In this document: positions 1 through 64,000 of the stretch, piece after piece | Numbering within the stretch: position 1 is the first letter of the stretch | How the letters are laid out: every line of letters begins with the position of its first letter | DNA from: a virus | Virus record (IMG/VR): IMGVR_UViG_3300006990_004842 | Coordinates: 1 to 64,000 of that record | Reading direction: 5' to 3' (one strand) | Length of the DNA stretch: 64,000 nt | Program-made: the position numbers and the translations under genes | The notes under the pieces: generated by a model | The model's input: only the letters and a program-made list of their open reading frames with translations | Told to the model about the DNA's origin: nothing | Database searches by the model: none

Positions 1-291
1 CTACTCGAAATAGTATTTTTGGCCTGAATTGTGCATTTTTTTATGCGGAAATTGGTTCAAATGGTTTACTTGGAAGTCTTTACGGTCTTGGTCGCATTCA
101 AAACTAGCAAATACTAACAACTGTAAACCAAAGCCTTGTCTGTCATACTCTTGTGTAAATGTCACATCTACACCTGCTTCTTCGGCCCACTTCCAATATG
201 GTTGCAGTGTGTTGTGTACTGCATTTTCAGTCAAGTACTCATAATCTGCATCGTCGTTGACGTTTGCACTAATCACACATAATTTACTCAT
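1..291 (-). CDS. hypothetical protein, 96 aa
   Basis: I do not recognise this small acidic protein. The open frame extends further upstream, but the start at 291 is preferred because it gives a 4-nt ATGA overlap with the stop of the membrane-protein gene before it, the usual coupling in this genome. The stop codon lies at the window edge, so the gene is complete. It has one Trp/Glu-rich segment (YWKWAEEAG) and ends in an aromatic tail. No signal peptide or membrane segment is visible. It is probably co-translated with the upstream membrane gene. Confidence 0.6.
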   Translation of the reverse strand: MSKLCVISANVNDDADYEYLTENAVHNTLQPYWKWAEEAGVDVTFTQEYDRQGFGLQLLVFASFECDQDRKDFQVNHLNQFPHKKMHNSGQKYYFE

Positions 292-698
292 TGTACAAAA
301 TACCTTATTAGTCCACCAAACAGCATGATTGTGATAACACCATTTAACAGAATGAGAGCTCTGTCTTTCCACATGAAGCCCACAATAAACCATCCTGCCG
401 CTCCAAGCCAACTTAGCAGTATATCCCAAACTTGTAATGGCATACCAAACATGAGCTCGTTGGGCACATTAGCACTTCTGATTGTTATAGCACACAACAC
501 AATAATACTACTGGTCCATTTGATCCACCAACTGAGATCTCCTTTGGGTGTTGCACTTTTTACGATACGATTACTGTGTTTGATTTCAGCAACTGTGTAT
601 TCTGCTTTTTGTCCTTCGATAACTACGTTATCTAACTTCTCCGTTTCTGGAGTTACTTTGCGAGTCACTATAGATTCCTTATCTGCTTTTCTATCCAT
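288..698 (-). CDS. small multi-pass membrane protein, 136 aa
   Basis: The N-terminal ~55 residues are charged and soluble. They are followed by about three hydrophobic segments (roughly residues 58-75, 90-110 and 113-134), so it should be an inner-membrane protein with a cytoplasmic head. It resembles small membrane proteins of unknown function common in marine T4-like phages. It starts inside the end of the upstream glycosyltransferase-like gene (31-nt overlap) and ends in an ATGA overlap with the next gene, so the three form one operon. A role in the host envelope is only a guess. Confidence 0.65.
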   Translation of the reverse strand: MDRKADKESIVTRKVTPETEKLDNVVIEGQKAEYTVAEIKHSNRIVKSATPKGDLSWWIKWTSSIIVLCAITIRSANVPNELMFGMPLQVWDILLSWLGAAGWFIVGFMWKDRALILLNGVITIMLFGGLIRYFVQ

Positions 699-1705
699 TT
701 AATTTCTTCTTCCACTTTCGTTGCAAACAGTTGATTATTAAATTCAACAATGTCTCTAACTACTCGTTCATGTTTATGTTCTAATAATTGTTTTGCACTT
801 CGGCCTACCATTTGCATTCTTCTCACTATGTCCGGACATAGATCGTAAGATTCATCTATAACACTATCAAATGTTTTATAGCCTAACTTTCTCAGTTCTG
901 CAAGTGTGCCTGGTGTGCTACATATCACAAAAGGGTGATTATTGTATATAGCATAATAAGTTTTTTCTGTGATAAAAATATGATGATAACATGTAGTTTC
1001 AGGTACAATACTTATTGCAGAGTTTGTAAACTTTGTTTCATCATATGGAAATCCTTGACAATGTAAATTGAGGTCATCTTGTTGAACATACTCAATGTCA
1101 TCAATTGACTTATTGTATTGTGACAACACTTTATAACTGTATACGTCATTGAACATTGTTAGCGATGAAAGTTTTTTCAAATGTTCATCTTTGCACAAAA
1201 TACTTGCATGACTGTTAGATAATAAATCTAGACTGTACAGTTGTACTAATAAATTTGCTCTGTTGGGTTTATCAGGTTTGCCTATAACACATCTAAAATC
1301 TTTTTCTGCATTTGGATTATATCTAACATTGTGTTTTTGCCCGTGTACTCTGTGTAAAAATTCTGTGTATAACAAAAAGTAATCACACCAAATAACATTT
1401 ATTGTGGGCAGTAGTGTTAGTTCTTCCTGTACATAATAATTGTTCAGTATAATAGTTGCATCAGTTATATTGTGTTTGTCTAAGAATGTAGACAGCAAAT
1501 CAATCACAGGCTCAGGTGTGTATATTTCATGCGGACGCACAAATATAATTTTTTTACCATTAGGCACATACGTTTCTAAGCGGTGTTTGATTACGTGTAT
1601 AACACCATCTGAAATGTTAATTATTTCAAAGTTACTTACGTCAGGACCTTCCCAATATGGCGATTCAAATAACCAATCTAAATTGAGAAGATCGTTGGTA
1701 ATCAT
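668..1705 (-). CDS. TEK-motif glycosyltransferase-like protein (paralogue 1 of 6)
   Basis: At 345 aa this is one of six paralogues in the window that share a C-terminal block: T-E-K (residues 246-248), a hydrophobic strand, then LRKLGYKTF (271-279) and DESYD. The TEK block resembles the donor-nucleotide-binding motif of GT10-type (fucosyltransferase-like) GT-B enzymes, where Glu and Lys contact the GDP-sugar. The N-terminal half is divergent. Known: GT10 enzymes transfer fucose or related sugars. Inferred: this protein modifies a host or virion glycan. It starts by ATGA overlap with the preceding 60-aa gene. The acceptor and sugar cannot be read from the sequence. Confidence 0.6.
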   Translation of the reverse strand: MITNDLLNLDWLFESPYWEGPDVSNFEIINISDGVIHVIKHRLETYVPNGKKIIFVRPHEIYTPEPVIDLLSTFLDKHNITDATIILNNYYVQEELTLLPTINVIWCDYFLLYTEFLHRVHGQKHNVRYNPNAEKDFRCVIGKPDKPNRANLLVQLYSLDLLSNSHASILCKDEHLKKLSSLTMFNDVYSYKVLSQYNKSIDDIEYVQQDDLNLHCQGFPYDETKFTNSAISIVPETTCYHHIFITEKTYYAIYNNHPFVICSTPGTLAELRKLGYKTFDSVIDESYDLCPDIVRRMQMVGRSAKQLLEHKHERVVRDIVEFNNQLFATKVEEEIKWIEKQIRNL

Positions 1706-1884
1706 TTTTTCTTACCAAAAATCCTTTCCCAACCATCCTCATATTTTGTTTGATCATTTTCTTTGCGTCTAGCAGAACCTTTACCGCCATGCCAATTTTT
1801 CAAGTGATCAGTTCCACTTGGTGGATTACGATCAGTACCCATTGAACCTTCATGGGTAGATTTACTATCATTATCCTTCGCCAC
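1702..1884 (-). CDS. small conserved phage protein with HGGKGS motif, 60 aa
   Basis: A short, very hydrophilic protein with HGGKGSARR in the middle and a basic GKKK tail. Small proteins with HGGKGS and a YxxxWxxIF-like C-terminus recur in marine T4-like phages; their function is unknown. The start appears to be GTG at 1884, supported by a GGAGGA ribosome-binding site. It overlaps the preceding gene by 14 nt and the next one by ATGA. The charge suggests nucleic acid binding, but no domain is recognised. Confidence 0.6.
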   Translation of the reverse strand: MAKDNDSKSTHEGSMGTDRNPPSGTDHLKNWHGGKGSARRKENDQTKYEDGWERIFGKKK

Positions 1885-2143
1885 TAAATGTGTCCTCCGT
1901 AAACATAGAAATTTGTTTTAATAAATTATCAACCTCTTTGTCAGTTAAGTAGCCAATTACATCTTCAAACAAAGGAGGTTCGTAAAGCAATGCATCATCT
2001 TTTAACAATGCTAACTCCCATTTATCATCTTTGCCACCATAACTGAATTCGTGTTTAACAACACTAGCACCATATCCATTTGGGAAAGTGTATATTCTTT
2101 GTATGCCCCCATTGCACTCTTGTTCTATAAATTGGTACTTCAA
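1871..2143 (-). CDS. hypothetical protein, 90 aa, TTG start
   Basis: Unrecognised acidic protein. No ATG is available near the N-terminus. The likely start is TTG at 2143, overlapping the TGA of the preceding gene, with AGGA a few bases upstream. The C-terminal half (FEDVIGYLTDKEVDNLLKQI) looks like a short amphipathic helix pair. There is no signal peptide or membrane segment. It is coupled on both sides within a run of small genes (1702-2855). Confidence 0.55.
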   Translation of the reverse strand: MKYQFIEQECNGGIQRIYTFPNGYGASVVKHEFSYGGKDDKWELALLKDDALLYEPPLFEDVIGYLTDKEVDNLLKQISMFTEDTFSGEG

Positions 2144-2598
2144 CGTCTCATCCTAGCAATATCTTTTGCTTGTTCTGTGCCTTTCATTACAGGTACTGCG
2201 TTAGACTTATGCATAGTTGCAATACCTTCAATGAGATCGCCTGTGTACTTCATTGTTTCTTGTTTCCTACCTGCACCATTGTCCTTTGGACTAATAGGCA
2301 TACTAGGATACTTTTCTCTGTGGAGCCTATCTTGTTCTGCTCGCCAATTAACTTGTGGCTTGTTAGGCTTGAAGTTGTTGTAGTCACGTGGATCAGGCTT
2401 CTTGTTAAGACCATAACAATATGCAATGTACTCTTCCAGAGTACTGTATCGCATGTCATGTAAGCCTTTCTGCTTCATGCTCTTGTTATGCTGTCTCCAA
2501 CGTACTTCAAGTTCAGCCATCTTGGCTTTTGTAATCTTTGGTGTTTTACGTTTCCTAGTATTTATTGAACTAAGACCTTGTGCTAAATGCATTGTCAT
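2140..2598 (-). CDS. conserved phage hypothetical protein, 152 aa
   Basis: A basic protein beginning MTMHLAQGLSSINTRKRK. N-termini of this type (MHLxxGLSSxNTRK) recur in uncharacterised proteins of marine T4-like phages. The rest is rich in Lys, Arg and Trp with no catalytic motif. It overlaps the upstream membrane gene by ATGA and the downstream gene by 4 nt. Nucleic acid binding is possible from composition alone. Confidence 0.6.
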   Translation of the reverse strand: MTMHLAQGLSSINTRKRKTPKITKAKMAELEVRWRQHNKSMKQKGLHDMRYSTLEEYIAYCYGLNKKPDPRDYNNFKPNKPQVNWRAEQDRLHREKYPSMPISPKDNGAGRKQETMKYTGDLIEGIATMHKSNAVPVMKGTEQAKDIARMRR

Positions 2599-2855
2599 TT
2601 GCCACCTCTCATTTTTCTAAATGCACGTTCCATATCCAATTCTTTTTGAATCTTCTTACTTCTGTATTCGTGCCAAAGTGAATGTCCTGCAAACACCCCA
2701 AACTCCACACTGAACCAAAACAGTATAATCATAGAAGTTACACTGGTTAATTGTTCAGCAGATAATATGGGTTTGAGAATTGCGCCTATGAAGTAAATGC
2801 AGTATATGCTCACTGCTATACACACACAAAGCATAAAAGTTCGTAGTAAATTCAT
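2595..2855 (-). CDS. small two-segment membrane protein, 86 aa
   Basis: Two hydrophobic helices (about residues 5-27 and 38-60) are followed by a basic cytoplasmic tail ending MRGGK. It is the first gene after a strong host-type promoter whose TATAAT lies exactly 6 nt upstream of the ATG. The predicted transcript would therefore begin at the start codon, and no Shine-Dalgarno sequence is present. It heads a run of five coupled small genes. A function such as envelope modification or superinfection control is conceivable but unsupported. Confidence 0.6.
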   Translation of the reverse strand: MNLLRTFMLCVCIAVSIYCIYFIGAILKPILSAEQLTSVTSMIILFWFSVEFGVFAGHSLWHEYRSKKIQKELDMERAFRKMRGGK

Positions 2856-2861
2856 GCTATT

Positions 2862-2889
2862 ATTATAGCAAATTACAGGGTTATGTCAA
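2862..2889 (-). promoter_or_regulatory. early sigma70-type promoter (leaderless)
   Basis: TTGACA (2884-2889) and TATAAT (2862-2867) on the minus strand with a 16-nt spacer. The -10 box ends 6 nt before the ATG at 2855, so +1 is predicted at the A of the ATG. The sequence just upstream of the -10 (ATTTGC) is shared with the promoters at 33094 and 33898. Confidence 0.75.
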
Positions 2890-3053
2890 CCGTTTATTAT
2901 GAGACTTGCGAGTAACAATAGCATGGATATGGATCCTAAGAATGCGAAACCTACTGCTATTGCTGTTATGAGGATTTGTGAGGGTGTTACTGTGCTGTGT
3001 TCTGACTTACCTACACCTATTAGTAATCTAAAGGTGTTTCTAAAATAAGACAC
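2886..3053 (-). CDS. small membrane protein, 55 aa, GTG start
   Basis: A short open frame from a GTG at 3053 that overlaps the end of the preceding gene by 14 nt. It encodes a short basic head (YFRNTFRLLIG) and one strong hydrophobic helix (about residues 27-52) ending just before the stop. The frame fills an otherwise empty gap and uses codons like its neighbours. No Shine-Dalgarno sequence is visible, so translation would rely on coupling. Its stop overlaps the -35 element of the next early promoter. Real status is uncertain. Confidence 0.4.
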   Translation of the reverse strand: MSYFRNTFRLLIGVGKSEHSTVTPSQILITAIAVGFAFLGSISMLLLLASLIING

Positions 3054-3246
3054 TGTTTAGTGCAAACACGGCTAACATAGAGAAGAATACAGTTATCTGT
3101 ATGACTGCTGGTATAACCACAAATAATTGCATAGGGCTAAAGTCGCCTTTCATGAAGTAGTCTGTTTCAAACCATTCTGCTTGTTCTTCAGGTGTTGCGT
3201 CAACAGTTTTGTTTAACTGTAATTCATTTTGTTGAGGGTACCTCAT
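3040..3246 (-). CDS. small single-pass membrane protein, 68 aa
   Basis: The preferred start is the ATG at 3246 (MRYPQQNE) because an AGAAGG ribosome-binding site lies 9 nt upstream. ATG (3255) and TTG (3270) starts in the same frame are possible. The protein has an acidic middle (TPEEQAEWFETDYF) and a C-terminal membrane helix ending SVLF. It belongs to a cluster of tiny membrane proteins at 2.5-3.6 kb. Function unknown. Confidence 0.55.
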   Translation of the reverse strand: MRYPQQNELQLNKTVDATPEEQAEWFETDYFMKGDFSPMQLFVVIPAVIQITVFFSMLAVFALNSVLF

Positions 3247-3301
3247 TTGATACATCCTTCTGGATGCCAAGGTGCTATCCAGTATTTGTAAAAAAATCTA
3301 A

Positions 3302-3415
3302 TCATTTTGGTTCTAAGTAATATGTGGCATTGTTTACATCTCTGAGTCCTCGTAGAACTCCAGCAATATTATCTGTTTGTACTGCAAACAAAAGCACTGT
3401 GTATATCATTGCCAT
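3302..3415 (-). CDS. very small protein, 37 aa
   Basis: Begins MAMIYTVLLFAV, a hydrophobic N-terminus, followed by a polar tail ending TYYLEPK. A GTG-initiated version (start 3421) would overlap the TGA of the preceding tiny ORF. The ATG at 3415 lies 2 nt after that stop. Too short to assign; reported because it is intact, coupled and fills an otherwise empty interval. Confidence 0.35.
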   Translation of the reverse strand: MAMIYTVLLFAVQTDNIAGVLRGLRDVNNATYYLEPK

Positions 3416-3417
3416 TT

Positions 3418-3543
3418 TCACAGTTGCGGAACCACGCCGCCAACTGCCAAACAAAAGATAGACACCAATGTAACTAGTTCTAACGAATCACGCAGAACTA
3501 GACCATCTACTGTTTTTAATTTAGTCTTGATTTTATCTGTCAT
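3418..3543 (-). CDS. very small membrane protein, 41 aa
   Basis: A basic head (MTDKIKTKLK) is followed by one hydrophobic helix (about residues 22-38: LVTLVSIFCLAVGGVVP). This is a typical tiny phage membrane-protein layout. It follows a terminator hairpin at 3565-3594 and is immediately followed by the 37-aa ORF. Function unknown. Confidence 0.4.
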   Translation of the reverse strand: MTDKIKTKLKTVDGLVLRDSLELVTLVSIFCLAVGGVVPQL

Positions 3544-3564
3544 GTTTATCTATATTATTAACTA

Positions 3565-3594
3565 TAAAAAGAGGGATATGTAAACATAACCCTC
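3565..3594 (-). terminator. rho-independent terminator
   Basis: On the minus strand, GAGGG-T-TATGT / ACATA-T-CCCTC form an 11-pair stem with one mismatch and a 2-nt loop, followed by five T. It ends transcription leaving iscU and the intergenic region 3595-3711. Confidence 0.7.
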
Positions 3595-3661
3595 AATTTA
3601 TAAAATTTATGTGGAGTAACATATAAGATAAGTTTATAATACCTTATACGATCTATTTATG
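3595..3661 (-). ncRNA. candidate small RNA between a late octamer and a terminator
   Basis: A late-type octamer CATAAATA (3654-3661, minus) would start transcription near 3648. The terminator at 3565-3594 would end it after about 80 nt. No ORF lies between. The segment contains a short ATAAG/CTTAT hairpin. This is inferred from signals only. Confidence 0.3.
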
Positions 3662-3711
3662 ATAAAAAAGAGATTACTTAATTAAATGGATTGATTTTGA
3701 TCTTTTCTGAT

Positions 3712-4215
3712 TTACATTCCGTTTTCAGGATATGTTTCAACGTTGTTGCTGTTATGCCCAATCATGGATTTGTCATCTTTCTTTTGCATCTCATCGATCC
3801 ATGATGTGGTTCGACCTGCTTTCTTTTCTTCCCAGTCTTGGATAGCACGTTTAATTGAATCCTCTGCTAACACTGAACAGTGTATTTTGATAGGAGGTAA
3901 TTCAAGTGCTTCAGCAATCTCTTTGTCTTTGATTTGCTTTGCTTCTTCGATTGTAAGACCTGTTAACATTTCCACAAACATACTGCTAGAAGCAATAGCA
4001 CTACCACAGCCATATGTTTTGAATTTGACATCTATAATTGTGTCAGTTTCTGGATCTAGTTTTAGATCTAATTTCATTACATCACCACATGCTGGTGCCC
4101 CTGTCATACCTGTTGCTACAGTAGGATCTTTTGGATCAAACTTACCAACACCATGTGCCGCAGGGTTATTTGTCACTTGCTCGAAACGGTCGATTACTTT
4201 CTTTGAATATGCCAT
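3712..4215 (-). CDS. iscU: IscU-type iron-sulfur cluster scaffold protein
   Basis: A 167-aa homologue of IscU, the scaffold on which 2Fe-2S clusters are built before transfer to apoproteins. All cluster ligands are present: C43 and D45 in GAPACGDV, C70 in YGCGSA, and H112-C113 in the HCSVLAED block. The LPPIK segment recognised by HscA-type chaperones is at residues 106-110 (canonical LPPVK). There is a short insertion near residues 15-21 and a ~40-residue polar C-terminal tail. It has its own late octamer (4221-4228) 5 nt before the ATG, with no Shine-Dalgarno sequence. No IscS or IscA is in the window, so it presumably uses host sulfur donors. It may supply clusters during lysis-stage metabolism. 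Confidence 0.93.
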   Translation of the reverse strand: MAYSKKVIDRFEQVTNNPAAHGVGKFDPKDPTVATGMTGAPACGDVMKLDLKLDPETDTIIDVKFKTYGCGSAIASSSMFVEMLTGLTIEEAKQIKDKEIAEALELPPIKIHCSVLAEDSIKRAIQDWEEKKAGRTTSWIDEMQKKDDKSMIGHNSNNVETYPENGM

Positions 4216-4220
4216 ACTGT

Positions 4221-4228
4221 TATTTATC
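4221..4228 (-). promoter_or_regulatory. late promoter octamer for iscU
   Basis: GATAAATA on the minus strand, 5 nt before the iscU ATG. By T4 late geometry (-13 to -6) the transcript would start at the A of the ATG. Confidence 0.65.
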
Positions 4229-5042
4229 TCTTATCTAGTATGTGCTCTGCAAGTTTCTCGCCTATAAAAGTATGTCCCAATTGACTGTAATGTGATTTAT
4301 CAAATTCTATTGGTTCAAATCCTTTAATGGTGTCCCACCCCAATAGGTATTCGTTGTTATCAAAATTGTCCACAACTTTCATTAAATCAGCCCATATAGC
4401 ATGTTCATGAAAACCATCTTCCCAATGCTTTATGTTGCTTGTGAGTTTAAGGGACTTATAATGATCATGCCATAGTCCTGTACATCTATGAAACACATAC
4501 ATCAAATCAATGTTGTGATGTTCTAAAAAGCCTTCTAACATTATACTTTGAGTTTGCCAATTATGCAAAATAAATCGTTCATTAACAGAACCCAAAACTT
4601 CAAGTGCTTCTGATTGATTTTTTGCCGCTTCGAATAACTCAGTAGGGATATTACAACCGTTGTGATGGTAATCATGTAATAATGGTTTGTAATTATAGTA
4701 ATTGTATCTACCAAAATCACTATCTCTGATCATACCGTTTATAGTATTGTAAATGTATTCTGGCCACTGATCATTTTCGTCTAGATAATGATTAAAAGGA
4801 GACATGACTTCCTGTCGATGAGGATCAGGATATTGTATACAAACAAGATCACCGCTTACAAGTTTTCCATCACGTACTGATTGTACAATGGATTTATACA
4901 CTCGATCCTTGCTTGAACAACCTTGTGCTAAATGCAAATAATCAAGATTGAGACTCTTGGCGGCTACTGCACCATAAGTGTTTTTTATGGAGTCACCGGT
5001 GTAATCTGAAAAACTACAGCCACAAGAGGCAAGGGTTGGCAT
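4224..5042 (-). CDS. SGNH-hydrolase-like protein (paralogue 1 of 5)
   Basis: A 272-aa protein with a GCSFSDY block at residues 8-14, where SGNH/GDSL enzymes carry the nucleophile Ser, and a C-terminal DKSHYSQLGH block matching the catalytic DxxH. Known: SGNH enzymes are esterases or acyl-transfer enzymes acting on lipids and acylated sugars. Here Cys replaces Asp of the usual GDS, so activity is less certain than for its paralogues. It is the last gene of the clpX operon. It could deacylate a surface glycan (inference). No signal peptide is seen. Confidence 0.65.
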   Translation of the reverse strand: MPTLASCGCSFSDYTGDSIKNTYGAVAAKSLNLDYLHLAQGCSSKDRVYKSIVQSVRDGKLVSGDLVCIQYPDPHRQEVMSPFNHYLDENDQWPEYIYNTINGMIRDSDFGRYNYYNYKPLLHDYHHNGCNIPTELFEAAKNQSEALEVLGSVNERFILHNWQTQSIMLEGFLEHHNIDLMYVFHRCTGLWHDHYKSLKLTSNIKHWEDGFHEHAIWADLMKVVDNFDNNEYLLGWDTIKGFEPIEFDKSHYSQLGHTFIGEKLAEHILDKR

Positions 5043-5043
5043 T

Positions 5044-5484
5044 TTAACTGAAGTCTCTGAGCATCTTTTTGATTTCTAATGCATGTTGTTCTTCCATGCC
5101 AATTTGTCCTCTGGCATATTCTTCTAACATAACACTAGCATCAGCAACTTCTTCTAGTAATTTTTTATACATCATTACTGCTTGTTGCTCATGTTCGAGA
5201 CTTTCCTTTAATATTTGTAATACACCGTGGTCATGATTTTCCTCAATCACAGCAATACGTTGACTTGGGTGTCCACCAAAGCCTGTGATGTATTCACCTG
5301 CTTGTAAGGCGTGTGCTAAACTTTCGTTTGCTTGTTCTTGTAAGAAGGCAACAATGGGAATCCTGTTTGGACCACTTACCATTAGTGAACTGTGAGCATA
5401 ACGTACAACTCCAGCCATCTCTAATTCTATAATTTGATTTAACAAATAAATTACTTTATCAGTGTTTAATTCTTTCATCTCCAT
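5044..5484 (-). CDS. ferritin-like / bacterioferritin-type di-iron protein
   Basis: A 146-aa four-helix-bundle protein with the carboxylate and His pattern of ferritin-like di-iron centres: Glu at 20/22, E54 with H58, E97, and E131-x-x-H134. The sequence around residues 22-75 (ELEMAGVVRYAH, QANESLAHALQAGE, GFGGHPS) resembles a bacterioferritin-like family. Function could be iron storage, iron detoxification or peroxide-dependent iron oxidation. It lies in a tight late operon, 1 nt after the nucleotidyltransferase-cupin gene and one gene away from iscU, so an iron-handling role fits its context. Confidence 0.8.
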   Translation of the reverse strand: MEMKELNTDKVIYLLNQIIELEMAGVVRYAHSSLMVSGPNRIPIVAFLQEQANESLAHALQAGEYITGFGGHPSQRIAVIEENHDHGVLQILKESLEHEQQAVMMYKKLLEEVADASVMLEEYARGQIGMEEQHALEIKKMLRDFS

Positions 5485-6258
5485 TTATTCTCCGTCATAA
5501 TATTCTAGACGTTCTATGTCGTCTTCTGATGTTTCTTCACCATATTGTATTTCTATGATATGGCAAGGTTCATCAAATGGATTAAATGCTTGATGCCAAT
5601 CACCTTGTTTAACATGAAAGAACTGATCCTTTTCTATAGTGTGTACTTGAAAAGTATCAGGTGTGCTAAAACTGTGTTTAACATTAAGTCTACCTTTGCT
5701 GATAAACCACATCTCACTTCTCTTGAAGTGTCGTTGATAACTGATTCCTTTACCTGCTTCAATTACTAACTCTTTAACACGAACAACATCATCTTGAAAC
5801 AAGTCACTGAACTCGCCCCATACTCTGCGTTCTGTTGGATACTTCCATTCCTTTAATATCCAACTGCTACTGTTGGCTTTGTGATCGCCACCAACACTAA
5901 ACTTAAAATCGTATCCTTCAACTTCCATTTCTGGAATGTTATCTTTGCCTCTATCACCACCATTACAAAATATATATTCATGATTGTGTCCGAATGCATT
6001 CCTTACATCTATGAGGCCTTGGGTTACACTTCCATCTTTATCGTCAACACCATACACATTGTCTACCATGTCCATGCGTTGAATAATAGTTGATCTTTCT
6101 TCAAAAGGCATAAAGGGTCTGCCTTTCTTTCTAGTGAGCCAATCGTCACTGTTTACCAGTACAATTAATTTATCACCAAATGCGGAGGCTGACTCTAATA
6201 GATTTATATGACCAGTATGTAGCGGATCAAACCCTCCGCTAACTACTGCAATACGCAT
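5485..6258 (-). CDS. nucleotidyltransferase fused to a cupin domain
   Basis: The N-terminal half is a cytidylyltransferase-fold nucleotidyltransferase with the signature HTGH at residues 14-17 after GGFDPL. This type activates sugar, polyol or heptose phosphates. The C-terminal ~100 residues form a cupin resembling the phosphomannose-isomerase type II domain (ISKGRLNVKH, then the VKQGDWHQAFNP block). The fusion suggests making or trimming an activated sugar for surface glycans, in line with the many glycosyltransferases here. It abuts the genes on both sides. Substrate unknown. Confidence 0.8.
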   Translation of the reverse strand: MRIAVVSGGFDPLHTGHINLLESASAFGDKLIVLVNSDDWLTRKKGRPFMPFEERSTIIQRMDMVDNVYGVDDKDGSVTQGLIDVRNAFGHNHEYIFCNGGDRGKDNIPEMEVEGYDFKFSVGGDHKANSSSWILKEWKYPTERRVWGEFSDLFQDDVVRVKELVIEAGKGISYQRHFKRSEMWFISKGRLNVKHSFSTPDTFQVHTIEKDQFFHVKQGDWHQAFNPFDEPCHIIEIQYGEETSEDDIERLEYYDGE

Positions 6259-6657
6259 TTAGAGTGTTCCTCTTTTTCTCTTAGAAGAAATAAATGCGTT
6301 TCTCAAGTCTGAATATGCTCTACGTTTTCTCTTAGACTTCATGAACTTTTGACTTGATGGTGTTGGTAATGGAGCATCACCAGCAACAAGATTTTTCATT
6401 CTTTCTTTCTGAACTCTCTTTTTGGCTTGTGATTTCCTACGTTGATTTTTAGCACTTGGCTTTTCATAAAACTCTCGTTTCGCAAGTTCTTTTTGGCGGT
6501 TATCATTTTCCAAGATTTTTTTCAATCTTCTCAATGCACCATTTACATCACCGTTGCGAACGATAACCTTTGCACCAAAAGGTTTTTCTTCCTTTTGCTT
6601 ATTTTTATTGAAAGGGCGTTTTTGAAAGTTACCTTTTCCTCTAAAATTATTTCTCAT
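6259..6657 (-). CDS. rpsU: ribosomal protein bS21 with N- and C-terminal tails
   Basis: Residues about 30-88 match bS21: VIVRNGDVNGALRRLKK, then REFYEKPSAKNQRRK and a basic helix. Cellular bS21 is usually about 65-75 aa; this one is 132 aa, with a ~30-residue basic N-terminal tail and a ~45-residue C-terminal tail ending in SSKRKRGTL. bS21 sits on the 30S platform beside the anti-Shine-Dalgarno end of 16S rRNA and influences initiation. Phage bS21 genes are known from marine phages. It starts 11 nt inside the end of clpX in a late operon. It could reprogramme host ribosomes for late mRNAs (inference). Confidence 0.88.
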   Translation of the reverse strand: MRNNFRGKGNFQKRPFNKNKQKEEKPFGAKVIVRNGDVNGALRRLKKILENDNRQKELAKREFYEKPSAKNQRRKSQAKKRVQKERMKNLVAGDAPLPTPSSQKFMKSKRKRRAYSDLRNAFISSKRKRGTL

Positions 6658-7906
6658 TTATACCTCTATATAGTTTATATTTTGTGTCACTAATAATGTT
6701 TCCATCCTCATATTCTAAATCTGGATTGTAATCATTGTCAGGATATTTATTCATAAGTATCGTTACAACGCCTTCTTCTCGAAGATTAGGAGCTCTATAC
6801 ATTAGATTTATTAATGAATTGTCAACAATACTTCTAATGCCTCTAGCACCAATATTCATGTCAATTGCCTGTTCAGCAACAGAATTTATATACTCGTCAC
6901 TAAACTCAATATTAATGTCGTCGATACTTAAAATATACTTTACTTGATCAAGAACATTATTTTTAACATTTTTAATTATACTATATAAATGTGTTTTGTC
7001 AAGTTTATCTAATACTGCAATTATGGGCAGTCTGGATACAAACTCAGGAATGAGTCCGTATTCTATAACATCTTTGTGTTCTAAGAATTGCACAAAGTTC
7101 TCAGCATCTGATACTATGTTAGCACCAAATCCTATGTTATTCTTGCTTTTAAGTCTCTTCTTAATAACTTTGTCTATGCCTACAAATGCACCGCCTACAA
7201 TAAACAATACATTAGCAGTATCAAATTCTACATAATCTTCTACCATTGATTTTTTATTGTTTGAAACTTTTATTTTAACTACTGTGCCTTCTATTAGTCT
7301 TAGGAGTGCTTGTTGAACACCTTCACCACTAACGTCGCGTGTAGCCGTGTTAGATTCGCTCCTACGGGCCTTTTTGTCTATCTCGTCTATGTATACAATA
7401 CCTTTCTGTGCTAGTTCTAAATCATAATTAGCAAGGCTCAACAGACGCTCTAAGACGCTCTCTACGTCTTCTCCAACGTATCCTGCTTCAGTTAGTGTAG
7501 TTGCATCTGCTATAGCAAAAGGTACACCTAATTTTTTTGCTAGTGTTTTAGCAAATAGTGTTTTACCAGTACCAGTAGAGCCTGTTAACAAAATGTTACT
7601 CTTGTCTACTTCTAAATCGCCTGGGTTATTGTAAACTCTTTTGTAGTGGTTGTATGCACTAACACTTAACATTTCTTTGGTTTGTTTATGACCAACGATA
7701 TGGTCATTTAAGAATTCAAATATTTCGGGTGGGGAGGGTAAATCAACGGGTGCTATTTCTGGGTCTTCAGTTTCATTAGTTACAATGTTGTAACTTAATG
7801 TGATACATTCATCACATATAAAAACATTAGGGCCGGCTATAAGTTTTTTAACTAAGTCTCGTTTTTTACCGCAAAAACTGCACTCTAAATTAGTATTGTC
7901 TGACAT
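6647..7906 (-). CDS. clpX: ClpX-type AAA+ unfoldase
   Basis: Full-length ClpX, 419 aa: N-terminal zinc-binding domain with C9, C12, C31 and C34; Walker A GSTGTGKT at 109-116; pore loop GYVG at 142-145; Walker B IVYIDE at 170-175; and GARG sensor 2 at 353-356. The IGF tripeptide that docks on ClpP is kept at 258-260, so it should work with host ClpP; no clpP is seen here. The RKH pore-entry loop of cellular ClpX is replaced by a Lys/Ser-rich stretch (NNKKS, 216-220), which may change substrate choice. It is first in a late operon with an octamer 5 nt before the ATG. Confidence 0.95.
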
Positions 7907-7911
7907 GCTAG

Positions 7912-7919
7912 TATTTATA
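7912..7919 (-). promoter_or_regulatory. late promoter octamer for the clpX-bS21 operon
   Basis: TATAAATA, identical to the T4 late consensus, 5 nt before the clpX ATG. No Shine-Dalgarno sequence lies between, so a leaderless transcript is predicted. Confidence 0.75.
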
Positions 7920-7920
7920 G

Positions 7921-8676
7921 TTAATCAATGTTTGCGGTGTCGTCTTTAGGATAATCTACTGCCCAAAACCCTAATTTTTCTTTTACTTCTTTTTCGGAAG
8001 TGTTTAGCAGTATATTGTATATTTCTTTTTCTGACCAATCCTCTTTGTTAAGTTCACTTCCTGCCATTAGTCTAGCGGCTTCACGTAAATCGCCTGATGC
8101 AGGAACTTCAACTTGTACTTCTTTGACTTTTTGTTGAGATTCTTGAGATGCAATTAATTGTTTTTTGAGTGTATTATATCTTGCTTCTAGTTTGTTAAAT
8201 TTATCTTGTTGGCTTTCATCAACAGTCTCAACTGGCACTTCAACTATTTTTTCAACTTCTACAATCTTTTCAACTTCTACAATCTTTTCAACTTCAACAG
8301 GTTTCTCAACCTCAACAATTTTTTCAACCTCGATAATTTTTTCTTCTTGCTTACTTTCTTGTACTAATTTTAATTTGCTTTTGAGTTGATTGATCTCTTT
8401 TTGTAATTCAAATACATGATCATTATCAACTACTTCTACAATTTTTTCGACTTCGACGATTCGCTCTGGACCTGGGACTTCCTTTTCGACAATTCGTTCA
8501 ACCTCCTTGACGACCTCAATCTCCTTTGGGACTTCAACTTCAACGACCTTTTCAACTGGCACCTCCTTTTCTACAACTTTAGGATTATCTAATGTGTCAA
8601 TCAACAATGTCAGCAAACCGCTATACTTTTCATTGACTTCGTTTATATATTTCTGTATGTCTTCAGCTCTCGCCAT
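7921..8676 (-). CDS. coiled-coil protein with VEKIVEV repeats
   Basis: A 251-aa acidic protein built around two blocks of short repeats of the type EVEKIVEVEK (about residues 35-82 and 112-150), separated by a heptad-like coiled coil. A more ordered C-terminal ~60 residues (about 195-251) includes EAARLMAGSEL and ends with AVDYPKDD. Repeats of alternating Val/Ile and Glu/Lys favour extended beta or coiled structure. It overlaps the end of the upstream membrane protein gene by 14 nt. It could be a stalk or scaffold partner of that protein; function unknown. Confidence 0.7.
   Translation of the reverse strand: MARAEDIQKYINEVNEKYSGLLTLLIDTLDNPKVVEKEVPVEKVVEVEVPKEIEVVKEVERIVEKEVPGPERIVEVEKIVEVVDNDHVFELQKEINQLKSKLKLVQESKQEEKIIEVEKIVEVEKPVEVEKIVEVEKIVEVEKIVEVPVETVDESQQDKFNKLEARYNTLKKQLIASQESQQKVKEVQVEVPASGDLREAARLMAGSELNKEDWSEKEIYNILLNTSEKEVKEKLGFWAVDYPKDDTANID
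8232..8343 (-). repeat. 18-nt tandem repeat inside the coiled-coil gene
   Basis: About six imperfect copies of an 18-nt unit (plus-strand form ttcaacttctacaatctt) encode the VEKIVE repeats. Third-position variation between copies shows it is older than a recent slippage event. Confidence 0.75.
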
Positions 8677-10156
8677 CCTGTTCTAACCTTTTCTTTAATC
8701 TGTTTTCTAATATCTGTATGTGTTCGGGTGTGTCTATGTCAACATCAAATTCTTGATCTCTACTGTATCCGCTCATTATGTCAGCGGCATCATCAACAGC
8801 ACTTGGTAATTCTTCCTTGTCCTCTGGTATGTCGGGCATGTTGTCTCCATATAGTTCCCTTGATTGCTCCTCAAATGATGAGTCGTAGTATTGCTCCTCA
8901 ACTTCTTCTGGAGTTGGTTTAGTTGGTAATGGAGGTCCTTTGCTTTCTAAGTTAATGCCATACCTTAATAATGTTTGGTTAGCCGCGATAACCAGCATAA
9001 CTGCTAATGGATCAAACACAAATACTAGCATAAGAATAAACACTTGTACCGCTTTGTCTAATAAGTCTGCTTCGTCACCGCCAAATAATAATTGTGCTAC
9101 GTATTTGATTGGACCCACTTCTTTTTCTAAGGCACGAACTTCTTGTTCAGCCTCAAACTTTTCGTCTTTAAGTGTTGCTATCTTACCGTAAATTGTATCA
9201 ATTTCCGTGTTAAAAGTATCGATCTGGTCTAAAGTATCATCTTGCGATTGTGTACTTTGATTTCTCAACCTGTTTATTTCTGCATTAGCATCTTGTATTG
9301 TGTCCTGTGCTTGACCTCTATATCGGTCAATAGCATCTTGGAACACTTTGATGTCTGCTGTTGCCTGTGTTCTTAAGTTCTTTTGTTGTTCTGATATTTG
9401 ATCACGTTCTGCTTGTTGCGTGGCTCGCAACTCATCTGCTTGTGCAACGTAATCTATTGTTTCTGTTTCAGCACGTCTAAATGTACCACCTTCTTCAGTG
9501 GTAATAACTTCTACGCCCTTTTCTCTGAGATCATTTACTGCCTTATCTAATGCTGACAATCTAGTCTCAAGTGATGCCAAATCAGAAGTAAGTTGTGTTC
9601 TTACACTTTCTATTTGACCTTGGTTGTAATCTATGTCACCTTGTACTTGTTGCCAAGCAGTATCACGTATTTGGATTTGTGCATCTATGCTGTCTTGTAC
9701 ATCTAGTCCTGTACCAGAAGTGAGACTTTGTATTCTATCTTCTATGATGCCAATACGGTTTTCTTCACGTGCTATTTGTCCGTCAATACGTTCTACAAAA
9801 GCAATAGCATCACCACTTACGCCAGCCTGGTCTAAGTGAGCCTTACTGAGATAACCAAAGATTCCCATACTGGTTATAAGCATGAGCACAAGAACTGCGG
9901 TACTAAGATATGCTTTTAGTGTAAGACTGGTTTCGTCCCAATAACGGTACAACCAACTTGCTGTGAGTAGTTTACCTACTTCTAATGTACCAGCCATTAC
10001 CGCAATAGGTAAAGCCGCCGCACTGAATATGGCCATAAGACCTGCGATACTAAACCATGCCGCAACTCCGGCTATGGATAGTGCTGTTATAAGTGTAAGT
10101 ATACCAAACCACATAGTACTACTATTTAGTCGGTTTGGTTGGGGTAATTCAGTCAT
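8663..10156 (-). CDS. large membrane protein with a coiled-coil middle
   Basis: A 497-aa protein. Three or four membrane helices lie in the first ~115 residues, followed by a ~240-residue Gln/Glu-rich coiled coil (about 120-350). A further hydrophobic hairpin lies near 365-400, and the tail is acidic with Asp/Glu clusters and basic only at its end. The start at 10156 has an AAGG site 6 nt upstream. Similar membrane/coiled-coil proteins occur in marine T4-like phages without assigned function. The 132 nt upstream look structured. It may form a membrane scaffold with the repeat protein encoded next. Confidence 0.7.
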   Translation of the reverse strand: MTELPQPNRLNSSTMWFGILTLITALSIAGVAAWFSIAGLMAIFSAAALPIAVMAGTLEVGKLLTASWLYRYWDETSLTLKAYLSTAVLVLMLITSMGIFGYLSKAHLDQAGVSGDAIAFVERIDGQIAREENRIGIIEDRIQSLTSGTGLDVQDSIDAQIQIRDTAWQQVQGDIDYNQGQIESVRTQLTSDLASLETRLSALDKAVNDLREKGVEVITTEEGGTFRRAETETIDYVAQADELRATQQAERDQISEQQKNLRTQATADIKVFQDAIDRYRGQAQDTIQDANAEINRLRNQSTQSQDDTLDQIDTFNTEIDTIYGKIATLKDEKFEAEQEVRALEKEVGPIKYVAQLLFGGDEADLLDKAVQVFILMLVFVFDPLAVMLVIAANQTLLRYGINLESKGPPLPTKPTPEEVEEQYYDSSFEEQSRELYGDNMPDIPEDKEELPSAVDDAADIMSGYSRDQEFDVDIDTPEHIQILENRLKKRLEQDGES

Positions 10157-10179
10157 TAAGTACCTTGTTTAAGATAGTG

Positions 10180-10285
10180 GCCCCCACTCGTCAGTGAGGA
10201 AAGCCGACTACGTTCTAATCTCATCATATATCATCATATAGCACTGTTATAGACCGTCGTCGAGCAAACAGTGAAGCTCTGTTAG
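10180..10285 (-). ncRNA. structured leader or small RNA candidate
   Basis: The 132-nt gap before the 497-aa gene is GC-richer than its surroundings. It can fold a GTGG/CCAC hairpin near 10180, a CTC/GAG hairpin next to it, and a 7-bp CACTGTT/AACAGTG stem near 10240-10272. No ORF and no late octamer are seen. It could be a 5' leader element or a processed RNA; the family is unknown. Confidence 0.3.
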
Positions 10286-10288
10286 TGT

Positions 10289-10765
10289 TTAACTAAATTT
10301 TACTTTAGTATGGTCGTTAAGTTCAACAGTAGCACTATTATGCTCATGTTCTCTTACTGTGACTTTTTGTACCCAGCATCTTCCATTTGTTAATTCCTTA
10401 ACAATTTCATCTGCTTTGTCAAAAGCCATTTCAGCAAATCTTTCACAACCTGTGTGCGAAACAATTCTCAAATCAACTAAACTTTTTGCTTCTAGTTCTT
10501 TGAATGTTTCTAACTCTGGATCATCTTCTGCTACCAAGTAAGTATGGTCAAACATCTGTTTACACCATTCTTTAAGTGGCTTCAATCCACCAAAGTCTAC
10601 GATCCAATTACGCTCGTCAAGTTCGTCTCCACCAAAGGTGAATTCAAACTGTAATGCATAACCATGGATCAAGTTGCAATGACTGTCTGCCCGCCATTGC
10701 CTAAACGCACAACTGTGGCCAGTTGAATGCGAATATGTTTTGCCTGAATAAAATCTTTTGTTCAT
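10289..10765 (-). CDS. queD: QueD / 6-pyruvoyl-tetrahydropterin synthase-like enzyme
   Basis: 158 aa with the T-fold features of QueD/PTPS: H17, the HCNLIHGYA block (residues 29-37), DFGGLKPL (57-64), DHTYL (73-77) and E141. In cellular QueD the second block is normally HGH with two zinc ligands; here the second His is Tyr36, as I recall for phage members of this family. QueD makes 6-carboxytetrahydropterin for preQ0 synthesis, used in tRNA queuosine or 7-deazaguanine DNA modification. No other queuosine genes are in the window. An early promoter and a GAGG site precede it. Confidence 0.8.
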   Translation of the reverse strand: MNKRFYSGKTYSHSTGHSCAFRQWRADSHCNLIHGYALQFEFTFGGDELDERNWIVDFGGLKPLKEWCKQMFDHTYLVAEDDPELETFKELEAKSLVDLRIVSHTGCERFAEMAFDKADEIVKELTNGRCWVQKVTVREHEHNSATVELNDHTKVKFS

Positions 10766-10794
10766 CTATGTGCCTCGATAGAAATAATAAAGTT

Positions 10795-10822
10795 ATTATA
10801 CACTCTATTTAGGCTTTGTCAA
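10795..10822 (-). promoter_or_regulatory. early sigma70-type promoter for queD
   Basis: TTGACA (10817-10822), 16-nt spacer, TATAAT (10795-10800), minus strand. The leader is about 25 nt and includes GAGG before the ATG. Confidence 0.75.
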
Positions 10823-11973
10823 GCATTAATTTTGAGAAATGTGGTTAGTATGTCTATTTGGGATTGTTCTGATAGTGTAGGCCACTCTGGCATCAAAGCA
10901 GACATTGTTTTGTGATGTTCTGCAACATTGTTATCAAGTGTATTGAGATTGTGCTGTATAGTTTCTTGTATTGTGTCAACATCTGGTGAAATTAAAAATT
11001 TTTCAAGCCATTTGTTCATATGCACATAATCTCTATCTTGTTGATTGTAGAATAACTTGTAACCTAATTTTTCAAGGTAGTCAGTGCCGTGTTCTTCAGA
11101 GTAGTGTATAAAGGGTCTGCCGGCTACAATACAAGCATAAGTTTTTTCAGTAAAAAAATTACTACCTGGGCAAGTTTCTACCAATGCTGATATTGATGTG
11201 GTTTCTGCTAGTCTATAACCAATTAATTGTGTGTAGTTGTTTATGTTCAATTGAACAGAGTCTACTAAATCACTTTCGTATTTTAGCATGAACGGGTAAA
11301 CTTCATTTTCAAAATTAATAGTTCTTGGACCATATTCATTTATCATGGTCCTTGTACTTTCTATCCAATCATTCAACTGCTGTTTTTGATTTGGATCGAC
11401 AGGCATACCCTCACCTGCTAAATTTCTATTCATTACATAGGTTACATTGTCTGGAAAATAATGTAATAAATTTTTTATAGCAAGATAACGAAAAGGTCTC
11501 AACTTACCTGGTGTGTACAGAATCTGTTTTGTAAATGGTTGCCAAGGTACATTATGGTGCCAACTTGGCCACAAGTCATATATTAGTTTAGTTGATATCT
11601 CAAACGTCTCTATGTAATGCAAGGTATCAGGAAGTTCAACTTCTGAATAATTTGTAATATCCGTGCCTTTGTTCAACACATAGTTACATGGTATATCTAC
11701 AAGTGATGGAAACTGCCTGTAAAGTTCTTCTTGGAACCATATAAATGATCCGGCTTCACTTACGCAGGCTTCAAATACATTCCACATCACAACAATGTTA
11801 TGAACATCTACTCGTTCATAATTTTCCTGCTTGTTGATGCCAGGCATGCAATTCCAGTGGTCACGCTCATCAATTGCGGACCACACGTTGCTGATTCTGA
11901 TTAGTAAGGTTTTGCCAACTAGGTCAAACCTAGGACCCATTTCCTTTTTTCGTGTTCTATTGTGATTTGCCAC
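10819..11973 (-). CDS. TEK-motif glycosyltransferase-like protein (paralogue 2 of 6)
   Basis: 384 aa with the shared C-terminal block: FFTEKTYACI (TEK at 275-277), then YLEKLGYKLF. The aspartate-rich part after the block is reduced compared with its paralogues (NQQD instead of DESYD). The N-terminal two thirds align only loosely with the other copies. A GT-B sugar-transfer role is inferred from the GT10-like TEK motif. It starts 17 nt inside the end of the thermonuclease gene, and its end reaches the -35 region of the queD promoter. Confidence 0.58.
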   Translation of the reverse strand: MANHNRTRKKEMGPRFDLVGKTLLIRISNVWSAIDERDHWNCMPGINKQENYERVDVHNIVVMWNVFEACVSEAGSFIWFQEELYRQFPSLVDIPCNYVLNKGTDITNYSEVELPDTLHYIETFEISTKLIYDLWPSWHHNVPWQPFTKQILYTPGKLRPFRYLAIKNLLHYFPDNVTYVMNRNLAGEGMPVDPNQKQQLNDWIESTRTMINEYGPRTINFENEVYPFMLKYESDLVDSVQLNINNYTQLIGYRLAETTSISALVETCPGSNFFTEKTYACIVAGRPFIHYSEEHGTDYLEKLGYKLFYNQQDRDYVHMNKWLEKFLISPDVDTIQETIQHNLNTLDNNVAEHHKTMSALMPEWPTLSEQSQIDILTTFLKINA

Positions 11974-12448
11974 TATCGCTAATTCCTGCTTGTTCTGCAG
12001 TCATATTTACGATACCTTCTCTGATCAACTTGCTTCTATTGGCCAAATGCTTTTGATCAATCTCATCTTTGTCGCCACCAAAGTATGCTACAGCATGTCC
12101 TTCTTCAACTAATAATTCAGTGAGTGGACGCCATGCATCTTTGTTGCCATCATAAACAGAAAAGTCGCCAAGAATACGACCAAACTTACCTTTCATATCT
12201 TCGCCTTTTTTGTTTATTTGCGTTTTGAGAATTGGACCTGATTTGCCACCGAGTAATTGCTTTACTCGTTTTTTAGCCGCTAATCCAAATTGCTTTTCTA
12301 CCTTGTCGCGTGTCCTGCTTTCTGGTGTATCTATACCCATTAACCTAACACGTTCATCTTTTAATACGATACCGAAACCTAAATCAATATCAACGTCTAC
12401 GGTGTCCCCATCTACGATTTTAAGAACTTTTACCCTATACTCATACAT
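11957..12448 (-). CDS. staphylococcal-nuclease-like (thermonuclease) protein
   Basis: 163 aa with the SNase fold signatures: VDGDTVDVDIDLGFG (calcium site), RVRLMGIDTPE (catalytic Arg and Glu) and GKFGRILGD (second catalytic Arg). Such calcium-dependent enzymes cut DNA and RNA. No signal peptide is present, so it acts in the cytoplasm, perhaps on host nucleic acid. A late octamer (12478-12485) with an AGGAGAG site precedes it, so a leadered late mRNA is expected. Confidence 0.9.
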   Translation of the reverse strand: MYEYRVKVLKIVDGDTVDVDIDLGFGIVLKDERVRLMGIDTPESRTRDKVEKQFGLAAKKRVKQLLGGKSGPILKTQINKKGEDMKGKFGRILGDFSVYDGNKDAWRPLTELLVEEGHAVAYFGGDKDEIDQKHLANRSKLIREGIVNMTAEQAGISDSGKSQ

Positions 12449-12477
12449 ACTACTCTCCTGTGTGTATTTTATAGTAG

Positions 12478-12485
12478 TATTTATC
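12478..12485 (-). promoter_or_regulatory. late promoter octamer for the thermonuclease gene
   Basis: GATAAATA on the minus strand; it touches the stop codon of the cell wall hydrolase gene. A leader of about 24 nt with AGGAGAG follows. Confidence 0.6.
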
Positions 12486-13114
12486 TAGTGTACGAAGAAT
12501 GCGTGGTTGTCTATAATTGCTACTTGGGTAAAGACGTATTGCCATTTTGGATTGGCAAGTCTAGGGTTGAAATAGTGTGTTGCACCTTGTGTTAAATCTG
12601 GTAGTTTTCCTTCGAGTGCCATTCTTGCTATTGCTATACTTTCTATCCAGGCATCCATATTTGCTTTTATAGTTCTACCTTGATGATCTGTGAGCATTAT
12701 AGCATCGCTTTTGCCATCACAGTACCAAGTGAATTGACACATGTTTTTAACAGGAACTAATCTGTTGTGATTTTCTTTCCACCATGTAGAATGGACCGCT
12801 TGGTATACAACATCACAAACTGTGTTTGGATATCTGGTACTATTGACTCTGTTGATGGTCACATTAGCAACTGCTGTTTTACCACGTGAACTTTCACCTC
12901 TTGCTTCAAAATAAATATTTTTTGCAAGGCAATGCATTTGATCTAAATCTACGTCTGGAATAGTAGGCTTTATTTCTACAGTTTCTTGCACCACTTCTGG
13001 CTCAGGTTCAACAGTTTCTTGCACTTCAGCAGGTGTAAACAACCACGCCGCTACAACTGTAGAAATCACTCCTATAGGAAAGAAAGCGAATATCAAAATT
13101 GCAAACTTTTTCAT
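12485..13114 (-). CDS. SleB/CwlJ-type cell wall hydrolase (likely endolysin)
   Basis: 209 aa. An N-terminal hydrophobic helix (residues 4-26, signal or signal-anchor) is followed by a Pro/Glu linker to about residue 55. A Hydrolase_2 domain then carries the catalytic Glu in NIYFEARGES, with GATHYFNPRLANP near the C-terminus. The family cuts peptidoglycan as glucosaminidase or lytic transglycosylase. The signal-anchor layout resembles SAR-type endolysins. A good candidate for the lysis enzyme; no holin is clearly identified nearby. Confidence 0.85.
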   Translation of the reverse strand: MKKFAILIFAFFPIGVISTVVAAWLFTPAEVQETVEPEPEVVQETVEIKPTIPDVDLDQMHCLAKNIYFEARGESSRGKTAVANVTINRVNSTRYPNTVCDVVYQAVHSTWWKENHNRLVPVKNMCQFTWYCDGKSDAIMLTDHQGRTIKANMDAWIESIAIARMALEGKLPDLTQGATHYFNPRLANPKWQYVFTQVAIIDNHAFFVH

Positions 13115-13132
13115 AAGTCCTCCTTACATAAA

Positions 13133-13426
13133 CTATTTTGCTAGTGTAATGTTTGTAGTACTCTGTAAGTATCCTTTGCTAATTTCTTCTTCAGTTGCAA
13201 CATAAGCAACAACCGTAGTTCTATTTATTAAAAACTTTTCGGCTCTGCTAGTCATCATCCACGGAATAATACCCATTTTGCCATCTGGCGTAGCACTAAT
13301 TGTTGCGGGTTTGGTAACAACTAGATTGGCATCTGTATCATCTTCATAACATGCAATGACTTCTTCACCGCTTGTAAGTTTGATTGATATGGTAGTACCT
13401 TGCTTGATTGGTTTCTCTAATAACAT
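13133..13426 (-). CDS. Sm-like small beta-barrel protein, 97 aa
   Basis: The pattern GTTISIKLTSGEEVIACYEDDTDANLVVTKPATI resembles the Sm1 strand pattern of Sm/Hfq-like barrels. A paralogue lies at 46764-47087, with the similar GKVVTIRTNNGQEIICKLNGV. Both then share a PxxMTSxxExxxxxR-like segment. Sm-like folds often bind RNA, but none of the Hfq RNA-binding residues can be claimed here. An early promoter at 13449-13477 with an AGG site precedes it. Confidence 0.6.
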   Translation of the reverse strand: MLLEKPIKQGTTISIKLTSGEEVIACYEDDTDANLVVTKPATISATPDGKMGIIPWMMTSRAEKFLINRTTVVAYVATEEEISKGYLQSTTNITLAK

Positions 13427-13448
13427 AATATTTTTACCTGTTTAATAC

Positions 13449-13477
13449 ATTATATACGTACTTTATAGATAAGTCAA
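13449..13477 (-). promoter_or_regulatory. early sigma70-type promoter
   Basis: TTGACT (13472-13477), 17-nt spacer, TATAAT (13449-13454), minus strand, before the Sm-like gene. Confidence 0.65.
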
Positions 13478-13540
13478 GCAATTTTTAGGCTATTTTTGCC
13501 GTGAATAGAGTGGATTTTTATTGTTTTGAGTAAATATTAT

Positions 13541-13658
13541 TGTGACAGACATGTTTAATGTCTAACAAGTAATAGTAAAAGTGTCCCTCTTAGAATACAC
13601 TATATAGTAGAAGAGCACTACAAACCATCTGTCACAGCTCATTAAGTTGTCCGGACAA
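13541..13658 (-). ncRNA. structured intergenic RNA candidate
   Basis: The longest gene-free interval (13427-13662). A 9-bp inverted repeat TGTGACAGA (13541-13549) / TCTGTCACA (13628-13636) encloses two internal hairpins: AGACAT/ATGTCT, and an AGTG..CTCTT/AAGAG..CACT stem. It is flanked by a 12-bp palindrome TTGTCCGGACAA (13647-13658) just after the stop of the glycosyltransferase gene. The fold suggests a three-way junction. No known ribozyme or riboswitch core was recognised, and the strand is uncertain. Confidence 0.4.
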
Positions 13659-13662
13659 CGAC

Positions 13663-14436
13663 TTATAAGTAAAGTACTTCGTCTTGTTGATAGACAAATT
13701 CACCTTTGCTTAACATTTCCATCAACCTTAATCTGGAATCAGATTCTCTACTTCCATGGACATGAACTGCACCTGCATAAGATAAATCTATTTGATTAAA
13801 CTGCTTGTTCATTGACATACAATCACTTAACCTCACATGATCAGATTCATCAAAGAATAAAAACTGATAGGCTAATCGAGGATCATAGTGATCTTCAAAC
13901 TTGATGTCTTGACTCCACAACATTGCATTGTATATGATTTGCTCACTGTCCCATCTATCAGGATTCCAATTCTCAACCATGCTGATACCTAAATCCCAAA
14001 CATCTTGGCTCATGTCTTTTGGGTAATAACGTAATCCACAGTTGAAATACTTTTCAAATTTGATATCATAGTGTTCGTCAGTTGTACTCACTGGCTGTGT
14101 AAAATTAAACATTTTGAAATACTTGGTATCCCAAAAATAATCTACACCCTTGATAAAAAGTACATCAAGGTCAGCATATAAAATATTATGTCCTTGTTTC
14201 CACAAGTCATATATTTCATAAAAATTTGTTTTGAATACATCTCTGATGTTGTCTGCTTCGCCACGGAATACTTTTACTTCATCTAAATCTTTGATGTGTT
14301 TCCTTGCAGACTCTGTGAGTATCTCTTCCATACGAGCATAGTCGTTTTCAAGTTGATCTACTTTATCAGATTTGTCGTCCCACCATTTAGAATGATCAGA
14401 TATTTTGTAATTCTTTGCAACTAGAATGTTACTCAT
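13663..14436 (-). CDS. GT-A-type glycosyltransferase with DxD motif
   Basis: 257 aa. HNILYADLDVLFI contains a DxD (DLD 89-91) typical of nucleotide-diphospho-sugar transferases that bind metal and UDP/GDP-sugar. FNCGLRYYP and AVHVHGS further along fit the acceptor-side and metal-binding His of this fold. It overlaps the upstream methyltransferase gene by ATGA. Together with the methyltransferase and the TEK protein at 14995 it forms a glycan-modification cassette. Donor and acceptor unknown. Confidence 0.75.
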   Translation of the reverse strand: MSNILVAKNYKISDHSKWWDDKSDKVDQLENDYARMEEILTESARKHIKDLDEVKVFRGEADNIRDVFKTNFYEIYDLWKQGHNILYADLDVLFIKGVDYFWDTKYFKMFNFTQPVSTTDEHYDIKFEKYFNCGLRYYPKDMSQDVWDLGISMVENWNPDRWDSEQIIYNAMLWSQDIKFEDHYDPRLAYQFLFFDESDHVRLSDCMSMNKQFNQIDLSYAGAVHVHGSRESDSRLRLMEMLSKGEFVYQQDEVLYL

Positions 14437-14984
14437 TTAACCACCCACCAAGTTGCAAATTGTTCATCTGTTTTATTAAGTGGTAGATTGTTTGCTTCTC
14501 TGAATTCATCAACTGCTTTAATTACACCAAACTCTTCGATATGACTTTTTGAAATATAATCATGTCCTGCTAATATTCCGCCTGGTTTAATTTTAGGCCA
14601 CCATGCATCTATGTCTGCTTTAACAGGTTCATATTTGTGATCAGCATCTAGGTATACAAAGTCTAAACTTTGATTTTCAAAATGCTTAGAAGCACTCACA
14701 CTGTGGGCTCTCCAAATTTCTGCACAATCAAATTCTTTTTCAAACGAATCTTTAACGTTCAAATAAAGATGATCTAAACTTTCTTGGCTTTTGAATTCAT
14801 TACCAGGCTTATCAGTGTAGCCTTCGTATAACTCCCAAGGGTCGATACCTATAAATCTTTTAGGCTTAAGAGTTCTAATAATAGTCCTACTGTAGTCGCC
14901 TCGCCACACACCAACTTCAATTGCTGTGTCTATGTTTTTTAATTCTTTGCTAACAACTGAAGTTAGCCAACCTGTTCTTTCCAT
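14433..14984 (-). CDS. class I SAM-dependent methyltransferase
   Basis: 183 aa with motif I AIEVGVWRGDYS, an acidic strand RFIGIDPW, and LDFVYLDADHKYEPVKAD near the end of the core. This is the layout of the Methyltransf_24 class, which includes O-methyltransferases acting on sugars and natural products. It sits between two glycosyltransferase genes, so methylation of a glycan is the favoured guess. No DNA-methyltransferase NPPY/DPPY motif is seen. Confidence 0.8.
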   Translation of the reverse strand: MERTGWLTSVVSKELKNIDTAIEVGVWRGDYSRTIIRTLKPKRFIGIDPWELYEGYTDKPGNEFKSQESLDHLYLNVKDSFEKEFDCAEIWRAHSVSASKHFENQSLDFVYLDADHKYEPVKADIDAWWPKIKPGGILAGHDYISKSHIEEFGVIKAVDEFREANNLPLNKTDEQFATWWVVK

Positions 14985-14994
14985 ATTTAATCCA

Positions 14995-16296
14995 TTAAGC
15001 CATTAAGAAACCAAAGTTATCATTCTCACCTAAATCTGCTCTAGGACCTATGTCTCTCATAATACTTCTATTATGTAGCAGAATATTGAGATCTTCTTTC
15101 TTTTTTTGATATAGTTTTTCAGCACCCATGCCAAGTATTCTTTTTACTTCTTCCTTGTATAAATCCCATCTAACTTGTTCTGTAAATGGTTGCATTCTTT
15201 CTTGCCAAGGATCTGGATGTTCTGGTGTGCTGGTGTCGTATGTGTAGTCAATCCATGAAGGAAATTTGAATCCATAATCTTTTGATAAGTGATATATAAA
15301 TTTAGGTCTACCAAAAGGCATAATAAAATGTCCTTTGACCATTGGTGTAAAAGTTTTTTCTGTGGCACACATTGTATCAAACCACCCTTTATATATCAAA
15401 GTTTCTACATAGATACTTAATGTAGAAGAATCGTAATATACATTACTTGGAGGTGAAAATCCCCAACCATTTAATCCTAACAAATCCCAAGTGTCATGTC
15501 TATATTCATCCATATCAGGTAACATTGCTAGTCCTTGTGATATGTCTCCTATGTAACCTTCGTACTCAAACAACAATCTATTAAGTTCTTTTCTCAACAC
15601 ACTTCGCTGTGCCAGACGAGGCCTAACTCTAGATGTGCTAGGAGCCACAAACATCTTTGGCGTTATTTCGTGGTTGTTAATCCTCATCCTGAATTCTTTT
15701 AACCGGTATAATATATCATGATCTGGCGTTATGTCAAAAGTCTTATCAGGAAATGGTTCTTGCTCAGTTTGTAAATGAGGTGGTGCAATTTGATACCAAT
15801 GGTTTCTGGTACTAGTAGCATACTTGTCCCTGAGCACTTCTCTTTTGAAATGCATCACATGTGATCTATTAAATAGAAAGTCTGTGTACAGAAATGTGTT
15901 TGAGTTATATAAGATCTTTGACCAATCGCTGTGTAAATCAATAATCTTCTTAAAGGGATGATTGCTACCGATCATATTCTCTGTGAGATTTTCAGGATTC
16001 ATAACAGTTTCGTCGATGTGACAAAGCCATCGAATATTAACTGCTATTTGATTATTGTTAAATTTATCACTGAAAAAATCCATTGTTGCTTGAGGAATTT
16101 CCGGATTGTGTATCAACAATGGAATAATATCTGCTTCTGCAAAATCTCTAGTGTACTCAAAAAGATCACTATTTTGGAATAGTATATAAACTTCAGGTGT
16201 AGGACCGTGATGCCTCCAAAACGTTTCATCGTCAACAGGCTCCGGTACTCCGTTTGCCTGTATCATACATTCTAATACTTTAACTTTTCTTTGCAT
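14995..16296 (-). CDS. TEK-motif glycosyltransferase-like protein (paralogue 3 of 6)
   Basis: The largest paralogue, 433 aa. The C-terminal block is CATEKTFTPMVKG (TEK at 312-314) followed by DYGFKFPSWIDYTYD, matching the GYKTF-DESYD part of the family. The N-terminal half is unlike the others. It is the third member of the cassette with the methyltransferase and the GT-A enzyme, and it overlaps the end of uvdE by 17 nt. GT-B sugar transfer is inferred. Confidence 0.58.
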   Translation of the reverse strand: MQRKVKVLECMIQANGVPEPVDDETFWRHHGPTPEVYILFQNSDLFEYTRDFAEADIIPLLIHNPEIPQATMDFFSDKFNNNQIAVNIRWLCHIDETVMNPENLTENMIGSNHPFKKIIDLHSDWSKILYNSNTFLYTDFLFNRSHVMHFKREVLRDKYATSTRNHWYQIAPPHLQTEQEPFPDKTFDITPDHDILYRLKEFRMRINNHEITPKMFVAPSTSRVRPRLAQRSVLRKELNRLLFEYEGYIGDISQGLAMLPDMDEYRHDTWDLLGLNGWGFSPPSNVYYDSSTLSIYVETLIYKGWFDTMCATEKTFTPMVKGHFIMPFGRPKFIYHLSKDYGFKFPSWIDYTYDTSTPEHPDPWQERMQPFTEQVRWDLYKEEVKRILGMGAEKLYQKKKEDLNILLHNRSIMRDIGPRADLGENDNFGFLMA

Positions 16297-17326
16297 TTAT
16301 TGCCTGCTCATATAGTTGTTGGCTTGCCAAATTCTTAGCCTTAGCCTCGCATTGAATGTCGAACTGTGACCAAAAGCTCAATGCCCATGCATTGGCATCA
16401 TAGTTAGGATAGTAATCAGAGTGAGCTCTTAGTTTTTGCTTCTTGTGACCCGCTTCAAGTAGTCCCACGATATCATGCATATTAGAGTGGGTATCGTCAC
16501 CAGCAGGTAAATGCTCGTCACGACTGTAACTATAATGCATAGCAGGGCGAACTCCACGCCAACTGTCGATAACTGCTTTAACGCGGTCGTCCTCTGGTTG
16601 TATGTACTCTTCATCTCGTATCCAGTGATGGTGTATGTCTAGCACTAGTGCAAGATGATCTTTAAGTTTAAGACTCTCATCTAAACCCCAACACATTTCG
16701 TCATTCTCAATAGTTATAGTATTTAGTGCTTCGGGTGATAATCGCGGTAAAACTTTGATGATACCTTCGGCACCTTGTCTACCTGAGATGTGTACGTTAA
16801 TCTTAAAGTCCTGGAACTGTTTGCCGTAGCCCATCCAACGTGCCATACTAGCATGATATTCAAATTCATCTATGCTACGTTCAACAACGTCAGGCTTGTC
16901 ACTGGCAAGTACACAAAACTGCCCAGGATGGAAACTGAGGCGTACATCTTTAGCACGAGCAAGTTCGCCAATACGTGCAAAGCCTTTGCGTAATTCTGCA
17001 CGATTGTTGCTGTCCTCCCACAAGTATCGCCATGTGGGTTCAGTTGCCATGGGTATTTGATTGCTACCTAGACGTACCATTTTGCGATTGTCTGGCAGTG
17101 TACTAACATACTCTACAAGATTGTAGGCACTTTGCATGTTGTGTGTAACAACTTCAAGCAGTTTGCTTTCTGCAACTACTTTATCTTGTCTATTACACCA
17201 AGCAACAGTTGTACCTTTCTCAGTAAAGTTTTGTTGTATTTCTTTTAGTATTTTTGGCTTCTGTGTTTGATCTGAATCAAGATACTTACAGCAAAAACCT
17301 ATTCTTTGGATGTCTTGTTTGAACAT
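16280..17326 (-). CDS. uvsE: UV damage endonuclease UvdE/UvsE
   Basis: 348 aa TIM-barrel repair enzyme that nicks DNA 5' to UV photoproducts and other lesions. Family blocks are present in order: RIGFCCKYL, SFHPGQFCVL, NVHISGRQGAE, TIENDEMCWGLDES, LVLDIHHHW and MHYSYSRDE, which carry the metal-binding His, Glu and Asp residues. It is expressed after a 100-aa gene from an early leaderless promoter, with a 28-nt overlap. It fits repair of phage DNA in sunlit water. Confidence 0.92.
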   Translation of the reverse strand: MFKQDIQRIGFCCKYLDSDQTQKPKILKEIQQNFTEKGTTVAWCNRQDKVVAESKLLEVVTHNMQSAYNLVEYVSTLPDNRKMVRLGSNQIPMATEPTWRYLWEDSNNRAELRKGFARIGELARAKDVRLSFHPGQFCVLASDKPDVVERSIDEFEYHASMARWMGYGKQFQDFKINVHISGRQGAEGIIKVLPRLSPEALNTITIENDEMCWGLDESLKLKDHLALVLDIHHHWIRDEEYIQPEDDRVKAVIDSWRGVRPAMHYSYSRDEHLPAGDDTHSNMHDIVGLLEAGHKKQKLRAHSDYYPNYDANAWALSFWSQFDIQCEAKAKNLASQQLYEQAINAKKS

Positions 17327-17601
17327 TGTTTTAGTATATCTATGGCTGTGTTAGTTACGTATTTGTCTGCATCACTGCTTGACACTTTCTCATCAAACAT
17401 TGTAGCATCTAATACAGGCTTTGTCAAGGCACTCATTTGATTAATCATATCATGCATTAGTTCTTCGTGTGTTTCACCAAATGCAGGAACAGCCTTTTCT
17501 GTAAAAGCAACAGGCTGATCGTCTTCGTAATACACTTCGTGGACGGAGTAAAATACTTGGCCATCTTTGTCGTGCTTGACTATTCTATGATTCCATGACA
17601 T
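17299..17601 (-). CDS. conserved phage hypothetical protein, 100 aa
   Basis: Begins MSWNHRIVKHDKDGQVFYSVHEVYY; proteins with this N-terminus are widespread in marine phages and some bacteria, without known function. It is soluble, with a beta-rich first half and a helical second half. It is first after an early promoter whose TATAAT lies exactly 6 nt before the ATG, so the mRNA should be leaderless; no Shine-Dalgarno sequence is seen. Confidence 0.7.
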   Translation of the reverse strand: MSWNHRIVKHDKDGQVFYSVHEVYYEDDQPVAFTEKAVPAFGETHEELMHDMINQMSALTKPVLDATMFDEKVSSSDADKYVTNTAIDILKQCSNKTSKE

Positions 17602-17607
17602 ACTGCT

Positions 17608-17635
17608 ATTATATATGAATTATCTTATATGTCAA
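17608..17635 (-). promoter_or_regulatory. early sigma70-type promoter (leaderless)
   Basis: TTGACA (17630-17635), 16-nt spacer, TATAAT (17608-17613), minus strand, then 6 nt and the ATG at 17601. It is divergent from the late octamer at 17647. Confidence 0.75.
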
Positions 17636-17646
17636 GTAGCATTTTT

Positions 17647-17654
17647 GATAAATA
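17647..17654 (+). promoter_or_regulatory. late promoter octamer
   Basis: GATAAATA 40 nt before the ATG at 17695. The leader carries a GGGAG ribosome-binding site. Confidence 0.65.
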
Positions 17655-17694
17655 CAACTGTAACTTTTACAAATGGACAAAATGGGAGACATAA

Positions 17695-18300
17695 ATGGCC
17701 ACTGTTAAGAAATATAATTTAGCAGGTTTGAATGCAAACGTCGAACTTGGTAAGCAAGGTTCATATATCACGGGCGGAGCAAGTGAGATTGGATTCTATG
17801 CAAATGGAGGTGCTTTACAAAAACTTAAGATCGCAAACGCGACAGTAGCAAGTGAAGCAATTACAAAAGCTCAGTTGGATGATGTTGCGGCAGACTTATT
17901 ACAACACGTCACAGTTGATGTTGATTATGATAGCGGTTCTGCTAATATTGCAACAGTTGGTGCCGGCACTAGAGTAATCAGTGTTACAGTAGATGTACCA
18001 AGTGCATGGTCAGCAACAAACAACACTGGAACGTATGTTGAAGTAGGTGACAGTGATAACCAAGCAAGATATATCAGAGCACAAGATATAGATGTTTTGA
18101 AAGCGGCACAATATCACAGCCAATACCAATATGAATATTCAGCAGAGGGAACTCTCACATATGATATTACTCAAGGTAGTGCATCGGCTGGACAAGCAAC
18201 AGTTAGTATTGTGTTAGCAAGTGATAGTGTAAGTGTAACAGACTATGGTACAATTACTCAAGCACAAAATAGTAATAGCGACCTCGGTAACATTAGTTAA
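17695..18300 (+). CDS. virion-type protein with VKxYxxxGxxxNVELG N-terminus (1 of 3)
   Basis: 201 aa. The first 20 residues (VKKYNLAGLNANVELGKQG) and the later VTVDVDYDSGSANIATV, VGDSDN and TYDITQGSASAGQATVSI blocks are shared with the genes at 18315 and 59812. The beta-rich, Cys-free sequence with many Thr, Ser and Ala suggests a virion surface or decoration protein. A late octamer and a GGGAG site precede it. The three copies are clearly paralogues; no enzyme motif is present in this one. Confidence 0.7.
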   Translation: MATVKKYNLAGLNANVELGKQGSYITGGASEIGFYANGGALQKLKIANATVASEAITKAQLDDVAADLLQHVTVDVDYDSGSANIATVGAGTRVISVTVDVPSAWSATNNTGTYVEVGDSDNQARYIRAQDIDVLKAAQYHSQYQYEYSAEGTLTYDITQGSASAGQATVSIVLASDSVSVTDYGTITQAQNSNSDLGNIS

Positions 18301-18314
18301 TATAGGAGTTTAGC

Positions 18315-18866
18315 ATGGTTGATTCTGTAAAGAATTACGGCATTGCAGGTGTAAGTGCAAATGTAGAATTAGGCAAAGGCGGACCAAGAGTAATAAGCAG
18401 TAGTGATGATATCTCCCTATTTGCAAATGCTGATACTCTTGCCACAGCAAATATTGCGGCAGGCACCGATGATGCTCATGCTGTAACCAAAGCACAAATG
18501 GAAGAAGCAACAGGATCACGTGTACAGAATATTACTGAAACTGTTACATATGATGGTGGTAATCAATTTTTGTTTACTGTACCAGCAAACTCGACTATTC
18601 TTAGTACCATGATTGAAAAAACAACAGGTAACTGGACTAATTATAACACCACCACTGATATAACTGTTGGTGATGCTGGAAATAATAGCAGACTGTATGG
18701 TGTAGGTTTTGAACCAGATGGCTCTCAGCAAATTGATGAGACTAATCACAAATACACTGCTGAAACTGATTTGTATGCGTATGTAACACAAGGTGGTGCA
18801 TCAAGTGGTAGTGCCACAATTAGAATTATGTTTAGGGGATCGGAAGTAGATCAAACTGCTCCATAA
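18315..18866 (+). CDS. virion-type protein with VKxYxxxGxxxNVELG N-terminus (2 of 3)
   Basis: 183 aa; starts MVDSVKNYGIAGVSANVELG, almost identical to the start of the VWA protein at 59812. It shares the VPANSTILS, TDITVGDAGNNSRL and TQGGASSGSATIRI blocks with it. It lies 14 nt after its paralogue with AGGAG upstream. A beta-sandwich virion decoration or fibre-attachment protein is the best guess. Confidence 0.7.
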   Translation: MVDSVKNYGIAGVSANVELGKGGPRVISSSDDISLFANADTLATANIAAGTDDAHAVTKAQMEEATGSRVQNITETVTYDGGNQFLFTVPANSTILSTMIEKTTGNWTNYNTTTDITVGDAGNNSRLYGVGFEPDGSQQIDETNHKYTAETDLYAYVTQGGASSGSATIRIMFRGSEVDQTAP

Positions 18867-18872
18867 TATTGT

Positions 18873-19868
18873 ATGATTTTGTCTGAGATTAGTGATTTCA
18901 AAAAACGTGAATTAGAATACGAACTAAGACACGAAAAAAATAACTATGCTGTTACCATTAATGGTAGACCATGGAAAGTTGTTGCTGATCGTAAACGTGC
19001 AGAAAAGATGGCACGTACTCTAGTTTCCAAAGGTAAAGATGCTAAAGTGGTAGTTACTGGTGCCCCTATTAGTGAAGGACCAGTTATTCCTGGTAATTTT
19101 CCTAATGCTAGAAATGACAAAATTGCTAAAGCAATGAGCAATGATCATCTTGAACTTGTTGGTGAAAAATTAAATGGTGCATTAGTTGCTGTGAAACAAG
19201 CAGTTGAAAGAGGCATGGGACCAATTGATCTTCTTGACTTACAAGATGCACTAGTCAAAGGTATCAGAGACATTAGACAATTTACTCTACCCGAAGGCAG
19301 TAAACCTCAAAAGCCAAAGCCATACGATAAAAGAAATCCAGTTGCAAAAAATATTGAAAAGTTTAATAGACCAGCAACGCACATGGACAAGAAAAAAGAA
19401 TTAAAGAAAGGCACAATCAAACACAAAGGTAAGGAATTCGAAGAAGCAGTTGATGATGGTCAGTATGTTATAAAAGTAAACATCAATGGCAGAGCAGTAG
19501 AATTTACAGGCTCACAGGGCTTATCAAAAGTACAAGCAAACGATGCTGTAGACATGCTGATATCAGGTAAGAGACCTGGTAACACACCAGATGCCGCACG
19601 ATACCTACCAAAAGATGTAATGTTGTTTAGAAATGGACAACAGATTCCTCACAATCATCAAGATCGTATAAATGAAAAAGAAAATAATTTATACAGCGAC
19701 TTGATGGCATTAGAAGCAAAGTCTAAAAAGAAGAAAACTAAAAAAGACGCCTGCTATCACAAAGTTAAATCCAGATACAAAGTTTGGCCCAGTGCTTACG
19801 CCTCAGGTGCATTAGTACAATGCAGAAAGAAAGGTGCGAAGAATTGGGGCAATAGTTCTAAAAAGTAA
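18873..19868 (+). CDS. basic virion-type protein with Cys-containing C-terminal domain
   Basis: 331 aa. The N-terminus MILSEISDFKK contains an I/L-x-E site (LSE) like those cut by T4 prohead protease. The C-terminal ~45 residues (DACYHKVKSRYKVWPSAYAS, then QCRKKGAKNWG) are a module common in marine phage proteins. The middle is Lys-rich with two short beta repeats (YAVTINGRPW and YVIKVNINGRAVEF). I infer an internal or capsid-associated protein. It follows its neighbour by 6 nt. Confidence 0.65.
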   Translation: MILSEISDFKKRELEYELRHEKNNYAVTINGRPWKVVADRKRAEKMARTLVSKGKDAKVVVTGAPISEGPVIPGNFPNARNDKIAKAMSNDHLELVGEKLNGALVAVKQAVERGMGPIDLLDLQDALVKGIRDIRQFTLPEGSKPQKPKPYDKRNPVAKNIEKFNRPATHMDKKKELKKGTIKHKGKEFEEAVDDGQYVIKVNINGRAVEFTGSQGLSKVQANDAVDMLISGKRPGNTPDAARYLPKDVMLFRNGQQIPHNHQDRINEKENNLYSDLMALEAKSKKKKTKKDACYHKVKSRYKVWPSAYASGALVQCRKKGAKNWGNSSKK

Positions 19869-19874
19869 TAAATA
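19867..19874 (+). promoter_or_regulatory. late promoter octamer for alternative oxidase
   Basis: AATAAATA overlapping the TAA of the previous gene; exactly 5 nt separate it from the ATG at 19880. No Shine-Dalgarno sequence. Confidence 0.65.
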
Positions 19875-19879
19875 CCTAT

Positions 19880-20452
19880 ATGAAGGTAAACGATGCTTTT
19901 GCCAGAGGGCAAACTAAATTTTTCAGATTCTTTGCAGACACGTTCTTTGCAAAACGTTACGGCCATAGAGCAGTAGTTTTAGAAACTATTGCAGGTGTGC
20001 CAGGTATGGTTGCAGGCATGTGGATACACTTAAAAAGTCTACGCCAAATGAAAACTGGCTACGGTCCTACTATTAGAGAACTTCTTGCAGAAGCAGAAAA
20101 CGAACGTATGCATCTCATGTTCTTTATTGAAATAGCAAAACCTAATTGGTTTGAAAGACTACTTATACTTTTAGCTCAACTTATTTTTTGGAACTATTAC
20201 TTCATCATGTATGTGTTCTTTCCTAAAACAGCACACCGCATGGTACATTATTTTGAAGAAGAAGCAGTAAAAAGTTATCAAAGTTACCTAGACATGATAG
20301 CACATGGTGAAATTGAAAATGTGCCAGCACCTCAATTAGCAATTGATTATTATGGTTTGAAACCTGATGCCAAACTGTTCGATATGGTCTACAGGGTACA
20401 ACAAGACGAAAAGAAACACAGTGAGGTTAATTTACGTCTGTCAAACCGATAA
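19880..20452 (+). CDS. aox: alternative oxidase (di-iron quinol terminal oxidase)
   Basis: 190 aa with every AOX di-iron ligand block: LET (E35), NERMHL (E75, H78), FEEEA (E126 region) and DEKKH (E177, H180). Two hydrophobic stretches near 33-50 and 95-115 fit the monotopic membrane-bound fold. AOX passes electrons from quinol to oxygen without pumping protons. It resembles the plastoquinol oxidase of some cyanophages in role, but no photosynthesis genes are here. It probably keeps respiration turning over, or limits reactive oxygen, during infection. Expressed from a late leaderless promoter. Confidence 0.93.
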   Translation: MKVNDAFARGQTKFFRFFADTFFAKRYGHRAVVLETIAGVPGMVAGMWIHLKSLRQMKTGYGPTIRELLAEAENERMHLMFFIEIAKPNWFERLLILLAQLIFWNYYFIMYVFFPKTAHRMVHYFEEEAVKSYQSYLDMIAHGEIENVPAPQLAIDYYGLKPDAKLFDMVYRVQQDEKKHSEVNLRLSNR

Positions 20453-20455
20453 ATA
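20448..20455 (+). promoter_or_regulatory. late promoter octamer
   Basis: GATAAATA embedded in the last codon and TAA stop of the oxidase gene, 5 nt before the ATG at 20461. Confidence 0.65.
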
Positions 20456-20460
20456 ATTGT

Positions 20461-20799
20461 ATGAAGATAACACAAATACTTTCAGAGACTATTGAAGCAT
20501 CGCAAGATCTCAATGCGTTAATGCAGGGTATCGAACACGACCTAGCAAACAGAGACAGAGAGATAGACGAAAACTTACGCAAGTGGTTCAAGGACAAATG
20601 GGTACGTTTTGGTCCTGATGGTAAAATCAGGGGTGATTGTGCCAGAGGATCAAGTTCAGAAGGCAAACCCAAATGTTTACCACAAAGCAAAGCTCACGCT
20701 CTTGGCAAAAAAGGTCGCAAGACTGCGGCAGGCAGAAAACGTCGAAAAGATCCTAACAAGAATCGCAAAGGCAAAGCCAAGAACGTTAAAACCAAATAG
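20461..20799 (+). CDS. small basic protein with capsid-targeting-like N-terminus
   Basis: 112 aa. The N-terminus MKITQILSETIEAS resembles the T4 internal-protein targeting peptide, with LSE as a possible prohead-protease site. The rest is strongly basic, with KWVRFGPDGKIRGDCARG, KPKCLPQSKAHALG and a Lys/Arg tail. This two-Cys module recurs in marine phage proteins. A DNA-packing internal protein is a plausible role. Confidence 0.65.
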   Translation: MKITQILSETIEASQDLNALMQGIEHDLANRDREIDENLRKWFKDKWVRFGPDGKIRGDCARGSSSEGKPKCLPQSKAHALGKKGRKTAAGRKRRKDPNKNRKGKAKNVKTK

Positions 20800-20808
20800 G
20801 AGTAATTT

Positions 20809-21009
20809 ATGGATAAGTTAAAATTAATGTATTCAATGGGCAAAGGTTGGCTAATGGCTCGCCTAGGAGAAAGAACATCTTGGGACGGTGGCATACTTGT
20901 AGCAGTATGCGGTGGCTACCTTGTGCTTGGCGGACTTATTGATTTAGTAGCATGGGCAGGTTTACTGTACGGTGCATGGACAATATGGAAAGCAGAATCA
21001 AGCAAATAA
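20809..21009 (+). CDS. small membrane protein, possibly holin-like, 66 aa
   Basis: An N-terminal amphipathic part (GKGWLMARLGERTSWDGG) is followed by one or two short membrane helices (about residues 28-60) and a charged end (KAESSK). The size and layout would fit a small holin, but no family match can be claimed. AGGAG lies upstream of the ATG. It overlaps the lipoprotein gene that follows. Confidence 0.5.
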   Translation: MDKLKLMYSMGKGWLMARLGERTSWDGGILVAVCGGYLVLGGLIDLVAWAGLLYGAWTIWKAESSK

Positions 21010-21401
21010 TTTGTTCGGTAATTTTCACTACACTCTTAATAGCAGGGTGTAGTGATTCTTCACAAGTCGGCAAAGACGGCTATAAATTTGAAAACAAAGA
21101 GTACGAAAAATTAGACTTAGAAATAAGTTTTGTACTTTTACAAGATCAAACAGAATTCAACGAGCAAGCCAAAATTTGGGCACCTGGTGTAGAAGGCTTA
21201 CAAGCATTTAGTAGACTACAACCAAAAGTTAATCGTTGCATCATATACATCAAAGATCCAGATTGGAAGTATGAGCCAGAATGGATTGGTCACGAAGTGT
21301 CACACTGCGTATGGGGTCGTTGGCACGAAAAAATAAATGCAAAGCAGGCCTCTGAAGGCCATAGACCTGAAAACTTACCTTTACCTGATTCGTCATTATA
21401 A
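20985..21401 (+). CDS. lipoprotein with HExxH metallopeptidase-like motif
   Basis: 138 aa from the ATG at 20985, which gives a proper lipoprotein signal: basic start, hydrophobic core and the lipobox LIAGC at about residues 17-21. Near residue 95 the sequence EWIGHEVSHCVWGRWHE contains HExxH, the zinc-binding site of many metallopeptidases, with a further His 5 residues later. It would sit in the outer or inner membrane leaflet facing the periplasm. It could act in lysis or envelope remodelling; a spanin-like role is less likely given the catalytic motif. Confidence 0.65.
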   Translation: MESRIKQIICSVIFTTLLIAGCSDSSQVGKDGYKFENKEYEKLDLEISFVLLQDQTEFNEQAKIWAPGVEGLQAFSRLQPKVNRCIIYIKDPDWKYEPEWIGHEVSHCVWGRWHEKINAKQASEGHRPENLPLPDSSL

Positions 21402-21404
21402 ATA
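21397..21404 (+). promoter_or_regulatory. late promoter octamer
   Basis: TATAAATA overlapping the stop codon of the lipoprotein gene, followed by a short leader with AAAGGAG before the ATG at 21424. Confidence 0.7.
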
Positions 21405-21423
21405 TCCTGTATAAAGGAGAATC

Positions 21424-21567
21424 ATGGCTACTAGAAGTAACAGTTATAAAAGCACTCATGTCGGTATCAAAAAAGGTACCTCTATTGGTAATAGTCCAAA
21501 ACGTATGAAGACTATGAACAAAAGCAAAAAGAGATCTTTTAAGAAATATCGCGGACAAGGTAAGTAA
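21424..21567 (+). CDS. very small basic conserved protein, 47 aa
   Basis: Sequence MATRSNSYKSTHVGIKKG followed by Lys/Arg-rich repeats of KxMKTMNKSKKRS type. Tiny proteins of this kind (HVGIKxGTSIG, then KKRSxKKY) recur in marine T4-like phages. The ribosome-binding site AAAGGAG is excellent, and a consensus late octamer lies 20 nt upstream. Its composition suggests RNA or DNA binding. Confidence 0.7.
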   Translation: MATRSNSYKSTHVGIKKGTSIGNSPKRMKTMNKSKKRSFKKYRGQGK

Positions 21568-21568
21568 T

Positions 21569-22750
21569 GTGTCAGATCAAATTGAGTTCTATTCAGATTC
21601 AGTACACGTAAATGGTATTGATCCAAAATTTGGAGATGCTGGTAAAGATTTCCCAATTGACTACCCAGTAGATGCTCTCAATTTTTTTGCCATAGAGCAA
21701 AAGTACACTGACGATTGTTGTGTACTAACATCGAGTCCTAAAAGAAATTACCTATACAGTATAAAATGGTTTGCATTTAGAACTGGCGCTCAGATGCCTT
21801 CTAAGTTTTTCCATATACCCACTAATATTTTATCCGATGTCAAAGCCGGCAGATGTAAGATTGCAATCAACAATGCAACTGAAGGTGTTGATTATGACTT
21901 CACGGATACCAACTTACAACTTAAAAAGGTCAACATTAACGGCACTGACTTTTACACATTGTCAGAAGTGTTAGCAAACACATGTAAAGTATATGATTTA
22001 CAAATGGAACACTTTATATATGTGACATCAAACCTGAGACTAAAGCCAAAGATGCCTATTACAGTTGTTAAGTATGATTATCTTTTTTATAACCTGATTG
22101 ATAAAAGTTATGACTATCCTATTCTACATGATCGAGAGCACAAAATTCTCTCATTGAATAAAAAGCAAAGACCACACAGAACAAAATTTATAAATTACTT
22201 AATACAAAGTGACCAACTAGACGGGAATTGTGTTTCGGCCCATTGGTTAGATATGAGAATAAACCCTACACACGAACTTGATCCTAGGTTTCATACTCGT
22301 GAACATCACAACGATGTAGGCAATCCAGAATTGTATTTAGACAGTTATGTAAACTTTGTTAGTGAAACGTGGTTTGAAACTAGCGACCAATATGTTCATC
22401 CTGAAGAAGAGTTGGTGTTAACAGAGAAGTTAGCCAAGCCACTGATGATGAAACTGCCGTTTGTGCTGATTGGAAGAAGTGGCATGTTAGAAGAATTACG
22501 TAACAGAGGTTTCAAAACATTCATGGAATGGTGGGACGAGAGTTATGATTTAGAAACTGACAGTGACATACGTGCTGATATAATCATAGACTTATTTGAT
22601 GAGCTCAATAGTTTTTCAAAATCCGAATGGATAGAGCTCATAAAAGAAATGGAAGATATACTGAACTTTAATTATAACCATTTTATCTATCTTGCAAAAA
22701 AAGAGAACAACAATTTTGTAAAGCAGATTCTAACTATTTTTGATAAATAG
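21569..22750 (+). CDS. TEK-motif glycosyltransferase-like protein (paralogue 4 of 6)
   Basis: 393 aa from a GTG start, 1 nt after the preceding stop. The C-terminal block is LTEKLAKPLMMKLPFVLIG (TEK at 285-287), then LRNRGFKTFMEWWDESYD, the best-conserved version of the family signature. The gene sits among virion-type genes, so the product may act during virion maturation or on virion glycans. The last codons (Asp-Lys-stop, GATAAATAG) double as the late promoter of the next gene. Confidence 0.62.
   Translation: MSDQIEFYSDSVHVNGIDPKFGDAGKDFPIDYPVDALNFFAIEQKYTDDCCVLTSSPKRNYLYSIKWFAFRTGAQMPSKFFHIPTNILSDVKAGRCKIAINNATEGVDYDFTDTNLQLKKVNINGTDFYTLSEVLANTCKVYDLQMEHFIYVTSNLRLKPKMPITVVKYDYLFYNLIDKSYDYPILHDREHKILSLNKKQRPHRTKFINYLIQSDQLDGNCVSAHWLDMRINPTHELDPRFHTREHHNDVGNPELYLDSYVNFVSETWFETSDQYVHPEEELVLTEKLAKPLMMKLPFVLIGRSGMLEELRNRGFKTFMEWWDESYDLETDSDIRADIIIDLFDELNSFSKSEWIELIKEMEDILNFNYNHFIYLAKKENNNFVKQILTIFDK
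22742..22749 (+). promoter_or_regulatory. late promoter octamer
   Basis: GATAAATA formed by the Asp-Lys-stop codons of the glycosyltransferase-like gene, 6 nt before the ATG at 22756. Confidence 0.65.
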
Positions 22751-22755
22751 TTTAT

Positions 22756-24612
22756 ATGAAACTATTAGATATCGGCGAAAGTATTACAACTGAATCAGTA
22801 GACTTAGATGCATTGCAATCTAGGTTATATGATCTTGAAGCGGCACAAAAACGTGCCAGAGAAATCACAAAAAATATAAAGTATGTTGATCAGCATATGA
22901 ATATTATCAGCGAACTTGAAACTCTTGCTGACGAAGTTGGCTTACAATTAGATGACTATAATGTACGTCAAGTCTACAAAGCCCAAAATAATGTAGAAAG
23001 TGCAATATACGAACTCGAAGAAGCATTTGAAGATGCAATCAGAGATGCACAAAATGCTGTTGACGATGCTGAATATGATATGGAAGAAGGCCGTATAGAA
23101 GATACATTTGGTACTAAAACCATAGACAAACATGATAAGCCTCAAAAGAAAAAGAAAAAAGAAGTTGACGAATCACTTAAAGCATTAGCAAGACATGTCA
23201 AAGAGGGTGTACCTCTAGTAGACAGTCTTTTTAGATATCAAAGCGAATCCTACTTTGATACATTTATAAAAGCCAAACAATTACGTGAAGCAGGTTCACT
23301 TCCTGAACTAGATTGGGAAAGTGAAGAAATGCTCGGTACCGACATAGGTGAAAGTGTTGCGTTGAAAGGTATTGGTAGAGTTTGGTTGGATGTTCCGTAT
23401 CTAAATGAAAGTGATGACGAATATGATGATTGCGAAGAATGCGGTGGTGATGGTATTGACCTAGACACACTTTATTATGGTTCGGACTATGACAAGGCAG
23501 GCACTGAAACTGATTGTAGTGCATGTGGTGGAACTGGGCAACAACCTAAAGAAGAAAGTGTCAATGAAGGTCCAGAGGTATTTGGAGAGAAGAAAGAAGA
23601 AGCAATGAAAATGCTGAAAATTCTTCACAAGCAATATGTACGCACAGGTCAAATAAATGCATTTGAGTTACCAGTGTTACTTAGACAGCACATGCCAGAA
23701 CTTAGTAAGCAAGAGGTTAGACAAATTACTGGTGAGTTCTTTGACAACTTCAAAGCATATGAAGAAAGCCAACAGTTTAATGAAATGTATGATAAAGATC
23801 TTATCAGCATGTTAGCAAGGTTTGAAGACGATTGTAATGAGTTTGGATATTATGGTGATACTGATGTTGTTACAATTAATAACCTAATACAACAAGATAA
23901 ATTAGAGGATGCCGCAGAAGAAATGGCTGGCGCAATGTCAGACCAAGATGGTGGCAGTGATAGATTTGATTATGTATACGACTTAGCAAAAGACACACTA
24001 GAAGATTATATGTATGAAATGTCTGAAGCAAAAGGCGATATCAGAAAAGCGGCAATGGGTGTAGGCCTAGCAGGAATGTTAGGACTAGGCATAGGTGCAG
24101 TAGACAAGAAACTTGATCAACAAGCATACAGTGCCAGTGAACAATTACCAAAACTAGAACTATACTTAGACCATGCTAAACAGCAAGGTGATCAACGTAT
24201 GGTAAAACAACTGCAAGATAGATTACGCAATCATAAATTTAGATTGGAGATGGGCAAAGGTGATGTTGTTGGTTCAAATGGTCAACCTATTGAAGTTGTT
24301 TATGATAAAGAAGGCAAAGCACAAGCACCTGTCAAAGAAGCAGAATATCAAGGTAAAAAAGTACAACTTAACAAACCAAAACGTGGTGGCAGTAAAAAAT
24401 ATTATGTTTACGTTAAAACACCTAAGGGCAATGTTAAGAAAATATCATTCGGTGACGTCACAGGACTTAAAACTAAAGCGAATAACAAGAAAGCCGCTAA
24501 GAGTTTTGCCGCAAGACACAACTGTGAAAAGAAAAATGATAAACAGAAAGCCGGTTACTGGGCATGTCGTTTACCGCGATATGGTTTAGTAAAAGGTGGT
24601 ACGTGGTGGTAA
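22756..24612 (+). CDS. large mosaic virion-type protein with DnaJ-like zinc finger
   Basis: 618 aa. The N-terminus MKLLDIGESITTE has an IGE site fitting a cleaved capsid-targeting peptide. A long acidic coiled coil spans about residues 15-130. Two CxxCGGxG repeats (CEECGGDG, CSACGGTG, about 226-258) resemble the DnaJ zinc finger. A Gly-rich hydrophobic stretch lies near 435. The C-terminal module (KKISFGDVTG, AARHNCEKK, GYWACRLPRYG) recurs in marine phage proteins. I infer an internal or scaffold-associated protein; no known enzyme domain is seen. Confidence 0.65.
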   Translation: MKLLDIGESITTESVDLDALQSRLYDLEAAQKRAREITKNIKYVDQHMNIISELETLADEVGLQLDDYNVRQVYKAQNNVESAIYELEEAFEDAIRDAQNAVDDAEYDMEEGRIEDTFGTKTIDKHDKPQKKKKKEVDESLKALARHVKEGVPLVDSLFRYQSESYFDTFIKAKQLREAGSLPELDWESEEMLGTDIGESVALKGIGRVWLDVPYLNESDDEYDDCEECGGDGIDLDTLYYGSDYDKAGTETDCSACGGTGQQPKEESVNEGPEVFGEKKEEAMKMLKILHKQYVRTGQINAFELPVLLRQHMPELSKQEVRQITGEFFDNFKAYEESQQFNEMYDKDLISMLARFEDDCNEFGYYGDTDVVTINNLIQQDKLEDAAEEMAGAMSDQDGGSDRFDYVYDLAKDTLEDYMYEMSEAKGDIRKAAMGVGLAGMLGLGIGAVDKKLDQQAYSASEQLPKLELYLDHAKQQGDQRMVKQLQDRLRNHKFRLEMGKGDVVGSNGQPIEVVYDKEGKAQAPVKEAEYQGKKVQLNKPKRGGSKKYYVYVKTPKGNVKKISFGDVTGLKTKANNKKAAKSFAARHNCEKKNDKQKAGYWACRLPRYGLVKGGTWW

Positions 24613-24884
24613 AACCTTACACCCAATCTCAAATATCTAAAAATAAATTTGAACGTATATTTCGTGAGCATACAAAAGATGATGAACTTGTATGGCATAG
24701 AGATCGCAAAGACAGAACAGTTAAAATTATAGAAAGCACAGGCTGGAAGTTCCAAGAAGATAATAAATTACCTGTAGAGATTAAACCAGGTGATGTAATT
24801 AACATCAAAGCAAAAGAATATCATAGAGTAATCAAGGGAACAGGAAGCCTTGTTGTAGAGATTACTGAACATGAAACTAGTTAA
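24603..24884 (+). CDS. small cupin-like protein
   Basis: About 93 aa; the likely start is GTG at 24603, with AAAAGG upstream, inside the end of the previous gene (10-nt overlap). ELVWHRDRKDR, WKFQEDNKLPVEIKPGD and YHRVIKGTGSLVVEI form a compact cupin pattern, where the HRD and YHR residues may bind a metal. Short cupins like this follow virion genes in other marine phages. Function unknown. Confidence 0.65.
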   Translation: MVVKPYTQSQISKNKFERIFREHTKDDELVWHRDRKDRTVKIIESTGWKFQEDNKLPVEIKPGDVINIKAKEYHRVIKGTGSLVVEITEHETS

Positions 24885-25503
24885 AACAAATAGCAAATTA
24901 AATCCTAGACGTACTTGGGGTACAGCCATAGACATTGGCTTTATACCTCATGCCAAGCACTTAGCAAACTTTGATCAAAACGGTTACGACTTAACTCCAT
25001 TAGAAAAAATGTATGCTGAAGTAAACAGTGGATACATTGGCAATACACGTTGGAGAGAAAGTATCAAACAACCTTGGTTTATAGATGAGGAACAAAGTGT
25101 AAAAGGTGTGCATCTCAATCATGCAGACTTATATGAACGTAAAGGTTATCACGGATATGCACTAGAACAATTAATGGCTCATGCTGAAGGCTTACCACTC
25201 ATACACAAAATTACACAAATGCGTCCTAAGTGGGGTATAGACATCAGCATAGACTATGTAAAATATCCTGATGTGTTTGAAGTATTTCATTTTGAGTGGG
25301 ATGATTTTGATCACGACATAGTTGCAGAAAAACAACAACACATAGAACAAATTGTGCTGAACACTGATTGGGAAGATGCCGCACAACAACTTATCAAACG
25401 CAAAGATGAATGGCATCACTTAGACTTCTTTGCACAAAGCAAATGGAAGTCAGACTTCTTTGGTGTTGAACCAGAGCAATTCAAAATGGTTGCTTGGTAT
25501 TAA
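24871..25503 (+). CDS. hypothetical protein, 210 aa
   Basis: Not recognised. It begins with a basic segment (MKLVKTNSKLNPRRTWG) and is rich in Asp, His and Trp, with HFEWDDFDHD near residue 150 and WHHLDFF near 185. No signal peptide or membrane segment. It overlaps the cupin gene by 14 nt, so the two are co-translated. The clustered His/Asp residues could bind metal, but no family is assigned. Confidence 0.6.
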   Translation: MKLVKTNSKLNPRRTWGTAIDIGFIPHAKHLANFDQNGYDLTPLEKMYAEVNSGYIGNTRWRESIKQPWFIDEEQSVKGVHLNHADLYERKGYHGYALEQLMAHAEGLPLIHKITQMRPKWGIDISIDYVKYPDVFEVFHFEWDDFDHDIVAEKQQHIEQIVLNTDWEDAAQQLIKRKDEWHHLDFFAQSKWKSDFFGVEPEQFKMVAWY

Positions 25504-25511
25504 CACTACCT

Positions 25512-25519
25512 TATAAATA
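25512..25519 (+). promoter_or_regulatory. late promoter octamer
   Basis: TATAAATA, 5 nt before the ATG at 25525, no Shine-Dalgarno sequence. Confidence 0.7.
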
Positions 25520-25524
25520 GTTGC

Positions 25525-26079
25525 ATGTTTGTAGAACTAATTAACAGCGACATAGATGCTGTCGCTCTGCATAATGATCTATCTAAATTACTTGCAGATC
25601 ACGATTTGTATTATCAAAATCAAATATCTATAACTAGTGTTATGGGCGATGATGACTGGACTTGCAGTATTGGTCGTAATAACTTAAAGTTCAAAGAAAG
25701 ATACTACAGCACTATAAACAAATCATTAGAAAATACCTATATGCATAGCATCATAGAAAGATATCCACAGTATTATAGATGGAGAGTACTTAAACTTTTA
25801 CCTAAGACCACATACAGTGTGCATGATGATTTTAATGGTGTTGATGATAACTTAAGATTACATGTTCCTATAACTACAAACCAAGATAGTTTTTTATGTT
25901 TCTTTGCAGGTATGCCAAGTAGTGGTAGCGAAGTAAAAGTTGCATATGAACATTTAGAATTAGGTAAAAGTTATGAAGTAAACACAACAGGATTACACAC
26001 CGCTGTAAACTACGGCACAACAGATAGATATCACTTAGTAGGAATACGTTATGAAAATAGGGATCACAGGACACACTAA
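25525..26079 (+). CDS. Fe(II)/2-oxoglutarate oxygenase, Asp/Asn-hydroxylase-like
   Basis: 184 aa. H100-x-D102 (VHDDF), a distal H158 in GLHTAVNYG and R168 in DRYHLVG match the iron and 2-oxoglutarate sites of aspartyl/asparaginyl beta-hydroxylase-like enzymes. RLHVPITTN (111-119) is the usual core strand. Substrates in this class include protein side chains and free amino acids. It heads an operon with an SDR gene (29-nt overlap), from a leaderless late promoter. Substrate not predictable. Confidence 0.75.
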   Translation: MFVELINSDIDAVALHNDLSKLLADHDLYYQNQISITSVMGDDDWTCSIGRNNLKFKERYYSTINKSLENTYMHSIIERYPQYYRWRVLKLLPKTTYSVHDDFNGVDDNLRLHVPITTNQDSFLCFFAGMPSSGSEVKVAYEHLELGKSYEVNTTGLHTAVNYGTTDRYHLVGIRYENRDHRTH

Positions 26080-26608
26080 AGGCATTGGTAAAGCATTACA
26101 TGACACACTGATCTATAAAGGTCACACTGTTTATGGCTTTAGTAGACAAAACAGTTACGATATCAGTGACCAAGAAGACCGTAATGCAATTATACATAAA
26201 GTTAAAGAATGTGATGTTTTTATAAACAATGCCTGGTTAGATTTTTACCAAGTAGATTTATTCAATGACATATTCGAACAGTGGAAAACTGATAAGACAA
26301 AAACAATCATAAACATAAACAGCAGAAGCAAATACGGCATTAGCGGTAATCCAAGTTATTCTGCTACTAAAAAAGAACTTGCAAAAGTTGCATACAAAGG
26401 AATGTTTGACATGGATAAAAAATGTCGAATCATAAATGTAAATCCTGGGTATGTTAAAACTGAAATGACCAAAAACAAACACGACACTATACCTATGTTA
26501 TCTGCTACAGAAGTAACAGACATGATATTATGGACTCTTAATCAACCTCAGCATATAGAGATTGGAGAAATAAGCATGTGGCTAACTTCTTTAGATCATG
26601 ATAAATAG
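26051..26608 (+). CDS. short-chain dehydrogenase/reductase (SDR)
   Basis: 185 aa Rossmann enzyme: cofactor motif TGHTKGIG (6-13), NNA (59-61), and catalytic YSATK (Y103, K107) with NPGYVKTEM after it. It is shorter than classical SDRs (about 250 aa). Together with the oxygenase encoded just upstream it could tailor a sugar or small metabolite. The final codons His-Asp-Lys-stop supply the late octamer of the next gene. Confidence 0.85.
   Translation: MKIGITGHTKGIGKALHDTLIYKGHTVYGFSRQNSYDISDQEDRNAIIHKVKECDVFINNAWLDFYQVDLFNDIFEQWKTDKTKTIININSRSKYGISGNPSYSATKKELAKVAYKGMFDMDKKCRIINVNPGYVKTEMTKNKHDTIPMLSATEVTDMILWTLNQPQHIEIGEISMWLTSLDHDK
26600..26607 (+). promoter_or_regulatory. late promoter octamer
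   Basis: GATAAATA overlapping the Asp-Lys-stop codons of the SDR gene, 6 nt before the ATG at 26614. Confidence 0.65.
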
Positions 26609-26613
26609 TGTAT

Positions 26614-28887
26614 ATGAAACAAGTAGTTGTATATCCAGGCAGATTCCAACCTATGTTACCGCACCATGCGGCAGTATTCACTGGGTTACAAAGCTCATTT
26701 CCTAACGCAGAAATCTATATAGCAACATCAGACAAAGTAGACTATCCCAAATCACCATTTAATTTTGCTGAAAAGAAAGCAATCATGTCTGAAATTCACA
26801 GCATACCAGCAGACAAAATACTAAATGTAAAACGTCCTTACAATGGTGACGACTACGCACAATATTTTGATGCTGATTCAACACAACTTATACTGATAGT
26901 TGGCGAAAAAGACATGCAAGCCGATGCTCGTTTTAATTTTAATAACGTAGATCCTGAATCAGGCCTCGATATGAAACTTAATGGAAGTGGGCCAAAATGG
27001 ATGCAAATGATAAATAGTATTAAGGACGGTGAGCCACTACCACTTAGTCGTAGAGGTTACTTAGCAACTGCTCCTACAGTAGAGCGTGATGGTGAAGTTG
27101 CTAGTGCAAGTGCATTCAGAAATGCATTTACAAATGCAGTAGATGGGGATCACCGTAAGGAAGTTATGAGAAATTACCTTGGCAATTTTGATCAAGGAAT
27201 ATTTAACTTACTACAAGATAAAATATTGGATAATAAAATGAGTGAAGACATTAATCGAATTAAACATTTAGCAGGATTAGACGAAGCACCAGTAAATTTT
27301 GATGACTATCAAACTGTTAGTCCTAAAGATGCTAAGGCGGCGGCTGAACGCCCTGATAAGGCAAAAGCAAGTGATCCTACTAAAGCAGAATTTTTTCCAG
27401 CAGATCCACAAATGTTTCACAGTACAATTAAGAAGAGTATTGCTAACAGAGTAGGACCTGAAGAAGATCCAAATGATCCTCAAGTAAAGAAAGATCATTT
27501 TATGATGGAACTACTTAAATCACCTGCATTATTGCTAGGTGAAATCAATGCACGTCTTAAAAATGACGATAACGGTTTAGCAGTTAGTGACAGACTAAGT
27601 GCAATTATTTCAAGTTTAGACGAAGTAGGTTCTGTTATGAATCTACCAGAAGACGACAAAAAGTTTATTATTCAACTAGTTTCAAATGCTCTTAAAAACA
27701 TGGATTTGGTAAAAGATCCTAAAGCAGATCAAGAAAGAGCTGATTACGAAAAAGAATATGAGAGTGTTGACTTATCAGATGTACGCGAAGACTATGGTAT
27801 AGAAGAAGCAGAAATCAGTGAAAGAGCTTGGGACTGGAAAAATTATGACAAAGAAGCAGGATACGATGCTAACTTTAGTTTATGGTCACAAGAAGCACAA
27901 TCCGAAAGAAGTGCATATGGTGATAAGCCATTTAGTAATGCAGAAGAAATGCATACAATATTTGCAGACATGATGAAACGTAATGGTATTAATGTCATGC
28001 AACAAAAACAGATAAGTCAAAAATTAAAGGCTCAACAACGTCAAGCAGAAATAGACAAGTATAGAGACATGAAGTTAAAAGATTTTGATGGAAAAAGATC
28101 TGCAATGAGTGAGTTGAAAAAACTTGCTGGTATTGGAATTAACGAGTTAGCAAACGAAGAACCAGACATGAGTGAAATCAAATGTCCTAACTGCGATAAA
28201 GATCACCCAGTAAGTGCAAATGCATGTCCACATTGTGGTACACCAAATCATGTTGCAGAAGGTGCAATTAAAGATCAAGCACAAGAAGACTTTGATATAC
28301 TAGCAGGCATGAAAGGGGATGGTGCTAGTGAGGAAGAAATAGAATCAAGAGCATCAGAATTAATGTTTGGTATGGACGTTTTACATGCTGTATTAAATGA
28401 CTGGGAAAGTCCTTTTGCAGATCCAGATGCAGAAGAAGAACCAGACATGGAAGAAGCGGCAAAGCCAGACTACATTGACATTGACGGCGATGGCGACAAA
28501 GAAGAGCCAATGAAAAAAGCCGTAAAAGATAAGAAAAAGAAAGAAGAAAGTTTTGATGTTGATGCAGAACAAAGCCGAGAAGAAGAAGCATACAACGAGT
28601 TAATGGATGCTTATGCACAAGGTGGCGAAGAAGCATACGCAAAAGCATGTGGTTTATCCATGGAAGAACTAGATCAGGAAATGAGTGAGATTGGCAGAGA
28701 CTTAAACTTACACATGGATGACGACAGAGATGAAATACTTCAAAGACATGCTGAAGATACTGTAGACAATGCAGATTGGAAAGACCATGGTGAACATGAT
28801 CATGACATGGGCGAAGCCATTGATGGTACAGTAGACAAAGCCATTGAAGAAGCAATGTATGAACTTAGAAAATTAGCAGGTATTTAA
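26614..28887 (+). CDS. nucleotidyltransferase-headed mosaic protein with LxxLAG modules
   Basis: 757 aa from the ATG at 26614. Residues 1-190 are a cytidylyltransferase-like domain (VVYPGRFQPMLPHHAAVF, with PHH in place of HxGH; IVGEKDMQ later). Then come three LxxLAG(I/L) modules: INRIKHLAGLDE near 215, MSELKKLAGIGINE near 500, and YELRKLAGI at the very C-terminus. A zinc ribbon (CPNC then CPHC, about 525-545) and an EF-hand-like DIDGDGDKEE (near 625) lie between. The architecture suggests fused virion-cargo modules; enzymatic activity is uncertain. Confidence 0.7.
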   Translation: MKQVVVYPGRFQPMLPHHAAVFTGLQSSFPNAEIYIATSDKVDYPKSPFNFAEKKAIMSEIHSIPADKILNVKRPYNGDDYAQYFDADSTQLILIVGEKDMQADARFNFNNVDPESGLDMKLNGSGPKWMQMINSIKDGEPLPLSRRGYLATAPTVERDGEVASASAFRNAFTNAVDGDHRKEVMRNYLGNFDQGIFNLLQDKILDNKMSEDINRIKHLAGLDEAPVNFDDYQTVSPKDAKAAAERPDKAKASDPTKAEFFPADPQMFHSTIKKSIANRVGPEEDPNDPQVKKDHFMMELLKSPALLLGEINARLKNDDNGLAVSDRLSAIISSLDEVGSVMNLPEDDKKFIIQLVSNALKNMDLVKDPKADQERADYEKEYESVDLSDVREDYGIEEAEISERAWDWKNYDKEAGYDANFSLWSQEAQSERSAYGDKPFSNAEEMHTIFADMMKRNGINVMQQKQISQKLKAQQRQAEIDKYRDMKLKDFDGKRSAMSELKKLAGIGINELANEEPDMSEIKCPNCDKDHPVSANACPHCGTPNHVAEGAIKDQAQEDFDILAGMKGDGASEEEIESRASELMFGMDVLHAVLNDWESPFADPDAEEEPDMEEAAKPDYIDIDGDGDKEEPMKKAVKDKKKKEESFDVDAEQSREEEAYNELMDAYAQGGEEAYAKACGLSMEELDQEMSEIGRDLNLHMDDDRDEILQRHAEDTVDNADWKDHGEHDHDMGEAIDGTVDKAIEEAMYELRKLAGI

Positions 28888-28888
28888 T

Positions 28889-29263
28889 ATGAATGAGATA
28901 GATAGACTACAACATTTAGCAGGTATTGTAACAGAAAAAGATGCCGGTGACAGTAACAATGTCAAGATGGCAGTTGGTCATGTTGATAACGAAAGAGACA
29001 TGATTCGTAGAGAACTATTTCAAATGGGTAGTTACTGTGTTGAACTATTCAAAATGCTAGATGAATTACCTGATGCAGATTTCCCACATTGGTGGCAAGC
29101 AAAAATTGTCAAAGCAGGCACGTATTTAAGTGGTGCAAAACACTATTTAGAAAATTCATTATCAGTACCGCCCGGTGATGATATGACACAAGATGGTACT
29201 GGTCCTGGTGATATTGAAGTATCAGATCCAGACTATAATGACGACCCTAGTGGCGTCAGTTAA
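28889..29263 (+). CDS. small acidic protein with LxxLAG N-terminus
   Basis: 124 aa; starts MNEIDRLQHLAGIVTE, the same motif that occurs three times in the preceding protein, here at the N-terminus. A helical middle (about 30-95) is followed by an acidic, Gly/Pro-rich tail. It lies 1 nt after the previous gene. It overlaps the convergent SGNH gene by 8 nt. Probably a virion-associated partner; function unknown. Confidence 0.65.
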   Translation: MNEIDRLQHLAGIVTEKDAGDSNNVKMAVGHVDNERDMIRRELFQMGSYCVELFKMLDELPDADFPHWWQAKIVKAGTYLSGAKHYLENSLSVPPGDDMTQDGTGPGDIEVSDPDYNDDPSGVS

Positions 29264-30140
29264 ATTTATACTCAACTGCTGACAGTATCAAATCTAAAAT
29301 ACAATATTGACCTAGTAAACTAGGGTGTCCACCGTCAGGAAACAGATAAGGTTTTATATACGGATCATCTATTGAATCTTTGTAAAACTTTTGTTGTTCA
29401 TTCATTTCATCTAATACTTTGTAATCCCAATCAGTGTTTACTTTAATATCAGTAGACAACTTCCAATACCCAAAATCTAGAAGATCATGTTGAGAAAAAT
29501 ATCCATGATTTACATGTTGCTTTATCAATGTGGCAATAACATCATCTGCGCCTAATACAACTGGTGCATTTTTATTTAATCGTTTCCACTTGTTAAATGT
29601 GCTTTTATCAAACTTACTGTGTCCACCTAACAAAATTACTTGTTGTTTATTTTCTATTGCCCAGTCTGCTATGTTAATTAAACTGGTAGTGTTTATTTGC
29701 TCAATGTAATTATCAAGTTCTTTTTTATTGTGTACTGGTGCATCTGTGGCTAGGCCTCTAATTATATTAGAATAAAAAATTACAGAATAGCCTTCTTCAA
29801 TTGTGCTATCCCATAGATGAGGACTGTTATTCCAATTTAGTCTCTCTACTATTCCGCCATTTAATTTTGTTGCTAGTATAGAACCTACTGTTATATTCCA
29901 ATCTTGTGCTGGAAAGCAGAAACATTTAGTTGTGTGTCCTAAATGTTTTAGATAGATATCATATAAACTATGACCTTGTGTCCAAGAATGCTCATGACCT
30001 AAATAATCTGTTACAGCAATTTTATTTAGATCTATTAATTGATTGCTACGGATGTATGGTGGCTCTGAGGCACCTTTTCCCTTAGGGCCTAAATTCCAAG
30101 TCCAATACCAACTGTCACCAAAGAAATTAAAATTAGCCAT
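29256..30140 (-). CDS. SGNH-hydrolase-like protein (paralogue 2 of 5)
   Basis: 294 aa with FGDSWYWTW at residues 6-14 (GDS nucleophile block) and DGGHPSLLGQ near the C-terminus (catalytic Asp-His block). An internal LLGGHSKF segment may be the block III region. It is the last gene of a late operon after peptide deformylase and the GH6 glucanase, so a carbohydrate esterase acting on the same polymer is a reasonable guess. No secretion signal. Confidence 0.72.
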   Translation of the reverse strand: MANFNFFGDSWYWTWNLGPKGKGASEPPYIRSNQLIDLNKIAVTDYLGHEHSWTQGHSLYDIYLKHLGHTTKCFCFPAQDWNITVGSILATKLNGGIVERLNWNNSPHLWDSTIEEGYSVIFYSNIIRGLATDAPVHNKKELDNYIEQINTTSLINIADWAIENKQQVILLGGHSKFDKSTFNKWKRLNKNAPVVLGADDVIATLIKQHVNHGYFSQHDLLDFGYWKLSTDIKVNTDWDYKVLDEMNEQQKFYKDSIDDPYIKPYLFPDGGHPSLLGQYCILDLILSAVEYKFN

Positions 30141-30978
30141 TTGTATTATTAACTAACTCGTCTGCATATTCAGGCCAAAACTTTCCTGCACGTGGTCCTC
30201 CATTACCTGTACCATCGCTTTCGCCTGGTACCTTGATCCAAAGAAACGCATCACACAATTCTTCGCCTGTGTCTGTTGTTGGAGGTATACCTAATGCTCT
30301 ACCTGGAGGATTGCACCATTCGTTGCCATAAGGACCATTACCATTACGACTAGTGTCTATTACAAAGTGTTTTAACTTAGCATGTTCGCTTACACGTTTA
30401 GACCACGACATACTTTCCTTGGTACTTCTAAAGTTGCTTACGTTAACACTAAAGCCTCTACAACCGTCTACATAAACAGCATTAAGCATCTTACCTGCTT
30501 GTTCTGGGTCTAACCAATTACTGTGTCCTATATCCACATACACTTTTGCGGCACAATTTTTTGTGATGATTTTTAATCCTTGCCGCATAAGACCATGTCT
30601 CCATTGCATAGCCTCCTCGTCCATTAAAGTAGAATGGGGTAATGCATCTGGTTCATAGATTAAAATGACTTCTCTGTCGCCTATTTGTTTTGATATCTCA
30701 TCACAAAAATTTAGATAATCTTCTGTGTATTTTGCACCACCTTTACTGTGATGTCCCATGTCTCTATCTGGAATATTGTAAATTACCATAATAGGCAAGT
30801 ATGGGTCTGTGCGTTTGAAAAAACGTTTAAGTCTCTTATCTAAATTGCAAGTACCTCTACCATTGCGTTCACCAAACCAAAATGATACTGGATGTTCAAA
30901 TATTTTACTTACTGATGGATAAACTAATTTATGATCTTTGACTCTATCGAAATCATTGATATAGAATGGGTAGTCCAT
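30133..30978 (-). CDS. glycoside hydrolase family 6 (beta-1,4-glucanase-like)
   Basis: 281 aa, catalytic domain only. GH6 blocks appear in order: VIYNIPDRDMG (Asp71/73), LIYEPDALPH (catalytic acid Asp111), VYVDIGHSNWL (147-155), GFSVNVSNFRST, HFVIDTSRNGNGP (Asp208), WCNPPGRALG and DAFLWIKVPGESDG. Known GH6 enzymes are endoglucanases and cellobiohydrolases on beta-1,4-glucan. No signal peptide or carbohydrate-binding module is present, so release would be by lysis or in the virion. It lies between peptide deformylase and an SGNH protein in a late operon. I am confident of the family, not of the natural substrate. Confidence 0.92.
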   Translation of the reverse strand: MDYPFYINDFDRVKDHKLVYPSVSKIFEHPVSFWFGERNGRGTCNLDKRLKRFFKRTDPYLPIMVIYNIPDRDMGHHSKGGAKYTEDYLNFCDEISKQIGDREVILIYEPDALPHSTLMDEEAMQWRHGLMRQGLKIITKNCAAKVYVDIGHSNWLDPEQAGKMLNAVYVDGCRGFSVNVSNFRSTKESMSWSKRVSEHAKLKHFVIDTSRNGNGPYGNEWCNPPGRALGIPPTTDTGEELCDAFLWIKVPGESDGTGNGGPRAGKFWPEYADELVNNTNG

Positions 30979-30983
30979 ATATC

Positions 30984-31493
30984 CTAGGCCATTTGCTGTC
31001 TGATAAGTTTTTTAATGTTTTTATCTCGTTTTTTAATAGCACGTTGTAACTTCATGTCACTGGCATACTCTAGAAATACTTTGCCTTCAAGGTGATCGTA
31101 TTCATGTAAAAAACATCTAGTATCTATTCCTGTTAGCTCTTCTTCAACAAATTCTTTATCTGCATTTTGATACTTGACTTTGATTGCCGCAGGTCTTGTT
31201 AGAATTACAAACAGTAAAGGGAAAGTTAAACAACCTTCCTCTATGCTAATAGACTCATCAGATACACTAATTATCTCAGGATTATATACACCTATCTCAC
31301 CATGTACAGTGTGGTGCATTACAAACATTCTGTAATTATGGCCTACTTGATTTGAACTTAGGCCAACACCAAACCTTTCTCCCATTAGAGTAAGCATGTC
31401 TTGTTCATAAGACTTGACATCATCTAATTCAAAAGGGTCGGTTGTACAGCGAGTTATAATTGCTGGATGATTAGGTTCTACTAATTTTAACAT
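30984..31493 (-). CDS. def: peptide deformylase
   Basis: 169 aa with all three PDF motifs: GVGLSSNQ (42-49), EGCLTFP (metal Cys88) and HEYDH (metal His130/134 and catalytic Glu131). Removes the formyl group from nascent proteins; phage versions are known from cyanophages. The C-terminal tail is basic. A late octamer (31499-31506) lies 5 nt before the ATG, so it heads a leaderless late operon with GH6 and SGNH genes. Confidence 0.93.
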   Translation of the reverse strand: MLKLVEPNHPAIITRCTTDPFELDDVKSYEQDMLTLMGERFGVGLSSNQVGHNYRMFVMHHTVHGEIGVYNPEIISVSDESISIEEGCLTFPLLFVILTRPAAIKVKYQNADKEFVEEELTGIDTRCFLHEYDHLEGKVFLEYASDMKLQRAIKKRDKNIKKLIRQQMA

Positions 31494-31498
31494 ACAAG

Positions 31499-31506
31499 TA
31501 TTTATG
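31499..31506 (-). promoter_or_regulatory. late promoter octamer for def-GH6-SGNH operon
   Basis: CATAAATA on the minus strand, 5 nt before the def ATG; no Shine-Dalgarno sequence. Confidence 0.65.
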
Positions 31507-31798
31507 CAGTATGTTTACAGTTTCCACGAAATGTGAATCCAGGACATGAACATTTGCCATCTTCAATGTAGTAAACTTTACCATTGCTACCTTGTACAGT
31601 AACCACACCAACGGCTACCTCTTCAGGTCGTTCACCAATCTTTTTGAACTTACGTCTTGCTTTAGAGAACTGCTTGATTGGATTCTTGAACACTGTGTCG
31701 TTGTGCTGAACAAGTTGTCCAGCACCATTCACATGATACACGCCATTAGCGACTTTGTATTTGCCCCACTCAGTTACTTCTTGTAGTATCTCAATCAT
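31502..31798 (-). CDS. SWIM-type zinc finger protein, 98 aa
   Basis: The C-terminus holds CSCPGFTFRGNCKH, a CxCx8CxH SWIM zinc finger used for DNA or protein binding. The N-terminus (MIEILQEVTEWGKYK) and the FSKARRKFKK stretch are typical of a conserved marine phage protein. It overlaps the alarmone hydrolase gene by 8 nt in an early cluster. Its stop region overlaps the late octamer of def. Confidence 0.75.
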   Translation of the reverse strand: MIEILQEVTEWGKYKVANGVYHVNGAGQLVQHNDTVFKNPIKQFSKARRKFKKIGERPEEVAVGVVTVQGSNGKVYYIEDGKCSCPGFTFRGNCKHTA

Positions 31799-32321
31799 CA
31801 GCAGTCTCTATAACAATTTTTGCACGTTCTACTAATACAGGATCAGCATCAACCAGCAGATCAAGTATCCTCAATTTTTCTTTCTTGTACACTTTCCAAA
31901 AGTTTGGATCATTTTTGTAAATGTCCAACGAATTATCAATAAGGTCTGCAATCTTGATTGTCTGTGCATCAGCAGGACCTTTAGAGTAGTGTACAGCATC
32001 TATTTCTTTTCTAGTGGCTCGATTGCCATCTTCTGGCTTACTGATGTCTGTTAACCAGTAAACAAGATTAGCAACTGTATCACCAAACTCTCTTTCAATC
32101 TCATCAATAGTTACGTCGGTGTCTTCAACTACATCATGTAAGTATGCCGCCGCAATCATTTCTGGTGTGTGCTTAACCGTTGCAACAATTTTGGAAACAG
32201 CCACAGGATGGATAATGTAAGAAGCACCCGAGTACTTCCTTTGTTGTCCATCGTGGGCCTTGGTAGCAAAATCCAAGGCTCTCTGTGGCATATCCCAATT
32301 ATGCATTATTGCATCGTGCAT
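31791..32321 (-). CDS. MESH1/SpoT-type HD hydrolase (probable (p)ppGpp hydrolase)
   Basis: 176 aa. The HD-domain residues align with small alarmone hydrolases: H38 (IIHPVAV), H62-D63 (YLHDVVEDTD), E66-D67 and D126 (IKIADLIDN), at nearly the same spacing as in MESH1. No synthetase or regulatory domain is attached. It would remove the stringent-response signal (p)ppGpp. It belongs to an early operon driven from 33094-33121. Activity on another nucleotide is possible. Confidence 0.85.
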   Translation of the reverse strand: MHDAIMHNWDMPQRALDFATKAHDGQQRKYSGASYIIHPVAVSKIVATVKHTPEMIAAAYLHDVVEDTDVTIDEIEREFGDTVANLVYWLTDISKPEDGNRATRKEIDAVHYSKGPADAQTIKIADLIDNSLDIYKNDPNFWKVYKKEKLRILDLLVDADPVLVERAKIVIETADD

Positions 32322-32647
32322 TAATCTAACCTTGAGTTTGCGTATACTTTGGCTTCAGGGAAGTACTTTCGAATCACATCAACGTATGCTCGAGCACCTT
32401 CTTCCTTCTCAACAATACACTGACCACCAGTGTTTGCAGGATCCCACAATTTGTAGCCTCCGTCGTAGGCCTTAGAAAAGCCACCGTTCTTCACAAAGCT
32501 CTTACCGAACTTAGTGTTGCCTTTCTCGTAGGAAGTAACCCATGCAAAGCCACAACCAAAGAATCCATTAGGATGTTGTGATCTGTGTTTGGCTACTGCG
32601 TTCTTGGCCGCTTCGATTGCTTCGTTATGAATTTCTACTGTCAACAT
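32321..32647 (-). CDS. hypothetical protein, 108 aa
   Basis: Unrecognised. Aromatic- and Gly-rich (NGFFGCGFAWVTSYEKGNTKFG), with a helical end. Start and stop are coupled to both neighbours by 1-nt overlaps, in the early operon 33063-31502. No membrane segment. Confidence 0.6.
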   Translation of the reverse strand: MLTVEIHNEAIEAAKNAVAKHRSQHPNGFFGCGFAWVTSYEKGNTKFGKSFVKNGGFSKAYDGGYKLWDPANTGGQCIVEKEEGARAYVDVIRKYFPEAKVYANSRLD

Positions 32648-33063
32648 TATACTGCCTCCTGGATTTTTGCAAGACGCTCGTCTCTGTAAGCAAGAGCTCC
32701 TTCGCCTAAGTAGATGTTACCATCTGTGTGTCTGAACAAAGTGTCTAGTGATGCTGATTGGTCTTTGTTCTTTTGTATTAGTGAGAACTCAGCCTGTTCA
32801 AAAGTGATAGCACCAATTTGTACAAAATCCAAAAGCATGTCTGCAAAAGGAACCTCACCGTTTGATTTCCAAACTGTAAGTCCATCGACTTGAGCAGTAT
32901 CTTGAAACTTCTCCTCAATACTTTTTGAGAAGTCATTACGCTTCTGGTCTGTGAAAAGAACATCACCTGTAAAGGTTCTGTTTTCTGGATTGCTACTAGC
33001 AAGACCAAAACGTTCTTTGTTTACTGTCTCACCTGCAATCTTTACGGTATTTTCTAAAATCAT
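32647..33063 (-). CDS. hypothetical protein, 138 aa
   Basis: Unrecognised acidic protein, first in the early operon that includes the alarmone hydrolase. It starts with a good AGGAG site about 33 nt downstream of an early promoter. The N-terminal third reads like an edge-strand domain (ILENTVKIAGETVNKERFG), the rest helical. Confidence 0.6.
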   Translation of the reverse strand: MILENTVKIAGETVNKERFGLASSNPENRTFTGDVLFTDQKRNDFSKSIEEKFQDTAQVDGLTVWKSNGEVPFADMLLDFVQIGAITFEQAEFSLIQKNKDQSASLDTLFRHTDGNIYLGEGALAYRDERLAKIQEAV

Positions 33064-33093
33064 TTACAACTCCTATTTCCTAACTATGTATAT

Positions 33094-33121
33094 AGTATAG
33101 CAAATTTTGAGGATTTGTCAA
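33094..33121 (-). promoter_or_regulatory. early sigma70-type promoter
   Basis: TTGACA (33116-33121), 16-nt spacer, TATACT (33094-33099), minus strand; the sequence is near-identical to the promoter at 33898. Confidence 0.78.
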
Positions 33122-33141
33122 CCGTTTTGAGGGTGTGTAAC

Positions 33142-33351
33142 CTATTGATTTTGCTGATATTCTGCAGAATCTTCGGGTCTAATAAACTCAATATCGCCGT
33201 TTGAATGGCGTTTGAATAGCAAGAATTTGGATAACATTAGTGTTTCAATGGTAGCATCAGCACCTTTTCTGACTCCAGATTTGAAGCCAACCCATAAGCC
33301 AAATGCTGTGCCCACAACGTAGGCCACAGCAAAAAGTACATATAATTCCAT
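33142..33351 (-). CDS. small single-pass membrane protein, 69 aa
   Basis: An N-terminal membrane helix (about residues 3-27, with several Gly and Ala) is followed by a soluble tail. TAATG overlap with the preceding gene. Function unknown. Confidence 0.6.
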   Translation of the reverse strand: MELYVLFAVAYVVGTAFGLWVGFKSGVRKGADATIETLMLSKFLLFKRHSNGDIEFIRPEDSAEYQQNQ

Positions 33352-33863
33352 TAAGCAATTACTCCATTTGCTAAGTCGTATTGTATAGCAAGGCTGTCAT
33401 ACAATTTGTAATATTCAGCATCACTATTTGGTCTGTGATCACTGCCATAAAGGTCAGCATCTACAAAGTTCCAGTTGATTGAACCATCTTCTTCAACATT
33501 CTCAGGTGAACTAACAGCATTGTTAAATGCTCTTGCAAAGTCTGGATTGTACTCAGCAGTTCTGTAGTTCATGCTTTTTGCAAAGAAACCTAATTTCTCA
33601 AGTTGCAATACCAATGCATTCATGCCTGGAAATTTACCAGTGTCTTCATACTCACCTAAAGTGATTTGCATTGGATCATCAATGACATAATATTCACTGT
33701 CAGATGGAACAAAATCTAGTTCAGCAACAAACTCTTCGACAAGTTCTTTGCCTTTTTCAAATGCTTCTGCATCTCTGGTTCTGTATTGGAAGTCATGGAT
33801 TTCATGACCTTTCATTAAGCCTGTTGGCTCTTTTTGCATTCCTAAAATTCTAATACTCAACAT
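33351..33863 (-). CDS. hypothetical protein, 170 aa
   Basis: Unrecognised acidic, beta-rich soluble protein (LSIRILGMQKEPTGL at the start). First gene after an early promoter (33898-33925) with a strong GGTAGGAG site, followed by a small membrane protein. Early timing suggests a host-takeover role, not specified. Confidence 0.6.
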   Translation of the reverse strand: MLSIRILGMQKEPTGLMKGHEIHDFQYRTRDAEAFEKGKELVEEFVAELDFVPSDSEYYVIDDPMQITLGEYEDTGKFPGMNALVLQLEKLGFFAKSMNYRTAEYNPDFARAFNNAVSSPENVEEDGSINWNFVDADLYGSDHRPNSDAEYYKLYDSLAIQYDLANGVIA

Positions 33864-33897
33864 AAAAACTCCTACCTTTTTATTTAATTACTATACT

Positions 33898-33925
33898 AGT
33901 ATAGCAAATTTTTGAGATTTGTCAA
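33898..33925 (-). promoter_or_regulatory. early sigma70-type promoter
   Basis: TTGACA (33920-33925), 16-nt spacer, TATACT (33898-33903), minus strand, directly after the terminator at 33929-33952. Confidence 0.8.
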
Positions 33926-33928
33926 CCA

Positions 33929-33952
33929 GAAAAAAAGGGCGTTTCCGCCCTT
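33929..33952 (-). terminator. rho-independent terminator
   Basis: On the minus strand GGGCG-GAAA-CGCCC with flanking AA/TT pairs and six or more T. Ends the lipoprotein gene transcript; the GNRA tetraloop makes it strong. Confidence 0.9.
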
Positions 33953-33971
33953 GTTTGTAAGGCAAACTTAC

Positions 33972-35021
33972 TTATTGGCAAACATATAATCCGTCACTGT
34001 TTGGACTACAAGTAATTGGATCTGCCAATTCTTGACCAAGCAAATCAATAGTGTTTTGCATGTCTGCAATGATTGCAGTATAGTTAGTACCCTGTGAATC
34101 AAGCAAATTCATGCCTGTTGTACCAACTGTGCCTACAGCATCGATACCTGCTGTACCAAGTGTAGTAAGGTTTGTCATACCTGCTGTACCTAGGTTTTCC
34201 ATTCCATTCATACCAGCAAGGCTTACTGCACTGATTGTGGTCATACCATATTGACTAACTTCATTTAGATTAGTCATGCCTGCAATACCAACATTCTCAA
34301 TACCAGTCATACCAGCAAGACCAAGTGTAGCCATGCCTTCCATACCAGTAGTAGCAATGCTGTCGGCAGTTGCAAAGCCTAAGCCAGCCACTGTGGTAGT
34401 TGCATTAAACCCTGTTGTTGCAATGTTTGCATTGGCATCGAAGCCAGCACCTGCAATACTGTCAGCAGTGTTTAATCCTGCAACACCTAATTCAACAGTT
34501 TGCCCACCAGCAACATTTAGTGCATCAAATCCAGCAATACCTAAATTAGCAAGTTGTTGTCCACTTGCCGCGGCACCCTGTGACCAGGATTCACCCAGAC
34601 TGGAAACCATGTTTTGCTGTCCTAACTGAATTGATTCGTTAGATGCAAAACTTGCAAGTTGAATATCACGTGCATTATTGCTTGAATTTTTAGCCACATC
34701 TGATTGAATCCATAAGCCGCCAAGTGTTGCAACTGGTGTTGCAAGTACTTTAGCCCAACTTAGTGCTTGGTCTTCAATATATTGTGGGGCGATTGTAGCA
34801 TCCTTGCTCATTGCAATAGCCATCGTGGCCACTGCTTTTGATGCCGCGTCACCAGAGTTTGCAATAGTGGCTAACGCCCTATAACGTGCTTCGGATTGTG
34901 CGGCTTGTGCTTGTGCTGACTGTTGCACTGCGAGATAGTAGTCTGACCTAGCACCAGAATTGGCACAGGCAGATACTAATACAGTGGCAGTTAACACAAA
35001 CAATAGTCTAACTACGTTCAT
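33972..35021 (-). CDS. repeat lipoprotein (early, monocistronic)
   Basis: 349 aa. Signal peptide with lipobox VSAC (Cys19). The middle (about 20-160) is Ala/Gln/Ser-rich. From about 165 to 320 it carries many short repeats of the type xxGxAGMxxxxxxG (for example NVGIAGMTNLNEVS), which would form a regular beta-helix-like or solenoid fold. The C-terminus ends SDGLYVCQ with two Cys. It has its own early promoter, a long leader and a strong terminator, so it is expressed alone and early. An envelope role such as superinfection exclusion is possible. Confidence 0.8.
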   Translation of the reverse strand: MNVVRLLFVLTATVLVSACANSGARSDYYLAVQQSAQAQAAQSEARYRALATIANSGDAASKAVATMAIAMSKDATIAPQYIEDQALSWAKVLATPVATLGGLWIQSDVAKNSSNNARDIQLASFASNESIQLGQQNMVSSLGESWSQGAAASGQQLANLGIAGFDALNVAGGQTVELGVAGLNTADSIAGAGFDANANIATTGFNATTTVAGLGFATADSIATTGMEGMATLGLAGMTGIENVGIAGMTNLNEVSQYGMTTISAVSLAGMNGMENLGTAGMTNLTTLGTAGIDAVGTVGTTGMNLLDSQGTNYTAIIADMQNTIDLLGQELADPITCSPNSDGLYVCQ

Positions 35022-35054
35022 GATTGTATCCTCTTTGTTTATATAAACTACTCG

Positions 35055-35083
35055 TCAAAGTATTCCTCAACGAAACACTTTGA
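35055..35083 (-). promoter_or_regulatory. leader hairpin upstream of the lipoprotein gene
   Basis: A 7-bp stem TCAAAGT/ACTTTGA with a 15-nt loop lies in the ~100-nt leader between the early promoter (35128) and the AGAGGA site. It could affect translation or mRNA stability. Confidence 0.35.
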
Positions 35084-35127
35084 AAGTAACTCAAACAATG
35101 CATGATACCACTGTACATTGAAACAAC

Positions 35128-35155
35128 ATTATATAACATGCCAAGTAATTGTCAA
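35128..35155 (-). promoter_or_regulatory. early sigma70-type promoter for the lipoprotein
   Basis: TTGACA (35150-35155), 16-nt spacer, TATAAT (35128-35133), minus strand; about 100 nt of leader follow. Confidence 0.75.
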
Positions 35156-35199
35156 CCTATATATGCTGTGTAAAGGTATTTATTGTAGTAAATAACATT

Positions 35200-36345
35200 A
35201 TGCAAGATAATTTGAACAGAAATATAACTGCTATGTACGGGTCAGTAATAGACACAGTACACATTAAAAAGCCTGTGCTATATCATTGTTTAATAAGACA
35301 AAAGGATTATGATGCACTAGACTTTAATCCACATGACGGCACAACGTATGTGCCAAAATTTGATTTCAGTGGTATATGGAGTAAGCAGGAAATTAGACAA
35401 ATAGTGTTTTCTAAGGGTGCTGTAATTGTTGATTTTTCCGGAGAAAATTATCATGATAATCTTGATGTATGTAAAGGTGTCGTTGATGCGTTAGGTGAAC
35501 TAGGAATACCTGGTAATCAAGTAATATATCTCAGTGGTAAACACAATGAAGCATCTATAAGAAAAACATCTGCGTATGTTTTACACTTGCCTGTGTTTGA
35601 TTATTACATGAGAAAAAGATACAACGACAGTGTAGATCGGGTAAAATTTTTGCAGGATAATACACAAGAAAAATTATTTGTATGCCCGATGCGTAGACTG
35701 CACAGTCTTAAAACATTTCGCACTAGAATGTTACTTGATATGTATGATGCTGATTGTATACAACATGGCATGATATCACATATGAGTATGCCTGAAAATT
35801 ACAGACGTTTTTTTACAGATGAAGAATGTAAAAAACTAGACAGTATTCTACCTTTGTGGATCGATTATAATATGGATGACACACACGGAAGTGAAATATC
35901 ACACGATCCTTATAAGGGTAAAGGTTACTTATCACCATATTCAGACATGATGGTAAACACATATTTTCATGCTACTGTTGAAACCTGGATAGATCAATTC
36001 TTCATAACAGAAAAAACATTTAGGCCAATGTATCACAAGATGCCTGTGCTTATATTAGGTGGCGTAGGATCAAACACAAAAATACAAGAGTATGGATATA
36101 AGACATACGAAGACTGGTTTGATTTGAGTTGGGACAACGAGCCTGATGATAACAAAAGAATTAAATGCTATGTTAAAGAAATACAACGTGTATGCAACTT
36201 GCTAAAAAATATGTCTGTGCAAGAACGCATAGATTGGAGTACAAAAAATTTAGAAGTGTTAGAACACAATTACAATAACATGAAACAATCTAATTTTTTA
36301 GAGAACCAATTTGCCAAATTAGCAGACTATGTGAACCAACTATGA
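35200..36345 (+). CDS. TEK-motif glycosyltransferase-like protein (paralogue 5 of 6)
   Basis: 381 aa from the ATG at 35200, which follows a GTAAATAA octamer-like stretch; the longer frame to 35149 would overlap the divergent early promoter. The block FITEKTFRPMYHKMPVLILG (TEK at 270-272) is followed by IQEYGYKTYEDWFDLSWD. The next gene is a close paralogue, so this is a tandem duplication. It is coupled to it by ATGA. An isolated plus-strand cassette within minus-strand genes, perhaps acquired as a unit. Confidence 0.62.
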   Translation: MQDNLNRNITAMYGSVIDTVHIKKPVLYHCLIRQKDYDALDFNPHDGTTYVPKFDFSGIWSKQEIRQIVFSKGAVIVDFSGENYHDNLDVCKGVVDALGELGIPGNQVIYLSGKHNEASIRKTSAYVLHLPVFDYYMRKRYNDSVDRVKFLQDNTQEKLFVCPMRRLHSLKTFRTRMLLDMYDADCIQHGMISHMSMPENYRRFFTDEECKKLDSILPLWIDYNMDDTHGSEISHDPYKGKGYLSPYSDMMVNTYFHATVETWIDQFFITEKTFRPMYHKMPVLILGGVGSNTKIQEYGYKTYEDWFDLSWDNEPDDNKRIKCYVKEIQRVCNLLKNMSVQERIDWSTKNLEVLEHNYNNMKQSNFLENQFAKLADYVNQL

Positions 36346-37520
36346 ACAAATGGCAGATAGGTAAAGACGCTTCAAATGAATCTTTGAGAACTTTTGACAT
36401 TGCATTAAATGGTTTGTCGTTTGAGCAATTCTTATACCCTATTATGGGCGAAGGTGAATATGACTTGCAAACAATCGCAAAGTCCAGTATCTTGCCTTTA
36501 GATCAAGGTGATATATCACAGCCAACCCATTATAAAGACCTATTTGTAAAACCCAAAAAAGGTTATACAAGATTACCAACATTGCAATTATTCCTAGGCG
36601 TATGGAATCACAAGTATACAAATTATTTTTCAGCAATATCACCTGCTGTATTACAAATGTTAAAAAACAAAGGAGTAGTGATTGTGTTCAACAACTTCAG
36701 TGAAGCATGGCCGCATGACATGTATAACATTCCTATTGCTATAGAAAATGAAGCAATTAAATATGGCTTTCCATTAGAAAACATTGTTTACATTTCAGGT
36801 AATATGTACGACCGTGAACGTTATATAAAGGAAAGTATATATAAAACACTAAATGTAGTCAGCATTTCTTACTGGCATGTGATGACACATTTTAATAATC
36901 ACAACTTTGATCATTATAAAAAACCTGCTACATACAATAAAATATATGCTTGTTTGATGAGGAAAAACAGAATACACAGAAAAAAATTGCTAGACATGCT
37001 CGAAGAGAATAACTTATCTCAACATGGCTTGATTTCCTTTCCAGATGTTCATCAAATTGATCAGCCATTACACAGTGTACAGTTTCTCAATACACTAGAA
37101 CACATACATCAAGATTGTATGTTTAGTATTACAGCAGAAACACATCATAACAGCACAGTTTACACAGAAAAAGTTATCAAACCAATGTTATGCAGAATGC
37201 CACAACTGATAATCGGCAATGTGAATGCAAACAGAGATCTCAAATTAGCAGGTTATAAAACGTATGAGGACTGGTTTGATTTAAGTTGGGATAGCGAAAA
37301 CGACTTAGAAAAGAGGCTTCATTGTGCTGTTGAAGAAATTAAAAGTGCTGTAAGACGGTTATACGCACTCACAGACACCGAAAAGCATGCCTGGGTGAAC
37401 AAAAATACAGAAGTTTTAGAACATAATTATCAACAAACAGTTAATAATAATGCTTGTAAAAAAGAACTAATTAGGCTTTTGAATGTCTTGAATACTGATC
37501 CAGTAAAGCCTGACCAGTAA
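36342..37520 (+). CDS. TEK-motif glycosyltransferase-like protein (paralogue 6 of 6)
   Basis: 392 aa. YTEKVIKPMLCRMPQLIIG (TEK at 275-277) then LKLAGYKTYEDWFDLSWD, the latter nearly identical to the preceding gene. Both also share EVLEHNYN/Q near the end. The 3' end overlaps the convergent gene at 37471 by 50 nt, in coding sequence on both strands. Confidence 0.62.
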   Translation: MNKWQIGKDASNESLRTFDIALNGLSFEQFLYPIMGEGEYDLQTIAKSSILPLDQGDISQPTHYKDLFVKPKKGYTRLPTLQLFLGVWNHKYTNYFSAISPAVLQMLKNKGVVIVFNNFSEAWPHDMYNIPIAIENEAIKYGFPLENIVYISGNMYDRERYIKESIYKTLNVVSISYWHVMTHFNNHNFDHYKKPATYNKIYACLMRKNRIHRKKLLDMLEENNLSQHGLISFPDVHQIDQPLHSVQFLNTLEHIHQDCMFSITAETHHNSTVYTEKVIKPMLCRMPQLIIGNVNANRDLKLAGYKTYEDWFDLSWDSENDLEKRLHCAVEEIKSAVRRLYALTDTEKHAWVNKNTEVLEHNYQQTVNNNACKKELIRLLNVLNTDPVKPDQ

Positions 37521-37746
37521 GTCTTTCACCAAAAACATGTATAAGTTTTCCGGCCTTATACCTTTCTATGACCCCATTGTTATAGGCACGGTCTGTAACA
37601 CATTGGTCACCTTCTGTGTCTTGTGGTCTATCATCATACCACATACTACTCAATGAATGTACATGAAGGTCTTTAAGACCTTTTGCCCACTCTTCTGCTT
37701 CAAGTAATAATCTTTGCCTTTCCACTGCTTTATTATGTTCAGTCAT
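37471..37746 (-). CDS. hypothetical protein, 91 aa
   Basis: Start chosen at 37746 (MTEHNKAVERQRLL) because it forms an ATGA overlap with the DexA-like gene. An amphipathic N-terminal helix, then a polar middle and ALLDQYSRH near the end. The last 16 codons overlap the convergent glycosyltransferase-like gene. No family recognised. Confidence 0.6.
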   Translation of the reverse strand: MTEHNKAVERQRLLLEAEEWAKGLKDLHVHSLSSMWYDDRPQDTEGDQCVTDRAYNNGVIERYKAGKLIHVFGERLTGQALLDQYSRHSKA

Positions 37747-38282
37747 CTTTCTAATACTCCAAAGTGTGCAAATGTTTGCTGAACACATACTGCTTGATAG
37801 TATGCATCGGCGTCTGCACTGTGTAAATCTTGTTGTATGGCTTTACGTGGGTCAACTGGCATCATATTAAAGATTGTTCTACAATCTTGTACTTGCCAAA
37901 ATGCCCAACGTCTATGATGATCAAATTGTTTGAACAAGTCCTCAAGAATTACCATATCAAATTGTGGACCTTGACACCAAATTTTGTCAACGTCCCATAA
38001 CCATTTATTTAAGTCCTTAAAAAATTCATCTAGTGGCAGTCTACCTTCTTCGCTGAATGCTTCGTCTTGGATATGCTGTGGTAACTTTGCCCACCATTCT
38101 AATGTGCTTTCTAACACACTACGTCCAGATTCCATTTGTTCATCAGCACTTGGGCGCCACAATGTTTTAGTATGCGGTTCTTGTGAAGTGTAAGGATTAA
38201 ACTTAACAGCACCAACAGATAAGACAACACAATCAGGTTCTGTGCCTAGTGTTTCTATGTCTATCATAGCATGTGTAGCCAT
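37743..38282 (-). CDS. dexA: DexA-like 3'-5' exonuclease (DEDDh)
   Basis: 179 aa RNase H-fold exonuclease: MIDIETLG (Exo I, Asp8 and Glu10), WCQGPQFDMVILE (Exo II Asp) and HSADADAYYQ (Exo III His and Asp). It matches exonuclease A of T4-like phages, which degrades DNA. An early promoter lies upstream with a GGAG site, as expected for a host-DNA or DNA-metabolism enzyme. Confidence 0.85.
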   Translation of the reverse strand: MATHAMIDIETLGTEPDCVVLSVGAVKFNPYTSQEPHTKTLWRPSADEQMESGRSVLESTLEWWAKLPQHIQDEAFSEEGRLPLDEFFKDLNKWLWDVDKIWCQGPQFDMVILEDLFKQFDHHRRWAFWQVQDCRTIFNMMPVDPRKAIQQDLHSADADAYYQAVCVQQTFAHFGVLER

Positions 38283-38305
38283 ACGATTACTCCATTAAAA
38301 GTAAT

Positions 38306-38334
38306 ATTATACTATGTTATGAGAGAATTGTCAA
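38306..38334 (-). promoter_or_regulatory. early sigma70-type promoter for dexA-like gene
   Basis: TTGACA (38329-38334), 17-nt spacer, TATAAT (38306-38311), minus strand; it lies within the 3' end of the upstream SGNH gene. Confidence 0.75.
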
Positions 38335-39024
38335 GAATTGTGCCGCAAAATATTTATGGCCTTTTGCAGATATATGTCCATCATGTGTTTCTCCAAACCG
38401 CATTGCCGCACCTGTCATTGTAAAAGGCATAGATATATTATTCCAATGTGGGTTGCTTATGTGTGTGTAATTCCAAATTTGGTTAGAAAATTTTACTTCT
38501 GACAACATTTCATATTCTGGTACCAATGGTACCGCTGTGTGGATAATTTTATTTACACCTATATTTTTCAAGTATGTATCCACATGATTCATATACAAAA
38601 GTGTGTTTATAAAACCATCAGTAGAATTATGAAGATTACTGTAATAACTAATTACTGGTTCTTCCTCCAGCCATGGGCCAATGGTATAGATATCACTTTG
38701 GTATATGTCAACAGAAGAATCATCTGATGTTCTTGTTTCAGGATAACGATCAGGTGTATATGCATCAGTGAGTATGCTTACTCTATCTGGGAACGACCAA
38801 CAAAGTATTACTGTGTCATCTTTTTTGTGCTCTGAGTTTAAGACAACATGCCAAATATGTTTGTTACCAATTCCACAACATGCTCTGTTAGAGCAATCAA
38901 AATTTAATGACTTTGCTAATATATACGGCCACGAATTTTTGTCTGGTATTTCTGGACTTAGGTCATCTAGATCTAGACCTTGTCCTACAGTAAAACTATC
39001 GCCGTAAGCAACAATCCTAGACAT
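38317..39024 (-). CDS. SGNH-hydrolase-like protein (paralogue 3 of 5)
   Basis: 235 aa. YGDSFTVGQGLDLDD at 7-21 is a textbook GDS block; CCGIGNKHIW (about 48-57) could provide the Gly/Asn blocks; HDGHISAKGHKYFA near the C-terminus gives the catalytic Asp-His. The most complete SGNH set of the five. It lies 1 nt after a GT2-type gene. Likely an esterase of acylated glycans. Confidence 0.78.
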   Translation of the reverse strand: MSRIVAYGDSFTVGQGLDLDDLSPEIPDKNSWPYILAKSLNFDCSNRACCGIGNKHIWHVVLNSEHKKDDTVILCWSFPDRVSILTDAYTPDRYPETRTSDDSSVDIYQSDIYTIGPWLEEEPVISYYSNLHNSTDGFINTLLYMNHVDTYLKNIGVNKIIHTAVPLVPEYEMLSEVKFSNQIWNYTHISNPHWNNISMPFTMTGAAMRFGETHDGHISAKGHKYFAAQFLTILS

Positions 39025-39025
39025 T

Positions 39026-39889
39026 TTACAAGACTAATTTTTCTTCGTCAGCAATCTTGTTTTTATTAGCATTTACTGAACTGAGCTGACCAGCACCTTT
39101 AACACCTTCAGCCCAAACCATTTTTTCAAATGGATCTTGTTCGCCTGTTTTGACTCTTTCCCAAAATTCAGACTTTTGTCCTATTCTTTCTAAGAACCAA
39201 GAAATCTTGTATGCACTACGCACTCTGGCATTTTGCATATCAGGATGACCAAAGTCTCTGGGATCGTCTGGATTACCTTCCATGTACTTTCTATTTTGGA
39301 AAGTTTCGTCATCATTGTTGCCTGTGATATCAGCTCTATCGTGAATAAACTCTACATCAATTCTTTCAAAGATATCCAGCATGTATGCAATGTGACTAAG
39401 CCAAGCATCGTTCTGTGCATTTTGGCTGAGATGATCCATTAAGCGGAACCAATCTTTAGGCACAATAGGTAGAATAGCATATGGGTGTCCACCATGATTA
39501 TCTCTAGGTGCTAGTAATTTGAATTGACCATTATACTTGGTAATTTCATCGTCCCAATTATCACTAACCATTAATGCATCATCATTCCAAAAGAATAACC
39601 ATTCTCCAGTAGAACTTCCTGCTAGTGTGTTCACATAGGTGTGCAGATTTTCATATCCAAGAGGTTTGAAAATATTTGCTCTACATTCAATTTCATGTTC
39701 ACGCAAATAAGGAGCAATTTCATCTTCAATGTATTTTTTTACATCGTTATCGTCTTCATCTAATCCTAAGATGATCTCTATTCGTTTAGTTACTCTTGCC
39801 TTTGATACTAAAGTTTCTAAACTTGTTTTTAATACTTCTGTTCTCCCTCTTGTGGGTAACAGTACCGTGATTATTGTTTCATCACTCAT
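39026..39889 (-). CDS. GT2-type glycosyltransferase
   Basis: 287 aa. TVLLPTRGRTEVLKTSLETL at the N-terminus and EWLFFWNDDALMVSDNW near residue 100 fit the GT-A fold of family 2, with NDD as the metal/nucleotide motif. AILPIVPKDWF and a C-terminal charged tail follow. It overlaps the next GT gene by ATGA. Substrate unknown. Confidence 0.8.
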   Translation of the reverse strand: MSDETIITVLLPTRGRTEVLKTSLETLVSKARVTKRIEIILGLDEDDNDVKKYIEDEIAPYLREHEIECRANIFKPLGYENLHTYVNTLAGSSTGEWLFFWNDDALMVSDNWDDEITKYNGQFKLLAPRDNHGGHPYAILPIVPKDWFRLMDHLSQNAQNDAWLSHIAYMLDIFERIDVEFIHDRADITGNNDDETFQNRKYMEGNPDDPRDFGHPDMQNARVRSAYKISWFLERIGQKSEFWERVKTGEQDPFEKMVWAEGVKGAGQLSSVNANKNKIADEEKLVL

Positions 39890-40785
39890 TGAGGATTACC
39901 TGTAAATAGTTTTCTGATATTGCCACGGAATGTGTAATGTCCTACATGGCTAAGTGCTGTACGTGGATCTAAATAAACTTTACCACCCATTTGTTGCCAC
40001 AGTCTACAGAATGTGTAGTCCTCTGACAAATAACGTCTTGTATCAGGATCAATCATTGTGTCAAACAATGCATACATAAATGGTTCAAACTTTTGATCTA
40101 CGTTGATGTCATTGTTGTATTTCATCTCTGGGTGAGCATCAAACATTTGTTGTATAGTATCTTTACGGATACACATAAATCCTGTACCAGCATCTTTGAG
40201 TTCTATCAAGTTGTCTGTGATTTGAACCTGTGTTGTTTTTTCGCCTTTATCATTTTTCATAAAGTCAAAATTTACAACATAGTTTGAACTATGTCCCTCA
40301 ATAGTATTTTCATTCTCTTCTGGATTGGCTCTAGCCGCACCAATAATACTTTGCCAGTTAATTGCTTTTTTAGGATAAGCACCAACCACAACAGGTTTAT
40401 CATATGCTACCATGCGTAACATATCTTCAGGATTGAATTCAATGTCAGCATCAACAAAAAATAAATGTGTTGCTTCTTTGTTTTCCATAAAGAAACTTGT
40501 TAGTGTGTTTCTTCCTCTGGTAACTAAACTTTCATTTGCAAGTGTACTAACAGTATAAGGAATATCATACTTGCCAAAAAGAATAGCAAGTCTCATCATA
40601 CTTCTAAAGTAAGGTTCACCAATTTGTCCACCATAACAAGGTGTAGCAATAAAGATATGTTTTTGTCTTAATAATCCTACTGGTATTTCGATCTTTTGAT
40701 CAAGTAATTTATGCATTACAGATTCGTCATTCTTTGGGTTCTGTTTTGCAGGTGGTTTTTGTTTTGCTTTTTTCTTAGCCGGCAT
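39886..40785 (-). CDS. GT-A-type glycosyltransferase
   Basis: 299 aa. After a Lys/Pro-rich N-terminal tail (residues 1-20), FIATPCYGG, NESLVTRGRN and HLFFVDADIEFNPED (DxD 112-114) give the nucleotide-sugar site; DAGTGFMCIRK and SEDYTFCRLWQ contain the acceptor loop and base region. Similar proteins are common in marine T4-like phages. It lies upstream of the GT2 gene in one operon and after two tRNAs. Confidence 0.8.
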   Translation of the reverse strand: MPAKKKAKQKPPAKQNPKNDESVMHKLLDQKIEIPVGLLRQKHIFIATPCYGGQIGEPYFRSMMRLAILFGKYDIPYTVSTLANESLVTRGRNTLTSFFMENKEATHLFFVDADIEFNPEDMLRMVAYDKPVVVGAYPKKAINWQSIIGAARANPEENENTIEGHSSNYVVNFDFMKNDKGEKTTQVQITDNLIELKDAGTGFMCIRKDTIQQMFDAHPEMKYNNDINVDQKFEPFMYALFDTMIDPDTRRYLSEDYTFCRLWQQMGGKVYLDPRTALSHVGHYTFRGNIRKLFTGNPQ

Positions 40786-40846
40786 GTGTATGTCCTGTAA
40801 TTTATATCTATACTTAGTTAGTAATTACTATTGTTTAGTAGTAATC

Positions 40847-40936
40847 TGGCGGAGAGTGAGGGATTCGAACCCTCGATACAGTTACCCGTATAACACCTTA
40901 GCAGGGTGCCGCTTTCGACCACTCAGCCAACTCTCC
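40847..40936 (-). tRNA. tRNA-Ser (anticodon GCT)
   Basis: A class II tRNA with a long variable arm; acceptor stem GGAGAGT/ACTCTCC, loop TGCTAA with anticodon GCT reading AGC/AGT, GGTTCGAATCC T-loop, and CCA encoded. Confidence 0.93.
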
Positions 40937-40941
40937 GAAAT

Positions 40942-41016
40942 TGGAGCGGATACCGAGAATCGAACTCGGATCTAAACGTTGGCAACGTCTTGTAATAGCC
41001 GTTATACTATATCCGC
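40942..41016 (-). tRNA. tRNA-Gly (anticodon GCC)
   Basis: Acceptor stem GCGGATA/TATCCGC, anticodon loop TTGCCAA, GTTCGATTC T-arm and encoded CCA. Confidence 0.9.
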
Positions 41017-41023
41017 AACATAA

Positions 41024-41608
41024 TTATTTAACGAACGTGACCAAATTATTCTCATAAGTTTGGTTAGTATCTATTGTAGCATTAGATATGTGAATGTCAA
41101 GAGTTAATCTCAAGGTATTATTGTCAGGTACACGGACCTTGTGCTTGATATGACCACTGTGAATTATCAGTCTATTGTACATATTGTGAAAGTATTGGTC
41201 TTCTAAAAACAAGCCAGAGTTTTTATCTTTGTCTAATGGATTTAGAAACAATGTAGATGACACATAAAATGTATCATCATTAACACCAATAAAATCTTGG
41301 TGCTCAGAAACTTTACTGCCATGAGAAAAAATTGGCATGTCTGATTTTACTTTCTGAGATAATGTTGCACGTGGTTCATATTCTGTGAGATAATCTGTAA
41401 ACCAATGTTGCAATAAAAAAGTTTGTTGTAGAGTACCTTGTTTTACGGGCATGCCAAAATGAATATGTTTAGATTCTCCATATTCTTTGTAGTAATTAGT
41501 AAAATTTGCTTTGGTTTTAATCCACGTTTGTATGGATTCTAAATGTTGGGCAGGAATAGCATTGTCTATAATATGTACAGGACTATTTTTAATTTTTGTT
41601 TTAATCAT
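41024..41608 (-). CDS. Fe(II)/2-oxoglutarate oxygenase (prolyl-hydroxylase-like)
   Basis: 194 aa double-stranded beta-helix: H103-x-D105 (SEHQDFIGV), strand FYVSSTLFLNP, GLFLED, distal H156 (IKHKVRV) and R167 (TLRLTLDIHI). This layout matches phage 2OG oxygenases of the prolyl-4-hydroxylase type. It lies between the two tRNA pairs on the same strand. The target may be a protein, nucleic acid base or small molecule. Confidence 0.78.
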   Translation of the reverse strand: MIKTKIKNSPVHIIDNAIPAQHLESIQTWIKTKANFTNYYKEYGESKHIHFGMPVKQGTLQQTFLLQHWFTDYLTEYEPRATLSQKVKSDMPIFSHGSKVSEHQDFIGVNDDTFYVSSTLFLNPLDKDKNSGLFLEDQYFHNMYNRLIIHSGHIKHKVRVPDNNTLRLTLDIHISNATIDTNQTYENNLVTFVK

Positions 41609-41617
41609 AATCCTACC

Positions 41618-41693
41618 TGGTGGAGCCGACAGGGGTCGAACCTGCGACCTTCTGGATGCAAACCAGACGCTCTCCCAACTGAGCTACGGCCCC
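41618..41693 (-). tRNA. tRNA-Ala (anticodon TGC)
   Basis: Acceptor stem GGGGCCG/CGGCTCC, anticodon loop TTTGCAT, GGTTCGACCCC T-arm, CCA encoded. Confidence 0.93.
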
Positions 41694-41698
41694 GAATT

Positions 41699-41774
41699 TG
41701 GAGCTCGTAATCGGAATCGAACCAATGACCTACTGATTACAAATCAGTTGCTCTACCTGCTGAGCTATACGAGC
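41699..41774 (-). tRNA. tRNA-Thr (anticodon TGT)
   Basis: Acceptor stem GCTCGTA/TACGAGC, anticodon loop TTTGTAA, GGTTCGATTCC T-arm, CCA encoded. Confidence 0.93.
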
Positions 41775-41785
41775 ATAACAGTTTT

Positions 41786-41793
41786 TATTTATA
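41786..41793 (-). promoter_or_regulatory. late promoter octamer for the tRNA cluster
   Basis: TATAAATA on the minus strand, 11 nt before the 5' end of tRNA-Thr; it could drive all four tRNAs and the oxygenase between them. Confidence 0.55.
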
Positions 41794-41802
41794 GTTCAGT
41801 GA

Positions 41803-41970
41803 TTACCTTTCGTTTGGCTTTTTGGATACAAATTCATTTAGACGTTCGGCTTCTTTGAGTACGTCTTCAGTGGTAGGCATGTCCTCAGGATTTTTTGCTC
41901 TAGCCTGTAGGATTTCTCTTGCCTCGCGAACTAGATCAAGTCTAATCTCATATGGTGTTTTATTGGACAT
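41803..41970 (-). CDS. very small conserved protein, 55 aa
   Basis: MSNKTPYEIRLDLVREAREIL and TTEDVLKEAERLNEFVS form two amphipathic helices. This little protein is conserved in marine T4-like phages. AAAGGA lies 9 nt before the ATG. Function unknown; a protein-binding helical hairpin is likely. Confidence 0.72.
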   Translation of the reverse strand: MSNKTPYEIRLDLVREAREILQARAKNPEDMPTTEDVLKEAERLNEFVSKKPNER

Positions 41971-42046
41971 TTATTAATTTCCTTTACAAATTATTATAAA
42001 CATATTTATCAGTATCTAAATAATTAGTTAACACGAGCTTTAAGTT

Positions 42047-42054
42047 GATAAATA
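42047..42054 (+). promoter_or_regulatory. late promoter octamer
   Basis: GATAAATA, followed by a leader with AGGAGAG before the ATG at 42075. Confidence 0.65.
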
Positions 42055-42074
42055 GAACATCAACAAGGAGAGAA

Positions 42075-42281
42075 ATGCCTATAAAATTTAAGCCCTCACA
42101 AAAAACATTCGTAAAAGGACGAGGAACTAGAATTGAGCATTTCTACATCAAGAACACATCGACTAAAGAACTTATTGAGTACATCAATAAAGGTCAAAAA
42201 CCAAAAGTAAAACAAAAGTGTCGTAATGAACTCGATCGTAGAGGTGTAAATTTAGTTTGGGTTCCAGTAACGTCTGACTAG
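42075..42281 (+). CDS. small basic conserved protein, 68 aa
   Basis: Start at 42075 (MPIKFKPSQKTFVKG) is supported by AGGAGAG. Rich in Lys/Arg; STKELIEYINKGQKP and QKCRNELDRRG are helical, followed by a beta end. A conserved small protein of marine T4-like phages, probably nucleic acid binding. Its last 30 nt overlap the convergent SprT-like gene. Confidence 0.7.
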   Translation: MPIKFKPSQKTFVKGRGTRIEHFYIKNTSTKELIEYINKGQKPKVKQKCRNELDRRGVNLVWVPVTSD

Positions 42282-42650
42282 TTTGTATTCTAAACCGTAC
42301 GCCTCAACTTCACGTTGATCTCTGCCTTTGTGGCTTTTCCTAGATTCAAAAGTACACCCTTCTATAAGTTGTTTTGCATGAACTAATTCATGTGCAAAGG
42401 TCACAACAACTTCATCAAAGTCATACCTTTCGTATTCATAACCTATGTTGGTGCCTCTTGCTAATTCTATAATAATAGATTCGTTGTCTCCTAAACAATA
42501 ACCCATAGCACCATCCAGATGTTTTTCAGATCTTATTTCTATATCAACGTCGTGATCGATGTCTTTACACAGATGATTTAGAACATCTTGACCAAACTGT
42601 TCTAGTTGACGCTTCTGCTGGAGTTGTCCTGTAAAGAAAAAGTGAATCAT
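42252..42650 (-). CDS. SprT-like zinc metallopeptidase domain protein
   Basis: 132 aa. TFAHELVHAKQL carries the HExxH zinc site, and EVEAYGLEYKLV further on gives the third ligand candidate. SprT/Spartan-type enzymes cut proteins, in eukaryotes DNA-protein crosslinks. It overlaps the upstream PP-loop gene by ATGA. Role in phage development unknown. Confidence 0.75.
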   Translation of the reverse strand: MIHFFFTGQLQQKRQLEQFGQDVLNHLCKDIDHDVDIEIRSEKHLDGAMGYCLGDNESIIIELARGTNIGYEYERYDFDEVVVTFAHELVHAKQLIEGCTFESRKSHKGRDQREVEAYGLEYKLVRRYWNPN

Positions 42651-43711
42651 ATGTCTGTACCAATCCTATTAGAATTTTGTATATCCTTATCTTTGACATA
42701 GTCATTAAAAATTTCAAGCAAAGGTTCAAAGTTGTGAAACTTTGGAGCAAGTTGATACTGTCTTTTATTATACCAATCAGTTAGTTCATTGTACTTAACC
42801 AATGGTTTTCTGTACAGGGTATTAAAATAATCTAAATTGCCAGATTGTTTCATATAGTGTATACGAAGTAATTCAAAACCTGTTTCTTTTCTAAATGGTA
42901 CTTTGTATTCTGCCCAATCAAATGCTTTGTAATATTTTATTTTGTAATCATACTGATCATATCTAAACATTTTATCATTGAGCATGTAAGGCATTTCATG
43001 ATATTGTTTGATTACACGCATATTATTATAGTATGCAAGATATAAAATTTCACTACTCATATAGAAAGGGTCAACAATCAAATCTATATTATTTTTATTT
43101 GCAAAATTTAACCATGGCACATATCTTCTTTTATAAAGATCTTTATCCTGCTCGATCCTCATATCAGTAGATACTGGATTTGGTTTATAACCTGGAGGAT
43201 AACATTTGCCATCAAAGTAACCTATGTGTTGAGCCTCGCCACCTATTACAAATGTACTGTCATCTAAATTGTCTAATATGCATTTAGCCTGTGTTGCAAT
43301 TTGAGGACTGTTAAAATAATATTCCTTAGCAAAATCTAACACATGATTGTCTTCTATGAAATCACGCAAATCAAAATCAACGTATGTGTGGTCAGCACCC
43401 ATATGGTCTGCAAATATTTTACTAGATACTACATCGCCTGGGTTGACCACACTGTCGTCCCACATAAATCTAAAGGTTATACATTTTACATTATTACAGT
43501 ACCTATTAAACACATTAAAAGCAAACTGGCTGTCTATGCCGCCACTTAGTAACAATGTAATGGGTTTATCTTTGTAAGGTTCTAATGCTTTTTTGAAATG
43601 ATGTTGTATGTCATAATTGGTTGGCTCTTGTATATAGACGTTGGATACTCCTTCAGAAAAATCAAAAGAAAATGATTTAGAGTCACCAAAAGATAGAGCG
43701 TTTGTTGCCAT
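42647..43711 (-). CDS. asparagine-synthetase-like PP-loop ATPase
   Basis: 354 aa. ITLLLSGGIDSQFAF (about 52-66) is the PP-loop of the AsnB synthetase domain. CITFRFMWDD, TFVIGGEAQHIGYFDGKCYP and FYMSSEILYL follow in synthetase order. The N-terminal glutaminase domain of AsnB is missing, so it would use free ammonia or another amide donor, or amidate a sugar. It starts from a late octamer 6 nt upstream with no Shine-Dalgarno sequence. Confidence 0.75.
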   Translation of the reverse strand: MATNALSFGDSKSFSFDFSEGVSNVYIQEPTNYDIQHHFKKALEPYKDKPITLLLSGGIDSQFAFNVFNRYCNNVKCITFRFMWDDSVVNPGDVVSSKIFADHMGADHTYVDFDLRDFIEDNHVLDFAKEYYFNSPQIATQAKCILDNLDDSTFVIGGEAQHIGYFDGKCYPPGYKPNPVSTDMRIEQDKDLYKRRYVPWLNFANKNNIDLIVDPFYMSSEILYLAYYNNMRVIKQYHEMPYMLNDKMFRYDQYDYKIKYYKAFDWAEYKVPFRKETGFELLRIHYMKQSGNLDYFNTLYRKPLVKYNELTDWYNKRQYQLAPKFHNFEPLLEIFNDYVKDKDIQNSNRIGTDI

Positions 43712-43717
43712 ACAATG

Positions 43718-43725
43718 TATTTATT
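43718..43725 (-). promoter_or_regulatory. late promoter octamer (divergent pair, minus)
   Basis: AATAAATA on the minus strand, 6 nt before the ATG at 43711; divergent from the plus-strand octamer at 43738. Confidence 0.6.
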
Positions 43726-43737
43726 CTAGTAAAATAT

Positions 43738-43745
43738 GATAAATA
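43738..43745 (+). promoter_or_regulatory. late promoter octamer (divergent pair, plus)
   Basis: GATAAATA 47 nt before the subtilase ATG; the leader carries TGGAGC. Confidence 0.6.
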
Positions 43746-43792
43746 CTTATTAGAAATATCCATACATTTAGGACATTACTGGAGCAAATAAA

Positions 43793-45367
43793 ATGGCAAA
43801 ATATTTAATATCGTTAGATAGTGAAGTATATGCTGATAATGCGGCTGGTGCTACAGCCATTACTGATACGGGTGCATCAATTTACACTACGTTTAACTTA
43901 CCGTTAACGTATGAAATTGAAGCAACGCCAGAGCAAATGAACGACATCAGTAATATTACATTACAAGAATATTCAACACTTTCAACGCAAATTATACCTC
44001 AAGGTGCAACATTTAGTTTAGCACACTTGAATTACACTCAAGATCCGCAAGGAAACATTACGTATCAAAACGTACAAAATGGTGCAGGAGTAGATGTATT
44101 CTTGATTGATACAGGAATCAACCCATCTCACCAAGAATTTACAACTGCAAACATTTCCAACTTGTGGTCAAATTTTTCAGATGATAGCGAAATAGATGAT
44201 TACCTCGATGTTGTTGGGCATGGAACAGCAGTTGGAAGTTTAATTGCAGGTGGTAACATTGGCGCGGCTCCAGGCGCACAAATTCACAATGTTAAACTGT
44301 TTAATGCAGTTGACGGTAATGTCACTATAGGTCAAATTGTAAACAGTCTAGATGCTGTATATAACTATCACCAAAGCAATGATAACACAAAACCTAAAAT
44401 TGTTTGTACACCATGGGTAATCAGCCAAAACAGTTTTGTTGATGCAAAGATTCAACAGATGAATCAGAACAACATGATTGTTGTTGCATCAGCCGGTAAC
44501 AATGGACAAGACGTAAACATGTATTCACCAGCAGGAAATGATTTTGCAATCACTGTAGGTGCATTTAACAGCAGTAATGAAGTAACAACATTTACTAATG
44601 GTCCTACAACAGACGGTAGTAGTGGTTTTGTAAACTATGGTTCGGCACTAGATTGTTTTGCACTAGCAGTAGATATTAGTGTTGCTGATAGCAGTAATGT
44701 TGCAAACTATAATACGTCAACAGGAACAAGTTTAGCGGCAGGTATTGCGGCAGGTGCTCTTGCAGGTTATGCTCAACGTGATACTGATCTAAGTGCTCCA
44801 GAACTTAAAGAAAGATTCTTAGCAGAAGGTCACATGTGGGGAGTCAACGACTTAACATATGATAATGCCAATGTTAACTATAGCACAGTTTACAAATCAA
44901 TGGTAACAACCATAAGTAATCAAACACCAGTTTTGTTTGCAGAACAATCAGGTAGAATTAAAAACGTACAACATGGTACAACTACAACTTTTGATTTAGG
45001 CAAAGTTGCCAACTCTGCAGAAATTGCAGTACTAGACTTTGCTCCTTTACCACCGTGGATCAGTTTAGATGTAAACACAGGTATTGTGACAATTGATGGC
45101 ACTCATGCAGACTGTAGTGCAGATTTAGCACCAGGTGTATATATCTTTGCTGTCAAAGGCACAGTGTCACCTACAGCAGATTCTGCAGACAATGTTATTG
45201 TTGTTGAAGAATACAGTGTTGGTTTATATACAACAAATGAATCAGAAGTGGATGGCAGTGGTGACGGTGCAATCAGTTCATACTACTATGATAATAGTAA
45301 TAACGAATATGATGAAGTTGTAAACTATCAAGTTGCTCCTTCAAGTACACCATCATTTAAGCACTAA
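43793..45367 (+). CDS. subtilisin-like serine protease (S8) with beta-rich C-terminus
   Basis: 524 aa. A propeptide-like N-terminal domain (about 1-95) is followed by the S8 catalytic domain: Asp106 in VFLIDTGIN, His143 in VGHGTAVGSL, oxyanion Asn in SAGNNGQD (near 237) and Ser313 in GTSLAAG (Leu for Met, Gly for Pro). A C-terminal Ig/cadherin-like part (about 385-475, PLPPWISLDVNTG) and a Ser/Tyr-rich tail follow. No secretion signal, so it is probably virion-bound or acts inside the cell. It could process virion proteins or cleave host surface proteins. Confidence 0.88.
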   Translation: MAKYLISLDSEVYADNAAGATAITDTGASIYTTFNLPLTYEIEATPEQMNDISNITLQEYSTLSTQIIPQGATFSLAHLNYTQDPQGNITYQNVQNGAGVDVFLIDTGINPSHQEFTTANISNLWSNFSDDSEIDDYLDVVGHGTAVGSLIAGGNIGAAPGAQIHNVKLFNAVDGNVTIGQIVNSLDAVYNYHQSNDNTKPKIVCTPWVISQNSFVDAKIQQMNQNNMIVVASAGNNGQDVNMYSPAGNDFAITVGAFNSSNEVTTFTNGPTTDGSSGFVNYGSALDCFALAVDISVADSSNVANYNTSTGTSLAAGIAAGALAGYAQRDTDLSAPELKERFLAEGHMWGVNDLTYDNANVNYSTVYKSMVTTISNQTPVLFAEQSGRIKNVQHGTTTTFDLGKVANSAEIAVLDFAPLPPWISLDVNTGIVTIDGTHADCSADLAPGVYIFAVKGTVSPTADSADNVIVVEEYSVGLYTTNESEVDGSGDGAISSYYYDNSNNEYDEVVNYQVAPSSTPSFKH

Positions 45368-45377
45368 AAATTATATC

Positions 45378-45395
45378 AAGAATTTTTTAATTCTT
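45378..45395 (+). other. small hairpin after the subtilase gene
   Basis: AAGAATT-TTTT-AATTCTT, a 7-bp AT-only stem directly upstream of the terminator/promoter element at 45399. May help stop or process the subtilase mRNA. Confidence 0.35.
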
Positions 45396-45398
45396 TGA

Positions 45399-45446
45399 AA
45401 CCTCATTATAAATACTAGCAACAGTAAATTATAATGAGGTTTTTTT
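45399..45446 (+). terminator. terminator hairpin that contains the next gene's promoter and ribosome-binding site
   Basis: A perfect 13-bp stem, AACCTCATTATAA (45399-45411) with TTATAATGAGGTT (45429-45441), 17-nt loop, followed by a run of seven T (45440-45446) that ends at the ATG of the next gene (45447). The late octamer is inside the 5' arm and loop (45407-45414), and the GAGG ribosome-binding site is in the 3' arm. Confidence 0.8.
45407..45414 (+). promoter_or_regulatory. late promoter octamer inside the terminator stem
   Basis: TATAAATA. Transcripts starting from it (near 45420) lack the 5' arm, so the GAGG site at 45436-45439 stays free. Confidence 0.7.
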
Positions 45447-46475
45447 ATGGAACTTGACTTAACAACAAAGAACAATGTTTTTAATGCAGTTGGCTCTCAG
45501 GGGCAATGGTTTCAACACAGATGGGGTAAACGTTCTTACCCAAACTTAGAGCTCGACTTTGACGACGTAAAGAAAATTGTTTCTAAACTTGGCAAAGATG
45601 AATCTGTATATGCAAAATCAGTATACGGTGATTCCATGCAATGGGAAAACATTGCCGATTTAGCAAAGTTGTTAGGCGAAAAACTTATTATCACAACATA
45701 CGGTATGGCTGGCGAAGACCAAATAGAAGCCATTAATAAAACTGGTGCATTTGTGCATGTCATGTTAGATGGCATAGATGATTTATGTGGTAAAGTTTTT
45801 CTTAGAGCAAAATGGTCTAAGATAGATAAATTTATCGAAACATGCAATAACAGACTAATTGAGTTTTATGTGTATGAGCATAACAAACATCAAATTCCAG
45901 ATCTTATTAAGTACTGTCATAACAAAGACATTTTCCTAAAACTATCACCTGGCACAGCAAAAGATGCAGTTGGTAGTGCAATCATTGATCAAATGGGAGA
46001 GTGGCTATATGATGTTATGCCAGAGGCAGTAAACACAGACTTTAAGGGGCCTGGATATTGGACTGACGAACTTGAAGATTATGAAAATATCAAACCTATT
46101 GAACTTCAACGTAACACAGAAAATCACACATCATTAAGAACTTTTATGACCAGTCCTGAAGGACGAAGTGTGCTAGAAAAGCCACTGGTATCATCATTCA
46201 TTCCCAACGAAGATTATTTTGATGACTTTGCTGATGAGTACAAAGAAGAAACATCAGATAATTGCTATATTGCAGTGTCTGGTCATGTGTTTAAGAACCA
46301 TGAAGAATACACAATGTTTTCTCAAATGCTCTCACCTGATTGGGACGTATCTACCGAAACTTGTAAAACAGATGCAGTAACACATAATTTATTTGCACAA
46401 AAAGTTTTATGGTACGCCAAAAGATTCGATGAAGAATACATCAACGAAATCGAAATAGATAAAGTCTTTTCTTAA
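45447..46475 (+). CDS. radical-SAM-fold-like protein lacking the cluster cysteines
   Basis: 342 aa. YGDSMQWENIADLAKLLGEKLIITTYGMAG and FVHVMLDGIDD resemble the second and third strands of radical SAM barrels (the GGE-like motif and the substrate strand), but no CxxxCxxC lies in the N-terminal part. If the relationship is right, it is a catalytically dead or repurposed barrel. The C-terminal third (SGHVFKNHEEYTMF) is unique. Expression is likely controlled by the overlapping terminator/promoter element. Ends in a 4-nt convergent overlap with the PAAR gene. Confidence 0.5.
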   Translation: MELDLTTKNNVFNAVGSQGQWFQHRWGKRSYPNLELDFDDVKKIVSKLGKDESVYAKSVYGDSMQWENIADLAKLLGEKLIITTYGMAGEDQIEAINKTGAFVHVMLDGIDDLCGKVFLRAKWSKIDKFIETCNNRLIEFYVYEHNKHQIPDLIKYCHNKDIFLKLSPGTAKDAVGSAIIDQMGEWLYDVMPEAVNTDFKGPGYWTDELEDYENIKPIELQRNTENHTSLRTFMTSPEGRSVLEKPLVSSFIPNEDYFDDFADEYKEETSDNCYIAVSGHVFKNHEEYTMFSQMLSPDWDVSTETCKTDAVTHNLFAQKVLWYAKRFDEEYINEIEIDKVFS

Positions 46476-46759
46476 ACTAACCCAACGTATGTATTAGGAG
46501 ACCCTGTTGATACAGGGTGTCCACACGTGGCTAATGCGCCGATATGTGCAGGTGGTAATCCAGAACACCTAACTCTTGGAGCACCTTGTGCAATAAATGA
46601 AACTGTGTGAGGAGGTTCGCCGTGGGCTGATATTGCATCACCCAAAAGGCTTACAGGAATACCATTTACATTAACTCCAAAAGGAGGTATAGCACCAGGG
46701 CCAACAATGACTCCTAGTGTAACTAAATCTCCTATTTTTGAAATTGGTACGCCTGGCAT
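46472..46759 (-). CDS. PAAR-repeat tail spike tip protein
   Basis: 95 aa from the ATG at 46759 (MPGVPISKIGD), preferred because a late octamer lies 5 nt upstream. Repeats of the type G(x)VSLLGDAISAHGEPPH, CSGLPPAHIGALATCGHPV and GSPNTY are PAAR motifs, whose Cys/His bind a metal at the tip of the central tail spike. It sharpens the baseplate needle that pierces the outer membrane. A longer frame upstream exists but would run into the neighbouring gene. Confidence 0.9.
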   Translation of the reverse strand: MPGVPISKIGDLVTLGVIVGPGAIPPFGVNVNGIPVSLLGDAISAHGEPPHTVSFIAQGAPRVRCSGLPPAHIGALATCGHPVSTGSPNTYVGLV

Positions 46760-46763
46760 GCAA

Positions 46764-47087
46764 TTATTTATCTTCAGTAGAATCGGAGCCTTGCAACTCC
46801 ATCTTAACTTCTTGATCAATCATGTCTTTATAATCATTTGCAGTAAGTTCTAAACTCTCTGCCAGTGTAAATATTTCTCTTGTACTTAATATAAGTTCTT
46901 GAGATGGTGAGGTTAGTAAGAAAGGTAGTAAGACAACATCTTCTTGATTAACATAAACTACTTTAGGTCTATCAACAGTGAGATACTTTTTATCTTCATC
47001 AACACCATTTAGTTTACATATAATCTCTTGTCCGTTGTTAGTACGAATAGTAACAACTTTACCTATTAGGTCAACAACGTTGTACAT
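46764..47087 (-). CDS. Sm-like small beta-barrel protein, 107 aa
   Basis: GKVVTIRTNNGQEIICKLNGVDEDKKYL matches the Sm-like strand pattern seen in the 97-aa paralogue at 13133, and LPFLLTSPSQELILSTREIF matches its second half. It lies downstream of glutaredoxin in the nrdA operon and starts where the glutaredoxin gene ends. Binding partner unknown. Its 3' end contains the late octamer of the PAAR gene. Confidence 0.6.
   Translation of the reverse strand: MYNVVDLIGKVVTIRTNNGQEIICKLNGVDEDKKYLTVDRPKVVYVNQEDVVLLPFLLTSPSQELILSTREIFTLAESLELTANDYKDMIDQEVKMELQGSDSTEDK
46765..46772 (-). promoter_or_regulatory. late promoter octamer for PAAR gene
   Basis: GATAAATA on the minus strand within the end of the Sm-like gene, 5 nt before the PAAR ATG. 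Confidence 0.65.
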
Positions 47088-47329
47088 TAGATATCACCTA
47101 ATTTGCTAGTATCCAGTAATGCTTTGAACTCAGTGTAGCCGCCAATCTTTTCACCGTCAACAATAATTTGCGGAAAAGTTCTTGCTCCTGGAAATGTTTC
47201 CATTAGTGTTTCTCTGTCAAAGTCCTCGTCTAACATTTTGTATGTTAGTTCGTGTCCTTCTCTTTCTGCTAATGCTTTTGCCTGTACGCAAAAAGGACAT
47301 TGCGGTTTGCTGTATATTTCTACTATCAT
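47087..47329 (-). CDS. grx: glutaredoxin
   Basis: 80 aa: IVEIYSKPQCPFCVQAKAL carries the CPFC redox pair (residues 11-14), TFPQIIVDG the cis-Pro glutathione site, and GGYTEF the C-terminal GG. It presumably reduces the phage ribonucleotide reductase. It overlaps nrdB and the next gene by 1 nt each, giving the order nrdA-nrdB-grx typical of T4-like phages. Confidence 0.93.
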   Translation of the reverse strand: MIVEIYSKPQCPFCVQAKALAEREGHELTYKMLDEDFDRETLMETFPGARTFPQIIVDGEKIGGYTEFKALLDTSKLGDI

Positions 47330-48411
47330 TATAAACTTAATCCCTTAAATGTGTCTTCAGTTACATCTTGTTTAGTGCCACCAATAACATAACTGCTGAT
47401 CTCTGTCTCTTGTGGTGCAACTTGTACTTCGCCACCGCTTATCCATTTTTGTGTCCACGGTAACGGATTACTTGCACTAACACTATATGGTGCAGTTAAT
47501 CCAACTGCTCTCATACGTTTTGCACCAATCCATTCTACATAGTCTTTGAGAAGTTGTGCATTTAGTCCAATCATGGAACCATCTTTGAACAAATACTCTG
47601 CCCAATCTTTTTCTTCTCTGATTGCACTCATAAACATTTCAATACACTCGTTCTCACATTCTGCTTTAATTTTTGCAAAGTCTTTATCGTCTTGTGGCAA
47701 AAACTTCAGCATCTGTTGAGTACTAGCCAAATGTACATTTTCGTCTCTGGCTATCAATTTAATTATCTTGGCATTACCTTCCATTTTCTTTAATTCGGCA
47801 AACGCCCAACTACAAGCAAATGACACATAAAAGCGAACACCTTCTAAAATGTTTACTGCCATTAGTGCTAACCATAATGCCTTTTTATGTTCATAACTAC
47901 CAAACTCTTTGTCCTCAACATCATTCATATCCATGAGGTTATCATAATACTTGCTGATGCTATCACTACATTTTACAATTTCTTTGATGTCTAGTAATTC
48001 ATCAAACACTTTACTTGGATCAGAATAAATGTTTCTAATAATATGAGTGTAACTTCTGCTGTGAATAGTTTCTGAGAATGCCCATGTTTCTATCCATGTT
48101 TCTAGTTCAGGTAAACTCACAATAGGCAATAGTGCTAAATTAGGAGAACGTCCTTGTACACTATCTAGCAATATCTGTCTTTTGAGATTGCTTGTAAAAA
48201 TATGTTGTTCATGTTCAGTGAGATCTTTGAAATCTTTACTATCTCTACTAATATCAACTTCTTCAGGTCGCCAAAAGAAACCCAACTGTTTGTCAGTTAA
48301 TTTATCAAACTGTCTATACTTTAATGTGTCGTACCGTTGAATATTTACACCACCATCAAAGAACATTTTGTTTTTAGTGTGGTCTGTTTTTTTAGCATTA
48401 AATACTGTCAT
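47329..48411 (-). CDS. nrdB: ribonucleotide reductase class Ia, beta subunit
   Basis: About 360 aa. The ATG at 48411 (MTVFNAKKTD), 2 nt after the nrdA stop, is preferred to a TTG start inside nrdA. Di-iron ligand blocks are visible: ETIHSRSYTHIIR (Glu and His, with the radical Tyr), EGVRFYVSFACSWAF (Glu) and RDENVHLASTQ (Glu and His). It generates the tyrosyl radical for NrdA and makes deoxynucleotides for phage replication. Third iron-carboxylate enzyme of the window besides AOX and the ferritin-like protein. Confidence 0.95.
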   Translation of the reverse strand: MTVFNAKKTDHTKNKMFFDGGVNIQRYDTLKYRQFDKLTDKQLGFFWRPEEVDISRDSKDFKDLTEHEQHIFTSNLKRQILLDSVQGRSPNLALLPIVSLPELETWIETWAFSETIHSRSYTHIIRNIYSDPSKVFDELLDIKEIVKCSDSISKYYDNLMDMNDVEDKEFGSYEHKKALWLALMAVNILEGVRFYVSFACSWAFAELKKMEGNAKIIKLIARDENVHLASTQQMLKFLPQDDKDFAKIKAECENECIEMFMSAIREEKDWAEYLFKDGSMIGLNAQLLKDYVEWIGAKRMRAVGLTAPYSVSASNPLPWTQKWISGGEVQVAPQETEISSYVIGGTKQDVTEDTFKGLSL

Positions 48412-48413
48412 AG

Positions 48414-50714
48414 TTAAATTTTGCAACTGTCGCAATCCTCATCATCTGTGATAGTTTGTGACAAAGGAGTTTCTGATTCATTAGATTCAATATCTAACTC
48501 ACCTTGTCCATCAAACGTGTTATTGTAATATAATTGTTTGCCACCATATTTGTAAAACATGATGATATGTTGTAACAAAACACTCATTGGAATCTTTTCA
48601 TCTTCGTAGTGTTCTGGATTGTATGAAGTATTTACCGAAATACCTTGATCTATGTACTTTTGTAATACAGCACAAATTTTCAAATAACCTTCTGGGCTCT
48701 TTTGATCCCATAATAAATCATACTTGTTTTTTAATTTAGCATACTGCGGCACTACCTGTTTGAGTACTCCATGTTTGCTTTGTTTAACACTTACAAAACT
48801 ACGTGGTGGCTCAATGCCGTTTGTGCTGTTACTAATTTGTGCAGATGTTTCTGCAGGCATAAGTGCCATTAATGTACTGTTTCTAATACCAGTTTCTTTT
48901 AATTGCTTACGTAATCCTTTCCAATCCATACGCTCTTTGTGTTTAACAAGTTCGTCAATGTCTTTCTTGTATGTTTGATTAGGAGTAATACCCTGTCCAT
49001 ATTTTGTTTCGTGATTACCAGGTATACAGCCTTTTTCAAGTGCTAGATCTGCACTGGCTTTGATCAAGTAATAACTCCATGCTTCTGCCCATTCATCAAC
49101 AAGTTCCAAGTTAGGATCTTGATAGTTTGTATCATTTTTAGCCAACCAAAATGCAAAGTTAATAATGCCAATACCTAAAGGTCTGCGTTTCTCAGTTGCT
49201 AACTGTGCCGCAATAACCGGGTACTTCTGGTAGTCTAGCAGTGCGTCTAAGCCTCTTACAGCAAGTTCGCAAGGCTTCTGGAAGTCTTGTGTTGCTTTAA
49301 TCCTACCCCAGTTAATTGCACTTAAAGTACACAATGCAATTTCACCATCTTCGTCGTTTGCACTCATTAATGGCTTCGTTGGTAGATTGATTTCACAACA
49401 AAGGTTGCTCATTCTAACAGGTGCTTGTTCTTCTACAAAACTACTATGTGTGTTAGCATGATCAACATTCATCAAGTATATTCTACCTGTGTCTTTACGT
49501 TCTGTTACAAACGCAGAAAACAAATCAATTGCTTTGATAGACTTCTTTTTAATACGTGTATTACGTTCTGCTGTTTCGTATAACTCTTTGAACCTGTCCT
49601 GATCTGCGTAGAATGCATCATATAATCCCGGCACATCATGCGGAGAAAACAATGTAATATCACCGTTACCTAATAATCTTTCATACATTAACTTGTTAAA
49701 TTGCACACCATAATCCATGTGCCTTACACGATTTTCTTCTGTGCCTTTGTTGTTCTTTAACACCAGCATGTCTTCAATTTCTAAGTGCCAAATAGGATAG
49801 TATAGTGTAGCGGCTCCGCCTCTTACACCACCTTGGCTACATGACTTAACTGCTGATTGAAATAATTTATAGAAGGGGATAACGCCTGTGTGAGTTGCAT
49901 CTCCACTCCTGATAGGTGAACCAATTGCTCTAATACTTCCTGCACCAATACCAATACCTGCTTTTTGACTTACATACTTAACAATACTACTGGTAGTAGC
50001 ATTAATACTATCAAGGCTATCGTCGCTCTCAATGAGAACGCACGAACTGAACTGACGTTGCGGAGTTCGTACACCAGCCATGACAGGAGTAGGAAGAGAG
50101 ATATAGTGTAAACTAATTGCATCATAATACTCCTTGATCCATTGTAATCGAGTTTCTGCTGGATAATCTGCAAACAGTGTTGCTGATATCAGCATGTATG
50201 CAACTTGTGGTGTCTCAAATATCTCACCTGTTGCTCTATTTTGTACTAGATACTTGCCGCGGAATTGTTCCATAGCCGCATAAGTCAATTCTTCATCACG
50301 AGTGTGATCAATATATTCACTAAGCTCGTTGATTTCTTCTTTGCTAAACTTTTCTAATATTTCTGCATCATAAAATCCTCTGTCAATATTATCCTGAATA
50401 ATATCGCATAAGCAAGGAGGATCAAAAGAAGTATATACTTGCTTTCGTAAATGATAGTTAATAAGCCTACCAGCAACAAACTGGTAGTTGGGTGTTTCTT
50501 CTGTGATTAGATCTGCGGCACTTTTAATCAGTGTTTCTTGAATATCCGAACTTGTAATGCCACTATAGAATTGAATGTGGCTTTTGATTTCTACTTCACT
50601 TGCACTGACACCGGTAATACCATCACATGCATGAAAGACAACTTTATGGAGTTTATCTAAATCTAAATCCTCTTTACGGCCGTCTCTCTTTGTAATCTGT
50701 ATGTGTTTTGACAT
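48414..50714 (-). CDS. nrdA: ribonucleotide reductase class Ia, alpha subunit
   Basis: 766 aa. The N-terminal ATP-cone (KHIQITKRDGRKEDLDLDKL) binds the activity regulator. SSCVLIESDDS, NLCCEINLPT (active-site Cys) and GIINFAFWLAK follow in the barrel; the C-terminus DCDSCKI is the redox pair reduced by glutaredoxin. Complete, no intein visible. An early-type promoter lies 40-65 nt upstream, with AAAGGA before the ATG. Confidence 0.96.
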   Translation of the reverse strand: MSKHIQITKRDGRKEDLDLDKLHKVVFHACDGITGVSASEVEIKSHIQFYSGITSSDIQETLIKSAADLITEETPNYQFVAGRLINYHLRKQVYTSFDPPCLCDIIQDNIDRGFYDAEILEKFSKEEINELSEYIDHTRDEELTYAAMEQFRGKYLVQNRATGEIFETPQVAYMLISATLFADYPAETRLQWIKEYYDAISLHYISLPTPVMAGVRTPQRQFSSCVLIESDDSLDSINATTSSIVKYVSQKAGIGIGAGSIRAIGSPIRSGDATHTGVIPFYKLFQSAVKSCSQGGVRGGAATLYYPIWHLEIEDMLVLKNNKGTEENRVRHMDYGVQFNKLMYERLLGNGDITLFSPHDVPGLYDAFYADQDRFKELYETAERNTRIKKKSIKAIDLFSAFVTERKDTGRIYLMNVDHANTHSSFVEEQAPVRMSNLCCEINLPTKPLMSANDEDGEIALCTLSAINWGRIKATQDFQKPCELAVRGLDALLDYQKYPVIAAQLATEKRRPLGIGIINFAFWLAKNDTNYQDPNLELVDEWAEAWSYYLIKASADLALEKGCIPGNHETKYGQGITPNQTYKKDIDELVKHKERMDWKGLRKQLKETGIRNSTLMALMPAETSAQISNSTNGIEPPRSFVSVKQSKHGVLKQVVPQYAKLKNKYDLLWDQKSPEGYLKICAVLQKYIDQGISVNTSYNPEHYEDEKIPMSVLLQHIIMFYKYGGKQLYYNNTFDGQGELDIESNESETPLSQTITDDEDCDSCKI

Positions 50715-50752
50715 GTGTTTCCTTTATGGTGTGAATGATTGCACAATAGTAT

Positions 50753-50779
50753 TTTATACTACTATACTTATCTTGTCAA
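50753..50779 (-). promoter_or_regulatory. early sigma70-type promoter for nrdA operon
   Basis: TTGACA (50774-50779) and TATAAA (50753-50758), minus strand, with a short 15-nt spacer; weaker than the other early promoters. Confidence 0.5.
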
Positions 50780-50784
50780 GCATT

Positions 50785-51213
50785 TTAGTTATCTAGTGCT
50801 ATATTATACTTGGAAAAAACGGTACAGTTATCGAGGGCATACTGGTCATCGACAAGTTGATCTGCAATAAAATTATAGCACTTGCCTTCGTGGAAAAATA
50901 CTGCACCATCCACTCCGTTTATATGATTACTTATGCCTCTGAAAATTAAATTTTCTTGATTAATGAAACCTAATTCTTTGAGAGTATGTGCAAGAATATA
51001 ACTGATTCCGGACTGGCAAAAATAGCCTTCTGCTACAATTTCAAACACATTAGGCCAGTCTTTACAATTATAGTAATCTAAGTATCTTGGAAGTATTTTG
51101 ATTTGGGAAAAGGTCTCGAGTACGTCTTCAACAGTTCCATCACTGGGGAAATCATTTCTGTATTGGCGCCAAACTCTTAATCTATCCGAGCTCGAATGTG
51201 TGGGTAAAAACAT
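50785..51213 (-). CDS. conserved phage hypothetical protein, 142 aa
   Basis: Contains TVEDVLETFSQIKILPRYLDYYNC, WPNVFEIVAEGYFCQSGISYILAHTL and an aromatic C-terminal half. Similar proteins are found in other marine T4-like phages near structural genes; function unknown. It starts right after the stop of the 1004-aa structural gene. Confidence 0.65.
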   Translation of the reverse strand: MFLPTHSSSDRLRVWRQYRNDFPSDGTVEDVLETFSQIKILPRYLDYYNCKDWPNVFEIVAEGYFCQSGISYILAHTLKELGFINQENLIFRGISNHINGVDGAVFFHEGKCYNFIADQLVDDQYALDNCTVFSKYNIALDN

Positions 51214-54200
51214 TTATGATGTACTTGACCAACGTCTAATAATATACTTTAATCTCAACTCTGCACCAATGTTGTGTGCAGTATAAGTAAATGGTGTAAC
51301 ATTCGGATCTACAATTTGATTTTGTAATTTAAGTTCTACTTCGTCGCCATTTAACACTGCTTCAAACTGTGGTTCTACTACAGGGTCACTTGAACTAATC
51401 TCGTATGAACTAGAGAATGTATCATTTAATACTACAGCATTTGCTGGGTCACTGAAATCAGTCCTTGCAGACACAGTCATAGTACCAATTCTCATATACT
51501 TGTTTGCAGAGCCTGCCTTCTCAGTTAATGTATAGTCTAATACAAAACTGTTAAACACACCAACACCAACACTAAACAAGGCGTCTCCAGCACTGTCGCT
51601 TAACAGTATTGGTTCAATTGTCAAAGAGTTATATGTTGTTGTAGTTTCGCCAAATGCCGCGGCTTCTCTGGTCTGTAATTCTAAATTTGTTTTTAGATTT
51701 AATAATCCTTTAGTACCATCAGATGTATCAGTTTCTCTGTCTATTGGACTTTGATTATAAATTTTATTTGACAACTCATTAAAATAACCTGCTTCTTCTC
51801 TGGTAGCAAAAGTTATTTCATTGTATGTTGTATCTATAACTAAATCAAATGAATCTGCTAAGTTATTATTAATATGTGTTAATCCACTTGCATACAAAGG
51901 ACCGCCTGTGAATACATCAACAAACATATTAACATCTCTGTCTTTAATTAATCCATCTAACCAAGTTTCTAATTTTGCTCTAACAGTATTATTTGCTCTG
52001 TCATACTCGCCCGGTGTTAAACCCAAAACACTTAAAGTTGGTCGAGTACTATCTTCATATAATGTGAACGGTATACCACCTGCCGCTACACTGGATAAAC
52101 TTGGTCTTTGCGATACATACAATTTATTCAAACTGCCATCTTCTTGCAAACTCCAATTCATTGTTGGGAAAATACTGGTGTTTGCACCTGTTGCTGTTGT
52201 CTGAACTAATGATCTATTAAGTGTAACAATCGCATCTTGCACACTACTAGCACTTGATAAATCAACTGATAATACTGGTGCTACCTTTGTTGTTCCTGTG
52301 TATGAAGAACCTAACACAGGCATCATTCCATTAGCACCATTAGAACCTTTTAATGCGGAAGTATCTGAACGCATTGAACCGTTAGTAACAAATACAGTAT
52401 TTGCTGTTGTTTGATCTGCATCAATAGTTGATGTAGTGTTTACTATTGTTCCGTCGTTGTCAACTGTTATAATAACACTTGTGACTAAACTTGTAAATCC
52501 ATTATCTTCTGATACCAGTCTAAAACTAGTATCAACGTTTGCTGAGCCAACGCCGTGATCTATAAATCCAACATTAGCAATATTTGCAGTCATGGTTGCT
52601 GTGTTACCACCAAGTATACCATTCTGTATTTCAATCAAGAAAGAATTATTAGCAGTAGACACTTCTTGTACTTCAAAAATAGCATCATCTAGTGTGCCTG
52701 CATCAACCATTCTCACATAATTACCTACTGCAAGTCCTTCAATAAAATTGCTGTCTGCACTAGAGATTGATACATTGGTTTCACCTGCTTGACTAGTAAC
52801 TAAATTAGCCTCGCCATATCTAACCAAATTCCATGATGTTTGTGGTATGGTAATATCTAATGTTTTTGCTGTGTCATTAATATTATGCACATTAAACATT
52901 TTGTTGTTGAGATAATCGTTTACATTAGGTGTTTTTACTTTTGCTTTATTATAACGATATGTTCCGCTGTCAACACTAAAGATTGAATTGAAGTTTGCAT
53001 TATCAAACTCAACAGTATATTTTGTAGGTGTACTTGTACCTGAATGATACGTGCTAACATTACCTGTTACATCAGCATCATAAAATTGATCTTCTCTGCC
53101 AATAATGAATGAACCTAATTGTAATGGACTTGGCAATGCAACAATATTTGCACCTTCTGCATATACTGCAATATGTTTATTTTCTAATGCAAAAAATCCA
53201 GTACCAGAACTTGTACTTACTCTGATATTCTGTTCTGGTATTTTTCTATGATGCGGAATACTGTATGCATCATAAAAACTATTTGCTTGGTTTGTTGCAG
53301 AAATATTTCCGTTAACACCTGTTAATGCTAAATTTACATTTGCGTTACCGTAATAGCAAACTGAAACATCGTCTGTTACATTTGGTGCTGTTCTCAATGT
53401 TAAAGTATGATAACCAGTAGAAGTAATATTGCTACCATTAAATGTATAATCTGAATTTGCACTTGGTATTGATAGCACAGAAGCATTGGATTCTGGTATT
53501 AGTTTAATACCATTTTTTCTCACAATAACATCAGTACTCTTAAATGTATCAGTGTTATGGTTATTAACAATGTTGTTAGGTATAAATTCTATATTGGAGT
53601 TTTGAGTTAGTGTTTGAGCTCTATTCAATGTAATTGTATAATTGTTAAAACCATCATTTACAATATTGAGAAGTTTAACTTGGTCTCCAGTAATCTCTGG
53701 ACCAGTTAAAAAATCACCTATACGTACACCATCAAAGTCTGCAGGATTTCCTGCATTATTAATCACAAAAGTATCAGAACCATTTACATCTGCATTTGCT
53801 AATAAATGTACACTGTTAGTTGTTTCGGTACTGAATACAGGAAAGTCAGAACTCATATTGTAGAATTCTGTTTTAACACCTGCACTTGAACCTGTTAATA
53901 AAGAACGTACTTCTTTTGCTTCGATAGAATCTGAAAATTGTGTACCATCAAACTCTCCCTTTTTGATAAAGTAAAAAGGAACTGTAAATGCAATAATGTT
54001 ATTGTTTGAAATACTTATTACATGGTCTCTGGCACTTACGGTGTTCTCAATAAAACTAGTGGTACTAAGATCAACAGAATTAGGATTATCAGGATCATGC
54101 CCAATATATACTTGCTTACTATCAACAGCCAAACCAATTTCACCTGGTCGCAAAGGCTGTGGGAGATCTTGTTTAAGTCCTCTTCTGTGTTGTATTCTAG

Positions 54201-54228
54201 ATACTATAGTTTTATCGTTTTCTGCCAC
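51214..54228 (-). CDS. large fibre/baseplate-like structural protein, 1004 aa
   Basis: The N-terminal segment RIQHRRGLKQDLPQPLRPGE followed by IGLAVDSKQVYIG resembles the N-terminal domain of phage fibre proteins such as Mtd, which attaches to the virion. The remaining ~950 residues are Thr/Asn/Ser-rich beta structure with repeated AN(V/T)xxx patterns, as in fibres or baseplate proteins. The start appears to be GTG at 54228 with GGAG upstream and a late octamer at 54254-54261. A receptor-binding or adaptor role is inferred. Confidence 0.78.
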   Translation of the reverse strand: MAENDKTIVSRIQHRRGLKQDLPQPLRPGEIGLAVDSKQVYIGHDPDNPNSVDLSTTSFIENTVSARDHVISISNNNIIAFTVPFYFIKKGEFDGTQFSDSIEAKEVRSLLTGSSAGVKTEFYNMSSDFPVFSTETTNSVHLLANADVNGSDTFVINNAGNPADFDGVRIGDFLTGPEITGDQVKLLNIVNDGFNNYTITLNRAQTLTQNSNIEFIPNNIVNNHNTDTFKSTDVIVRKNGIKLIPESNASVLSIPSANSDYTFNGSNITSTGYHTLTLRTAPNVTDDVSVCYYGNANVNLALTGVNGNISATNQANSFYDAYSIPHHRKIPEQNIRVSTSSGTGFFALENKHIAVYAEGANIVALPSPLQLGSFIIGREDQFYDADVTGNVSTYHSGTSTPTKYTVEFDNANFNSIFSVDSGTYRYNKAKVKTPNVNDYLNNKMFNVHNINDTAKTLDITIPQTSWNLVRYGEANLVTSQAGETNVSISSADSNFIEGLAVGNYVRMVDAGTLDDAIFEVQEVSTANNSFLIEIQNGILGGNTATMTANIANVGFIDHGVGSANVDTSFRLVSEDNGFTSLVTSVIITVDNDGTIVNTTSTIDADQTTANTVFVTNGSMRSDTSALKGSNGANGMMPVLGSSYTGTTKVAPVLSVDLSSASSVQDAIVTLNRSLVQTTATGANTSIFPTMNWSLQEDGSLNKLYVSQRPSLSSVAAGGIPFTLYEDSTRPTLSVLGLTPGEYDRANNTVRAKLETWLDGLIKDRDVNMFVDVFTGGPLYASGLTHINNNLADSFDLVIDTTYNEITFATREEAGYFNELSNKIYNQSPIDRETDTSDGTKGLLNLKTNLELQTREAAAFGETTTTYNSLTIEPILLSDSAGDALFSVGVGVFNSFVLDYTLTEKAGSANKYMRIGTMTVSARTDFSDPANAVVLNDTFSSSYEISSSDPVVEPQFEAVLNGDEVELKLQNQIVDPNVTPFTYTAHNIGAELRLKYIIRRWSSTS

Positions 54229-54253
54229 TGCTAAGTCTCCAATTGCTTAACAG

Positions 54254-54261
54254 TATTTATC
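54254..54261 (-). promoter_or_regulatory. late promoter octamer
   Basis: GATAAATA on the minus strand, 25 nt before the GTG start of the 1004-aa gene; the leader carries a GGAG ribosome-binding site. Confidence 0.6.
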
Positions 54262-54934
54262 ACTTTTGTTCATAATAATCCAGCAGACGTTTGCCCCACT
54301 TCTCACAATACTCGTCAAACTCGTCACCTTCAATTACAAAATCTTTATATTGTCCTTCTCTGTCTACCATTAAGATAGCAACTTGTTTGATGTTTGTACC
54401 AAACATTTCATTGTGTGCTAGTGCATATGCACAACCTTGCATAAAGTAATCTTCAATCCATTCTCTTTTCTTGATCTTTTTAGCAGTCTTAAAGTCAATA
54501 ATTGCAGGTTTGCCGTTCCACATGCCTATTGCATCACTGGTACCTGCATAAAGTCCTTCGCTGATCAATGCTACTTCAACACCCCACAATTCATCAATTT
54601 GGCTCATGCCATCTCTGACCATTTTGTCTACCATTTGTTTAGCCATAATACTGATTAAATTGTTTCCAGTAATTTCCCATGTTTCGCCTAATACATATTT
54701 TTCTAATGCATTATGCACTTTAGTTCCTAGGCCTGCGGCTTCTCTGCTCACACGGTTTGCTTCTTCCTCACCAACACGTTTACGCCATGCTATGAGAGCA
54801 GTTTTATCTCCTGTATCAGAAAGTATTGTTGTTACACTAGGCACCGGTTTATTGTCTTCGCCTGTGTATTGACGTTGTCCTGATTTTGCTGTTACCCTTT
54901 TTAATGTAGGGTATTCATATTTTTCAACTAGCAT
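54260..54934 (-). CDS. PD-(D/E)XK exonuclease (MGME1/RecB-like)
   Basis: 224 aa: PSVTTILS, GLGTKVHNALEKYV, GTSDAIGMWNGKPAIIDFKT (catalytic Asp, Asp-Phe-Lys) and YFMQGCAYALAHNEMF (QxxxY) give the full PD-(D/E)XK nuclease signature of RecB/Cas4/MGME1-type ssDNA exonucleases. No CRISPR genes are near and no Cys cluster is seen, so it is not Cas4. Probably DNA recombination or processing. Confidence 0.85.
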   Translation of the reverse strand: MLVEKYEYPTLKRVTAKSGQRQYTGEDNKPVPSVTTILSDTGDKTALIAWRKRVGEEEANRVSREAAGLGTKVHNALEKYVLGETWEITGNNLISIMAKQMVDKMVRDGMSQIDELWGVEVALISEGLYAGTSDAIGMWNGKPAIIDFKTAKKIKKREWIEDYFMQGCAYALAHNEMFGTNIKQVAILMVDREGQYKDFVIEGDEFDEYCEKWGKRLLDYYEQK

Positions 54935-55754
54935 CTAGTATCTCCAGTAATTTATTAGCCATTTGATCATGGCAATGTAGGTTAGGGTGAAATTGGCAAG
55001 GGTGTATATATTCTTTATGAATTGGATGGGATTTATTAACTCTGAATTCAACTGCTTGATATTCATTTTCGGTTGTGCCTTTTGTTATCGGCATTCCCAA
55101 TATATCAACATAATTTGTTCCGGTTGTCAAACCAAAAAGTGTATCTGTTTTTTTGATAAGCCAGCATTCATCGGGTACTAAATTTATTTCTTCAGATATG
55201 TGTATTGGTCCCCACACGTTAAAAATATAGAACTTTATATTATGTGCTTTACATACGGAATACATTTCATTTATTGTTTTAGTTGATTCATACTCACTAA
55301 AAGGAATAAGAGGTCTGAGCTTGTCTTTGAAAAACACTTTGTGGCGTTCTGCATGTCGTTGAATGTTTTGATGATAGTGACAAAGGTCTTCTTCAGTTCT
55401 AGCAAAATCTCTGCTTTGTGCAGTAGTACTTAAAAAAACTATATTATTATGCTCTAACTCTTTTGGATACTTTTTAATCCACTCATACAGATTATACAAA
55501 GCAAACGATATACTGCCGCCACTAAATCCAAAATTCCAATGTTTTGCACCAATTGTATCACTTACTTTTCTTCCAAAAACAAAATTAGGCATGTTATAAC
55601 CAAATGTAGCATTAGGAACATATTTTGGAGAAACATAGGCATTTGCAAAACCGCCTGTCTCTGGATCTCCACTACCATTCCTGAACCTAGGCTCTTTGTA
55701 AAGTTCGGAACCAATAACCCAACTATCACCAAACCATAAATGATTAGTTTTCAC
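54924..55754 (-). CDS. SGNH-hydrolase-like protein (paralogue 4 of 5)
   Basis: 276 aa. LWFGDSWVIGSELY at residues 6-19 (GDS block), FGFSGGSISFALYNL (about 76-90, block II Gly) and CQFHPNLHCHDQMA near the end. It is a tandem paralogue of the next gene upstream; the two overlap by 11 nt. In the last block, Phe-His-Pro-Asn replaces the usual DxxH, so the catalytic Asp may be altered. Confidence 0.68.
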   Translation of the reverse strand: MKTNHLWFGDSWVIGSELYKEPRFRNGSGDPETGGFANAYVSPKYVPNATFGYNMPNFVFGRKVSDTIGAKHWNFGFSGGSISFALYNLYEWIKKYPKELEHNNIVFLSTTAQSRDFARTEEDLCHYHQNIQRHAERHKVFFKDKLRPLIPFSEYESTKTINEMYSVCKAHNIKFYIFNVWGPIHISEEINLVPDECWLIKKTDTLFGLTTGTNYVDILGMPITKGTTENEYQAVEFRVNKSHPIHKEYIHPCQFHPNLHCHDQMANKLLEILDAS

Positions 55755-56502
55755 TGAGGGCCTCCATTAACTTAATATGCATCTGTTTGTGCCCTGATAT
55801 ATTGAGGTGGTAATCATTTATATAATTTGCATTGATATCATTGTTTTCATCGTTCCAAACATCATATATTTCAGCACCAAATGTTTCATTAAATAAGGTA
55901 CCTGGGAGCAAGTAGTGTGTTGATAAATTAAAAACATCAATATGTTTTAATGTTGTTATTTGCTCCCAGGTAGATAGTAAATGTAGTTTTACATTGTAAT
56001 TTTTACAGAGTGCAACTACTTGATTTAGAATTCTAGTGTTGTTGTATTCAAAAAATACAGGTACTTCCCATTTATCTGTTAAAAAATTATGTTCGCTTTC
56101 TTTACTTAATTGTCCTTTAGGGTGTACATGGTATTCTTTATGCTCTATATCATCAATAAAAAATGCTCGTGTGTTTCCACTAACACAAAAAAAGATTGTG
56201 TAATTAATGTTAGGTTGATAAATGTTCTTGAAAAATTTTGTCAATTGGACTAATTGAAACTCTATTGAACTACCAGGGAAAGCAAAATTAATGTATTCAA
56301 CATCTCTTTCTTTACTGGTCAAACTTGCAAAAGAATACTCAGGGTGCGACCAATCTCTCGTTAAATTTGGAAAACGCCCTGTGTGTTTTAATTCTTGATG
56401 ATGTAATTCTGGTGTTTTAGATTTATCTTGTTGGTATATTTCGTCATACAAACCTGTACCAATGACCCAACTATCACCAAACCATACGTCTGTTTTATTC
56501 AT
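55744..56502 (-). CDS. SGNH-hydrolase-like protein (paralogue 5 of 5)
   Basis: 252 aa. VWFGDSWVIGTGLYDE at the N-terminus is nearly the same as in the adjacent paralogue. FAFPGSSIEFQLVQL gives block II and NDYHLNISGHKQM the Asp-His block (D-Y-H). A GATAAATT sequence a few nt upstream of the ATG resembles a degenerate late octamer. Likely product of a local duplication. Confidence 0.7.
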   Translation of the reverse strand: MNKTDVWFGDSWVIGTGLYDEIYQQDKSKTPELHHQELKHTGRFPNLTRDWSHPEYSFASLTSKERDVEYINFAFPGSSIEFQLVQLTKFFKNIYQPNINYTIFFCVSGNTRAFFIDDIEHKEYHVHPKGQLSKESEHNFLTDKWEVPVFFEYNNTRILNQVVALCKNYNVKLHLLSTWEQITTLKHIDVFNLSTHYLLPGTLFNETFGAEIYDVWNDENNDINANYINDYHLNISGHKQMHIKLMEALSEN

Positions 56503-56564
56503 AATAATTTATCAACCACTACTAATATATAGTAGTTGTACGGTTTAATTTAATTAATTATTGA

Positions 56565-56879
56565 TTACCAGGCAACGTTCCAGATTATGGTTTGAGTATC
56601 ATTCTGTTTGATGTTTACTCCGTAACCTAAATCTGTAAAGTATTTTTTGACGTAATTTATTTGATCTACTTTTGCGGCGTCAGTTGTAATACTAAAGTAT
56701 GCCTTGTAAAAAGCATTACTATCAGTCATTGTTGTACCGCTTGACACGTTTGCATACAACACACCAGCAGATACATTTGCTAGAATAGCACTTTCTATAC
56801 TACGAACTTCGCCATGTATAGTTACATTGTTCCTAGTATCTATTCTTGCATCTTTAGCATTTGTAAATATGTTTGCCAT
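56565..56879 (-). CDS. small virion-type protein, 104 aa
   Basis: MANIFTNAKDARIDTRNNVTIHGEVRSIESAILANV at the start, then a Thr/Asn-rich part and YVKKYFTDLGYGVNI near the end. Small beta/alpha proteins like this accompany structural genes in T4-like marine phages. It is followed by ~60 nt of AT-rich non-coding sequence with no clear signal. Confidence 0.62.
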   Translation of the reverse strand: MANIFTNAKDARIDTRNNVTIHGEVRSIESAILANVSAGVLYANVSSGTTMTDSNAFYKAYFSITTDAAKVDQINYVKKYFTDLGYGVNIKQNDTQTIIWNVAW

Positions 56880-56880
56880 A

Positions 56881-57228
56881 TTAATTCGCCTTTATATCAC
56901 TTAGTGCTTTGTCGCCTGCCATTTTACCAACATCAACTGTAGGTTCTGCATCAGTGTCAACATCGCCACTTAATTCATCTGCAGGCACAATTTTTTCTGA
57001 ATCTGCACTACTTGCAAATCCTGAATCTCTTACTTTTTTAACAAGTGTGTCTATGTCAATTAAATGTCCTTGTTTTGCTAACAAGTCCTGAAATAATTCT
57101 GTAGGTATAGACTTTGCATCCATTCTAGTCATCACTTCAGACGATAGCAAGTCACCGATAGCATCATCCATTTCGCTATCTGCTGTTTTTTGTGCATACT
57201 CCAGCAATGTGACTTCGCGAATTAACAT
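56881..57228 (-). CDS. small virion-type protein with targeting-like N-terminus
   Basis: 115 aa. MLIREVTLLEYAQ contains IRE and LLE sites of the I/L-x-E type. The remainder is acidic and helical with a Lys/Asn end. It overlaps the preceding scaffold-like gene by 1 nt (TAATG). Probably an internal virion or scaffold protein. Confidence 0.62.
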   Translation of the reverse strand: MLIREVTLLEYAQKTADSEMDDAIGDLLSSEVMTRMDAKSIPTELFQDLLAKQGHLIDIDTLVKKVRDSGFASSADSEKIVPADELSGDVDTDAEPTVDVGKMAGDKALSDIKAN

Positions 57229-58550
57229 TAAATTTCAGCTCTGCCCAATGGCTCCTCTTCAGGACCAGCACTTGCAGGAATATTATCTTCTAAGTCACCC
57301 TCAGGTTCGCCTAGTCCCATATCGCCAGTATCTAAATCGTCGCCGCCTAAATCACCAGTGTCAGCCATTGCTCCACCTGCTACAAAACCTTCTCCTGAAA
57401 GTTCTGCAACTGCTTGATCAAAGCCTGTTTTAATTGCTTTTGTTGCTTCTAAGTGCTGAGACAACAATCCGTTAATGTTATCTGAAAAACTAACTGCTTT
57501 GTCTCCGCCCATTTCGCCACGTACTTGATCAGCAATAGCAGGCAAGTCTTCGTTCATCATACGACCTAATCTTTCTACTTGATCTTGAATATCATCTGCT
57601 AATGCACGTACAGCCATAACAACTTCTGCTTCTTCAACGTTTACTTCTTCAGAAATCATTTCACTTAAGATATCATCAAACATGCTATTAAATTCTTCTT
57701 TAACGTTTGATTTTTTTGATTCTGTTTTATTCATTGCATCTGTAACTTCTTCAGGTTTCATACCTAATTCTTTAGCAATGTCTTCGATACTTTTTCCGTC
57801 TTTCTTTAGTTTATGCATGTATTGAATACTGTCATTTAATTTTCTTTCTGCAATTTTGCGACCAAACATTTGAATACCACTTACAACTGCATCTTCTTCG
57901 AGACCATTAAGGAAACCAACCACTGAGTCTCTGCTTTTACCTGATACTTCTGCAAATTTACCTAACGTTTCTTCGATAGCATCGTAACTGCTAGTGTCAA
58001 CAATTTCAACACCAATCTCTTTAGCAAGTTCTGATAATAGACGTTCATTAAGATCGCTGTCTATACTTTCTGCACTTGCCATAACAGCACCGCTACCACA
58101 TTCATCCATGTAGTCTTTTGCCGCTTTGATAACAATAGTCTTTGCTGTGTCATCGTCGTAAGCAAAACGATTGTCCATTCTGTAACGGTTCATGCATTCT
58201 GTACATGCTTCATCCATTGTATAACCGCTGTCCATAAGTTGTCTTACACTGTCAGAAATCATGCCTTTCATTTCCATATATGCAGGTGATTCTGCATACA
58301 TGCCTTCTGCTAACATGACGTCTATTGCATCTCTAATACCTAAAAATTTTGCATATTCAGGTTCTAGTTGAAACTTTTTATTGCTGTTGCGAAGTTTGAC
58401 TACGGCCAAATTAGCAGTTTCTTTTAACTCAAGCAACTTTCTCTTTGGCAAAAATGCCTTCTTAAAAGAAACACCAAACTCTTCGCCCAACACTTTTGAT
58501 ATTTTGCCTAGTTTGGAACTAGGTGTTGGATTTAATTGATTTAATAACAT
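57228..58550 (-). CDS. scaffold/internal virion-type protein, 440 aa
   Basis: Acidic, helical protein with MLLNQLNPTPSSKLGKISK at the start, FLGIRDAIDVMLAEGMYAE (about 70-88), SIEDIAKELGMKPEEV (a helix-turn-helix-like segment near 255-270) and a Gly/Asp/Glu-rich tail (about 390-440). The layout fits a prohead core or internal protein. A late octamer (58583-58590) and an AGGAAACC site precede it. Confidence 0.65.
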   Translation of the reverse strand: MLLNQLNPTPSSKLGKISKVLGEEFGVSFKKAFLPKRKLLELKETANLAVVKLRNSNKKFQLEPEYAKFLGIRDAIDVMLAEGMYAESPAYMEMKGMISDSVRQLMDSGYTMDEACTECMNRYRMDNRFAYDDDTAKTIVIKAAKDYMDECGSGAVMASAESIDSDLNERLLSELAKEIGVEIVDTSSYDAIEETLGKFAEVSGKSRDSVVGFLNGLEEDAVVSGIQMFGRKIAERKLNDSIQYMHKLKKDGKSIEDIAKELGMKPEEVTDAMNKTESKKSNVKEEFNSMFDDILSEMISEEVNVEEAEVVMAVRALADDIQDQVERLGRMMNEDLPAIADQVRGEMGGDKAVSFSDNINGLLSQHLEATKAIKTGFDQAVAELSGEGFVAGGAMADTGDLGGDDLDTGDMGLGEPEGDLEDNIPASAGPEEEPLGRAEI

Positions 58551-58582
58551 AGTGGTTTCCTATTCATAACTGTAATAGTACT

Positions 58583-58590
58583 TATTTATC
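58583..58590 (-). promoter_or_regulatory. late promoter octamer
   Basis: GATAAATA on the minus strand, 32 nt before the ATG at 58550; leadered with AGGAAACC. Confidence 0.6.
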
Positions 58591-58615
58591 ATTTTATTGA
58601 GAATTGTGAAAGGAC

Positions 58616-59068
58616 TTAGAATAGGTTTTGTACATTGCTTAAGGCATATTTCTGCCTTAATACAGTTTCTATGAGTCTGTGACGTGTGGCTTCAAACTTA
58701 AAAGCGTCTTTTGTGGTCTTCATAGTGTGTCTATAAAACATGCATTCGTTTTTTGCATCAACATATTTGTTTATAAGCTCTTGTGGCTTTCTAAACATAC
58801 CACCGTCTCTAATAGTCTGTTGGTGCAATTTCTTGCTGTTTAGACGCACACAGAGCACGTTAGCAAGTTTTTTAGTGGGAATGTAGGTCAATACTACCCT
58901 TTTGGTTATAGCCTCTAAAATTTGATACATTTCTATGGACTTGTCATAGGAAATCACAAAGACACCACGTTTAGCAACATTTTGTGCTATCTTGTCTAAC
59001 TTTTTACCTATAACTCTTTTATTCAATTTTACTTTTTTGTGGGTAGACCTTGAAACCAACGATATCAT
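58616..59068 (-). CDS. hypothetical basic protein, 150 aa
   Basis: Start at 59068 (MISLVSRSTHKKVKLNKR) is supported by AAAGG about 9 nt upstream; the frame continues further up but without a site. Strongly basic with many Tyr and Lys (KKLDKIAQNVAKRGVFVISYDKS). It overlaps the 74-aa gene by 50 nt. Perhaps nucleic acid binding; not recognised. Confidence 0.55.
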   Translation of the reverse strand: MISLVSRSTHKKVKLNKRVIGKKLDKIAQNVAKRGVFVISYDKSIEMYQILEAITKRVVLTYIPTKKLANVLCVRLNSKKLHQQTIRDGGMFRKPQELINKYVDAKNECMFYRHTMKTTKDAFKFEATRHRLIETVLRQKYALSNVQNLF

Positions 59069-59243
59069 TTTTTCTGACCTTTTGTAGTATGTTTCTACAA
59101 TACATGTCTTCTGCCATGTATCTTGTTCTCTCGTCAAATTTATTTATTGGACAAAACTTTTCAAAATCTATTTTATTGAACAGGCGAGTCTCATCTCTGG
59201 TGATGAAACTTAAATTACCATTTTTGCATTTAACTGCTTTCAT
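59019..59243 (-). CDS. small conserved phage protein, 74 aa
   Basis: MKAVKCKNGNLSFITRDETRLFNKI at the start and RTRYMAEDMYCRNILQKV in the middle; small proteins of this type recur in marine T4-like phages. It is short and basic at both ends; function unknown. Confidence 0.6.
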   Translation of the reverse strand: MKAVKCKNGNLSFITRDETRLFNKIDFEKFCPINKFDERTRYMAEDMYCRNILQKVRKNDIVGFKVYPQKSKIE

Positions 59244-59245
59244 GT

Positions 59246-59800
59246 TTAACCGCCGGCATGCATTGCGGCCATATGTGCTTTATATTTTTTAGTGCCTTTC
59301 TTATGTGGGCTTTTACCTTCGTCTAAACCTAATTCTGCTATAGCATCTTCTATTGCTTTTCCTGTGTCTCTGCCACGATAAAACTCTGGCATGTTATCAG
59401 ACATAAATGATTCTATTTCATCTTTGCTTTCGAAGTTATCTAAACCTTTTTCATTAACTAATGCAACTAATATACTTACAGCCTGTTCTCTTTTGGGATT
59501 GCTTTCAGACACTTTCTTTTTCTTAGAAAACACAGAAGGATTTTGGCGTCTGTGCAGTTTGCCCATTGGCATGGCAAAACTTCCTATTGCTCCGGCTACT
59601 GTTTCTTTTAATGATTCTACGATTTCAAAATCATCATCTGATGTACCACTATAACGTGATGCTCCTACAGCACCTGATTTGATCCTGGCCTTTTGTTTGG
59701 CACTATTGTCGCTCATAGCCGTAACATGATATACTTTACCAGTTTTTTTATGCTTTACTTTGTAGTGCTTAAATGATTCTGTTAGGTCTGAAATCTTCAT
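59246..59800 (-). CDS. basic virion-type protein with capsid-targeting-like N-terminus
   Basis: 184 aa from the ATG at 59800, 5 nt after a late octamer. MKISDLTESFKHYKVKHKKTGK has an LTE site fitting cleavage after a short targeting peptide. The middle is Ser/Lys-rich (HRRQNPSVFSKKKKV), followed by a helical part and HKKGTKKYKAHMAAMHAGG at the end, a module common in marine phage virion proteins. A packaged DNA-binding protein is plausible. Confidence 0.68.
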   Translation of the reverse strand: MKISDLTESFKHYKVKHKKTGKVYHVTAMSDNSAKQKARIKSGAVGASRYSGTSDDDFEIVESLKETVAGAIGSFAMPMGKLHRRQNPSVFSKKKKVSESNPKREQAVSILVALVNEKGLDNFESKDEIESFMSDNMPEFYRGRDTGKAIEDAIAELGLDEGKSPHKKGTKKYKAHMAAMHAGG

Positions 59801-59805
59801 AATAG

Positions 59806-59813
59806 TATTTATC
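59806..59813 (-). promoter_or_regulatory. late promoter octamer
   Basis: GATAAATA on the minus strand, 5 nt before the ATG at 59800; leaderless prediction. Confidence 0.65.
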
Positions 59814-60978
59814 AATCATAAGATACGTTGGGAATAGAATAACCTAAACTGTTTAAGCCGTTAATAACTTGGTTTGCATAGTATGTAGCATTTGCTCCAG
59901 CAATCACATCAGTTTCAACACGTACTTCTACGTTTGCTCTATCACTAAGTCCTGCTGTACCACTGTAATTACCAGTACCATTTATAACAGCATTAACATA
60001 ATCTTTATATCCGCCATAACTACCAGGCCCTGTGTTTACTTGGAACAACACACTTCTAAAATATGAACTGCTATTTGCTGTTTCTGCAGTTGCTATTGTA
60101 CTTCTCAGTGAAGTAATATCAGTGGTATGTTGAGTAGTTGGGTTAGTTGGATACGTACTAGTTGCACCATACGGTGAGTTTTCATCTGAGAATACCAAAT
60201 TAATGACCTGCGTAACATTTGAATTTGAACCCATTGTTTCCATTTGGCTCCATACTCTTTCATTGCCTTCTTCTGTGAATGAAACATTATTATCATAAGC
60301 ATCACCGTCGTCATCATAAAAAGGTAATAATGCATTTTTAAGTACATCATTTTTCATAGTACGTAAAGGTGTTAACGAACTATTCATACTACCACTGCTG
60401 TCAAAGAATATATTGATTTCTGTTTGCGTATCAATTTGATTTTGCGGTGCGGCAAACAATGTGCCACCTGAATATAAAATCATTACTCTTGCTGTACCCG
60501 AAGTTGCACCACCTTGTGTTACTGTGCTTCTCAATGTTGTTCTATTACTGTAAAGATAGTTTGTTTCATCAACTGTAGAAACTGTGGGATCAAAATGTGT
60601 AAACAATCTATCAGGATCTGCACTATCACCAATAGTAATATTTGTATTAGCATCAGCACCAGCCCAATTTGTTAATGCTTCTATACTAACACTTAAAACT
60701 GTTGTGTTAGCAGGAACAACTATCATATTAGTAGTACTGCTATCATAAGAAATAACGTTGCTAAATGTTCTATTAATGTTTATACTTTCCAATTGAGAAA
60801 GTGTTTGTGCCTGGTCTGCATTTTCACCGGGTGCTACTTTTGCTCTGTTGAGATCGTTGTTTCTATCAAACAGAGAAATGTCATCATCACTGGAAACAAT
60901 AGTTGCTTGATATTCTCTACCAAGTTCAATATTTCCACTTACACCAGTTATGCCATAATTTTTAACTGAATCTACCAT
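59812..60978 (-). CDS. virion-type protein fused to a von Willebrand factor A domain
   Basis: 388 aa. Residues 1-175 match the decoration-type paralogues at 17695 and 18315 (MVDSVKNYGITGVSGNIELG, VPANTTVLS, TNITIGDSADPDRL, TQGGATSGTARVMI). Residues about 185-388 form a VWA domain: INIFFDSSGSMNSS contains the MIDAS DxSxS (D193, S195, S197), QVINLVFSDEN the next strand with acidic residues, and VRVETDVIAGANA near the end. VWA/MIDAS domains bind protein or glycan ligands through a metal. Likely virion-surface adhesion. TAATG overlap with the preceding gene. Confidence 0.82.
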   Translation of the reverse strand: MVDSVKNYGITGVSGNIELGREYQATIVSSDDDISLFDRNNDLNRAKVAPGENADQAQTLSQLESININRTFSNVISYDSSTTNMIVVPANTTVLSVSIEALTNWAGADANTNITIGDSADPDRLFTHFDPTVSTVDETNYLYSNRTTLRSTVTQGGATSGTARVMILYSGGTLFAAPQNQIDTQTEINIFFDSSGSMNSSLTPLRTMKNDVLKNALLPFYDDDGDAYDNNVSFTEEGNERVWSQMETMGSNSNVTQVINLVFSDENSPYGATSTYPTNPTTQHTTDITSLRSTIATAETANSSSYFRSVLFQVNTGPGSYGGYKDYVNAVINGTGNYSGTAGLSDRANVEVRVETDVIAGANATYYANQVINGLNSLGYSIPNVSYD

Positions 60979-61556
60979 TATTTTTTCTTCCCACCTTTCA
61001 TGTTAGCACACCAGTGATACATTTTACCACGTTCACCACTGTACTTTTTTGCTTTTGCTCTTAAACTTGTTACAGAACCTTTACAACTGGCTCCTGCTTT
61101 TTTAACTCTGCCCGGTCTGCTTTTGCCTTTTTTCTTACCGTCAGCAAAGTTTTCGTCTAATTTACTTGCGTCTATATACCAAACTTTTGCTTTGCCTTTT
61201 GTACTAATAAGTCCTATAAGTCGTGTGTTGCCTGCTATAAGTTCTAATTTACCGTTTGGCATTTTCATCACAATAGGCATTTCTATTGTACCTGACTTCA
61301 TTGCTTTTTTCAATCTTTGAACTTTTTCAGGTTCTAAATCTGCAAGTGTCTCTGATCCATCTGCGCCAGTGTTGCCTATCTTCTTTACAATATTACTATT
61401 TACATTAGCAACTTTACCAGTCTGTGCTAATTCTATCCATCCATCTTTACCTAACTTGTCTAAGAACGGATAGCGATTTGCTTCTTCCCATTCTAGATCA
61501 AACTGTGGCTCAGCAAAGTTTTCATCTAGTATACTTATAATTTCACTTATCAGCAT
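60978..61556 (-). CDS. ParB-like domain protein with targeting-like N-terminus (1 of 2)
   Basis: 192 aa. MLISEIISILDENFAE carries ISE and LDE sites. Residues about 80-125 (LEPEKVQRLKKAMKSG, then KLELIAGNTRLIGLIS) match the ParB/Srx fold, where GNTR binds nucleotide. The C-terminus is basic with GASCKGSVTSLRAKAKKYSG and CANMKGGKKK. ParB folds act as CTPases, nucleases or phosphotransferases. Possibly a packaged enzyme; overlaps the preceding gene by 14 nt. Confidence 0.72.
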   Translation of the reverse strand: MLISEIISILDENFAEPQFDLEWEEANRYPFLDKLGKDGWIELAQTGKVANVNSNIVKKIGNTGADGSETLADLEPEKVQRLKKAMKSGTIEMPIVMKMPNGKLELIAGNTRLIGLISTKGKAKVWYIDASKLDENFADGKKKGKSRPGRVKKAGASCKGSVTSLRAKAKKYSGERGKMYHWCANMKGGKKK

Positions 61557-62274
61557 CGTCGATGTCCTTTTTCAAATCATCTAAGTCTGCTTCTATATCA
61601 TATAGTCTAAACTTATTTACTTTGTCTTCTTGTCCTGGTTTTAACTCAGGATGAAATTTCATTTCAACTATTCTAGCATCTTTCTTTATAGACTTACCAT
61701 CCACTAATACTTCAACTTCAAATGGTACATGTTTTTCATACCAATATGCCATCTCATATCCGCCATCGTCTAATAATTTTACTAATAGTCCTCTGTCGTA
61801 ATCTTTTTCTTCTGCTTTGAGTACTTTCATTTCACCACGTGGTAAATTCAAAGCAATGTTCCTATCACCTGATGTAGGTTTATCTTCTTTTACTTTTTCA
61901 TTTTTGACACAGTTAGGCACACGTTTTCCAAACATGGTTTTCATGCCCTTCTTCTTGTAGCCTTTCCAACATTTTTCAACTATTGTTTCTACAATGCTTG
62001 GGTCTATTTCTTGTGCTGTAAATTGTTGCATCAATTCAACAATGTCATCATCGTGATCTAAAATTTTATAATCAGCATCAACTATGAGTGCTACATTGTC
62101 TTCGTAACCATGATTCTCACCACTAAGTACATGCATTCCATTACTTAATTCTATATGGTCTTCTTGGTTGACCCATTGATGAATAACTGATTCTACTTCT
62201 TCATGTGGCAGTTTACCTAACTTAGGTGCTGTATTAAGAGTAGTTAAATCTTCTATGATTTCGTTAATAAGCAT
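61543..62274 (-). CDS. virion-type protein with CWKGYKKKG module
   Basis: 243 aa. MLINEIIEDLTTLN at the start has INE and IIE sites. IVETIVEKCWKGYKKKGMKT, then FGKRVPNCVKNE (about 92-128) is a two-Cys basic module frequent in marine phage virion proteins. The C-terminal half is beta-rich (YWYEKHVPFEVEVLVDGKSI) and ends acidic. A packaged or scaffold-linked role is inferred. Confidence 0.65.
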   Translation of the reverse strand: MLINEIIEDLTTLNTAPKLGKLPHEEVESVIHQWVNQEDHIELSNGMHVLSGENHGYEDNVALIVDADYKILDHDDDIVELMQQFTAQEIDPSIVETIVEKCWKGYKKKGMKTMFGKRVPNCVKNEKVKEDKPTSGDRNIALNLPRGEMKVLKAEEKDYDRGLLVKLLDDGGYEMAYWYEKHVPFEVEVLVDGKSIKKDARIVEMKFHPELKPGQEDKVNKFRLYDIEADLDDLKKDIDDADK

Positions 62275-62278
62275 GTTA

Positions 62279-63433
62279 CTACATCATGTCCTTGTACTTG
62301 TCTTTGAATATTTTCCAAGACTCTTGTTCATCATACATCCATTTAGGATCTTTGCGTTTTTCTTGAAACCAATGTGTAAAGTTTTCAATAGGACTCTGGT
62401 TTCGATTATATTTCCATTCATTATCTAATTCGCGTCTAGCAGGTACCATAACATCTAACATGCCATCTCCCGAGTCTTTTCTAGGATTCTTAAAGATGTC
62501 ATGATTTCTCTGAAACGTTTGGCTTCTACCCCTTCTAGGATTATTAGATCTTTTGTAAGTTTTGATATCTTCAGCAGTGTGTGCAAAAGTTTCCATTATG
62601 GAATCTAACTTTGCTTCAACCTTGATTGCTTTTACATACTTTTTATTTAATTCTAAGACAACATCTAATCTATGGTGACCGTTTATTAATACATTGTTTT
62701 CATCAATTATTAAAGGGTCGTAATTATTACTAGTAATTTTTTCAAATGCCTTTTTATGCATTTTTTTAGATCTGTCTTTTTGTACAGTGACTATACTTTC
62801 AGTTTTTATAAAACCTTTTTTATATGATATGTTTGCATCTAGTAAATCTTGTTCATTAATTTGAGGCATGTCTTTTCTTTCATACACGCCTTTGCCAAAG
62901 TCAAATCCACTGCTTGATTTCTTTTTCTTCTTTTTCTTTTTAGAATTTTTACTAGGACGTAATCCATAAGCAAAAAAGTGTCCTACGCCACGTGGTTCTG
63001 CAGTAGGGGTGGAGTCAGGGGAATTCGAATCGCCAGTATCGGCAACTCCGGAATCTGCAGACCCGCTGTCTCCACTTGAACCTGTTGAACCGCCATCACC
63101 ACCAGCACTTGCACCAGCACCAGCACCAGCACCAGCACCAGCACCAGCACCAGCACCCGCACCACCGCCTCCGGCTTCAGCATCTATACGTGATTGCGAA
63201 CGTACTTGTTGCTTATTTTCTTGTTCCCAACGTTGAATAAGTGCTCTTGCATCACGTGCCATAACATGGAATCTTGCTTGAAGCTCACGTTGTATTTGTA
63301 CTTTACCCATGCCTCGTTGTACAAGTTTTGATATTACATCGGTGTACACCGAATAATCATGCATTCCGTACTTGTCGTAAGTGAGGTCTGGAAACCTCAT
63401 ATCGCCTTCTCTAAAAAATTCGTTTAATTTCAT
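62279..63433 (-). CDS. ParB-like domain protein with Gly-Ala linker (2 of 2)
   Basis: 384 aa. MKLNEFFREGDMRFPDL at the N-terminus has an LNE site. Residues about 30-75 are helical; 86-108 are an (Ala-Gly)n run; then an acidic Gly/Ser linker and a Lys-rich stretch. Residues about 240-275 (YDPLIIDENNVLINGHHRLD) form a ParB-like nucleotide site with GHHR, and DARALIQRWEQE an N-terminal helix. The tail (about 330-384) is Trp/Arg-rich. ATGA overlap with sodC. Confidence 0.68.
   Translation of the reverse strand: MKLNEFFREGDMRFPDLTYDKYGMHDYSVYTDVISKLVQRGMGKVQIQRELQARFHVMARDARALIQRWEQENKQQVRSQSRIDAEAGGGGAGAGAGAGAGAGAGAGASAGGDGGSTGSSGDSGSADSGVADTGDSNSPDSTPTAEPRGVGHFFAYGLRPSKNSKKKKKKKKSSSGFDFGKGVYERKDMPQINEQDLLDANISYKKGFIKTESIVTVQKDRSKKMHKKAFEKITSNNYDPLIIDENNVLINGHHRLDVVLELNKKYVKAIKVEAKLDSIMETFAHTAEDIKTYKRSNNPRRGRSQTFQRNHDIFKNPRKDSGDGMLDVMVPARRELDNEWKYNRNQSPIENFTHWFQEKRKDPKWMYDEQESWKIFKDKYKDMM
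63111..63157 (-). repeat. GCACCA hexanucleotide repeat encoding Ala-Gly
   Basis: Nearly perfect six-nucleotide tandem repeat (plus-strand form) encoding the Ala-Gly run in the ParB-like gene. Copy number is probably variable. Confidence 0.85.
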
Positions 63434-63975
63434 TCTGATAACCTTATAACCCCACAGCCAACTCTGTCACCAGCGTTTCCTGTTTTCAAACTTTCCTCGT
63501 CACCACCTTTGCCTAAATCATCTACATCAGCATGTACAACTATTGCTCTGCCTACAACACTTCGATCGCCATGTAAATCAACACGTGGTAATACTAAATC
63601 TATTTTTGCAACACCACTATCATCTGCAACAATATTGCCTAAGTCGCCTACATGGCCTTCTTTGATATTGCCATGATCGACTCCGTCTGGATTGTAGTGT
63701 GGTCCTGCACTTGCACAACCGTCACTTAAATCACCAAACTCATGTATGTGAAATCCATGCTCACCAGGTTCAAGTCCACTTACTTCACCCACTAACATTG
63801 TAGGCTGACCTGGATTTTGCTTAAACAAAAAATGTCCTACAACATCACCCTCTGTGTGTTCTAGTTCGCATTTTGCTTTGATTGTTTGTTCTGCTTCTTG
63901 TAAACCTTTGATACCTGCACAATCACAACCTTTTGCTTTTGTTCTAGGGCAACTTTTTACTTGTGAAAATTTCAT
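63430..63975 (-). CDS. sodC: Cu/Zn superoxide dismutase
   Basis: 181 aa. All metal ligands are present: H76 and H78 (GFHIHEFGD), bridging H93 (GPHYNP), H101, H108 and D111 (HVGDLGN), H148 (VVHADVDD); disulfide Cys87-Cys174; RVGCGVI ends the domain. It converts superoxide to peroxide and oxygen. Unlike host SodC it has no Sec signal; instead the N-terminus is MKFSQVKS with a Cys-rich stretch (CDCAGIKGLQEAE, I/L-x-E at LQE). The extra N-terminus fits packaging inside the virion. AAGGGA precedes the ATG. Confidence 0.93.
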   Translation of the reverse strand: MKFSQVKSCPRTKAKGCDCAGIKGLQEAEQTIKAKCELEHTEGDVVGHFLFKQNPGQPTMLVGEVSGLEPGEHGFHIHEFGDLSDGCASAGPHYNPDGVDHGNIKEGHVGDLGNIVADDSGVAKIDLVLPRVDLHGDRSVVGRAIVVHADVDDLGKGGDEESLKTGNAGDRVGCGVIRLSE

Positions 63976-64000
63976 TATACTGTTCCCTTATTAAGTGTTA

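Follow-up and report, generated by a model that had tools for sequence, protein, structure and literature searches.

A putative terminator hairpin with an embedded late-type promoter that appears to separate two genes of a T4-related phage

A 50-nt element located between two genes of a T4-related phage appears, judging from its sequence, to end the first message, to begin the second inside that very stop signal, and to leave a message that slips through untranslated. Our preferred reading, to which we give a probability of roughly 0.6, is that a terminator and a late promoter embedded in it, together with a fold that masks the start region of read-through RNA, would insulate the downstream gene. 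That transcription terminates, that the promoter is active and where it starts, and that translation is blocked are all predictions drawn from sequence and computed folds. The analysed stretch of DNA (referred to as the window) covers 64 kb of a 98.6-kb viral record, and contains the following features around the element:

43738..43745 (+): GATAAATA, a putative late-type promoter 47 nt ahead of the subtilase ATG (motif placement, relatives)
43793..45367 (+): subtilase-family (Peptidase_S8) protein, 524 aa (PF00082, E 2.8e-24; phrog_3677 protease)
45398..45411 (+): 5′ arm of the terminator hairpin, AAACCTCATTATAA (sequence, RNA fold, stem rarity versus shuffles)
45407..45414 (+): T4-type late octamer TATAAATA, with five bases in the 5′ arm and three in the loop
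45412..45428 (+): hairpin loop of 17 nt, with TAAATA on its 5′ side as the portion kept in relatives (fold, orthologue comparison)
45420 (+): predicted late transcription start A, the sixth base after the octamer, which would span –13 to –6 (PMC1524935)
45429..45442 (+): 3′ arm of the hairpin, TTATAATGAGGTTT (sequence, RNA fold, stem rarity)
45436..45439 (+): Shine-Dalgarno-like GAGG in the 3′ arm, 7 nt before the ATG, kept only in relatives at 83% identity
45440..45446 (+): T7 tract, both terminator U-tract and spacer between GAGG and ATG (T6–7 in all hairpin-bearing relatives)
45447..46475 (+): downstream gene, 342 aa (ORF; homologue alignment, structure model)

The hairpin begins 30 nt past the subtilase stop codon, and inspection of the sequence showed its stem to consist of 14 perfect base pairs (45398–45411 with 45429–45442). 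The initial annotation of this DNA, which had rightly placed a perfect hairpin followed by T7 behind the subtilase gene, had counted 13 bp and thereby missed one additional A–T pair. Its placement of the octamer across the 5′ arm and the loop was correct, as was its observation that the T run touches the next ATG (45447–45449). In the predicted fold, the loop itself holds an inner mini-stem of 4 bp (45413–45416/45423–45426).

No other perfect stem of at least 13 bp was present in the window, of which this hairpin also has the longest (with loops of up to 25 nt considered). After dinucleotide shuffling of the whole window, a perfect stem of at least 13 bp occurred anywhere in 9 of 200 shuffles and one of at least 14 bp in 4 of 200, these counts referring to the stem alone, before a T7 tract, a gene start or an octamer inside is required. 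Moreover, the RNA fold of 45398–45447 reached –16.9 kcal/mol (z = –6.4), a stability attained by none of 200 shuffles. It is improbable that hairpin, T7 and ATG came together by chance. The stable hairpin, the immediate U tract and the stop codon upstream are those of an intrinsic terminator. A generic terminator scan of the window did not list the hairpin, but is uninformative in this case because it takes loops of 3–8 nt only, and an Rfam search over 43000–47000 gave no match.

By count alone, the octamer does not stand out (5 observed in the window versus 7.5 expected). Its placement in the 98.6-kb record is nevertheless distinctive, as 21 of the 39 ATAAATA sites lie at most 60 nt upstream of a gene start on the same strand, versus 1/18, 1/20 and 2/38 for similar 7-mers. 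Relatives likewise place ATAAATA upstream of gene starts, and pooling of 36 non-redundant late promoters yielded the consensus TGATAAATA-CT-N3-A, in which the sixth base after the octamer is A in 24 of 36. Because the T4 rule sets the octamer at –13 to –6 (PMC1524935), this A would correspond to +1. Taken together, the sequence comparisons point to ATAAATA as a real late-type promoter motif in this phage group. Homologues of the late sigma factor gp55 were not found in the record or in its relatives, all of which are partial, nor was a gp45 homologue found in the record. The linear record is probably a fragment: its terminase shares 58.6% identity with the one of PA5oct, a related complete phage of 287 kb that encodes a gp55 relative.

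The spacing between ATAAATA and the start codon was found to be bimodal. An ATG opening at least 50 codons lies exactly 5 nt after ATAAATA at 9 of the 39 sites in the 98.6-kb record, and at 6 nt at three. Eight of these nine are in the window, at 4215(–), 7906(–), 19880(+), 20461(+), 25525(+), 31493(–), 46759(–) and 59800(–), and the ninth is at record position 80912(–); a Shine-Dalgarno sequence is absent in all nine genes. Sites with the 5-nt spacing were also seen in relatives (eight in G001, six in G003 and four in G004), and pattern matches numbered 9 versus 1 for a reversed control in HTVC008M and 8 versus 4 in PA5oct. In T4 the closest spacing between octamer and ATG is 13 nt, and the 5-nt class is absent. 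By the –13/–6 rule, the 5-nt spacing puts +1 at the A of the ATG, from which one would expect the late mRNAs of such genes to be leaderless in this phage group.

The gene upstream of the element would itself be late, as the nearest promoter is the late-type GATAAATA of the subtilase gene, beyond which the genes are divergent; the relatives G001, G003, G006 and G009 likewise have ATGATAAATACTTA 47 nt ahead of their subtilase genes. Sigma70-like matches near the element on the + strand were weak only, and their total count was at chance level. Because the subtilase has a conserved late-type promoter and the genes beyond it are divergent, it is doubtful that the element serves to gate early against late expression, and insulation between two late units seems the more likely purpose. 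Elsewhere in the window, strong sigma70-like promoters (TTGACA-N17-TATAAT-like) were noted upstream of the genes ending at 13426, 17601, 33063, 33863 and 50714 (all –), which are likely early promoters of the same phage. The region divergent from the subtilase (42252–43711, –) showed weak asparagine-synthase/QueC-like similarity at 42647–43711 and a weak metallopeptidase-like neighbour at 42252–42650 (–).

Orthologues of the downstream protein located in viral contigs were used to examine the conservation of the element. In relatives at 83% protein identity the hairpin is identical, while at identities between about 40% and about 27% (L009, L010, L012, L017, L355, L360, L365, L367 and L043) the stem sequence has been replaced, resulting in at least four different stem groups (AACCTCATTA, AACCGTG[C/T], GCCGCAC and GCTGCAC). 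Despite this replacement, the hairpin, the T6–7 tract and the abutting ATG are retained, and TAAATA always sits at the 5′ edge of the loop, the other loop bases being variable. Computed energies of the native hairpins range from –12.9 to –18.2 kcal/mol, versus a mean of –5.4 for half-swapped chimeras between stem groups; most chimeras lose the fold, but GCCGCAC and GCTGCAC, the two most similar groups, still fold when swapped. Because hairpin, TAAATA, T6–7 and ATG have been kept with at least four different stems, we infer that the overlay of terminator and promoter is under selection. The device is not essential to the downstream gene, since two orthologues (L362 and L363) have no hairpin and a third (L368) has a different start arrangement, with TTAAATA 5 nt before the ATG and no terminator. 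The T run is always on the sense side, and bidirectional termination as the conserved function was ruled out because an opposite-strand T run is present in some relatives only.

In contrast to the T tract, GAGG is confined to the 83%-identical relatives, the distant ones having ACGG, GCGGC or GCAGC at the same place. The ribosome-binding site claimed by the initial annotation is thus present in the 3′ arm of this phage, but is specific to its lineage. By this comparison of sequences, the conserved element consists of the terminator (GC stem plus T6–7) and TAAATA, and does not include the ribosome-binding site. This bears on the notion that the hairpin might be a translational switch only, hiding the start site in the style of T4 gene e with no termination of transcription. 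The geometry of promoter, arm and Shine-Dalgarno sequence does match that of T4 gene e. However, T6–7 follows directly on the GC-rich stem base in every hairpin-bearing orthologue while the Shine-Dalgarno sequence is not kept, so that conservation obeys the rules of a terminator rather than those of a Shine-Dalgarno sequence, and T4 gene e has no T run. We consider a pure switch highly improbable.

Another possibility is that TAAATA(CT) acts as an RNA signal in the loop, bound by a protein such as a translational repressor or an antiterminator, and is no promoter at all. Such a signal could explain why TAAATA is invariably found at the loop, which in L365 is exactly TAAATACT. It could also accommodate the fact that the motif in relatives is mostly [AG]CTAAATA or GTTAAATA, differing at octamer position 2 (C or T) from their other late promoters, which have A, and thus departing in the distant relatives from the usual late motif of the group. 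On the other hand, the motif of this phage matches the T4 octamer perfectly and ATAAATA marks the starts of genes in its genome, the TTAAATA of L368 lies 5 nt before the ATG without any terminator, the remaining loop bases are free to vary, and the T4-like phage Aeh1 has CTAAATA, with C at –12, as its late consensus (PMC1524935, PMC2988020). These observations make an RNA signal very unlikely, and argue for the promoter that our preferred reading assumes.

According to that reading, an intrinsic terminator would end the subtilase mRNA, while its 5′ arm and loop would house a late promoter of T4 type for the gene that follows. Guided by the late sigma factor, RNA polymerase would start at about A45420, and because this predicted start sits in the loop, the late mRNA would lack the 5′ arm; it could then form no hairpin, and U7-AUG (together with GAGG in this lineage) would be exposed after a 27-nt leader. 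Polymerase coming from the subtilase promoter would mostly stop within the U tract, immediately ahead of the ATG, and read-through RNA would keep the full hairpin and bury the start region. The outcome would be insulation: expression of the downstream gene would depend on a promoter of its own and not on the subtilase, itself a late gene, and the downstream gene may, as the initial annotation proposed, be translatable from that promoter only.

Folding of both transcripts, a check proposed together with the initial annotation, was performed for six sequences. The Shine-Dalgarno region had a probability of being unpaired of 0.000 in read-through RNA, as expected if such RNA hides the GAGG, versus 0.44–0.92 in late RNA, and the predicted start base was A in six out of six. 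The expectation that the late mRNA would be open was borne out in that its predicted start excludes the 5′ arm, but not in full, as the GAGG of this lineage remains partly paired in it (0.44).

The hiding of the start region might also be a mere by-product of a terminator and a late promoter, the latter lying inside the hairpin to save space and the occlusion having no regulatory effect. The restriction of GAGG to the nearest relatives, whereas GC stem, T6–7 and TAAATA persist, is in line with this simpler arrangement, as are the scarcity of intergenic space (4752 non-coding bp in 98.6 kb) and the late-type promoter of the subtilase itself. However, occlusion is predicted to be near-total in every lineage tested, so that it should have an effect if there is any read-through, and T4 gene e and I-TevI use a like geometry for regulation. 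We therefore regard the by-product explanation as rather unlikely, and favour an element that would insulate its gene at both levels.

Whether the design recurs elsewhere was addressed by scanning the whole collection for a hairpin and an octamer ahead of GGTTTTTTNATG. Among the matches listed, most were ordinary terminators whose hairpin did not include the motif, and ATAAATA was inside a terminator hairpin before an ATG at 7 of 112 distinct sites, compared with 2 of 111 for a control 7-mer, one of these two control matches being an orthologue. Such a scan, suggested with the initial annotation for other marine phages, delivered a few plausible cases, but among the matches listed only a small excess over the control word. 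Plausible like designs precede a tail-tube gene in L207 (phrog_45), a tail-fibre-assembly gene in L145 (phrog_3304) and a 113-aa gene in L443, the latter with GATAAATACTAG. A further inside match, in L214, was rejected because the gene behind it is a bacterial-type dehydrogenase, as judged from its translation, and those in L202, L216 and L129 were rejected because the ORF behind was missing or cut off. Tentatively, and with somewhat less than even odds, the element may represent a conserved three-in-one module of the T4 superfamily, with a late promoter in the terminator loop and a U tract abutting the start, that would insulate its gene both transcriptionally and translationally and recurs elsewhere (L207, L145, L443). 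That ATAAATA was only somewhat more frequent than the control 7-mer in pre-ATG terminator hairpins across the collection (matches listed), and that the octamer is not over-represented by count, would fit a terminator and an AT-rich 8-mer overlapping by coincidence. About ten distinct orthologous sequences, however, have kept the motif while their stems were replaced, which contradicts such a coincidence; we consider it extremely improbable.

The 342-aa protein encoded downstream of the element had no Pfam or PHROG match, and no homologues were found in bacterial or archaeal genomes. A first structure model (pLDDT 59) was too poor and was replaced by a second, based on an alignment of 14 homologues (pLDDT 70.8), the best PDB matches of which include SkfB (E 1.2e-5), BlsE and MoaA. 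This model predicts a radical-SAM-like fold without the N-terminal cysteine motif, the conserved N-terminal region TTKNxVYN...QGQWxQHRxG having no CxxxCxxC motif, and the protein is possibly a cysteine-less radical-SAM relative. It is followed by a PAAR-motif gene (46472–46819, –) in which the ATG at 46759 lies 5 nt after an octamer; this ATG, rather than the TTG at 46819, is likely the true start.

Several T4 genes are known to be under a comparable type of control. In T4 gene e and I-TevI, a late promoter lies within a hairpin that sequesters the ribosome-binding site, and similar inhibitory structures have been described for soc, 49, I-TevII/III, segB and Aeh1 mobE (PMC3014915, PMC2988022); gene e is regulated by its hairpin (PMC3014915). 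We found the T4 e hairpin with matching geometry (AATACCTTCTA-taaatact-TAGGAGGTATT-ATG). Like these systems, the present element has its octamer in the 5′ arm and loop, a Shine-Dalgarno sequence in the 3′ arm (predicted to be sequestered in read-through RNA, although distant relatives have no clear one) and a predicted late start, 45420, that lies 3′ of the 5′ arm. The placement of the octamer in the 5′ arm is therefore not new, being used by T4 genes e, soc, 49 and I-TevI. T4 e has no U tract, whereas here a T7 tract leads from the stem into the ATG, and termination of transcription is therefore expected as well; distant relatives, moreover, have not kept the Shine-Dalgarno sequence. A T run directly before an ATG is missing from all T4 TATAAATA hairpins examined. 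Furthermore, the transcripts silenced in T4 are early or middle ones, whereas the upstream unit here is late-type.

The element also resembles an intrinsic (rho-independent) terminator in its GC-rich base, T6–7, position behind a stop codon and compensatory changes, but differs from an ordinary one in having a promoter in its loop and a U tract that touches the next start codon. As in other late promoters of the T4 family, for which TATAAATA, with T or A at –13 in RB49, KVP40 and S-PM2, has been reported (PMC1524935, PMC2988020), the octamer would span –13 to –6 with A at +1, and such promoters are found upstream of structural and other late genes; the [AG]CTAAATA of the relatives matches the Aeh1 late consensus. 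Unlike them, the promoter is embedded in a terminator. From the sequence comparisons, what is new is that gene e type logic is fused to an intrinsic terminator that directly adjoins the start codon. This would extend such control from the early silencing of late genes to the separation of two late genes, and would let a compact phage genome finish a message, start another and keep read-through RNA silent, all within about 50 bases. Such an element could be used as a small promoter part that brings its own insulation.

Follow-up and report, generated by a model that had tools for sequence, protein, structure and literature searches.

The window analyzed here is a 64,000-nucleotide stretch of marine viral DNA (positions 1 to 64,000 of IMG/VR record IMGVR_UViG_3300006990_004842). 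It belongs to a 98.6-kb contig, itself a fragment, whose genes for a UvsX-like recombinase, a phage single-strand-binding protein, and the large terminase subunit fit a T4-like phage; in the part of it that was read, we identified neither major capsid nor tail genes. On the minus strand (60978..59812, with an ATG start at 60978 and the stop codon at 59812-59814) we found an open reading frame for a 388-aa fusion protein, in which a cement-type N-terminal region is followed by a VWA-like module. An earlier note on this DNA had placed the gene at exactly these coordinates without giving the strand. Full-length relatives were recovered from other metagenomes, with 61% identity over 387 residues (L004) and 51% identity (L005/L006), and the fusion is thus no assembly artefact or chimera.

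The fusion gene overlaps each of its neighbors by a few bases, with TAATG at its start, and appears to be arranged as in a translationally coupled operon. The same operon includes a gene at 57228..58550 (minus) whose product weakly resembles a family of virion structural proteins (phrog_14154, E 1e-10), and about 6 kb downstream of the fusion gene lies that of a 1004-aa protein with a major tropism determinant N-terminus (Mtd_N; 51214..54228, minus; PF18454, E 4.8e-6; phrog_15647, E 0.0068), which is of virion or receptor-binding type. Several neighbors in the operon (56881-63433, minus) have products that start alike (MLIREV, MLISEII, MLINEII, MKLNEFF, MKISDL). Other genes of the window encode a Cu/Zn superoxide dismutase with an extra N-terminal segment (63430-63975, minus; PF00080, E 4e-44), homologues of which are found inside larger proteins of 480-1028 aa in relatives (L155, L156, L172), a subtilisin-like protease with a C-terminal extension (43793-45367, plus; PF00082, E 3e-24; phrog_3677 protease), and a phage-encoded ClpX-like AAA protein with a zinc finger (6647-7906, minus). 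The T4-like phage contig also encodes a TonB-dependent receptor of 538 aa (L105:7540-9156, minus; about 88539-90155 of contig G000), with matches to the barrel (PF00593, E 5e-13) and plug (PF07715, E 1e-11) families and a homologue at the end of L023.

Comparison with related loci predicts that the fusion gene is accessory and relocatable. In three of them (L150-L152) it is cleanly absent, its flanking genes lying 4 bp apart and the 57228-58550 neighbor being 85% identical, and in L004 it is found at another site, between homologues of two genes that lie side by side in the contig of the window (L104 17113-17970 and 17955-18320). In L023, the N-terminal domain is encoded by a stand-alone gene, 25 bp after a head-annotated "virion structural protein" gene (phrog_13484, E 8e-25) and two genes past the terminase.

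Fold of the N-terminal region

The earlier note had described the first 175 residues as paralogous to two distant proteins, and sequence comparison bears this out. Residues 1-174 match positions 18315-18848 of the same contig (44% identity, E 2.7e-35) and residues 4-176 match positions 17701-18237 (28% identity, E 8.5e-16). These matches fall in two tandem genes about 41 kb away on the plus strand, both lacking a VWA module: the first encodes a 201-aa protein (P0002, 17695..18300) and the second, the closest paralogue, a protein of 183 aa (P0003, 18315..18866). The tandem pair is kept together in many contigs, mostly without a VWA partner nearby.

We modeled the two regions of the fusion protein separately with AlphaFold2, the full-length mixed alignment having contained scrambled fragments. 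From an alignment of 36 sequences, residues 67-172 (60463..60780, minus) were predicted to form a beta-sandwich with pLDDT > 90 over most of its length. Structural comparison using VIA-align matched this domain to phage cement proteins (KHP30, Z 12.2; Pam1, 10.3; KHP40, 10.3; GP4, 8.4), followed closely by the foot domain of a roseophage tail fiber in the R4C tail complex (Z 8.2). Foldseek likewise recovered the Pam1 cement protein (E 9e-6), and profile searches with the N-terminal region gave weak matches to KHP30 gp15 (E 0.0097) and Pam1 (E 0.088). The cement proteins of GP4, KHP30, and Pam1 are capsid-surface trimers located at (quasi-)threefold axes (PMC9698820). Compared with these Ig-like trimeric cements (KHP30 gp15, KHP40, Pam1, and GP4 gp1), which have the fold of residues 67-172 in common with it (Z 8.4-12.2), the fusion protein has an extra 66-residue N-terminal region, and the contig holds three gene copies, one of which carries a C-terminal VWA.

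Residues 1-66 (60781..60978, minus) comprise an N-terminal segment (MVDSVKNYGI...ELG) and a short neck-like helix (AxTxxQLE), both delimited from the alignment and a low-confidence model (pLDDT about 46-69). For the stretch preceding the beta-sandwich, a profile search of the PDB gave a weak match (E 0.0023) to a neck of the trimeric autotransporter adhesin type, and we regard residues 1-66 as a candidate docking or trimerization part. The models support the "decoration-type" label that the N-terminal region had been given, in the sense of a predicted fold common to capsid cements and the R4C marine tail fiber. As the R4C fiber has the same fold as the cements, the fold would suit placement on either the head or the tail.

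The VWA-like module and its putative metal site

The module (residues 183-388; 59815..60432, minus) was modeled from an alignment of 45 sequences, comprising relatives in IMG/VR and one bacterial relative. AlphaFold2 predicted a VWA fold for the C-terminal 213 residues, with strands and helices in VWA order (pLDDT 95.3, pTM 0.92). The closest VIA-align match was to the integrin beta-I domain (Z 10.5, 158 residues aligned, rmsd 3.2 Å), followed by the VWA domains of ITIH1, VWF A1, integrin alpha-I, and RGLG, and nearly every match listed was a VWA/I domain. Foldseek returned nothing below E 0.001 against the PDB; against BFVD, the best match was an unnamed protein (E 2e-17, 28% identity), and the next were viral proteins annotated as VWFA. 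We therefore assigned the fold from the VIA-align and BFVD matches.

Sequence searches of Pfam, PHROGs, and the PDB, both with the single protein and with profiles, gave no VWA match, and the Pfam VWA families PF00092 and PF13519 had no profile match to the module above cut-off. An hhalign comparison with 30 canonical bacterial VWA proteins aligned at motif 1 alone, with a probability of 31%. Taken together, the models support a VWA-like fold that goes unrecognized by the sequence models of Pfam and PHROGs. Structure prediction was the test named in the earlier note as able to refute its claim of a VWA domain with an intact DxSxS motif, and it returned that fold with the motif in place.

The motif (MIDAS motif 1) reads D193-S-S-G-S197 (60388..60402, minus; codons checked), and each of its three putative ligands (D193, S195, and S197) is conserved in 41 of the 45 relatives, over an identity range of about 31-69%. 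D265, within VINLVFSDE (MIDAS motif 3; 60184..60186, minus), and E266 are kept in all 45. The threonine of MIDAS motif 2 is not evident among these relatives, none being invariant and T248 occurring in 38; E240-R241 is kept in 41 of 45 (E240 at 60259..60261, minus). The putative MIDAS is thus not a textbook one, and conservation makes E240 the best candidate for a fourth metal ligand that would replace the VWA threonine in an integrin-beta-like manner. Judging from conservation and a single contrasting clade, E240 is likely equivalent to E220, the fourth-ligand glutamate of integrin beta. In the contrasting clade (L076, L079, L090, and L091, proteins of 1201-1205 aa) DxSxS has been lost and an asparagine aligns with E240, while the fold and D265-E266 are retained, indicating that some members of the family can dispense with metal binding.

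The module thus resembles integrin beta-I (and the VWF A1, alpha-I, ITIH, and RGLG VWA domains) in its predicted alpha/beta VWA fold, its DxSxS motif, and the aspartate after the central strand, and integrin beta also in the candidate fourth-ligand glutamate. In contrast to these domains, it is borne by phages and missed by Pfam VWA models, has about 9-14% identity to them, and is shorter, strand 2 and the DE strand being separated by about 20 residues.

Spread of the module among phages

Relatives of the module are encoded in 60 IMG/VR loci. In 34 of 45 complete proteins it is C-terminal, behind very different N-terminal parts, a position expected of a displayed head group. Its partners include, by sequence similarity, homologues of a crAss-like "structural protein". 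In one locus (L093) the module ends a 2240-aa protein that matches phrog_37948 "virion structural protein" over residues 7-1777 (1470 bits) and has, over its first 1000 aa, 37% identity to a "structural protein" of Cellulophaga phage phi4:1 (E 1e-177); in Cellulophaga phages phi4:1 and phi17:2, the protein homologous to this partner carries a structural annotation. The partner in a second locus (L086) likewise matches phrog_37948 "virion structural protein". These fusions to homologues of structural proteins support a virion-displayed module.

Two module-carrying genes (L046 and L047) are found in a 340-kb phage contig. By inspection, the product of L047 begins with a stretch resembling the cement-type region, interrupted by an inserted domain, and also carries the VWA, and both proteins have an N-terminal GKxG-type motif in common with the family of the window protein. 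A scan for this motif, with a pattern written after the sequences had been seen, returned 40 of 1210 distinct proteins, nearly all from the N-domain family. Two further carriers (L055 and L078) are located among fiber- and collagen-like genes.

In 84,980 species genomes of bacteria and archaea, a single locus carried the module (L103, 7199-11926, in a Verrucomicrobia MAG). In its 1575-aa product, the VWA-like module is combined with eight He_PIG repeats of Ig-like type and with an FGE-sulfatase-type domain; by eye, the start is signal-peptide-like, suggesting a protein of secreted type, and the flanking genes are apparently flagellar. No second bacterial case was found in 289 genomes of the carrier's phylum.

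The earlier note had considered display of a VWA domain on a T4-like virion to be unusual. This holds for the cultured phages covered, given that a tblastn search of 50,697 annotated phage records with the window protein and three modules gave no match, but the module is widespread on proteins of uncultivated phages. Judged from sequence, its distribution is broader than had been supposed. At slightly under even odds, we tentatively put forward a wider reading: the modules would form a so far unnamed family of VWA domains, with a MIDAS of integrin-beta-like (Glu) type, that T4-like, jumbo, and crAss-like phages have in common as a mobile unit of display, individual genes or C-terminal domains being swapped onto different virion proteins and the particles gaining metal-dependent adhesion.

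Proposed function and its alternatives

We propose, with a probability of roughly 0.58, that the fusion is an accessory, virion-displayed, metal-dependent adhesion protein. Its N-terminal segment, neck-like helix, and cement-type beta-sandwich would dock on the particle, probably as a trimer and most likely at the capsid surface, and the C-terminal VWA-like module would be displayed outward. Residues D193, S195, S197, D265, and probably E240 of the module would bind a divalent cation, whether Mg, Ca, or Mn, and a ligand on the host surface, on particles, or on other virions would complete the metal coordination through an acidic group. The outcome would be weak, multivalent, and reversible attachment. 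Computation predicts the two folds, the DxSxS motif with its conservation, the recurrence of the module on other phage proteins, and the accessory status of the gene; incorporation into the virion, the trimer, the preference for capsid over tail, metal binding, adhesion, and the nature of the ligand are our inference.

In its logic, the proposed protein can be compared with T4 Hoc (PMC10385173). Like Hoc, T5 pb10, and N4 gp17, it would combine an accessory particle-binding domain with adhesion-type domains facing outward, if its virion location is as we propose; it differs from Hoc in its reversed order, the docking part being N-terminal, and in having a VWA in place of Ig domains. The Hoc families in Pfam and PHROGs gave no match to the fusion, and a missing profile match is not proof in this regard. 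A full-text literature search, with most subscription papers outside its scope, recovered no paper combining VWA, bacteriophage, and decoration protein.

The strongest competitor, in our view distinctly less probable than capsid display, is a short tail or baseplate fiber, in which the N-terminal peptide and a coiled-coil neck would sit on the tail, the beta-sandwich would be the foot, and the VWA would be a receptor-binding head. The R4C tail fiber (vBDshSR4C_017) provides a precedent, being trimeric and consisting of a coiled-coil rod that docks through an N-terminal extension, followed by a foot domain (PMC10276861) with the fold of residues 67-172 (Z 8.2). The match to an autotransporter neck, the nearby Mtd_N gene, and the fiber- and collagen-like genes around the L055 and L078 carriers point in the same direction. 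The R4C fiber itself lacks a VWA. However, its structural score is below those of the capsid cements (12.2 and 10.3), and the stand-alone N-domain relative in L023 lies beside a head-annotated gene near the terminase, both of which favor the head.

The remaining alternatives are all improbable. The protein might instead reside inside the head and be ejected with the DNA, its VWA binding a host protein in the infected cell; the MLI(N/S)EII-, MKLNEFF-, and MKISDL-type N-termini of its neighbors presumably resemble the short capsid-targeting sequences of T4-like internal proteins. We give this little weight, as the fusion itself has no such N-terminus and carries a cement-type fold in its place, and the same VWA is found on surface-type proteins of other phages. 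As little credit is due to a purely structural or immune-evasion spacer that does not bind in a metal-dependent manner: the clade that has lost DxSxS keeps the module and D265-E266, yet all three DxSxS ligands persist in 41 of 45 relatives despite their divergence. Least probable is a role inside the cell, as a co-chaperone of the MoxR AAA-VWA type or as a chelatase subunit like CobT. Such proteins are phage VWAs with a MIDAS, and the tailed-virus VWA proteins described in the papers we found are of these intracellular CobT and MoxR-associated classes (PMC8651126, PMC7911831, PMC7824862). They act as partners of AAA ATPases, whereas family scans of the 51-64 kb neighbors of the fusion gene, together with a reading of the rest, brought up neither an AAA ATPase nor a CobS gene, and we rejected this type of VWA on that ground; moreover, such systems have no use for a cement-type fusion partner, and canonical VWA profiles fail to match the module.

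For reversible attachment, phage particles are known to use Ig-like and carbohydrate-binding domains. If the proposed display on the virion is correct, an integrin-like metal-dependent module would be a third kind of particle adhesion domain, and integrin-type adhesion folds would work on bacterial viruses. Attachment would then be sensitive to divalent cations, and the way in which phages locate hosts or particles in water would become more tractable. The module is common in uncultivated phages, yet neither Pfam nor PHROGs nor the cultured-phage records searched contain it, an annotation gap that leaves the proteins of 60 loci with no family assignment for their VWA-like module. That it recurs on many proteins of uncultivated phages, unrelated to one another, suggests that it is mobile and that phages wear it on their particles for adhesion.
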